DNA of 32,661 nt, taken from NCBI GenBank assembly GCA_938083195.1, contig CALKCK010000013.1, positions 1 through 32,661 of the forward strand, in the 5' to 3' direction. Both the position numbers and the translations under genes were made by a program. This DNA is from an uncultured Pirellulaceae bacterium (GTDB taxonomy: Bacteria > Planctomycetota > Planctomycetia > Pirellulales > Pirellulaceae). The notes below the pieces were generated by a model. That model was given only the letters and a program-made list of their open reading frames with translations. It was not told the DNA's origin and searched no databases. Below are positions 1 to 32,661 of this stretch, in pieces (the stretch's first letter is position 1; each line of letters begins with the position of its first letter).

Positions 1-43
1 GCTTAACTAATCGAACATTTTTAACCTTTTCGAAGACAAGTCA

Positions 44-501
44 ATGTCCCAAAATCCTTATGCATCGCAACCAAAATCTCCCGGAGGAATGCCACCTCAA
101 GGGGGTGGAGCCTCCGCATCTAACAGATAAAAGGACCTGCCTTGGGAATGCTAATTTCCACAATTATCGGCGTTCTTTTCGCACTCCTCGGTCTTGCGTT
201 GAACATTTTGGGATTAGGTTTGATGGCGTCGGTGGACCAACCCGCCGATCCAGCGTTTGCTTCTCTGCTTGGGCAAGGCGTTTTTGCAATCGCCCAAAGC
301 TTAATCGGACTCATTGGTGGTGGCGTGATTATCTTTGGATGCATCAAGATGATGAAACTTCAGTCCTACGGTTTCGCGTTTACAACCGCCATTCTTGCGA
401 TGATCCCCTGTATTTCACCCTGCTGTTTATTGGGAATTCCGTTTGGAATCTGGGGATTAGTTGTATTAAACGACCCATACGTCAAGAGTTCTTTTAGGTA
501 A
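44..501 (+). pseudogene. Small multi-pass membrane protein split by an apparent frameshift
   Basis: Two reading frames together look like one small membrane protein. The first starts at ATG 44 and gives a polar, Pro/Gly-rich leader beginning MSQNPYAS that stops at TAA 128-130 after 28 residues. The second frame is open from 124 to the stop at 499-501 and contains three to four hydrophobic segments, including a Cys-Cys pair near the end (SPCCLLG). The best start within the second frame alone would be TTG 142 or ATG 148, neither with a convincing ribosome binding site. A polar N-terminus with an NPY motif followed by a short multi-helix body is common in planctomycete small membrane proteins. 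Restoring one missing base near 125-130 would fuse the two parts in frame. This could be a true pseudogene, a sequencing or assembly error, or a second gene starting at 142. Function is unknown. Confidence 0.5.
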
Positions 502-506
502 CGGAA

Positions 507-542
507 TCGATCGCTCGTCGGCGAAAGCCGACGGCGGATCGA
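507..542. terminator. Hairpin between the small membrane gene and carA
   Basis: A perfect 6-bp stem GTCGGC/GCCGAC closes on a GAAA tetraloop (517-532). It is flanked by a second 6-bp pairing TCGATC/GATCGA (507-512 with 537-542). No T-run follows on either strand, so this is only a possible terminator or bidirectional hairpin. It lies just after the stop of the left-hand gene and downstream of the convergent carA. Confidence 0.35.
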
Positions 543-735
543 CTAGGCATTTACCGTCCGACGAAATGGTTTTACGACAATTTAGATTGAGCACAACTGA
601 AACAAAGCTGTGCTTAACATTCGATTTTCGACTGCATTCAATGAGGAAGCAGAAAGAGCGTTCATCGAAATGGGCGGTCAATTAAACCGCCACTCCAATT
701 CCGCTGGGACACTCGACCATGCGAATTTCTAAAAC

Positions 736-1953
736 CTAAGTCGCGACACGATTCGAATCGATCATTTCTTTGAACTGTCCAAACAGATATTGACTATCGT
801 GAGGACCAGCTGACGCTTCAGGGTGATACTGCACACTAAAAGCAGGATGCACACTGTGTTTAAGTCCGGCAATCGTATCGTCATTCAAATTTAGATGCGT
901 GACTTCAAGGTCAGCAGGAAAATTGTCTTTGGAGACAACGAACCCGTGATTTTGTGAGGTGATCTCAACCTTGCCAGTTTTCTTGTCAATGACGGGTTGG
1001 TTGGCACCGCGATGACCGAATTTCATTTTCACCGTCTTAGCACCGCAAGCGAGTGCGAAAAGCTGATGCCCAAGGCAGATCCCAAAAAGCGGCGCCTTGC
1101 CGATCAAGTTTGCGATGGTATCAATGGCGTACTGAAGCGGTTCCGGATCGCCCGGTCCGTTGGATAGAAAAATTCCATCTGGATTCAGTGCCATCACTTC
1201 GTCCGCGGTCGCTGTTCCCGGGAGAACAGTCACGCGACATCCCTGATTAAATAAATGCCGAGCAATGTTCCACTTCATTCCAAAATCGAGGGCGACGACA
1301 TGCGGAGCATCTGCCTTTGGAACCTCAGGCGCCGGCGCGTTGGTTCTGGTATCCCACCACTTACTTAAGTGGGTTTCCCAATTTACCGGCTGATCTGGGA
1401 GAACTTCACTCACCAGGTCCCGCCCAACCAAACCGGGGCTGGCTTTCGCCATTTCAACGAGTTTATCGTTGTCTAACTCCACCGACGAAATTACACCTTT
1501 GAGTGCACCAACGCTTCGAATTTTCCGAACGAGCGCCCTCGTGTCGATGTCGGAAATTCCCACGATGCCGTGCTTATCCAGATAATCTTGGAGGCTCGAA
1601 GAGGAACGGAAGTTGCTCGCCACCCGACTTACATTCCGTACGATAAAACCCGACAGATGAGGACAACGGCTCTCAACATCCTCTTCGTTGATCCCGTAAT
1701 TACCCATTTCCGGGTAGGTCATGGTAATGATTTGGCCGCGGTAACTGGGATCTGTCAATATTTCCTGATACCCCGTCATCGAGGTATTAAAAACGACTTC
1801 CCCATCGCAAGTCCCCGTCGCACCAAACGCAAAGCCATCGAAAACGGTGCCGTCTTCTAGAGCCAGTTTCGCCGGCTTGCGTTGAGAAAAGGGGTAGTTT
1901 ACTGAATTAGGCGTGTCCAATACGTCTTCCTGTGACGATCCGTCCGAGATCAT
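736..1953 (-). CDS. carA: Carbamoyl-phosphate synthase small (glutaminase) subunit
   Basis: This 405-residue protein should hydrolyse glutamine and pass ammonia to CarB for carbamoyl phosphate, which feeds pyrimidine and arginine synthesis in the cytoplasm. The N-terminal CPSase small-chain domain covers about residues 28-185 and includes NTSMTGYQEILTDPSY. The C-terminal class I glutamine amidotransferase domain covers about 215-395. The catalytic triad is visible as Cys293 in PLFGICLGHQ, His377 and Glu379 in QYHPEAS. The oxyanion-region motif LSNGPGDP is at about 263-270. There is an N-terminal extension of roughly 25 residues before the conserved core. The ATG at 1951-1953 is preceded by a GGAG ribosome binding site at good spacing, which supports this start. 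carB is not in the window, so the two subunits are not adjacent here. The length is slightly above the usual 380 or so because of the extension. Confidence 0.96.
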   Translation of the reverse strand: MISDGSSQEDVLDTPNSVNYPFSQRKPAKLALEDGTVFDGFAFGATGTCDGEVVFNTSMTGYQEILTDPSYRGQIITMTYPEMGNYGINEEDVESRCPHLSGFIVRNVSRVASNFRSSSSLQDYLDKHGIVGISDIDTRALVRKIRSVGALKGVISSVELDNDKLVEMAKASPGLVGRDLVSEVLPDQPVNWETHLSKWWDTRTNAPAPEVPKADAPHVVALDFGMKWNIARHLFNQGCRVTVLPGTATADEVMALNPDGIFLSNGPGDPEPLQYAIDTIANLIGKAPLFGICLGHQLFALACGAKTVKMKFGHRGANQPVIDKKTGKVEITSQNHGFVVSKDNFPADLEVTHLNLNDDTIAGLKHSVHPAFSVQYHPEASAGPHDSQYLFGQFKEMIDSNRVAT

Positions 1954-2013
1954 TCAACGCTCCAACATTGATTGATGAGTTTAAACTGAGTTTTAATACG
2001 AGATACTTATAAT

Positions 2014-2196
2014 TTAACGATAGACTTTTCTAGTTGTAGCGGATTAAGCATCCATTTTTCTTTTTTCTTAGAAATCGTTGCTCGATTGTCGATGAGTTTA
2101 ATGGCTGTGGGTCTCCGATAGGGATTTATTCCATAATCGGACAGCCAATTTTAGAAGGGTTTCAGTAGCGGCGAGCTGAAACCCTTCGTTTTTTTT
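2014..2196 (+). ncRNA. Candidate small RNA or terminated leader ending in an intrinsic terminator
   Basis: A + strand terminator ends at 2196, but there is no protein gene on the + strand between it and carA, which runs the other way. A TATAAT hexamer at 2008-2013 could be the -10 of a promoter, though no good -35 is seen. Between them, 2103-2146 folds as GGCTGT/ACAGCC around CCGAT/ATCGG and a small inner GGA/TCC pairing. The 5' boundary is a guess from the -10. It does not match any RNA family I recognise, so it could be an sRNA or a transcription-attenuating leader of the MFS gene about 300 bases downstream. Confidence 0.4.
2154..2196 (+). terminator. Strong intrinsic terminator
   Basis: A perfect 12-bp stem GAAGGGTTTCAG/CTGAAACCCTTC (2154-2165 with 2176-2187) has a 10-base loop and is followed by eight T at 2189-2196. 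On the opposite strand there is no T-run, so termination is for + strand transcripts. No + strand protein gene lies upstream. Confidence 0.85.
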
Positions 2197-2303
2197 GCGC
2201 TGAGATAAGTTTTTCGAGATCTTTGATCTCAAACTTAGCGACGGATCGAGGCATTCGTTTGCCCTTCTCTCCCCTTTCTTTAAGTTCCCATCTAAAGATA
2301 TTT

Positions 2304-2387
2304 GCGACGGCGACTGTCTGAGATAAACGGTTCCGCAGTAATTTTTCAATGTTTTTTCGGGGAACCGCGTCCGTTGATAGCCGTCGC
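2304..2387 (+). promoter_or_regulatory. Nested stems in the MFS gene leader
   Basis: An outer 8-bp pairing GCGACGGC/GCCGTCGC (2304-2311 with 2380-2387) encloses an inner 7-bp pairing CGGTTCC/GGAACCG (2328-2334 with 2361-2367). This sits about 105 bases before the MFS start. It could be a structured 5' leader or a protein-binding region. No known riboswitch class was recognised. Confidence 0.35.
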
Positions 2388-2492
2388 CATCGTTATTCCT
2401 TAAGATGCCCGCACTGAGGGGCGTTGAGTAGCTAATTCACTTCCGTAATGCACTTTTGTAATATAATTCCGAATATTTGAGGGACGAAACTA

Positions 2493-3719
2493 ATGGGCCT
2501 AATTTATGTCCTAGTGTTTTTAGGCTTTTTTGCTGGAGCTCTGGTTTCCCCCGTTCTCTCACCGATGTTTCTCCATCCGCAAGACCACGGCGTACTTTCC
2601 GCCGATACCTCGCCGGCTACCCGTGCCTTTTTGTTAGGTGTCGCGATGGCCGTTTTTCGAATTGGTGAGTTTTTTGGTTCTCCCATCCTCGGTCAGATGT
2701 CAGACAAATTTGGCCGAAAAAAGGTTCTCGCGGCCGCGATGGGCATCACGGCTCTTGGAAACCTCGCAATCGCTTGGTCGATTTCGGTTGACCAGTTCTG
2801 GATCATTGTTGCTGGGCAATTTTTTCTGGGCTTCGTCGGAGTCTTGCTCGTTTTAGCCCAAGCCGAAGTCGCACACTTTTCAGTTGGATCTGAAAAATCC
2901 CAACGATTTGGATTGATTTATATGGCCAGCAGTCTCGCCTATGTCTTTGCTCCAGTGATAGGTGGCCATTTGGCCGATCAGAACTACTTTTCCTGGGCTT
3001 CCTATTCGCTTCCATTTTACGTCGCCGCGGCCGTTTGCTTGTTATGCACCGCGTTAATTCTTTGGCGGTTCCCCGACTCTGCACCCTCAAAATCAGAAGC
3101 AGGGGGAATCCAGCTAACGCGTGGATTTCTGGAAATGGGTGAGGCCTTTCAGCTGGCTCCTTTTCGAGCGTTGTTAATCGTCAATTTCTTTTTGTATCTT
3201 GGAATTGACTTCGTTTTTCAATTCAATCCCGTCTACTTTGTTCAAAAATGGGAATTTACCTCTTCGCACGTCGGATGGCTGCTCTCGTATACCAGCGTTT
3301 CTATGGTGATGACCCAGTGGTTGTTAATTAAACCGGTCGGCAAGGGTAGAACGCCTCGAGCCATTACCGCTGTTTGTGCTGTTTTGCTATCAGGATTATT
3401 GATTTTAGAAATTCTTCCCAACCAATGGTGGTGGTTGTGCCTGATCCTTCCATGCGTCGGAGCAGCAATGGCTCTAGCAACCACTAACATGTCAGCGCTG
3501 CTCTCTGACACAGCTCCTGCTGATGCTCAGGGACGAATGCTCGGAGTCTCTCATTCCGTACGCGTACTCGGTTCTGCCCTGCTCTGCTTCTGCGGAGGCA
3601 TCTTAGCGGGACTCTCTCCCCAATATCCCATTCTGGTGGGAGCCGTTGCCTCGTTAATCGCCGCAGCTCTCCTGTTCTTTTACAAACCTCAATCAACCAA
3701 AAAATCCCAGGCCGCGTGA
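2493..3719 (+). CDS. MFS transporter, drug:H+ antiporter type
   Basis: This 408-residue integral membrane protein has the length and spacing of a 12-helix major facilitator. The loop after helix 2 carries the family signature GQMSDKFGRKK (residues 67-77). Many members of this branch (TetA/DHA1-like) export drugs or metabolites in exchange for protons, but the substrate cannot be read from sequence. A long periplasmic loop between helices 1 and 2 (about 26-43) and a polar linker near residue 200 separate the expected elements and the two halves. The ATG is preceded by GAGGGA at 8 bases spacing, and a TATAAT hexamer lies about 25 bases upstream. It stands alone: carA diverges upstream and lexA converges downstream. 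The basic tail after the last helix is ordinary. Confidence 0.88.
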   Translation: MGLIYVLVFLGFFAGALVSPVLSPMFLHPQDHGVLSADTSPATRAFLLGVAMAVFRIGEFFGSPILGQMSDKFGRKKVLAAAMGITALGNLAIAWSISVDQFWIIVAGQFFLGFVGVLLVLAQAEVAHFSVGSEKSQRFGLIYMASSLAYVFAPVIGGHLADQNYFSWASYSLPFYVAAAVCLLCTALILWRFPDSAPSKSEAGGIQLTRGFLEMGEAFQLAPFRALLIVNFFLYLGIDFVFQFNPVYFVQKWEFTSSHVGWLLSYTSVSMVMTQWLLIKPVGKGRTPRAITAVCAVLLSGLLILEILPNQWWWLCLILPCVGAAMALATTNMSALLSDTAPADAQGRMLGVSHSVRVLGSALLCFCGGILAGLSPQYPILVGAVASLIAAALLFFYKPQSTKKSQAA

Positions 3720-3782
3720 TGGAAGAGTCCAAAACTGCTGAGTGAGTCTAAAATCAAAATTTCTAGCGATTAACGACTTGAT

Positions 3783-4385
3783 TCAGCGAAGATTCCGAAC
3801 CACACCAATGACGACTCCAATGACTTTGACATCGCGCGAATAAATCGGTTTCATGGTTTTATTGGCGGGTTGCAAACGAATTCGGTTCTTCTCGGGAAAC
3901 CAGTATTTAAGAGTCGCGTCCCCTTCCGAAGTCCGAGCCACCACGATGTCACCCTTGTTTGCCGTTTGCCGACGTTTGACAATCACGTAATCGCCTGGAG
4001 CAATCTGGGCATCAATCATCGAATCGCCTTCTACTTCGAGGACATACGTCCCCTTCTTAGGCCACATCGCGCCGACATCAATCCGCTCTGTCTGCTCAAC
4101 GGCTTCCATTAACGATCCAGCGGCAACGCGACCTGCTAGCGGGAATCCCTTTAGCTCCTCATTGACTTCGTCTGTCAACACAATTGAACGTGACTGATTG
4201 TTGGTTCGATTAATCAGCCCCTTCTTCTGAAGTGCCGTTAAATGGCAAATGACACCGTTAGGAGATCGGAAACCCATTTCATCAGCAATATCTCGAATCG
4301 TTGGCCCGTAACCACGTTCCTCAATACAGGTCCTAATGAAATCGAAAATGGTTTGCTGACGTTTCGTTAACTTCTCTTGTAACAT
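3783..4385 (-). CDS. lexA: LexA repressor, SOS regulator and self-cleaving protease
   Basis: The product is a 200-residue SOS repressor. The N-terminal winged-helix domain (about 1-68) includes the recognition region GYGPTIRDIADEMGFRS. The C-terminal S24 domain contains the self-cleavage bond Ala89-Gly90 in GRVAAGS, the nucleophile Ser122 in GDSMID, and the general base Lys160 in DATLKYW. All the residues needed for RecA-stimulated autocleavage are present. The open frame extends 18 codons further upstream to 4439. However, ATG 4383-4385 has an AAGGAG ribosome binding site, and the longer version would overlap the promoter described separately, so the shorter protein is chosen. It is expected to repress itself and DNA-repair genes. 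It converges with the MFS gene. Confidence 0.96.
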   Translation of the reverse strand: MLQEKLTKRQQTIFDFIRTCIEERGYGPTIRDIADEMGFRSPNGVICHLTALQKKGLINRTNNQSRSIVLTDEVNEELKGFPLAGRVAAGSLMEAVEQTERIDVGAMWPKKGTYVLEVEGDSMIDAQIAPGDYVIVKRRQTANKGDIVVARTSEGDATLKYWFPEKNRIRLQPANKTMKPIYSRDVKVIGVVIGVVRNLR

Positions 4386-4412
4386 TTCCTTCTCCTTGGA
4401 TGGGATCCGGAT

Positions 4413-4439
4413 TTTATACATTTGTTCACTACAATGCAA
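4413..4439 (-). promoter_or_regulatory. lexA promoter with an embedded dyad, candidate LexA operator
   Basis: Reading the minus strand, TTGCAT (4434-4439) and TATAAA (4413-4418) form -35 and -10 elements separated by 15 bases. Between them lies the dyad TTGTAGTGAACAA (4422-4434). An operator inside the promoter is the expected arrangement for LexA autoregulation. The dyad is not the E. coli CTGT-N8-ACAG box nor the Gram-positive GAAC-N4-GTTC box. Operator identity is inferred from position. Confidence 0.45.
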
Positions 4440-4778
4440 TCGAGATCCCTACCCCCCCATCTCCGTTCACCAAAGGCGACTAGATTTATCACTCCGGCAA
4501 ACAACACTGACTTGCAAACGCAAGGCTCCCGGGATAGAGGCCAATCACCCCTGAAAACCGAATAACCGGTAAATCAAGGAACTCACGGCCATTTCCAAAA
4601 ATCTCGATAACACAGCTCTCCAAAGCTACGTTTCAACACTCAACCAAAACCGGCCAAGCCCCCTATTTTGAACGTCTGGATCGAAAATTGGCGTGCGGAA
4701 AGATGTTCAACATTATTATGCCATGGGTGGCGGAAAAAGCTCCTTCGGCGTTGCCAAATCAGTCAAGCTAGGTTGCCA

Positions 4779-5030
4779 TTAAAAACGGGCACGAACGCGA
4801 GGGATAAACGGAGTTCCCATTTCCATCTGAGATTTACAAAATCGTTCGACAGTGTCAAAATTTAAAGGCAAATTGAGCGATTCTGCGATTGCGGTTTTTC
4901 GTAATTTCAATACCATTTCGTTCTTACTGTTGATTATCGCGAAAAATTCGCGAGTTCCTGTTAACTTCAAGTCCGGCAAATGGTTCTTGTAGTAGGCATT
5001 TTCTCGAGAAAACCCTGTGAAAAATTTCAC
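4779..5030 (-). CDS. Hypothetical protein, possibly a gene remnant
   Basis: This 83-residue frame starts at GTG 5028-5030 and ends at 4779. The composition looks more protein-like than the other shadows, for example [14 protein letters not shown] and [16 protein letters not shown]. The frame stays open and protein-like for eight codons upstream of the GTG (VGREVYDI) before a stop at 5055-5057, so the true N-terminus may be lost. No family is recognised. The ribosome binding site is poor (GAGG about 12 bases ahead). It could be a decayed gene or chance. Confidence 0.25.
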
Positions 5031-5061
5031 GATGTCATAGACCTCGCGGCCAACCTAATTT

Positions 5062-5083
5062 TGCAGGTTTCAAATCACCTGCA
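5062..5083. promoter_or_regulatory. 22-base dyad upstream of nqrA
   Basis: TGCAGGT and ACCTGCA (5062-5068 and 5077-5083) form perfect 7-base arms around an 8-base centre, ending 27 bases before the nqrA ATG. It could be an operator or a leader hairpin for the nqr operon. Confidence 0.4.
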
Positions 5084-5110
5084 GTGACCTTACGCGTGCA
5101 AAGCAAAATA

Positions 5111-6454
5111 ATGGTTTATCAAATCAAAAACGGATTGGATCTTCCAATTGAAGGCAAGCCAGTCCAAGACATTGGCGTTAGTGCAGACATTAAGTCGGTA
5201 GGAATCATCGCTGACGACTACGTCGGAATGAGACCAACGATGTTGGTGGCTGTTGGTGACCGAGTCAAACTCGGACAACCGGTTTTCGCAGACAAAAAGA
5301 CACCCGGAGTTATGTTTACTTCTCCAGGGTGTGGAACCGTCAAAGCGATCAATCGGGGAGCCAAGCGAAAGTTCGAATCCATTGAAATCGACCTTGATGG
5401 TGATGATCAAGAGATCTTCGAAAGCTTTCAAGACCTTCAGTCGATCCCGAAAGAGGCAATTGAGAAGCAATTGGTCGACTCCGGGATGTGGCAGTCTTTC
5501 CGAACTCGCCCGTTCAGTCGGACTCCTGCTTTGGGCAGTGAAGCTCATTCCATTTTCGTAACGGCGACTGACACCAATCCACTTTCTGCCGAACCTGAAT
5601 TGGTAATTTCTGAAAACGCAGAATTGTTTGTGAGTGGGCTGACCGTCATCAACCAACTCACCCTCGGAAAAACCTATGTTTGCACACGTGACGACTCGCG
5701 TGTGCCCGGCAGCGACATACCGGATGTTGAGTTCAAACAATTCAATGGTCCCCACCCAGCGGGTTTAGCCGGCACTCATATCCATCTGGTCGACCCGGTT
5801 AATGAAAACAAAACTGTTTGGCAAATTGGCTATCAAGACGTGATTGCGATCGGACACTTGTTCACGACCGGGCAACTGATGACTGAGAGGGTTGTCGCCA
5901 TTGGTGGACCGCGAACTTCCTCACCGGGCTTGTACAAAGTCAGACTCGGTGCGTGTCTTGACGATTGCATTCCAGCCGCGGCGCCCGAACTCGACAACTC
6001 CCGTGTTGTTTCCGGTTCGGTTCTTTCGGGGCGAGCATCGGAGCCATCAAAAAACTACTTGGGCAGATTCCATAACCAAATTTCTATTCTCGAAGAGGGC
6101 AACCACCGGGAATTTCTTGGTTGGCAAAAACCGGGTTTTGACAAATTTTCGGTCACCAATATTTACGGCGGCTCTTGGTTAAAAGGCAAATTGTTTCCGT
6201 TTACGACGAGCACCGGTGGCAGCAAACGCGCCATGGTTCCAGTGGGCGCCTACGAGCGGGTGATGCCGCTAGACATTTTACCGACACAGCTACTTCGGGC
6301 TTTGCTCAGCGGAGACACAGAAGAATCACAACAGTTGGGCTGTTTAGAGTTGGACGAAGAAGACCTCGCACTTTGCACCTTCGTTTGTCCTGGCAAGTAT
6401 GAATATGGTTCTGTTTTGCGTGAGAACCTGACCCTTATCGAGAAAGAGGGATAG
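5111..6454 (+). CDS. nqrA: Na+-translocating NADH:quinone reductase subunit A
   Basis: NqrA is the large cytoplasmic-side subunit of the Na+-NQR complex and takes part in quinone interaction. The start [15 protein letters not shown] closely follows the family pattern. The barrel-sandwich region follows (for example [18 protein letters not shown]), then the typical mid-protein [17 protein letters not shown] and C-terminal [12 protein letters not shown]. Starting at ATG 5111 gives 447 residues, matching the usual 445-450. An in-frame GTG at 5084 would add nine residues but overlaps the upstream dyad and has no better ribosome binding site. It is the first gene of a tight six-gene operon, and nqrB begins 7 bases after its stop. 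Confidence 0.95.
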
Positions 6455-6461
6455 ACGCACG

Positions 6462-7754
6462 ATGTTGAGAAAATTACTAGACAAGGTCGAACCACTGTTT
6501 CACAAAGGTGGGAAGCTGGAAAAGCTTTACCCGCTTTATGAAGCTAACGACACTTTCCTCTACACACCCGGTGAGGTCACCCACGGCCAAACTCAGGTGC
6601 GCGATGCAATTGATTTGAAGCGGATGATGACCATGGTCATTGTCGCGCTGATTCCTTGTATCTTTATGGCGATGTACAACACCGGTTATCAGGCTCAGGT
6701 TTTGATCGCCGGGGGCCAAGCCGTACCGACGAGTGCAACGCTCTTCGATGCAATCTGGAGTGGCAACTGGAGATTTGATGTTCTCCAGTGGTTTGGAATT
6801 CTCAATTCCAGTTTCACGTGTCCCAACCCGGGCGGCTTCTTAAGCTTCGGCAGCCTGTTTGGTTGTACGCTTCATGGTGCCCTTTACTTTCTACCTGTTT
6901 ACATCGTCTGCATGGCGGTTGGCGGTAATTGCGAAGTCATCTTCAGCGTGATCAGAAAGCACGAAATTAACGAAGGATTTTTGGTCACGGGGATGCTATT
7001 CCCACTCACGCTTCCTCCAACCATTCCACTTTGGCAAGTCGCTGTTGGCATTGCCTTCGGTGTGATCGTGGGTAAGGAAATATTCGGCGGAACTGGCCGA
7101 AACTTTTTGAACCCCGCACTCACGGGTCGGGCGTTCCTTTACTTCGCTTATCCGTTAAAAATCAGTGGCGACTCAGTCTGGACCGCCGTCGATGGCTATT
7201 CCGGTGCAACGGTTCTTGGCGAAGTGGCATTACCAGGTGCTGCCAAGATCGGAGAAACCGTCACGAACATGAATTCATCGTGGTTTCAATTTTTCATCGG
7301 CGACATCCACGGTTCGATGGGTGAAACTTCTGCACTCGCCTGTTTGATCGGTGCGGCCTTTTTGATATTCACCAAAATCGGCTCATGGCGGATCATGTCT
7401 GGCGTGGTCTTAGGAATGAGTGGATTCTCGTTCTTGCTCTGGCTACTCCCAACGACCGAATCTTGGGGCGAAGTTTCTAATATCCTGCCGTGGTGGCATA
7501 TGGTTATTGGTGGATTCGCCTTCGGAACCGTCTTCATGTCGACCGATCCGGTTTCCGCCTCGATGACACGCCAAGGCAAGTGGGTCTACGGAGCTTTAAT
7601 TGGTTTCATGACCGTCTTAGTTCGATCAATTAACCCTGCATTCCCCGAGGGAATCATGCTGGCAATCTTATTCGCCAACGTCTTCGCACCGTTTATTGAC
7701 TGGTGTGTGGTTCAGCTAAACATTAAGAGGAGGGCCGCTCGTTATGCCGCTTAA
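6462..7754 (+). CDS. nqrB: Na+-translocating NADH:quinone reductase subunit B
   Basis: NqrB is a polytopic inner-membrane subunit (430 residues, usual about 415) that carries covalent FMN and riboflavin and contributes to the Na+ pathway. The FMN attachment motif is visible as GYSGATVLG, with Thr250 as the expected phosphoester site. [16 protein letters not shown] (about 210-225) and the C-terminal [12 protein letters not shown] are typical of the family. A GAGGG ribosome binding site lies inside the end of nqrA. The last 11 bases overlap the start of nqrC, suggesting translational coupling. FMN addition would need the ApbE encoded downstream in this window. Confidence 0.96.
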
Positions 7755-8616
7755 CAAGGATTCACTACCGAACACCTTTCTCGTTGCGACAGTTCTCTGC
7801 TTGTTTTGTGCCTTCGTTGTTTCGGCAGCCTCGGTGACGCTGCGACCTTTGCAGCTTGAAAACGCCCAGAAGGACCGTCGCAATAACATTCTTCAGGTGA
7901 GTGGTTTCACTCCTGAAGAAATCGAAGAAAGTGGCGGCATCAAAAAGGTTTTTGAAAGTCGGTTCGATGTAGAAATCATTGACCTCGACACAGGCCAAGA
8001 CGCCGAAGCAGATTGCCAAGCGGCCATGAACAAGGCCAAAGACAAAGAAGTTAATCTTGGCGAAGAGTACGACCAACTCTGGGCTTCCAAGCTAAATCCT
8101 GACAAAGGCCTTAGTGAAAAACTGGACAAAAAGACGGATGTCTGCGGAATCAAAAGTCGCGAAAAGTTTTCAGAGGTTTTCATCATGAAGTCCTCCGCTG
8201 GGGAACCTGAACTGTACGTCTTTCCAGTCCGTGGAAACGGTCTTTGGTCATTGATGCAGGGCTATCTTGCAGTCAAGCCGGATTTCCAAACCGTCGTGGG
8301 CCTTACGTTCTACCAACAAGCTGAGACACCTGGTCTTGGCGGCGAGGTTCAAAACCCCGATTGGAAAGCGCTTTGGAAAGATAAAAAAATCTACGACGAC
8401 GGTGAGGTCAAGTTGGCTGTGATTAAGGGCAACAAAGCCGGTAACGCGTATGGCGTCGATGCCCTCTCGGGTGCAACGATCACGTCCAATGGCGTAACTA
8501 ACATGATCGACTTTTGGATGGGTGACAAAGGATTCGGCCCCTACATAAATGAAATGAAAAAACAGGACAGCAGCCAAATCAAAACGGAAGCTGCCGGAGG
8601 TAACAATGTCAAGTAA
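7744..8616 (+). CDS. nqrC: Na+-translocating NADH:quinone reductase subunit C
   Basis: NqrC has one N-terminal membrane helix (about residues 10-31) and an outside-facing FMN domain. The covalent FMN site is in [13 protein letters not shown], with Thr245 as the expected attachment residue. The upstream [17 protein letters not shown] motif (about 186-202) is also typical. At 290 residues it is some 30 longer than the Vibrio protein; the extra length lies mainly around residues 85-135, a charged segment with Lys/Asp/Glu and two Cys. A strong AGGAGGG ribosome binding site lies inside nqrB. Its stop overlaps the nqrD start by 11 bases. Confidence 0.95.
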
Positions 8617-9235
8617 AACATCTGCTAAGGATCTGGTGCTTGACCCGATCTTCAACAACAATCCAATTGCACTGCAAATTCTTGGAATCTGCTCCGCCCT
8701 AGCGGTTACCACCAAACTTTCTACATCCCTGACGATGTCGTTTGCGGTAATTGCAGTTACTGCCTGCTCAAGTGCTGCCGTCTCCCTAATCAAAGATAGG
8801 ATTCCAAGCAGCATTCGAATCATTGTTCAAATGACGATCATTGCGTCCTTTGTAATTTTGGTGGACCAAGTCCTCAAAGCGTATGCATTCCAACTGAGTA
8901 AGGAACTTTCGGTATTCGTCGGCCTCATTATTACGAACTGCATCGTGATGGGACGTGCCGAAGGCTTTGCCATGAAGAACTCTGTTTCAGACAGTTTCTT
9001 CGATGGAATTGGAAACGGACTTGGGTATAGCATCATCTTGATGGTCGTTGGTTTCTTCCGAGAACTATTTGGAAGTGGAACACTATTTGGTTTCACCGTC
9101 TTCGCAAAACAGTCTGCAGGCGGTTGGTACGAGCCCAATGGTTTAATGCTACTTTCACCAAGTGCATTTTTCATTATCGGCATATTCATCTGGGTGCTTA
9201 GAACCTGGAAGCCAGAACAGGTGGAGGAAGCATAA
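8606..9235 (+). CDS. nqrD: Na+-translocating NADH:quinone reductase subunit D
   Basis: NqrD is a six-helix membrane subunit (209 residues, standard size). With NqrE it binds an iron centre in the middle of the membrane. The two ligand cysteines are visible: Cys29 in [13 protein letters not shown] and Cys112 in [15 protein letters not shown]. The latter half has the family sequence [14 protein letters not shown] and [18 protein letters not shown] ribosome binding site lies inside the nqrC end, so translation is probably coupled. The next gene starts 2 bases after its stop. Confidence 0.95.
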
Positions 9236-9237
9236 CC

Positions 9238-9831
9238 ATGACAGATCTCATTGAACTATTCCTGCGGTCGGCTTTCGTCGACAATCTTGCACTCGCCTAT
9301 TTCTTAGGGATGTGTACGTTTCTCGCAGTTTCCAAGAATGTCAAAACAGCGATTGGGCTCGGAATCGCCGTAATCGTCGTTCAGGCGATCACCGTTCCAG
9401 TCAATCAATTGATTTTGAATCTCTTTCTAAAAGAGGGCTCGTTCTTCCTACCAAAATACAACTTGGAATTTCTGAGTCTAATTTGTTTCATTGGCGTGAT
9501 TGCGGCGATGGTTCAGATTCTCGAAATGACTCTCGATAAATTTTTCCCCTCGCTTTACAACACGCTTGGCATCTTTCTGCCTTTGATCACAGTTAACTGT
9601 GCGATTCTGGGGGGAACCCTGTTCATGCAGCAACGAGATTACGCTTTCGTCGAGAGCGTTGTGTTTGGCGTTGGCGGCGGGTTTGGCTGGGCGTTGGCCA
9701 TTATCGGCCTCGCCGGCATCCGAGAGAAATTGAAATACAGTGATATTCCCCACGGGCTTCGCGGGTTAGGTATTACGTTCATCATCGTTGGCCTTATGGC
9801 TTTAGGATTCCAAGCGTTCCTTGGAATCTAA
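9238..9831 (+). CDS. nqrE: Na+-translocating NADH:quinone reductase subunit E
   Basis: NqrE is the six-helix partner of NqrD with inverted topology (197 residues, standard size). The two remaining iron-ligand cysteines are Cys26 in [15 protein letters not shown] and Cys121 in [13 protein letters not shown]-terminal [19 protein letters not shown] is typical. A GGAGG site spans the nqrD stop. The gap to nqrF is 77 bases, the longest inside the operon. Confidence 0.95.
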
Positions 9832-9908
9832 TTGAATACTTTGAAGTCGTCGGACTGTCACGTCCCAACATCTGCTTACTTTTCATCTTAAGAATTTGAA
9901 CTGTTGCT

Positions 9909-11126
9909 ATGGAAATTATATTCGGCGTTGCCACCTTTACCGTTGTTGTTCTCGCTTTGGTAGGACTAATTCTGCTGGCGAAGAGCTTTTTGGTTTCGAG
10001 TGGAAACATCAAGATTCTTGTCAACGATCAGAAGGAAATTAGCGTTCCTGCTGGCGGAAAATTAATGAGTGCCCTCGCAGAAGAAGGAATCTTTGTTTCC
10101 TCAGCCTGCGGAGGTGGTGGAACCTGTGCTCAATGTGAAGTCAAGGTTCTCTCCGGCGGCGGAGATATCCTGCCGACAGAAACAGGGCACATTAGTAAGC
10201 GAGAAGCTCGTGAAGGCTGTCGCCTCTCATGTCAGGTTGCTGTCAAGCAGGATATGGTCGTCGAGGTTCCAGATGAAGCGTTCGATACCAAGAAGTGGGA
10301 GTGCACCGTTCGGTCAAACCACAACGTTGCTACCTTCATCAAAGAGTTGGTGCTCGAATTGCCCGAAGGCGAAGACGTCAACTTCAAGGCGGGCGGCTAT
10401 ATTCAAATCGAAGCACCTCCCCATGTCGTCGAGTACAAGGACTTCGCTATCGAAGACGAATACCAATCCGACTGGGACAAATACGATGTCTGGCGTTATA
10501 AGTCGGTTGTTGAGGAAGAAGTCATTCGGGCCTATTCGATGGCAAATTACCCGGGAGAAAAGGGCATCATCATGCTCAACGTCCGCGTTGCTTCTCCTCC
10601 GCCACGGATGGACAACGTACCCCCGGGAAAAATGTCCTCGTTTATTTTCAACCTCAAACCAGGCGATAAGGTGACCATTTCTGGTCCCTACGGTGAGTTT
10701 TTCATCAAAGAAACTGAATCCGAAATGCTCTACGTTGGCGGTGGAGCCGGCATGGCGCCCCTGCGAAGTCACATCTTTGAATTGTTCAAGAGTTTGAAGA
10801 CTGGCCGAAAGGTTTCATACTGGTACGGCGGACGAAGCCTGCGTGAGTTGTTCTACATCGATGAATTCCGTGCTCTCGAAGAAGAATTTCCTAATTTCCA
10901 GTTTAACTTGGCACTTTCCGAACCGCTTCCTGAAGACAACTGGACGGGATACACAGGGTTTATCCACCAGGTCGTGATAGACAATTACCTTCAGGATCAC
11001 CCGTCACCAGAAGATATCGAATTTTACTTCTGTGGCCCGCCAATGATGAACAACTGCGTCATGAAAATGTGTGATGATTTTGGCGTTGAACCAGAAAACA
11101 TCTCCTTCGACGATTTCGGTGGCTAG
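9909..11126 (+). CDS. nqrF: Na+-translocating NADH:quinone reductase subunit F, NADH-oxidising
   Basis: NqrF takes electrons from NADH to FAD and then to a 2Fe-2S centre. It has an N-terminal membrane helix (about 3-27). The ferredoxin domain (about 33-125) has cluster ligands Cys67, Cys73, Cys76 and Cys108, in the usual spacing. The FAD-binding motif RAYSMANYP is at 207-215, and the nucleotide-binding [14 protein letters not shown] is at about 275-288. The C-terminal [10 protein letters not shown] and FDDFGG complete the ferredoxin-reductase module. The length of 405 matches the family. The ribosome binding site is weak. It is the last structural gene of the operon; a long hairpin follows at 11209-11268. 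Confidence 0.96.
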
Positions 11127-11208
11127 TGCAGACAATCTTAAGACATTCATTCTGCATTTGCTGACCGTTGAGATTCCTACACCCAATTTGTGCTCTGCTT
11201 GACTGGGC

Positions 11209-11268
11209 CGGTACGATTGGATGCAAAATTTTCGAGTACTTACTCAACTGAATTTGCATCCCGTGCCG
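11209..11268. terminator. Long hairpin after nqrF
   Basis: CGGTACG and GGATGCAAA (11209-11215 and 11219-11227) pair with TTTGCATCC and CGTGCCG (11253-11261 and 11262-11268). This gives 16 pairs with one G-T and a 3-base bulge. The 25-base loop contains a smaller GAGT/ACTC hairpin. No T-run follows. It may end or stabilise the nqr transcript. It overlaps a possible promoter for the next gene. Confidence 0.4.
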
Positions 11269-11280
11269 AAATGGTACAAT
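11254..11280 (+). promoter_or_regulatory. Possible promoter for the CxxCH protein gene
   Basis: TTGCAT (11254-11259) and TACAAT (11275-11280) are separated by 15 bases, which is short of optimal. They lie about 67 bases ahead of the ATG at 11347. The -35 falls in the right arm of the hairpin described above. Confidence 0.3.
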
Positions 11281-11346
11281 AGGAAAGCGGTTCTTCCGCG
11301 CGTTGTGTTCATTGGCTCAAACCTGCTTTATTCGGGGAATTAATTC

Positions 11347-11808
11347 ATGATCGTAAGATTGTCCATCACGACCATATTGTTTGTTTTATTCGTAGGCAGC
11401 AACCAACCAGTTGAAGCCCATGATATCTTTCAAGATGTACTCAAAGAAAAATACACTTTAAAATCTTTCTCCTGCAAAACATGTCACCCAGACAGTGACG
11501 ACCGAAAGCTCCGCACACCGTTCGCTGAGCGTATTTATCAACAGATGAAAGATTTGGGTCTTTCAAAAAAGTTTGCCGAGGCGACAGCTATTGATGAAGC
11601 AGCCAAAGCGAAGGATCCTGAATCGGTCGGCAAAGAAAAAGGGGCAGTCTATGAATTCGAGAAATTAGCGGCAAAGGATTTCGATAAAGCTTTCGTAAAA
11701 GTTGCCCAACAAACGATGACCATTGATCAGATCATCAAACAGGGTTTGTTTAATGGAGCTCGGCTCGACACCAAAGCCATCGAAGCAGCCAAACAAGCCG
11801 AAAAGTAA
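11347..11808 (+). CDS. Small exported CxxCH protein, probable monohaem c-type cytochrome
   Basis: This 153-residue protein has an N-terminal hydrophobic signal (about 4-17) with likely cleavage after PVEA at residue 24, so it should be periplasmic. A single haem c attachment motif, Cys43-Lys-Thr-Cys46-His47, lies in the CKTCHPDSDDRK region. The rest is charged and helical, with many Lys/Ala/Glu, and no recognisable distal Met ligand pattern. It does not fit a standard cytochrome c family that I can name. It sits 220 bases after nqrF and 96 bases before the apbE-like gene on the same strand, so a role beside the Na+-NQR is suggested by position only. Haem binding is inferred from the motif. 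Confidence 0.7.
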   Translation: MIVRLSITTILFVLFVGSNQPVEAHDIFQDVLKEKYTLKSFSCKTCHPDSDDRKLRTPFAERIYQQMKDLGLSKKFAEATAIDEAAKAKDPESVGKEKGAVYEFEKLAAKDFDKAFVKVAQQTMTIDQIIKQGLFNGARLDTKAIEAAKQAEK

Positions 11809-11904
11809 CGAGGTCTCCAAATCTTGATTGGCTCTTCGCATCGCCGACATGCGGTTTCTTAATTCATGTCCGGCTAAGATCTCAGTGAACGACGAGAAAT
11901 CGAA

Positions 11905-13194
11905 ATGAAATCATCGAACCTCGGCTTACGACGACTTTACGCCACCCTAGCATTTACTTGCTCGGTCTGGCTGCTTTCTTCGCTCGTTCATTCCCAGGAC
12001 GATGTAAGCGTGCCGTTCGAAATTTCTGGCAAAACGATGGGACCGATTGCCTACAAAGTCGTCATTGCGGATCACCCCGATTCCGTCACACCCATTGAAC
12101 TGCAGGAACGTGTTGCCGAGGTTCTTGAAAACATCAATCAGTTGATGTCCACCTATCAACCCGAATCAGACGTGAGTCGTTTTAATCGATCCCAGTCGAC
12201 AGAATTTCAAACCGTTGATCCAAAAACGGCGGCAGTCGTCGCTCGAGCAATCGAAATTAGCAAACTGACTGAAGGGGCATTCGACATAACGGTCGGTCCG
12301 GCGGTTAACTTGTGGGATTTCGGCCCCAAAAATTTAGATTTTAAGATTCCGACGGTATCGCAAACCGATGCAATTAAATCGTCGATTGGATATCAGTATC
12401 TCGAGGTTCAACTTAATCCTCCTGCAATCAGCAAGAGTGTGGCAGCAGTGAACATTGACCTCTCTGCCATCGCCAAAGGCTATGCAGTTGATCAAGTCGC
12501 AACCGCGATGGACGACTTGGGATGCAAAAACTTTCTGGTCGAAGTTGGCGGTGAAGTGTTTGCAAGTGGCGAACGTTTTTCCGGAGGCAACTGGAGAATC
12601 GGTGTGGAACGCCCCGATGACGCTGGAGTCACCCTAGGTAATATCGCTGAGATTTCAGATGAAGCGATGGCAACCTCGGGAGACTATCGAAATTTCCATG
12701 AACTTGGTGGAATTCGATACTCGCACACGATCGACCCGAAGACTTGCCGTCCCGTTAAACATACGCTTGCCTCTGCATGTATCATTTTCAAAGATTGCAT
12801 GACCGCAGATGCATTGGCCACAGCAATGATGGTCATGGGGAAAAACAGAGGCGAACAACTTTGTCAGGAATTAGGCGCAGAATATTTATTGGTTGAACGA
12901 GAGTCGGACTTTGGAGACGAACTAACCGAGTTCAAATCCAAATCGTTCCCACTGCTGGACGCTCCCCAACCAAACAACTCGCCGACAATTCTCCAACAGA
13001 TCCTACCTGTTTTCATAGGGGCAGTGGTCATCTTTGGGCTGGTGATCATTTCAATGTCCGTGGGAGCAATTTTTGCGAAAAAACCAATCACAGGTTCATG
13101 CGGCGGCTTAGCCAACCAAACCAACGATGACGGAGAAACGAGTTGCGGCATCTGTTCGAAACCGACTACCGATTGCGTTGAGAAAAACGACTGA
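11905..13194 (+). CDS. apbE: ApbE FAD:protein FMN transferase with a C-terminal NqrM-like domain
   Basis: Residues about 38-350 form an ApbE domain, which transfers FMN from FAD to Thr in SGAT motifs such as those of NqrB and NqrC. Landmarks are KTMGPIAYKV (43-52), LSAIAKGYAVDQV (186-198), EVGGEVFASGE, MATSGDYRNF (255-264), SHTIDPKTCRPV, and the metal-binding region CMTADALATAMM (298-309). A signal or anchor helix (about 10-28) places it outside the membrane. The unusual part is the tail: a hydrophobic helix at about 366-390, then KKPITGSCGGL (392-402) and Cys414, Cys417 and Cys424. This is the signature of NqrM (DUF539), a maturation factor for the Na+-NQR iron centre that is usually a separate small protein. 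The topology is consistent, with ApbE outside, one helix, and the Cys cluster in the cytoplasm. It follows the nqr operon. The ribosome binding site is weak. Confidence 0.92.
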   Translation: MKSSNLGLRRLYATLAFTCSVWLLSSLVHSQDDVSVPFEISGKTMGPIAYKVVIADHPDSVTPIELQERVAEVLENINQLMSTYQPESDVSRFNRSQSTEFQTVDPKTAAVVARAIEISKLTEGAFDITVGPAVNLWDFGPKNLDFKIPTVSQTDAIKSSIGYQYLEVQLNPPAISKSVAAVNIDLSAIAKGYAVDQVATAMDDLGCKNFLVEVGGEVFASGERFSGGNWRIGVERPDDAGVTLGNIAEISDEAMATSGDYRNFHELGGIRYSHTIDPKTCRPVKHTLASACIIFKDCMTADALATAMMVMGKNRGEQLCQELGAEYLLVERESDFGDELTEFKSKSFPLLDAPQPNNSPTILQQILPVFIGAVVIFGLVIISMSVGAIFAKKPITGSCGGLANQTNDDGETSCGICSKPTTDCVEKND

Positions 13195-13860
13195 CGCAAA
13201 TAAGAGTTTGCAATCGACCACCCATTGGGAAGGTCCCTGCCCCCGAAAAGCACGGGGCAATCTGAACGCATGATTCTATCAGGACGAGCTGAATTTCCCG
13301 TCCGGCACGAGATAACCAAAAGGACGCCTAGTTGGGCGCGTATCAAAACAATCGATCAATGTAATTGTTTTGTACGCGCCCAAATCGGCGTTGCTTGAAA
13401 GGGAGTTTCACAGAGATCCGTCGGAGTTTCGCCGATTCACCCACAATTCAAAAGCACGTTCTCAATGGAAGCAAAATGATGTTTTAATTTTGAGACTAGC
13501 GAATTCAAGTTTCGATTGAGCTACAAATTAGAAGGTTCCGAAATTTAGAAACCATCCGATTCGAAACAAAAATAAACCACACTTTTGATTCGGGAGGTCT
13601 TTGTAGTGGCTTATCACCATTTATCGCAACGAATCATTTGTTTCCCCAGTCCTAGCCGGTGTAACTCCCACTCATTGGTACAAACAATTGATTTAATCAG
13701 GGGAATCCGAAGAAGGGAAAGCCGCAAACTCAGGTCCAACGCACAACAAATTACTTGTCTCCGGACAAACAAACGAGCGGTTCGGCAAACTGTGTGGTCT
13801 TGCCGGAGACATCTTAACAAGAGTCAGTGAATCCAGAGTTCGCCAGCAGAACGAAGGCAA
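13195..13860. other. Intergenic region between convergent apbE and GDPD genes
   Basis: These 666 bases contain no convincing gene. A small GC hairpin TGCCCC/GGGGCA lies at 13238-13259 shortly after apbE, and a large inverted repeat at 13334-13381 is listed separately. The remainder (13382-13860) is AT-rich with only short unsupported frames. Confidence 0.5.
13334..13381. repeat. Large imperfect inverted repeat
   Basis: GGGCGCGTA and AAAACAAT (13334-13342 and 13345-13352) pair with ATTGTTTT and TACGCGCCC (13364-13371 and 13373-13381). This gives 17 pairs interrupted by a 2x1 internal loop and capped by an 11-base loop. It could be a bidirectional transcription barrier between the convergent apbE and GDPD genes, or a copy of a dispersed palindromic element. 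No T-run follows on either side. Confidence 0.55.
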
Positions 13861-14961
13861 TTAATACACAAAGTCCATCGGCAAATCAACAATAAATCCA
13901 TCCACTCCGCACTGTTTGAGTTTGTTCTGGTCGTTCGCATCTTCCGTGCCATACACCCAGACTTCGACGCGACGCTCTATCGCCCGCGTCAACATTGCCT
14001 TACTCGCAAAGGTCACTGGAAGCACGAGTATCGGAGTCCCGCCATGCGATGTTTCAAGCTGGGACAGTTTTTCAAATATCCGTGACGGAAAAAGTAATAC
14101 ATCTAGTCGATTATCGAAATGCTTTGCCAAGACGGTGTAACCTAATTGAAAATCTCGCCCACCAAAACCGTCCACCGGTTTACGATTTCGCAGAAACGTA
14201 ATCCATTGATTGAGGATATTAAAATCACCGAAAATCGTAACCCTATCTGAACCAATTTGATGTTGGCTTAATTGGAAAGCAATCTTTTCGAAGGCGGCTG
14301 TTAATTTAAATCCATCTAATAAACTGGCAAATTTCAGATCCAAAATTATTTTTTGGTTGGAACCAGAAACGAGGTCTAAAAACTCAGACAACAAGACAAC
14401 ACGATCCAACCTTGGACTTTCAGTTCGATAACTCAGCTCGCGAATCCTACTCAACGTCAGATCTTCGATACGTTCAATCCCCGATGCCCGGAAGCGATTC
14501 GGGACATTCAATTTGTCTAAATCCGTATCATGGTACAAAATAAGATCATTTTCATTCCCAGTGAACGACCGCAGATCGATTTCGATAAATTCAATCCTGG
14601 CCGCAAGTGCTGCGCTAATTCCCCGGCGAGTATTTCCAATTTTCACATCAGTTAGCTCCCCATTTTTCATGATCTGACCAGCGACGGCGGAACCGCGATG
14701 CCCAGTAATTGCGATGGACTTATCGGAGTCGGCTTTATCGAGCTTCGGTTTCTTGACGTATAAATCTTGGAACCATGCCAGCGTCGCATTACCGACTACG
14801 TCGTCTCCGTACGAAAAATTAATTCGCTCGAATAAAATGAGGCCAATTATCATTATCAACGATACGGCAACCACCGCGAGGCTTCTTGCGCAACGAACAA
14901 CAGGTCGTTTAATGAATAGCCTCAAAGAAGTCTCCCCAGAGAGCAGCGCGAGTTTCACCAA
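13861..14961 (-). CDS. Membrane-anchored glycerophosphodiester phosphodiesterase family protein
   Basis: The protein has an N-terminal membrane helix (about residues 27-45) followed by a GDPD TIM-barrel-like domain. The catalytic signature is visible: His88-Arg89-Gly90 in ITGHRGSAVAG, Glu127 and Asp129 in FIEIDLRSF, and His144-Asp145 in LILYHDTDLDKL. Later strands also fit, such as IILDLKFA and the C-terminal CGVDGFIVDLP. Family members hydrolyse glycerophosphodiesters to an alcohol and glycerol 3-phosphate. Here there is a longer insertion between HRG and the usual ENT position (IGNT, about 108-111). The first start is TTG 14959-14961 without a good ribosome binding site. TTG 14923-14925 has GGGGAG just ahead and may be the true start, giving 354 residues. 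The substrate is unknown. Confidence 0.82.
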   Translation of the reverse strand: MVKLALLSGETSLRLFIKRPVVRCARSLAVVAVSLIMIIGLILFERINFSYGDDVVGNATLAWFQDLYVKKPKLDKADSDKSIAITGHRGSAVAGQIMKNGELTDVKIGNTRRGISAALAARIEFIEIDLRSFTGNENDLILYHDTDLDKLNVPNRFRASGIERIEDLTLSRIRELSYRTESPRLDRVVLLSEFLDLVSGSNQKIILDLKFASLLDGFKLTAAFEKIAFQLSQHQIGSDRVTIFGDFNILNQWITFLRNRKPVDGFGGRDFQLGYTVLAKHFDNRLDVLLFPSRIFEKLSQLETSHGGTPILVLPVTFASKAMLTRAIERRVEVWVYGTEDANDQNKLKQCGVDGFIVDLPMDFVY

Positions 14962-15051
14962 GGTTAGCTAGGAACAAATTTCCATTGGCTGTCGGAGAAA
15001 CCGAATCGGGACGTCGAATCCTTGATCTTCGAATTAGCATCCCAGAGGTCG

Positions 15052-15483
15052 TTAAACCAACAAAGCCGTACCTTGTACTTCATCACCACAGATCTTGAAA
15101 ACCGTATCAAGATGCATCAACTCAAATACTTCAATAACAATCGGTTCAACTTGGCAAAAAACCACCTTGCCCGAACGCAATTCCTGAGCCTTTTGAATTT
15201 TAACCAAATTGGCAATGGTTCCAGAATTGATAGTGTTGACCCGAGAAAAGTCCAACAGCAATTTTCTTGGAAACTCCGCATCCTCGATTTTCAATAAACT
15301 CTCAATTCCGTCTGAGTCGATTTCTCTAACGGTCGTGATCATGTCCTCGCCGAACGCTTGAACTTCGCCGCAATTCGGACAGGGAGTATCGCCATCGTCC
15401 TGTAAATGGAGAACCGACACATCGGACTTGCAGAGGTGACAACGATGCGGACGACCGTCGGTCGTTTTAGATGAAATTATCAT
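15052..15483 (-). CDS. STAS-domain protein with N-terminal zinc ribbon
   Basis: This is a 143-residue cytoplasmic protein. Residues 12-40 hold two CxxC pairs, Cys15/Cys18 (CHLC) and Cys35/Cys38 (CPNC), which form a likely zinc ribbon. Residues about 50-143 match a STAS fold of the SpoIIAA anti-sigma-factor-antagonist type, with LLLDFSRVNTINSGTIANLV, helix and strand alternation, and the terminal HLDTVFKI. The Ser in INSGT (about residue 87) lies where SpoIIAA-type proteins are phosphorylated by a partner kinase. No kinase or sigma factor is next to it, so the partner is unknown. It could also be a sensory STAS unit. It is transcribed in the same direction as its neighbours but spaced from them. 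Confidence 0.75.
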   Translation of the reverse strand: MIISSKTTDGRPHRCHLCKSDVSVLHLQDDGDTPCPNCGEVQAFGEDMITTVREIDSDGIESLLKIEDAEFPRKLLLDFSRVNTINSGTIANLVKIQKAQELRSGKVVFCQVEPIVIEVFELMHLDTVFKICGDEVQGTALLV

Positions 15484-15642
15484 TTAGTCTCAATCGAAGT
15501 TTGCCGCTTGGTTCTTCAAACGACGTTTTGAACAAACTCGTACTGATTACAGTTTACCTTGTTTGGTCAGCTTTGAGCAGTCCATGTTGAGCCCAAGTTC
15601 AAAATCAATGGCCATAATGGTAGAATTGAAAACCAATATTTA

Positions 15643-16029
15643 TCAATCGTCGAGTGGGTGCTTTTTCGGAGGCGCAGGTGGTTTCGCTTTTTTAGGACGC
15701 CCTCGACCCAAACTACCGAATAAGGCAAGAATTCCGCACGCAATTGTCAAATCCTCGACAATTGCAAAAATTTGCATATTCGAAAACCACGGAGACATGC
15801 CATTGCGCATAGAAAATGAAGACATGCTTCCCATGCCGGCTGCAAAGGCAAACAACACCAAGCCGATCGATGCCACTAGAAATTGAACCAAGAAACAGCC
15901 AACGGACAAACGAAACAAAATCGGTCTGTAGATTCGCTCGGGCTTAAACACCATCACTACGATCAGGGCAACAAACCAAAAACTGACAATGCCTAAATTC
16001 TGAAGACCTTCAAACGGATTTCCACTCAT
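15643..16029 (-). CDS. Hypothetical small integral membrane protein
   Basis: This 128-residue protein has three hydrophobic segments (about residues 10-28, 38-66 and 84-105) and a basic, Pro/Lys-rich tail of about 23 residues beginning at GRGRPKK. It starts MSGNPFEGLQNLG. No family is recognised. The gene lies between the STAS protein and the TPR lipoprotein on the same strand, about 80-160 bases from each. It is supported by a clean membrane pattern and an isolated frame; function is unknown. Confidence 0.6.
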   Translation of the reverse strand: MSGNPFEGLQNLGIVSFWFVALIVVMVFKPERIYRPILFRLSVGCFLVQFLVASIGLVLFAFAAGMGSMSSFSMRNGMSPWFSNMQIFAIVEDLTIACGILALFGSLGRGRPKKAKPPAPPKKHPLDD

Positions 16030-16112
16030 CGAGACCCCTCACTAACTCATAGTTAATAATAGTATTGTCGCAACACGATTATAAATACGATTTACTAGAA
16101 CAACGTGTATTG

Positions 16113-16577
16113 CTAATCCTCATTTGGTTCCGGGCCGATCCCTTGCTCACGTCCATCAGCTTCCATTTGCTCACGACTAAGATAGGCATTTCCGTCACGC
16201 GGATTTAGTTGAATTGCTTTTTCCATGTCCTCAATCGCAGATTGATAGTCACCCAAACGATGACGCGCTAGCCCGCGATTCAAATACGCTTCAGGGAAGG
16301 TTGGCTGGATCAGGATCGCCTTGGAATAATCTTTAATCGCTTCTTCATGCAAACCAATCTGATAACGCGCGAGCCCTCGGTAGTAGTGGGCTTCTGCGTG
16401 TCCCGGCTCTAATCGAATCACCGTAGTAAAACTGGTAATCGCGTTTTGATAGTCTCCTGCATTGGATGCCTTGAGCCCGTCTTCTAACTCGGTCGAGGCT
16501 CGATCTGACCAACATCCATTAGCGACTAAACATACGCTGGCCAATCCCAGATAGAGTATGACTCGGACGTGTTTCAT
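16113..16577 (-). CDS. TPR-repeat lipoprotein
   Basis: This 154-residue protein has a lipoprotein-type signal: basic start, hydrophobic core, and a cleavage region ending ANGC with Cys22 as the likely lipidated residue. Three tandem 34-residue tetratricopeptide repeats follow at about 30-63, 64-97 and 98-131. Conserved TPR positions are seen, for example HYYRGLARYQIGLHEEAIKD and YLNRGLARHRLGDYQSAIED. TPRs mediate protein-protein contacts; no enzyme domain is present. AGGTG precedes the ATG at suitable spacing. The lipobox is imperfect, since Ala rather than Leu/Val stands at -3. Confidence 0.82.
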   Translation of the reverse strand: MKHVRVILYLGLASVCLVANGCWSDRASTELEDGLKASNAGDYQNAITSFTTVIRLEPGHAEAHYYRGLARYQIGLHEEAIKDYSKAILIQPTFPEAYLNRGLARHRLGDYQSAIEDMEKAIQLNPRDGNAYLSREQMEADGREQGIGPEPNED

Positions 16578-17101
16578 CTTTTCACCTAAAACGTGGAATT
16601 TCCAACAACGCGTTCACGGAGGTAAAATAAGCAGAGATATAATTACAGTGATAAAGTTAAAAGGTATTAATGAATATTGGAATCGTAATCGACTAATGAG
16701 TAATCGCGAACAGCAAATTCTTAGGTGTCCCTTGAAGCCAATAGTTACCTTCAAACGCCTCAAAACCGCTAGCAGTGAAGCGACACTTCCCAATCCGATA
16801 AAAAGTCTATTCGTGGCGACGTTGAAACATAACGAACAACGGTTTTTGCCCAAGACTGGGGAAAGCCCCAACTAGTTTCCACCCAACAGAATACTGCCTC
16901 AATCAAGGATTAGGGCTTCAGCAGCTCAATGGGGATGCTACTTCTGTTCCAGCACCTACATCAGGCACCGTTCCCCAGTATCGGCGAGAGCATTTCAAGT
17001 TAATTTAGAAATCGCGACAACCTTTTGTCGTACCCTTCGATAGCAAAAGTAGGAAGTTCGCCATTTCACGTTCAGTCAGCGAAACGAGTCCTGGAGTAAC
17101 G

Positions 17102-17227
17102 ATGGGGTCACGAAACAAAAAACAAAGAATCCGCACCATTGCAGAACAAGGCTGTATGGCCTTCATTCTTGGCTGGCTCGTTTCAATTATTGCGTTTGGA
17201 TTCCTAATTAACTCATGGCTATATTAG
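17102..17227 (+). CDS. 41-residue single-helix membrane protein
   Basis: ATG 17102 is preceded by GGAG at good spacing and the frame ends at TAG 17225-17227. The protein begins with a basic segment MGSRNKKQRIRTIAEQGC and continues with one hydrophobic helix of about 20 residues ending at a Trp-Leu-Tyr terminus. A positive N-terminus followed by one helix suggests an inner-membrane microprotein with the N-terminus inside. No family is recognised. It stands alone on the + strand, with minus-strand genes on both sides. Confidence 0.5.
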   Translation: MGSRNKKQRIRTIAEQGCMAFILGWLVSIIAFGFLINSWLY

Positions 17228-17374
17228 CAGCCAATGCTCCTTACTGACTCCATTCAAGTCCAGTTTGAATTAAACACCAGTTTGTTCTTCGAAAACCAAA
17301 TGGCGAGAAATCAAGTTTCGATTTAGATTTGGAAATTCACCGAGGCCATTATTTCCAACCCATCCACCAATGGC

Positions 17375-17407
17375 AAAAAAAAACCACTTGAATGGATCAA
17401 GTGGTTT
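17375..17407 (-). terminator. Intrinsic terminator of the Gfo/Idh/MocA gene
   Basis: A perfect 11-bp stem AAACCACTTGA/TCAAGTGGTTT (17381-17391 with 17397-17407) has a 5-base loop. On the minus strand it is followed by a run of nine T (17375-17383, partly in the stem). It lies about 33 bases after the stop of the oxidoreductase gene. Confidence 0.88.
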
Positions 17408-17439
17408 CTAATTTAACTTTACCGAAATCGGATCGAAGC

Positions 17440-18777
17440 TCAGACCTTTAGAATCTCATAACCTTCGCGACGTTTCCGTGCTTGGAAAGTTGCCGCCTGA
17501 TCGTCACCGACAATTTGCTCGGTAACGGGATCCCATTTAATTTTCCGCTTCAGTCGAGCGGCAATACTGCTGAGATGGCAAACCGACATCGCTTGAACAT
17601 GACTAAATGGATCCGAAACGGTTAAACCGCCTTCTCGAATACATCGATAAAAATTATTTTTATGTCCTTCGTGAGGCTTACCTTTGTACAACGCAGTTAC
17701 TGCCTCATCGGTGTACACATCTTTATCCCAATTCTCTTCAATGGGCTTCCCAACAATTTTCCCGCGGTTAACAAATATTCGGCCTTTGGAACCCTCGAAT
17801 GTAATTCCGTTGTCGCCGTGACTGGTCACATCCATCGTGATTCCGTCACCAAATTTATGGATGACTGAAAAATCATGAGACGTGTTATAGCAGTCATCTA
17901 CCGTCGCAAACCCGTCCTTGTAGGCAACAGGGTGGGTGCAATTGGTGCCGTCAATTTCAAGTGGCCCCTGCTTTGAACCATTCTTATTTAATGCCCACAT
18001 CGCAATATCAACGTGATGAGCGCCCCAGTCAGTAAATTTACCGCCTGAATACTCGTACCACCAACGGAATTGATAATGCCCTCGTTTTTCTCGATAGTCT
18101 TTAGCTGGTGCTTGTCCCTGCCACATTTCCCAATTCAGTTCTTCCGGAACTTCCGCAACTGGAAACGGTCCGCCCGTCGGTGACCCGTTAATACCAACGG
18201 TCACATGTTTAATATCTCCCAACAGTCCTTGCTGGACCATATTCACAGCACGCATGAACTTATTTCGGTCACTCCTCTGTTGGGTCCCGACTAAGAATGC
18301 TTTGTCGCTGTGCTTCTCACAGGCGCGGCGAATCAGCTGATTTTCTTCCAGAGTCAGCGTCAGAGGCTTTTGAACGAAGACGTGTTTCCCAGCTTCCAAA
18401 GCCTCAACCGCAATTTTTATATGCCAATGATCGGGCGTGACGATACTGACGACGTCGATGTCGTTTCGATCAAGCACCTTTCGATAATCCTCGTATTGAT
18501 CGGCTTTTCCTTTACCGATTTTTGCATCGTTTTTGGCACGCGCTGCATGCCTCTGGTCAACATCACAAACCGCAACAATGTCACCAAAATTGGCGTGTCC
18601 TCTCGCGTCACCCGTTCCCATGCTGCCAACACCAATACACCCAATGCTTGGCCGATCGTTTTTATCCTGATTGGCGAAGGCTTTTTCACTCCAATTAAAA
18701 TAAGGAGTCACAGCAACTGCGCCACTGGCAGCGGCTGAATTTTTAATAAAGTCACGCCGTGTTTTTTTTCTTGTCAT
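17440..18777 (-). CDS. Tat-exported Gfo/Idh/MocA-family oxidoreductase
   Basis: This 445-residue protein starts at ATG 18775-18777, where GGAG lies a few bases ahead; a 15-codon upstream extension is unlikely. The N-terminus has a twin-arginine motif RRDFIK (7-12) and a short hydrophobic stretch ending near AFA, so it should be exported folded with its cofactor. The NAD(P)-binding Rossmann fold shows GCIGVGSMGTG (46-56) and AVCDVD (69-74). The usual EKP catalytic motif is QKP here (136-138), and VTPDHWH (113-119) is typical of this planctomycete-rich subgroup. A C-terminal domain with WWYEYSGGKFTDWGAHHVDI follows. Members of this large family oxidise or epimerise sugars and polyols; the substrate is not predictable. 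It is a single gene with its own terminator. Confidence 0.92.
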   Translation of the reverse strand: MTRKKTRRDFIKNSAAASGAVAVTPYFNWSEKAFANQDKNDRPSIGCIGVGSMGTGDARGHANFGDIVAVCDVDQRHAARAKNDAKIGKGKADQYEDYRKVLDRNDIDVVSIVTPDHWHIKIAVEALEAGKHVFVQKPLTLTLEENQLIRRACEKHSDKAFLVGTQQRSDRNKFMRAVNMVQQGLLGDIKHVTVGINGSPTGGPFPVAEVPEELNWEMWQGQAPAKDYREKRGHYQFRWWYEYSGGKFTDWGAHHVDIAMWALNKNGSKQGPLEIDGTNCTHPVAYKDGFATVDDCYNTSHDFSVIHKFGDGITMDVTSHGDNGITFEGSKGRIFVNRGKIVGKPIEENWDKDVYTDEAVTALYKGKPHEGHKNNFYRCIREGGLTVSDPFSHVQAMSVCHLSSIAARLKRKIKWDPVTEQIVGDDQAATFQARKRREGYEILKV

Positions 18778-19068
18778 TAGATCTCCAACAATTTTGAAAC
18801 GCTTCAACCAAAAAAGCGTCAATTCGATACAGGTAAGAACTCAAACTATAACGAATTTAAAAGCGTGGGGACAGAATTAAACGAACCAAGTGCCAGGTTT
18901 TCGCCATCGAAAAAATACAGATAAAAGTTTTGAAAAATCAAAAGATTTCGTGTCCAATTTAAAGGCATAAAATCGCACTTTATTACAGGTTCCTGACAAC
19001 TTATGGCCTTCCGCCTACTGACATTGGCCAGGCTTACCGTAAGTCCGCTTTTACAATTCATATCAACG

Positions 19069-19095
19069 TTGAATTCAAACCTGTTAAGGTATACA
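19069..19095 (+). promoter_or_regulatory. Possible promoter for the 60-residue membrane protein
   Basis: TTGAAT (19069-19074) and TATACA (19090-19095) are separated by 15 bases and lie about 40 bases before the ATG at 19134. The match is partial. Confidence 0.3.
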
Positions 19096-19113
19096 CAGCG
19101 TTTGTTTCAAATT

Positions 19114-19126
19114 ACCTTGCCAAGGT
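19114..19126 (+). promoter_or_regulatory. Palindrome overlapping the ribosome binding site
   Basis: ACCTTG-C-CAAGGT is a perfect 13-base palindrome whose right arm contains the AAGG ribosome binding site of the gene at 19134. It could bind a protein. The one-base centre is too short for an RNA hairpin unless the inner pairs open. Confidence 0.3.
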
Positions 19127-19133
19127 CTTAAAA

Positions 19134-19316
19134 ATGCGAAAACAACTTGTAAACATCGCAAATGGATCTGCCAGCATAGCCGTCGTTTTGATATTTACGC
19201 TCGCTCTGATCAATGTAGCATGGATGGTTTGTAATTCGGATCTTAACAACGAGCCGTTTCACGTCCGGTCTCATGTTATGTTCGATCATTTTCATGATCT
19301 CGTTCAGGGTCGATAG
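19134..19316 (+). CDS. 60-residue membrane protein, hypothetical
   Basis: The frame has AAGG 8 bases before the ATG. Residues about 13-32 form one hydrophobic helix (ASIAVVLIFTLALINVAWMV). It is preceded by a basic N-terminus and followed by a polar, His-rich tail (HVRSHVMFDHFHDL). No family is recognised. It lies 87 bases ahead of the LRR protein gene on the same strand and may share its transcript. Confidence 0.45.
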   Translation: MRKQLVNIANGSASIAVVLIFTLALINVAWMVCNSDLNNEPFHVRSHVMFDHFHDLVQGR

Positions 19317-19403
19317 CCACCAAACAAAGCCCCGGCGAATGAAAGTCTGTGTTGGCCCCTACCGGCAAATATACGCCTGAAAAGACTTCCTTCCTAAAAA
19401 ATC

Positions 19404-20168
19404 ATGCCCAAATCCAATCAAAGTAAATCAACGTCCTTTCTAAGATTTTCTCTTCTCTCTGTTTCGATTGCGATCCTGTTCCTCTGTGCCGTTCTTGCAT
19501 TTTGGATATCACCTTCCTTGAAACAGAAGAAACTAGCACAGTGGATTGTTGAAAATGGCGGTTACATTTCTTACAGCGCTGAAGATCATGCTGCGGAATT
19601 CTATTCACGTGCCGAATACGGCCTGCTTGGCTACTGGCCGGGCGTTGATTTCATTGACCACCTTTCAACCATCCATCTCACAGCTCCCGTATCGGATATA
19701 TCTGCATTGAGTCAGGCCAATGCCGTCTTTCAAATAACGATAACCGAATTCACCGGCACTGACTTGTCCCCCATCTGTAACCTTTATCGCCTCGAACAAT
19801 TACGAATCTTAAAATCAAAAGCCATTCACCTTAACGATCTCATCCAATTGTCGAACCTTACCAATCTCACAATCAACAACTGTCAGCTCGCCGACATCCA
19901 AGGCATCACAAATTGTTCAAATTTAAGTTCTCTTGATTTACGCAACACGCAGGTAGCGGACATCCAGATTTTGCAACATTTAATTGAACTAAACAATTTA
20001 GATCTCTCCAACACAAACGTCATAGATTTTCGTCCGCTTGAAAAGCTTGAAAACTTATCCCGTCTCAATCTAAGAGGCACAAACATTTCACCCAGCTCGC
20101 TTCATGCTCTCCGGACAGCATTGCCAAATTGCACAATTGACGCAGACGAAAGGTCGCTCAATTTTTGA
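19404..20168 (+). CDS. Membrane-anchored leucine-rich-repeat protein
   Basis: This 254-residue protein has an N-terminal signal-anchor helix (about 14-36) and a C-terminal run of about five leucine-rich repeats of 22-23 residues (about 115-245). Typical turns are visible, for example LTNLTINNCQLADIQGI, LSSLDLRNTQVADIQIL, LNNLDLSNTNVIDFRPL and LSRLNLRGTNISPSSL. The end LRTALPNCTI is a common planctomycete LRR cap. The domain faces outside if the helix is an N-in anchor. LRRs bind proteins or other ligands; the partner is unknown. The middle segment (40-110) has no clear match. It converges with the DASS transporter gene. Confidence 0.8.
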   Translation: MPKSNQSKSTSFLRFSLLSVSIAILFLCAVLAFWISPSLKQKKLAQWIVENGGYISYSAEDHAAEFYSRAEYGLLGYWPGVDFIDHLSTIHLTAPVSDISALSQANAVFQITITEFTGTDLSPICNLYRLEQLRILKSKAIHLNDLIQLSNLTNLTINNCQLADIQGITNCSNLSSLDLRNTQVADIQILQHLIELNNLDLSNTNVIDFRPLEKLENLSRLNLRGTNISPSSLHALRTALPNCTIDADERSLNF

Positions 20169-20272
20169 AATTGAAGCTGGGTCGATTTTCCTAACCGACT
20201 TATTGAACTCAAACAACAATTTGCCTGCCATCAGCAATCGCACAGGAACGGTGTTCGCCATCCTGTTGGAAA

Positions 20273-21652
20273 CTAAATCATCGCATAGCAGACCAGCGTC
20301 ACAATCAAAATACCGACGAGATTCAGCACCAAGCCCTCGCGCGCCATTTCGCTAACAGAAAACTTTTCTGAACCGAACACAATTGCATTGGGGGGCGTCG
20401 CCACAGGTAGCATGAATGCAAAACTTGCACTGATCGTGGCTGGAATCATGAACAGCTTCGGTTCAACCCCCGCCGCGATTGCCCCCGTTACCAATATCGG
20501 CAAAAGGATGGTTGTCGTCGCAGTGTTGCTGGTGACCTCTGTTAAAAAAGTCACCGCCAGACAAATCGAAGCAATGCTTAAGAGAACCGGGAGCGTCCCA
20601 AGTGAAGAAATTGAGTTTCCTAGCATTTCGCTCAAACCCGATGATTTAAATGCACCGGCCAGGCATAACCCACCTGCGAATAACACCAAAACACCCCACG
20701 GAATCTTGGCAGCTGTTTCCCAATCTAAAAGTTTACCCCCTTGGCCACAGGGAAGCACAAACAAGAACAGGACGCCAATCAAGGCGACCGATGCATCATT
20801 GGCATAGGGCAGAGATATCCCCTGCCCTTCTGCAAAACCCACCCAGCCGCCAAATGGCTGTTGGCGGGTCACCCAAAATAAAGCAGTTAGCCCGAATACA
20901 AGCAAGGTCCGAATTTCTTCTTTGCGCCAAGTCCCAACACTCGGCAATTTTATCGGATCGATGGTGCCAATTCCACGCGTTAACCAAAAGCCAACAAAGG
21001 GGAGCATAATCAAGACGACCGGGAGCGCCATCTTCATCCAATCCAAAAACCCTATCTCCACACCGGTCGCCTCTTGGTAGACACCCATGAATACTAAGTT
21101 GGGCGGAGTTCCAATGGGGGTTGCAACGCCACCGACACTCGCTCCATACGCAATTCCAAGCAGCAAAGCAATTTGGAACTTACGATTACTCGACTGAGAT
21201 ACGACCGCCATCGCTATTGGTAATAACATCAATGTCGTGGCTGCATTGGAAATCCACATACTTAATACGGCTGATGCAGCCATGAATCCAAAGACCAACC
21301 GTCGACCACTGCCGCTACCAAAGAAGTTAACCATTCCAAGTGCGATTCGTTTATGAGCCCCACTCTTTTCCATCGCGGCCGATAACATGAAACCACCAAG
21401 CATCAGCAAGACTAGTTTGTGTCCGTAAGCTCGAGCGACATCGTCGGGCGACAAAATTCCGAACAACGGAAACAAAGCCAAAGGTATCAACGACGTAGCC
21501 GGAATAGAAATTGGCTCAGTAATCCACCACGCCGCCACCCAGATTGTAATCGCCGCGGTGATACAGATTTCACTCGGAGAACCAAAAGCGTATAGCACGG
21601 CACCGATAACAAATGCTGCCACAGGGCAAATAATCAGCATCCAATTTTTCAT
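20273..21652 (-). CDS. DASS/SLC13-family carboxylate transporter
   Basis: This 459-residue polytopic membrane protein has the two inverted halves expected of the divalent anion:Na+ symporter family. The substrate/Na+ motifs appear as SNAATT (135-140) and SNTATT (375-380), and the paired loops as GTPPNLVF (181-188) and ATPPNAIVF (419-427). Early WITEPISIPATSLIPL is also typical. Family members take up succinate, malate, citrate or related anions, often with Na+. The first motif has SNA in place of SNT; whether this alters coupling is unknown. The frame opens nine codons earlier at a TTG, but ATG 21650-21652 (MKNWMLII) fits the family N-terminus better. It is a single gene with no neighbour suggesting its substrate. 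Confidence 0.9.
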   Translation of the reverse strand: MKNWMLIICPVAAFVIGAVLYAFGSPSEICITAAITIWVAAWWITEPISIPATSLIPLALFPLFGILSPDDVARAYGHKLVLLMLGGFMLSAAMEKSGAHKRIALGMVNFFGSGSGRRLVFGFMAASAVLSMWISNAATTLMLLPIAMAVVSQSSNRKFQIALLLGIAYGASVGGVATPIGTPPNLVFMGVYQEATGVEIGFLDWMKMALPVVLIMLPFVGFWLTRGIGTIDPIKLPSVGTWRKEEIRTLLVFGLTALFWVTRQQPFGGWVGFAEGQGISLPYANDASVALIGVLFLFVLPCGQGGKLLDWETAAKIPWGVLVLFAGGLCLAGAFKSSGLSEMLGNSISSLGTLPVLLSIASICLAVTFLTEVTSNTATTTILLPILVTGAIAAGVEPKLFMIPATISASFAFMLPVATPPNAIVFGSEKFSVSEMAREGLVLNLVGILIVTLVCYAMI

Positions 21653-22160
21653 AGTTTTCCCAGGCGACCAATAGTTCAAGCTGCAAGTCTAATACTTAGC
21701 TGACGGCTTTTCAATTTCGCCTACCCAATTTCATCCGCTAAACGATCGCAGCGATCAGCTAATATCGACCCGAGGATTCGGATCGCAAATCAGACCAAGC
21801 ATTGACGACTGCCTTATTTGAACCCATCAAAACAAACAAACCAGTCAGCCAATTACCAAGACAGGGACCTTCCAAATTAAAATTTGAATTCCCAAACGGC
21901 ATTGGCACTACGCCACAAATTCTTATTAGTTACTTCGTCCGAACTCCTACCACTTGAGATTGTCTCGAATTAAGAAACGAAGTCGCAGATTGAGACGTTT
22001 AACCGTGCGATAAAAAGATATGCGAAATCAATAAGTCAAAAACCACTCGTATAAAATATGGGATTCCGTATTTTTCAGATATATCGTTCCCCATTGGCAC
22101 GCCCGTTGCATAGTAGCGGGTTAACACTTCCCACCTACCTCTCACTCCCGCCGGTGCCTC
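21653..22160. other. Intergenic region before the giant gene
   Basis: These 508 bases separate the divergent transporter and giant gene. No gene is supported. A TATAAAAT box lies at 22050-22057, about 105 bases ahead of the giant gene start, without a clear -35. No Shine-Dalgarno sequence precedes ATG 22161. Confidence 0.45.
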
Positions 22161-25100
22161 ATGTTCAAATGGATCTACGCGCAGAATTCCAAATCAAACA
22201 AGCCCAATTCACGAAACAAATCGAATCTCGCCTACGGCCCACTCGAACCAAGGCAACTTCTGGCGACCACCGCTACATTTACCGGAGGTGAATTCACGCT
22301 CACCGGTGACATTGGAGCAGACGATTTTGTCATTCAAGTTGACTCCAATAATCGCCTAACTTGGAGCGAAAACGGTGGCACCCCTTCGGATGACTTAGAT
22401 AACACGGCTCCAGGCGTACAGTTTTATGAAATGGGCAATCCCGCTACTCCCATTTCAGTGACCATCGAGGGAAAAGGTGGACAGGACACGGTAGAATTTG
22501 ATATTGGGCCAAATATTGGCCTTAAAAATGTCACAGTTGATGGTGGTGCAAATATTGATTCGCTCACCATTCAAAGCGACCTTAATCTTCTACCCACCGG
22601 CGGAAAGCTCAATGTAAAAGTTGAGCAAAACACCGTTGCTGACAATTCGTTTATCGCAGCGCCCCTTGGATTCACCATTAAAGATCCTGGTTTCGACGGG
22701 AACATCGCCATTGGTGACAACGTCACCATCTCCACGAGGGCAATTGCTCCCGGTGGTGATCACTTTACTGATCCATCAATCGAAGACTCAGCCAATATTT
22801 CCCTGCAATCTAAAGAAATCAGTGTAGGCGATGGAACTTCATTCCTTGCCGATGTCGAAGCTGGCTCAATCAATACGCCGGCGGACGTTACGCTTGACGC
22901 CCAAGATCAACTCGCAAGTTTTCTTGAATTCGTTTCACTCATTGATGATTTAGCTGCGGGCACCGTCAGTGTTGGTGACGCCCTAAAATTTCTCAACCAA
23001 GAAGCTACAGCCTTTGTCGATTTAGGCACGGTTGAAATTCGAGGCCGAGACATAACCATCAAGGCGTTTGCGGGTGGAACTTCAGAGATCCCCTCAATTA
23101 AAAAAATCATTCAGGCGATCTCCGACCCAAATATTTCATTCCTCGAAACAACCGCTGACTTCCTCGACGGTCAACTTGACGATTTTATTACATCGGCGAC
23201 TGACTTGCCCGCGTTCTTCGCTAAAGAAAAAACGTCTGCCACCGTCACCATCGGAGAGGGTTCAATCATCGATGCGGCAAGTGAAGTAAAGATATCGGCA
23301 AAAACAGATAGTCATGAAACCGTTAAGGTAAAAAGTAAATACCAGGCAATTGCCGTCATGCTCTCTGAGTCCAATGCCGAGGTCACAATCGAAGAAGGGG
23401 TTCAAATCGACGCCCAAAATCAAGTCGAGATAAAAGCGGATGTTGATCTATCCTCAAAAGCCGAAGCGACCACCGAAAAAAACAAAGATCCTGCAGACAC
23501 CGAAGAACGACTCTCATTCGCGCTTGCCTTGGCCAAAACTGATTTGAGCTCAACGATCTATATCGCACCCAATTCAAACATTTCGGCAGGCACTGATGTC
23601 ACCATCCATGCGAAGGGAAAGCAAAAAGCGAAGAGCAAAGCCTCAAGTAGCGTCTACACAGAAGGTGGAATCGGCTTAGTTCTGGCTTTCTCATTTCCAA
23701 CTTCTAATGTCGCCGCGGAGGTTGAGGGAAACGTAACCGCCTTCACCGGGACACCCGGTTTTGAAGATGATCAAGGGATTACAATTAAGGCGGAGCTAGA
23801 CACGGAGGAAGAATCCGTAGCGCTTTCAGGCCTCGGTGGAAAAGCAAAACCTTTTAAGCCAAATACTACTGTAGCCAATGTAAAAACGTTCTTTACTAAA
23901 AAAATAAAACCAATACTGGTTGCCTTAAAACTCAATAATTTGACCAATGGCACCAATGTGCCAATTGACTTTGCCAGTGCTTTGGCCTTAAACGAAGCTA
24001 ATAACGATGTCCTCGCACGGGTGGGGAGCGAATCAAACCTCTATTCCAATCAAGATATCTTAGTTAAATCTCGATTAGAATCGCTAACGCGAACATTAGC
24101 AGAAAGTGCCATCGAAAATAAAACTTCCGATGCAGGCAAAGAAAATATGATCAGCACAGCGGTTGTTGTTGGCCTTTACAACAACAGTTCTCGTGCAATC
24201 CTGGATAATGGTGCAACTGCGGATGCAAAAAGAGAAATCAAAGTCGACGCAACTACCACCTATCCCTTCAAGGAGCCAGTCAGCCTAATCGAAAAAGGAT
24301 CAACTCGGGTATTGAAATTGAAAGGCAATTCCTGGGCGCGAAGTCATAGCCTCAATGGAAAGTCCACCATTGCCGGTTCTCTTAACTACCAAGATTACAA
24401 CACGACGACTCACGCCAAGATCGGTGCGGAGGCAAACATTAATCAGTTGCCCGCCGCGTGGGATATCGATCAATCTGTCAAAGTGAATGCGGCGACCAAC
24501 TTTATATTGGTTGACATAACCGGCGTATTCGAGCTTGATATCGTCTTAGCCGAAGTATTGAATAGCAGTAGTTTTTTTGCCACCCTTAATAACGATGGTT
24601 TCATCGAATTCACGAAGGCTCTTTGGAAGGCCGTCAAAAAGGACTATAAAACTTCGGATATTGGACTCGGTACCGATGCGAAAAACACAGCGGTTGGTGG
24701 TGCCTGGTCATTTACGGATATTTTTGATGATACCGAAGCTAGTATCGGAGAAAATTCAAATGTGCGTGCAGGGCTCGATGGAAGTGTCACGGTAACGGCA
24801 ACCTCAAAATTAAAACATCTTTCATTCGCCGCATCCGGCGGTAAATCAGAAAAAACGGGAATTGCAGGTAGCTTTGCTCACAATCGCCAAATCACGAACA
24901 CTCGCGCATTTATCGCGCAGGGCTCGCAGGTAACCGCCGGTAAAATATCTGTTGCGAGCAACAGTGACGCCAGTAATTTTGCCTTCGCGGGATCAGCAAT
25001 TCGAAGCTCAAATTATGGATTCGGCGCTTCCATCGCCACCAACAAAATCAATCGAACAAACCTCGCCTATATCGGATCACCGGGCGAACTTTTGTATGAA

Positions 25101-28100
25101 TCTGCGTTCGTCGCCCCCGGTGGTTTGTCGGTTAAAGCCACTTCCGGAGGGGGGTTCTATGCCAATGCATTGTCAGGTGTTGTTCCCTCAAAAGGAACTG
25201 CGTCCAACGTAGCACCCAGCACAACACCTCCAGCTTCCATTCCCATTCCGGCTAACTTTGTAAGTAAAGGGAAGACCGGAAAATTCGGCTTAAGTGTTTC
25301 CGCGGACGTTGCCATCAACAATGTGAAAGACGATACCCAAGCCTACATCAACGACGGTGGAACGTTTATGGCAAAAGACGTATCGGTGTCAGCAAAAAGT
25401 AAAGCGCCCTTGATTGCTGTCGCCGGATCGGCCGCCATCAATGGCAAGGAAGACTCCGTCGGACTGGCTGGGACTTACACCCATAATATTCTGACTGGTT
25501 CCGCAAAAGCCTGGATTGAAAACTCAACAATCCAGACAACTTCCGGAGGACTTTCAATTATCGCAGAGCGGGAAAAGGGCGGAAGCCTCTGGTCCATCAA
25601 CGCTTCGTCTGCTTCAGCAGGCAATGTTGAAGTCGCTGGAAACGTTTCGCTCAATAAGACCAATTGGATTACAGAATCGGCTTTGCTTCTCGCTGACGTT
25701 CACTCCGCTGCTGGAGCAACCCTCTCGGCTCAGGATAATTCAAAGGTCTGGAGTTTTGCTGGAGCGGTTGATTTTTCCGGAAAACTTGGTTTCAGCTCTT
25801 CCTTTTCCAAAAATGACCTGACCACGACAACGAACGCTCTCGTCGAGGGATCTCAATTGGAATTAGAGCGTGACCTTTCCCTCAGTGCCGTCAATCGAGC
25901 TAAAATCACTTCCGTGGCGGGCGGTTTTTCCAACGGAAAGAAGTTGGCCGTCGCGGGAACGATCGCACTCAATGAAGTTAACAGTACTGTCAGCGCTCGC
26001 GTCGCAGGAGGTTCCGACGTCACTGCAACCACTGTGAATATTACCGCAACTGACGACTCCGATATCCTTGCCGTATCCGGCGCCGCTACCGTCGCGAAAG
26101 GAAGCGGATTTGTCGGTGGCTTCGCAGGAAACAACGTACAACAATCCGTTCACGCTGAAATTGACCAATCCACGACCGACACGACCGGGAGTAGCTCCGT
26201 CAAAGCGGAATCCAAAGGTCGAATCCAAAGCTTCACCGCTGGAGTCTCAATCCAAGACCAGTTTGCATTCGCGGGTTCGATGGCGATCAATAATATTCAA
26301 TCGGACACAATCGCCAAAATCAATCAAAGTGATGTGGAGGCGGGGGGCCAAATCAATGTTCAAGCCGCCTCCGACGGAACAATCAATGCCTTCTCGGGAA
26401 ATTTTGCTGGCGTAGGATCTGCAGCGGTGGGTGCTGCAGTTAGCATTAATAACCAAACAAACAACGTCGAATCATCGATTGTTGAGTCCGATATTCAAGC
26501 AGAAGAGGGCTCCGTCAACGTCTCAGCAGATACCGAATCAATCGTTCGATCGCTCGCAGTCGGGGGAGCCTACGCTGAGGTTTTCGCCCTAGGTGGAAGC
26601 GTTTCGACCAATAATATCAATTCTAGTACCGACGCACACATCACAAGCTCTTCTGTTACAGCTGGAAGTGACACTTCAGTTACTGCCAGCAATCAGGACA
26701 CGATTAAAGCGCTCACTGGCGGTATTGCCGCAGCATCAACTGCAGCCGTCGGAGCTGCAGTCGGAGTCAACAAAATTGACTCAAACCTCCGTGCCTGTAT
26801 CGTTGACTCAGTAGTCACCGTCGCCGGCGATGTCGACGTTTCGACACTAAATCAATCTGAAATAGAAAGTTTATCCATCGGAGGAGCGTACGCTGGCACC
26901 TTTGCCTTAGGTGGCTCTGTCTCCGTAAATCAGATCGATGTTGATAATCGAGCCTGCATCATGGGTGATTCAACCGTCACCGCAGGGGGAGATATTACGG
27001 TCTCGGCCGTTGATGATTCTTCCATCAAAGCGCTCGCGCCAGGACTGGGAGTATCCGGAACCGCAGCGGTCGGCATTGCCGTGGTCGATAACGACATCAA
27101 TCGTGAAATTGAAGCCACAATCTCAGGTTCAACTGCCACCGCCGGTGGAGACGTTACCACCACTGTGGACGTAAAAAGCCTTCAAACCGGTATTGGAATC
27201 GGTGGAGCACTTGCTTCCGCGGTTGCCATCGCAGGCTCAAGCGTCAGCAATCGTGTTGACCAAACCATTGGTTCTTCTATCGCGAACGGTTCTCACGTCA
27301 CCGCGGGGGACGATGTCGTTGTCCAAGCTCACGTAGACAATTCGCTCAACACCAACGTCGTCTCCGGTGCTGGATCGAACGGATTTTCACTCGCCGGCTC
27401 AATCGCTACCGTGCATGTCGACTCTGAGGTCACCTCCCGTATAGGCGATGCAGTCACTATCGACGCGGGACAAAATGTCGTCGTCGAGTCAGTTGACACC
27501 ACAACGGTCGACTCTCTAGCAGGCACAGGAGCCGTTGGAATTGCCGCAGCTGGTGTGGGAGCAAGCGTGAGCACCGTTCAGGTTCACAAAAACACGCTCG
27601 CCTTCATCGGAGAGAATTCGAATGTCTCAGCTGCAACCGACATGCTGCGACCAACAACGGTTTACGACGGAGAGTACAATTCTGCCGGAGACTTTTTATC
27701 TGAACAGATTTTTGGTGTAGCCGTCCAGGCGACTTCCAATGAAGAAATCACAAATCTTAGTGCGACCGGTGGGGTTGGCTTGTACGCCGGGGTCGCCGGA
27801 GCAGTAACTGTCGAGGTTATTAGCCCACATGTAGAAGCGTGGATTGGCAAGAACTCGGTTGTGGATGCGAACCATGCTGGAATTGACATCGATCCGAACG
27901 ATCCAAATCATGAAAAACAATCAATAAACGTGAATGTCTCCGCGGTCAGCAATCTTACCGTGAATTCAACTGACGGTGCTGGTGCGGTGGGTGCGGCAGG
28001 TATTGCTGGGGCCGTGGACGTCGGCAAGATCGATCATTTCGTGTGGGCTCATATTGATGCCGACGCGAAAGTATCCGCCTACCACGACGTCGACCTTCAT

Positions 28101-31100
28101 GGTCTTTCTCAGATCGACGTAAAATCGGAAGTTGGAGCCGTCGGTGCGGGCGTGGCTGGACTTTCGGGGTCAGTCTCGGTTTGGAATATCGGTTCCGAAT
28201 TTGATACCGACTACTGGATCGAAGGGGTCAAATCGAGTGCGATTGACGCCGATGGCACGACAATTGATGTCTTCGCCAGCGATGCTGCCAGTGTTACCAC
28301 GTCACGCAGAGACACTTTCAATAATACAGAAGATTCAAAACCTAAAACGCTGAAGGATGACCTTCATTCCAAAGACGGCCCTTCTGGAGTCATCGCGACA
28401 GTCAAACAAACGGCTGAGGTTATCGCTGGAGATGACGTCGATGTCAGAGCCAGAGAATGGATGCTGATTGATAATTCGGCCGGCGGGGTAGGAGTTGGGA
28501 TTGCTGGCGTTGGAGCATCGGTGGCTCTGGTGAACGTCCATAGCGACACTGAAGCAAATGTATATGGCACCGTCAGCGCGGAAGACGATATTTTTGTTCA
28601 GGCCAGTCTTGAGGAAACCAACAGTACCCGCGCCTGGGCCGGTCAAGGAGGGTTGGGGGCAATCGGCGCCTCCGTCGCAGTCGTCAATGAATCGAGTGAC
28701 CAAACTGCTCGCGTCACACATGACGCGACGGTTGTCAAAGCGGATCAATTAAAAATCAAATCCGACGTTATCCAGTCGCTTGAAACAAAGTCCAACCAAG
28801 CTGTTCTCGGATTGGGAACGGTAGGAGCCTCTGTTTCAAAAATCAACGCAGATGGCACCACCGAGGCCTACATTTCAGATTCGACCATTGGGCACGGCAA
28901 AACCCCGGCGGGCGGAGACAATCCGTGTGATACCGGAATGGCCACGGTTAACAATGTTCAAGTTAAAACCAACGCCAACATTAATTTAGAAAGCAAAGCA
29001 ACCGCGATCGACGCCGGTATTGTCTCTGGTGCCGGAACGATCGCAAAGGTCAATGCAACTCCACAGTTTTTGACATGGGTTGGAGACGGATCTCACCTGC
29101 AAATTGCAGAAAATCTATTAGTCAAAAGCAATACATTGATTGACGGAACCACGGATGCACTGGGAGTCTCTCCTCTCAATGGTGTAAGCTATGGCGTTGC
29201 AATCTCAAAAGCGACCGTTCAACCGATCATCCGAACGCACCTAGGCGAAGTCAATGCCTGTGTCGGAACCGATGTCGCGATCCAATCAAATAATTTTTCC
29301 AATGCCACATCCGAAGGACAGGCAGTCACCATCGCAGTCGTCAACGGCAATGGATTGATTGCGAATGCCTTTGCTAAACCCGATGCCCGAACATGGCTAG
29401 GGGACCGAACGACTCAGCTAGAAGTCGGGAGGGACGTCTTGGTTGCCTCCAACGTCACACAGAATGCAGAAACAGACGCACATGGACTCACGGTCGCTTT
29501 GGTGGGCGGCGGGGTAATTCGAAGTCTCGCTGACGCCTCGGGCTACATCTCAACCGAGGTGGGCCGCAGTGTCGATCTTGTGGTTGGAAACAATCTCTCC
29601 GTAATTTCAACCGTCGATGGCGATGCTGATGCCTTTGCCACAGCTCCCGGCGGTGGAATCTTTAACTTCTTTGGAACGCGTGCTAATTCGCACGCCTCAT
29701 TCGATTCCAACTCGATGATCTCATCCGTGTCCAATCTAGATGTCGGCGGAGACACGCTTGTGGAGGCAATTTCCAATCGAAAATCTAATGCAGAAATCGA
29801 CGCCTTCAATTTATCGGTGGGTGCTGCCATAGGAGCAACGAAGGCAAACGCGTATTCCGAAGGTAAAACGATCGCCAGTGTCACGGGCAAGATCAATCAA
29901 ACCAATGATTTAATGATCAACGCAAATGACAAAAACATTACCACATCCCGAGCAAAGTCGACTGAAATTGGCCTAATTTCAGGAGCGGGTGTCAAGTCGA
30001 AGGTACACGTCAATCCAATAGTAAAATCCGAACTCTCCTCTTCTGTCAATTCCGCCGGCAATATCGCAATCAGCTCAAACTCAGACTCTAAAGTCCAGGC
30101 TCATGCCCAAACACTTGGCGTCAGCGGAGCGGGTGCTGGACGAACCGAATCTACTGTCGATGCTACACCAAATGTAACGTCGAGGCTCGGTGCCAACGCC
30201 AGTGTAACCGCGTTTGGCGATCTGAACATTTCCGCGGATCAATCGCTAAATACCCTCACCGGTGGAGCAGCCTCAGTGACTGGCGAAGGTGGACAAATTG
30301 GAATCGGCTTGAGTGGCTTAGCACTTAACCTAGATGCCTCAGCCGCCCCTCTGGTGACCGCAAAAATCCAATCGGGAGCTTCCGTCGTCGATGTACAAGA
30401 TCTCACGGTCACTTCATCATCAGTTAATCAGCTCTCCGCACTAGACGAGTCTTATAGTATCGGCGGACTGCTGAGTGGTGGAAAAAGCAAATCGAACGTC
30501 CAGAGCGGCGGCGTCGTCACCAGTGCTGTGAATGGAGCCATTGGAAAGGTCGATGACGTAACCATCTCTGCCAGTGCCACTGGAATATCGAATGCCGAAT
30601 CCACAGCAGGCAGCTACTCTCTAGGCATTGGCCTCGGTGGAGCAAACACAAATACGTCCGTCAATCATCAAGTGGCTTCCAGGCTTAATTCAGACGTCTT
30701 CGCCACGGGCGACGTCACCGTTGTCGCCGAATCCATTGGCGATGCCAATTCAAATTCAAAAGCGGTTACCGTTGGCGGCCTTGCAGGGGTTGGAAATACT
30801 TCGGCAACTTCTGGGGTAGCCCCTTCCGTCGAATCGAAAATTGGCCCCCGCACGAACGTCCATTCGGCAGGTGACATCACAGTTGAATCTCGCCACAACG
30901 TTGATGACTTCGGAAACCGCTTAAATTATGGTGCTGACTCAAAGGCCGAATCAGCGAACGTCGCAGTCGGGCTGAGCTTTCAAAACACCAAAGCAATTGC
31001 CAATTCAAAACCAATTCTTAATTCAGTGGTAGACAATTCAGCAAGCCTCAATGCTGGATCGGGAATCGACGTCACGTCAAATTCGTTTAGTGACTCAAAG

Positions 31101-32661
31101 ACTGACGCCGATGGTTATGTCTTCGGACTGGTCGCAGCAGTGGGGAGTATCCGTTCCGAAGCAACCTCAGATGGTTCAACGAAATCCACACTAAACGATA
31201 TAGATTCCGCTATCGCCAACGATGGTGATATCAACATTGTCGCCGAGAGTCGTAGCAATGCTGATGCGAACGCAAAGGTCGGCGGAGGTGCTGCTGTAGT
31301 CGGTGCCAATGCGGCCACATCAACCGCAACATCCGCACCGGTCGTGCTAACCCATGTCGACTCCCGCAACCCTATAACGACAGAACGAACCTTTGACGTC
31401 AACATCGTCTCCAATGTCTCCGGCGACGTCACCTCTGCCGCGAAAGAAACCGGGGTAGCAATAGGGTTCAACACTGGCAGTGTTAAAGCCAACGCTAACT
31501 GGGAACCCACCGCGAAGACTACCGTGGGCAACGACACACCCATTAATTCGGGTGGAGACCTATCGATCAAAGCCTATAGCAATTACCTCGATAACGGAAA
31601 TGCTGACACGGATAGAAAAGTCATTGCCGACACAACCTCTCAGGGCGGCGCACTCTTTGGAGGACGGGTGGCCCGATCCAATGTCGACCTTCGCCCCGTC
31701 GTCCATGCCCAAATTGGAGGCGGCGTTGAGCTTGAGGCACTTTATGATTTTGAGTTATCAGCGCGGTCAAATAACATTCTTGACCTAGACGCAACGACAA
31801 AACTGATCGGTTTGGCAGGAGTCTCCAAAGCATTCGCTCATGCAGACGTATGGATCTCAACCCGGGCTGAGACACAACCGTCAACGATTCAATCCACGAT
31901 CGTTGCTGGCGGGGACATTGACTTCGATAGCGAGACACTTTTTACCGCCGATGCCTATAGCAAGGCCCGAGCCAAGACCCCATTGGCGTTCAGGAAAGCA
32001 TCATCCATTATCGACACCCACCTTTTAGACACACTATCGATTGTCGATTCGGTTGACCTTTCCGCTGCAATCGATCTGAATATTATTGCTGAAAAGATCA
32101 AGCAGGCTTCCACAACTGCGATCGTATTCGTTGGAAGTGCAACGTCAGAGATCAATGACACAAACGTTTCGACCAAAACCATATTGTCTAATTACACCGC
32201 CACCTTTGGTAACACTTACTCGGATATGGAAATCCACCCGTTCGACCCAATCATCTCAAAAGCGAATGCAATCATTCTTGACGATCTCCGAATAAGCAAA
32301 ACAGATTTCGAAACCCTTCTGAAAAAAGGATTTATCTCAGCCAAAGCGAACATTTCCACCAATGCTCTCATCTTCGCCCAATTGGCCAGCGACAAAGAAC
32401 CGACGTCGGGAAACACAATCAAGGTAATTGCCGAATTGAAAAAACTTAAAACGGACGCTGTTGCAGAGTTCAGGACGAAACGAAAAGGCAAGTTTGATGT
32501 GCAATCCACTGAAAAATTAGACCTCACAGTAGTTGCGGACTTTCCCTTTGTCAAAACCATCAAGAAGACCTTTACTGAAAGCCCTGACCGAGCACTCAAA
32601 TACAAGGCAAAGATCATTTGGAAAGCGGATCGAAGTCGAGGATTCAACTCTTTGATCGGAT
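22161..32661 (+). CDS. Giant LEPR-XLL repetitive beta-strand surface protein, 3' end beyond window
   Basis: One frame is open from ATG 22161 to the window edge, at least 3,500 codons with no stop. ATG 22161 is the only start after the in-frame stop at 22122, though no ribosome binding site is seen. The polar N-terminus carries LEPRQLLA at residues 28-35, the LEPR-XLL motif found at the start of very large planctomycete and other bacterial proteins; no ordinary signal peptide is seen. Residues about 36-350 form a distinct N-terminal region. From about 360 on, short beta-strand units recur with the pattern (A)xIxxxSxVxAGxDVxVxA followed by a Gly/Ala-rich stretch and a VNxI turn. Units of 53-54 residues are clearest at 26355-27317. 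The pattern resembles filamentous adhesins of the Fusobacterium LktA type. A long beta-helical surface or secreted fibre is inferred; no catalytic domain was found. Confidence 0.9.
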   Translation, partial: MFKWIYAQNSKSNKPNSRNKSNLAYGPLEPRQLLATTATFTGGEFTLTGDIGADDFVIQVDSNNRLTWSENGGTPSDDLDNTAPGVQFYEMGNPATPISVTIEGKGGQDTVEFDIGPNIGLKNVTVDGGANIDSLTIQSDLNLLPTGGKLNVKVEQNTVADNSFIAAPLGFTIKDPGFDGNIAIGDNVTISTRAIAPGGDHFTDPSIEDSANISLQSKEISVGDGTSFLADVEAGSINTPADVTLDAQDQLASFLEFVSLIDDLAAGTVSVGDALKFLNQEATAFVDLGTVEIRGRDITIKAFAGGTSEIPSIKKIIQAISDPNISFLETTADFLDGQLDDFITSATDLPAFFAKEKTSATVTIGEGSIIDAASEVKISAKTDSHETVKVKSKYQAIAVMLSESNAEVTIEEGVQIDAQNQVEIKADVDLSSKAEATTEKNKDPADTEERLSFALALAKTDLSSTIYIAPNSNISAGTDVTIHAKGKQKAKSKASSSVYTEGGIGLVLAFSFPTSNVAAEVEGNVTAFTGTPGFEDDQGITIKAELDTEEESVALSGLGGKAKPFKPNTTVANVKTFFTKKIKPILVALKLNNLTNGTNVPIDFASALALNEANNDVLARVGSESNLYSNQDILVKSRLESLTRTLAESAIENKTSDAGKENMISTAVVVGLYNNSSRAILDNGATADAKREIKVDATTTYPFKEPVSLIEKGSTRVLKLKGNSWARSHSLNGKSTIAGSLNYQDYNTTTHAKIGAEANINQLPAAWDIDQSVKVNAATNFILVDITGVFELDIVLAEVLNSSSFFATLNNDGFIEFTKALWKAVKKDYKTSDIGLGTDAKNTAVGGAWSFTDIFDDTEASIGENSNVRAGLDGSVTVTATSKLKHLSFAASGGKSEKTGIAGSFAHNRQITNTRAFIAQGSQVTAGKISVASNSDASNFAFAGSAIRSSNYGFGASIATNKINRTNLAYIGSPGELLYESAFVAPGGLSVKATSGGGFYANALSGVVPSKGTASNVAPSTTPPASIPIPANFVSKGKTGKFGLSVSADVAINNVKDDTQAYINDGGTFMAKDVSVSAKSKAPLIAVAGSAAINGKEDSVGLAGTYTHNILTGSAKAWIENSTIQTTSGGLSIIAEREKGGSLWSINASSASAGNVEVAGNVSLNKTNWITESALLLADVHSAAGATLSAQDNSKVWSFAGAVDFSGKLGFSSSFSKNDLTTTTNALVEGSQLELERDLSLSAVNRAKITSVAGGFSNGKKLAVAGTIALNEVNSTVSARVAGGSDVTATTVNITATDDSDILAVSGAATVAKGSGFVGGFAGNNVQQSVHAEIDQSTTDTTGSSSVKAESKGRIQSFTAGVSIQDQFAFAGSMAINNIQSDTIAKINQSDVEAGGQINVQAASDGTINAFSGNFAGVGSAAVGAAVSINNQTNNVESSIVESDIQAEEGSVNVSADTESIVRSLAVGGAYAEVFALGGSVSTNNINSSTDAHITSSSVTAGSDTSVTASNQDTIKALTGGIAAASTAAVGAAVGVNKIDSNLRACIVDSVVTVAGDVDVSTLNQSEIESLSIGGAYAGTFALGGSVSVNQIDVDNRACIMGDSTVTAGGDITVSAVDDSSIKALAPGLGVSGTAAVGIAVVDNDINREIEATISGSTATAGGDVTTTVDVKSLQTGIGIGGALASAVAIAGSSVSNRVDQTIGSSIANGSHVTAGDDVVVQAHVDNSLNTNVVSGAGSNGFSLAGSIATVHVDSEVTSRIGDAVTIDAGQNVVVESVDTTTVDSLAGTGAVGIAAAGVGASVSTVQVHKNTLAFIGENSNVSAATDMLRPTTVYDGEYNSAGDFLSEQIFGVAVQATSNEEITNLSATGGVGLYAGVAGAVTVEVISPHVEAWIGKNSVVDANHAGIDIDPNDPNHEKQSINVNVSAVSNLTVNSTDGAGAVGAAGIAGAVDVGKIDHFVWAHIDADAKVSAYHDVDLHGLSQIDVKSEVGAVGAGVAGLSGSVSVWNIGSEFDTDYWIEGVKSSAIDADGTTIDVFASDAASVTTSRRDTFNNTEDSKPKTLKDDLHSKDGPSGVIATVKQTAEVIAGDDVDVRAREWMLIDNSAGGVGVGIAGVGASVALVNVHSDTEANVYGTVSAEDDIFVQASLEETNSTRAWAGQGGLGAIGASVAVVNESSDQTARVTHDATVVKADQLKIKSDVIQSLETKSNQAVLGLGTVGASVSKINADGTTEAYISDSTIGHGKTPAGGDNPCDTGMATVNNVQVKTNANINLESKATAIDAGIVSGAGTIAKVNATPQFLTWVGDGSHLQIAENLLVKSNTLIDGTTDALGVSPLNGVSYGVAISKATVQPIIRTHLGEVNACVGTDVAIQSNNFSNATSEGQAVTIAVVNGNGLIANAFAKPDARTWLGDRTTQLEVGRDVLVASNVTQNAETDAHGLTVALVGGGVIRSLADASGYISTEVGRSVDLVVGNNLSVISTVDGDADAFATAPGGGIFNFFGTRANSHASFDSNSMISSVSNLDVGGDTLVEAISNRKSNAEIDAFNLSVGAAIGATKANAYSEGKTIASVTGKINQTNDLMINANDKNITTSRAKSTEIGLISGAGVKSKVHVNPIVKSELSSSVNSAGNIAISSNSDSKVQAHAQTLGVSGAGAGRTESTVDATPNVTSRLGANASVTAFGDLNISADQSLNTLTGGAASVTGEGGQIGIGLSGLALNLDASAAPLVTAKIQSGASVVDVQDLTVTSSSVNQLSALDESYSIGGLLSGGKSKSNVQSGGVVTSAVNGAIGKVDDVTISASATGISNAESTAGSYSLGIGLGGANTNTSVNHQVASRLNSDVFATGDVTVVAESIGDANSNSKAVTVGGLAGVGNTSATSGVAPSVESKIGPRTNVHSAGDITVESRHNVDDFGNRLNYGADSKAESANVAVGLSFQNTKAIANSKPILNSVVDNSASLNAGSGIDVTSNSFSDSKTDADGYVFGLVAAVGSIRSEATSDGSTKSTLNDIDSAIANDGDINIVAESRSNADANAKVGGGAAVVGANAATSTATSAPVVLTHVDSRNPITTERTFDVNIVSNVSGDVTSAAKETGVAIGFNTGSVKANANWEPTAKTTVGNDTPINSGGDLSIKAYSNYLDNGNADTDRKVIADTTSQGGALFGGRVARSNVDLRPVVHAQIGGGVELEALYDFELSARSNNILDLDATTKLIGLAGVSKAFAHADVWISTRAETQPSTIQSTIVAGGDIDFDSETLFTADAYSKARAKTPLAFRKASSIIDTHLLDTLSIVDSVDLSAAIDLNIIAEKIKQASTTAIVFVGSATSEINDTNVSTKTILSNYTATFGNTYSDMEIHPFDPIISKANAIILDDLRISKTDFETLLKKGFISAKANISTNALIFAQLASDKEPTSGNTIKVIAELKKLKTDAVAEFRTKRKGKFDVQSTEKLDLTVVADFPFVKTIKKTFTESPDRALKYKAKIIWKADRSRGFNSLIG
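26355..27317 (+). repeat. Six tandem 53-54-residue coding repeats
   Basis: Units start at 26355, 26517, 26676, 26835, 26997 and 27156 (54, 53, 53, 54, 53 and 54 codons). Each runs from a V-x-A strand, through a Gly/Ala-rich segment, a VN/NN turn and an S-x-V-x-AG-x-D end. Two unit types alternate: one with the STAAVGAAVGVN type core, the other with GGAYAGTFALGGSVSVN. Similar but less regular units occupy most of the rest of the giant gene. Repeats are diverged at the DNA level. Confidence 0.8.

Follow-up and report, generated by a model that had tools for sequence, protein, structure and literature searches.

A predicted membrane-spanning fusion of ApbE and NqrM downstream of the nqr operon in an uncultured Pirellulaceae bacterium

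Two papers (PMC12174285, PMC6209661) describe ApbE as the enzyme by which NqrB and NqrC receive FMN, and NqrM as a protein seemingly, or by prediction, needed for the NQR iron centre; both cite Kostyrko et al. (2016) for NqrM as an iron-centre maturation factor of Na+-NQR. ApbE is exported and acts on exported targets, and most characterized ApbEs are lipoproteins, according to a review (PMC12052999). Here, we analyse a window of 32,661 nucleotides (the whole stretch of DNA studied) from an uncultured Pirellulaceae bacterium (assembly GCA_938083195.1, contig CALKCK010000013.1), in which the two factors are encoded by one gene. No description of an ApbE-NqrM fusion was found in the literature searched, which took in few subscription papers; the domain pair is already visible in precomputed Pfam annotation, and the fusion is thus present in databases. 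We propose that a single inner-membrane protein, composed of an ApbE domain, a helix and an NqrM tail with four cysteines, likely matures the upstream Na+-NQR in both ways.

The fused gene and its surroundings

The preliminary description placed the fusion beside an nqr operon, and a complete nqrABCDEF set indeed lies upstream on the plus strand, with all six products above the NCBIfam cut-offs: nqrA (5084..6454; TIGR01936, 550.9 bits), nqrB (6462..7754; TIGR01937, 520.6 bits), nqrC (7744..8616; TIGR01938, 216.2 bits), nqrD (8606..9235; TIGR01939, 323.9 bits), nqrE (9238..9831; TIGR01940, 300.4 bits) and nqrF (9909..11126; TIGR01941, 672.3 bits). NqrB and NqrC carry SGAT motifs at residues 247–250 and 242–245, respectively. 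NqrD contains Cys29 and Cys112, and NqrE contains Cys26 and Cys121, which we take to be the ligands of the iron centre. Between nqrF and the fusion, a gene at 11347..11808 (+) encodes a small protein of 153 aa whose N-terminus resembles a signal sequence and which carries a single CxxCH haem-type motif. No Pfam family matches it at E <= 1, and in 10 of the 15 named planctomycete loci a motif-bearing relative is found in the vicinity of the fusion. Further along the window, a giant open frame (22161–32660, +) of at least 3500 aa continues past its end, and Pfam gives nothing for it at E <= 0.001.

The fusion gene (11905..13194, +) is a single open frame of 429 aa in which PF02424 and PF04400 both score above their cut-offs, and the earlier claim of a complete ApbE domain, a membrane helix and an NqrM-type tail in one protein is confirmed. 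Residues 1–30 (11905..11994) form a predicted signal peptide ending in LVHS; the helix at residues 6–29 in the model closes with a sequence that looks, by eye, like a signal-peptidase I type site, and the lipobox rule is negative there. The ApbE domain (residues 38–350; 12016..12954), predicted to be periplasmic, was delimited by Pfam and structure comparison. It scores 277.8 bits against the PF02424 cut-off of 25.6; within NCBIfam, the ApbE model alone matches the fusion, under that model's cut-off. In the AlphaFold2 model of the fusion (mean pLDDT 85.4), the ApbE domain is confident and the tail stands at about 50. The fold searches cover the ApbE part: the 39 best Foldseek rows are all ApbE-type structures, and a structural aligner concurs over residues 32–356, with the tail outside. 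His274 (12724..12726), which is conserved, lies opposite the catalytic His257 of Vibrio cholerae ApbE in the structure alignment, at the position that distinguishes the H257G chain 6nxj from 6nxi. By family, fold and catalytic histidine, the fusion is predicted to have FMN transferase activity.

Past the ApbE domain come a single membrane helix of the kind common to NqrM (residues 362–390; 12988..13074; AlphaFold2 model and hydropathy) and a predicted cytoplasmic tail (13075..13191), delimited by profiles and conservation, with GSCGGL at 13093–13110 and cysteines at residues 399, 414, 417 and 424. The same arrangement, a lone membrane helix ahead of GSCGG and three additional cysteines, characterizes NqrM. 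The tail passes PF04400 narrowly (23.9 bits, cut-off 22); because this margin is small, an independent profile was built from 43 stand-alone NqrMs, all from non-planctomycete loci. It gives 59.6 bits on the tail and picks up 55/55 fused proteins of the set, and none of 2000 shuffled tails was listed by it. The assignment of the tail, which the preliminary description had staked on a match to the NqrM/DUF539 family, is thus upheld by both profiles; among solved structures, a profile search detected no NqrM. Across an alignment of 41 fused rows, the catalytic histidine, GSCGG and all four cysteines are invariant.

We predict a single pass of the fusion through the inner membrane, which would place the enzyme outside and the four cysteines inside: export of the ApbE domain followed by one helix would leave the cysteines in the cytoplasm, which is also the topology that had been put forward from the sequence alone. 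Of 54 fused proteins, 35 are richer in lysine and arginine after the second helix than before it, 10 are poorer and 9 show no difference, a modest positive-inside bias. That NqrM occurs naturally joined to an exported enzyme would, in turn, be evidence that the N-terminus of NqrM faces outside and its cysteines inside.

Distribution and origin of the fusion

In its own genome, the fusion appears to be the only ApbE and the only NqrM. PF02424 has one match, the fusion, and PF04400 has one match above cut-off, the same gene. Since PF04400 misses many planctomycete NqrMs (alone, it detects 36 of 392 planctomycete genomes at E <= 0.01, 23 of them above cut-off), a further profile, A1, was built from 7 fused and 15 unfused rows; it likewise gives one match. 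A degenerate DNA pattern for GSCGG occurs at 28 places, and the fusion's is the only one preceded by a strongly hydrophobic in-frame stretch. A separate intact nqrM, which would have spoken against the preliminary description, was thus not found in this draft (68 contigs, 91.9% complete). Its absence is likely rather than certain, because the draft is incomplete and genome searches can miss such genes: in genome G024, the NqrM profile gave no match, although a fused protein of Thalassoglobus polymorphus (P0046) comes from a contig of equal length; with this protein as query, two other ApbEs were all that G024 yielded.

Across the 392 genomes of the phylum, NqrA was detected above cut-off in 62 and at E up to 1e-30 in 69. 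Of the latter, 63 were taken to the NqrM profile (the weak G029, G031, G051, G114, G354 and G388 were omitted), which matched at E <= 2e-9 in 51 and at E <= 0.01 in 57. None of 20 nqrA-lacking genomes, namely those listed by the NqrA search and not a random draw, matched at E <= 0.01.

Within the class, NqrM was found at E up to 1e-6 in 123 of 397 genomes, one apiece, with the best 15 candidates per genome scored. It is fused to ApbE in 54 of these, separate and adjacent in 60, and otherwise placed in 9. A script scored 122 of the 123 loci; in the remaining genome (G361), NqrM is distant from any ApbE found. The eight other script-scored cases comprise five without ApbE in the stretch, one with ApbE on the opposite strand, one cut by a contig edge and one not recognized. 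Loci with nqrM but no apbE in the stretch examined, or with apbE on the opposite strand, include L290 (G594), L292 (G662), L311 (G464), L317 (G397) and that of G361. Fused loci are spread over three families and 27 of 56 genera, and no genus has both fused and adjacent loci. Single-contig genomes such as G291 and G307 are among the 54, and no second NqrM was found in the fused genomes of the class among the best 15 candidates scored per genome. The fusion is therefore not peculiar to this organism, and its earlier treatment as a departure from normally separate genes does not hold for a class in which 54/123 NqrM-bearing genomes have it.

A named protein of Thalassoglobus neptunius is fused, as are all 15 named planctomycete loci from a pattern scan, which is a biased sample and no census because the patterns came from fused planctomycete tails. 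The same scan returned 44 non-planctomycete loci, none of them fused: 39 were scored as separate, 3 could not be scored, and the remaining 2, the Endozoicomonadaceae loci L135 and L150, were considered as fusions but count as separate, since one in-frame stop divides apbE and nqrM. Two further fused tails served as database queries: one yielded a single protein, almost identical to the query, and the other 15 proteins. The two that are named come from Thalassoglobus species.

NqrF was detected near 56 of the 60 unfused pairs in the stretches examined, and a 57th is reached through L045, another locus of the same genome. Near fused genes, it was found in 33 of 46 newly examined stretches and in two of eight earlier genomes (this one and G307), leaving 19 of 54 fused genomes with no NqrF in the stretch around the fused gene. 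These counts of nearby NqrF are lower bounds, as contig ends cut some stretches.

In 15 of the 60 unfused adjacent pairs, the two genes share a frame and only one stop separates them, so that loss of one stop codon would fuse apbE and nqrM. A first tree (81 rows; 23 fused vs 26 unfused) included 25 of the 44 loci from outside the planctomycetes and, from the genome searches, 34 planctomycete loci, with duplicates, L034 and loci lacking ApbE omitted; L071 and L075, one of them with a lipobox, were tagged as paralogs and are in neither count, yet adjoin nqrF. Its best topology has 5 state changes, 1 of them forced by starred branches. In a second tree (113 rows; 53 fused vs 60 unfused), which excludes G361, a fused row truncated at a contig edge and the 8 class loci of other placement, the best topology has 9 changes, 3 forced by starred branches. 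A single origin is not firmly rejected on either tree (AU p 0.192 for the first; 0.078, by a quick method, for the second). Repeated fusion or fission is likely, though not proven: a stop codon between neighbouring apbE and nqrM was probably lost, either more than once or with later splits. By appearance, stop codon gain or loss combined with a change of anchor offers a simple recurring route.

Membrane anchoring and the proposed function

In the class set, the lipobox rule is satisfied by 51 of 60 unfused ApbEs and by 7 of 54 fused ones. A stricter PROSITE-like pattern, tried first, detected 19/26 unfused and 2/23 fused proteins of a first planctomycete set; after its misses the rule was loosened without use of the fusion state, and the resulting 26/26 unfused (2/23 fused) is therefore a fitted value. 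Rows outside the rule-setting, obtained by subtraction, give 33/42 unfused and 7/46 fused. Among the fused database proteins, 42 have a complete N-terminus, of which 5 fit the rule, and 12 others are too short to score. Eight of the 60 unfused ApbEs lack a lipobox, most of them having by eye an N-terminal helix instead, and L228 was set to lipobox by hand in the second tree, its cysteine lying outside the stretch covered by the rule. By hand, too, L102, L104 and L106 were set to fused, the pattern having missed their tails. Several Endozoicomonas ApbEs also seem to have an N-terminal membrane helix and no lipobox. Since the lipobox is usual in unfused and rare in fused proteins, the NqrM helix has probably taken over anchoring. 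The association is suggestive only, because it is clustered on the tree; starred branches supply 1 and 3 independent fusion/lipobox pairs in the two trees, too few for a sign test. Nor is the swap absolute, because some fused proteins have a lipobox-like site, those of L230, L264, L265 and L285 looking real.

These features suggest how the fusion might work. A cleaved signal peptide would export the ApbE domain, which would move FMN from FAD onto threonines in the SGAT motifs of NqrB and NqrC; membrane attachment, for which most unfused ApbEs use a lipid, would be provided by the NqrM helix; and the cytoplasmic cysteines would aid the building or insertion of the iron-sulphur centre between NqrD and NqrE. 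Given the SGAT motifs in NqrB and NqrC, the cysteines of NqrD and NqrE, and the invariant histidine and four cysteines of the fusion, it likely performs both jobs. The existence of the fusion also suggests that flavin loading and iron-centre building converge at one place on NQR.

That the two steps are also coupled, as the preliminary description supposed, is conjectural. The parts may instead work independently, the fusion having merely replaced a lipid anchor or fixed the ratio of the two factors; we regard this as an even prospect, and it concerns coupling only, being compatible with the double role proposed above. Such independence would fit the anchor pattern and the 15/60 unfused pairs that share a frame with a single stop. 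It would also fit a wider role of the ApbE domain: on contig C7 of this genome (G000), at about 39681, a 593-aa membrane flavoprotein (L169), presumably NosR/PceC-like, has two FMN_bind domains, one above cut-off, and two SGAT motifs. It is the sole further FMN_bind protein found in the genome, in a search for ApbE targets that covered FMN_bind proteins and left NqrB/RnfD-type targets aside. With one ApbE found beside this second SGAT-bearing protein, the ApbE part probably serves L169 too and is not devoted to NQR alone, which argues against strict coupling, as do the 19/54 fused genomes without NqrF in the stretch around the fused gene, some of them cut by contig ends. However, the fusion has been kept in genomes without nearby NqrF, hinting at a gain from joining, and an anchor alone would need no cysteines, yet these are invariant in the 41 rows.

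A stronger form of coupling, for which we see a tentative case at most, is a two-faced assembly factor that would dock on nascent Na+-NQR and install FMN outside and the NqrD-NqrE centre inside in one coordinated step. If true, the recurrent planctomycete fusions would show that ApbE and NqrM are already complexed in other bacteria.

It is improbable that the product is a precursor cut by a protease in the linker into two separate proteins: linker length varies between tails and pLDDT is 57 at residues 351–360, but cleavage would free a soluble enzyme, as most fused ApbEs lack a lipobox. We give similarly little credence to a tail that is a membrane anchor only, its iron function lost and iron maturation done otherwise. 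NqrM may be dispensable in some genomes, 12 of the 63 with nqrA having no match at E <= 2e-9, but GSCGG and the four cysteines would hardly be invariant in the fused rows, and no second NqrM was found among the 15 best candidates in each fused genome. An assembly or frame artefact, conceivable in a draft of 68 contigs, is already refuted by the same fusion in 54 class genomes, the single-contig G291 and G307 included, in T. neptunius and in the 15/15 named loci of the fused-tail scan.

Comparison with known systems

The proposed dual maturation factor, which would also allow NQR assembly intermediates to be pulled down through one protein, resembles three described systems in part. With ApbE (PF02424; V. 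cholerae 6nxi, Escherichia coli 2o18), it shares the fold, the catalytic histidine, the predicted export and the neighbouring NqrB and NqrC with their SGAT motifs, but instead of a lipobox it has a membrane helix and NqrM tail at its C-terminus. Like NqrM (DUF539, PF04400), it has one helix, GSCGGL and three more cysteines and accompanies nqr genes; NqrM is a small free protein, whereas here its N-terminus is joined to an ApbE domain. The fusion of ApbE with fumarate reductase is likewise a natural ApbE fusion. There, ApbE is intracellular, whereas for the domain described here export is predicted, and its partner across the membrane is a second maturation factor.
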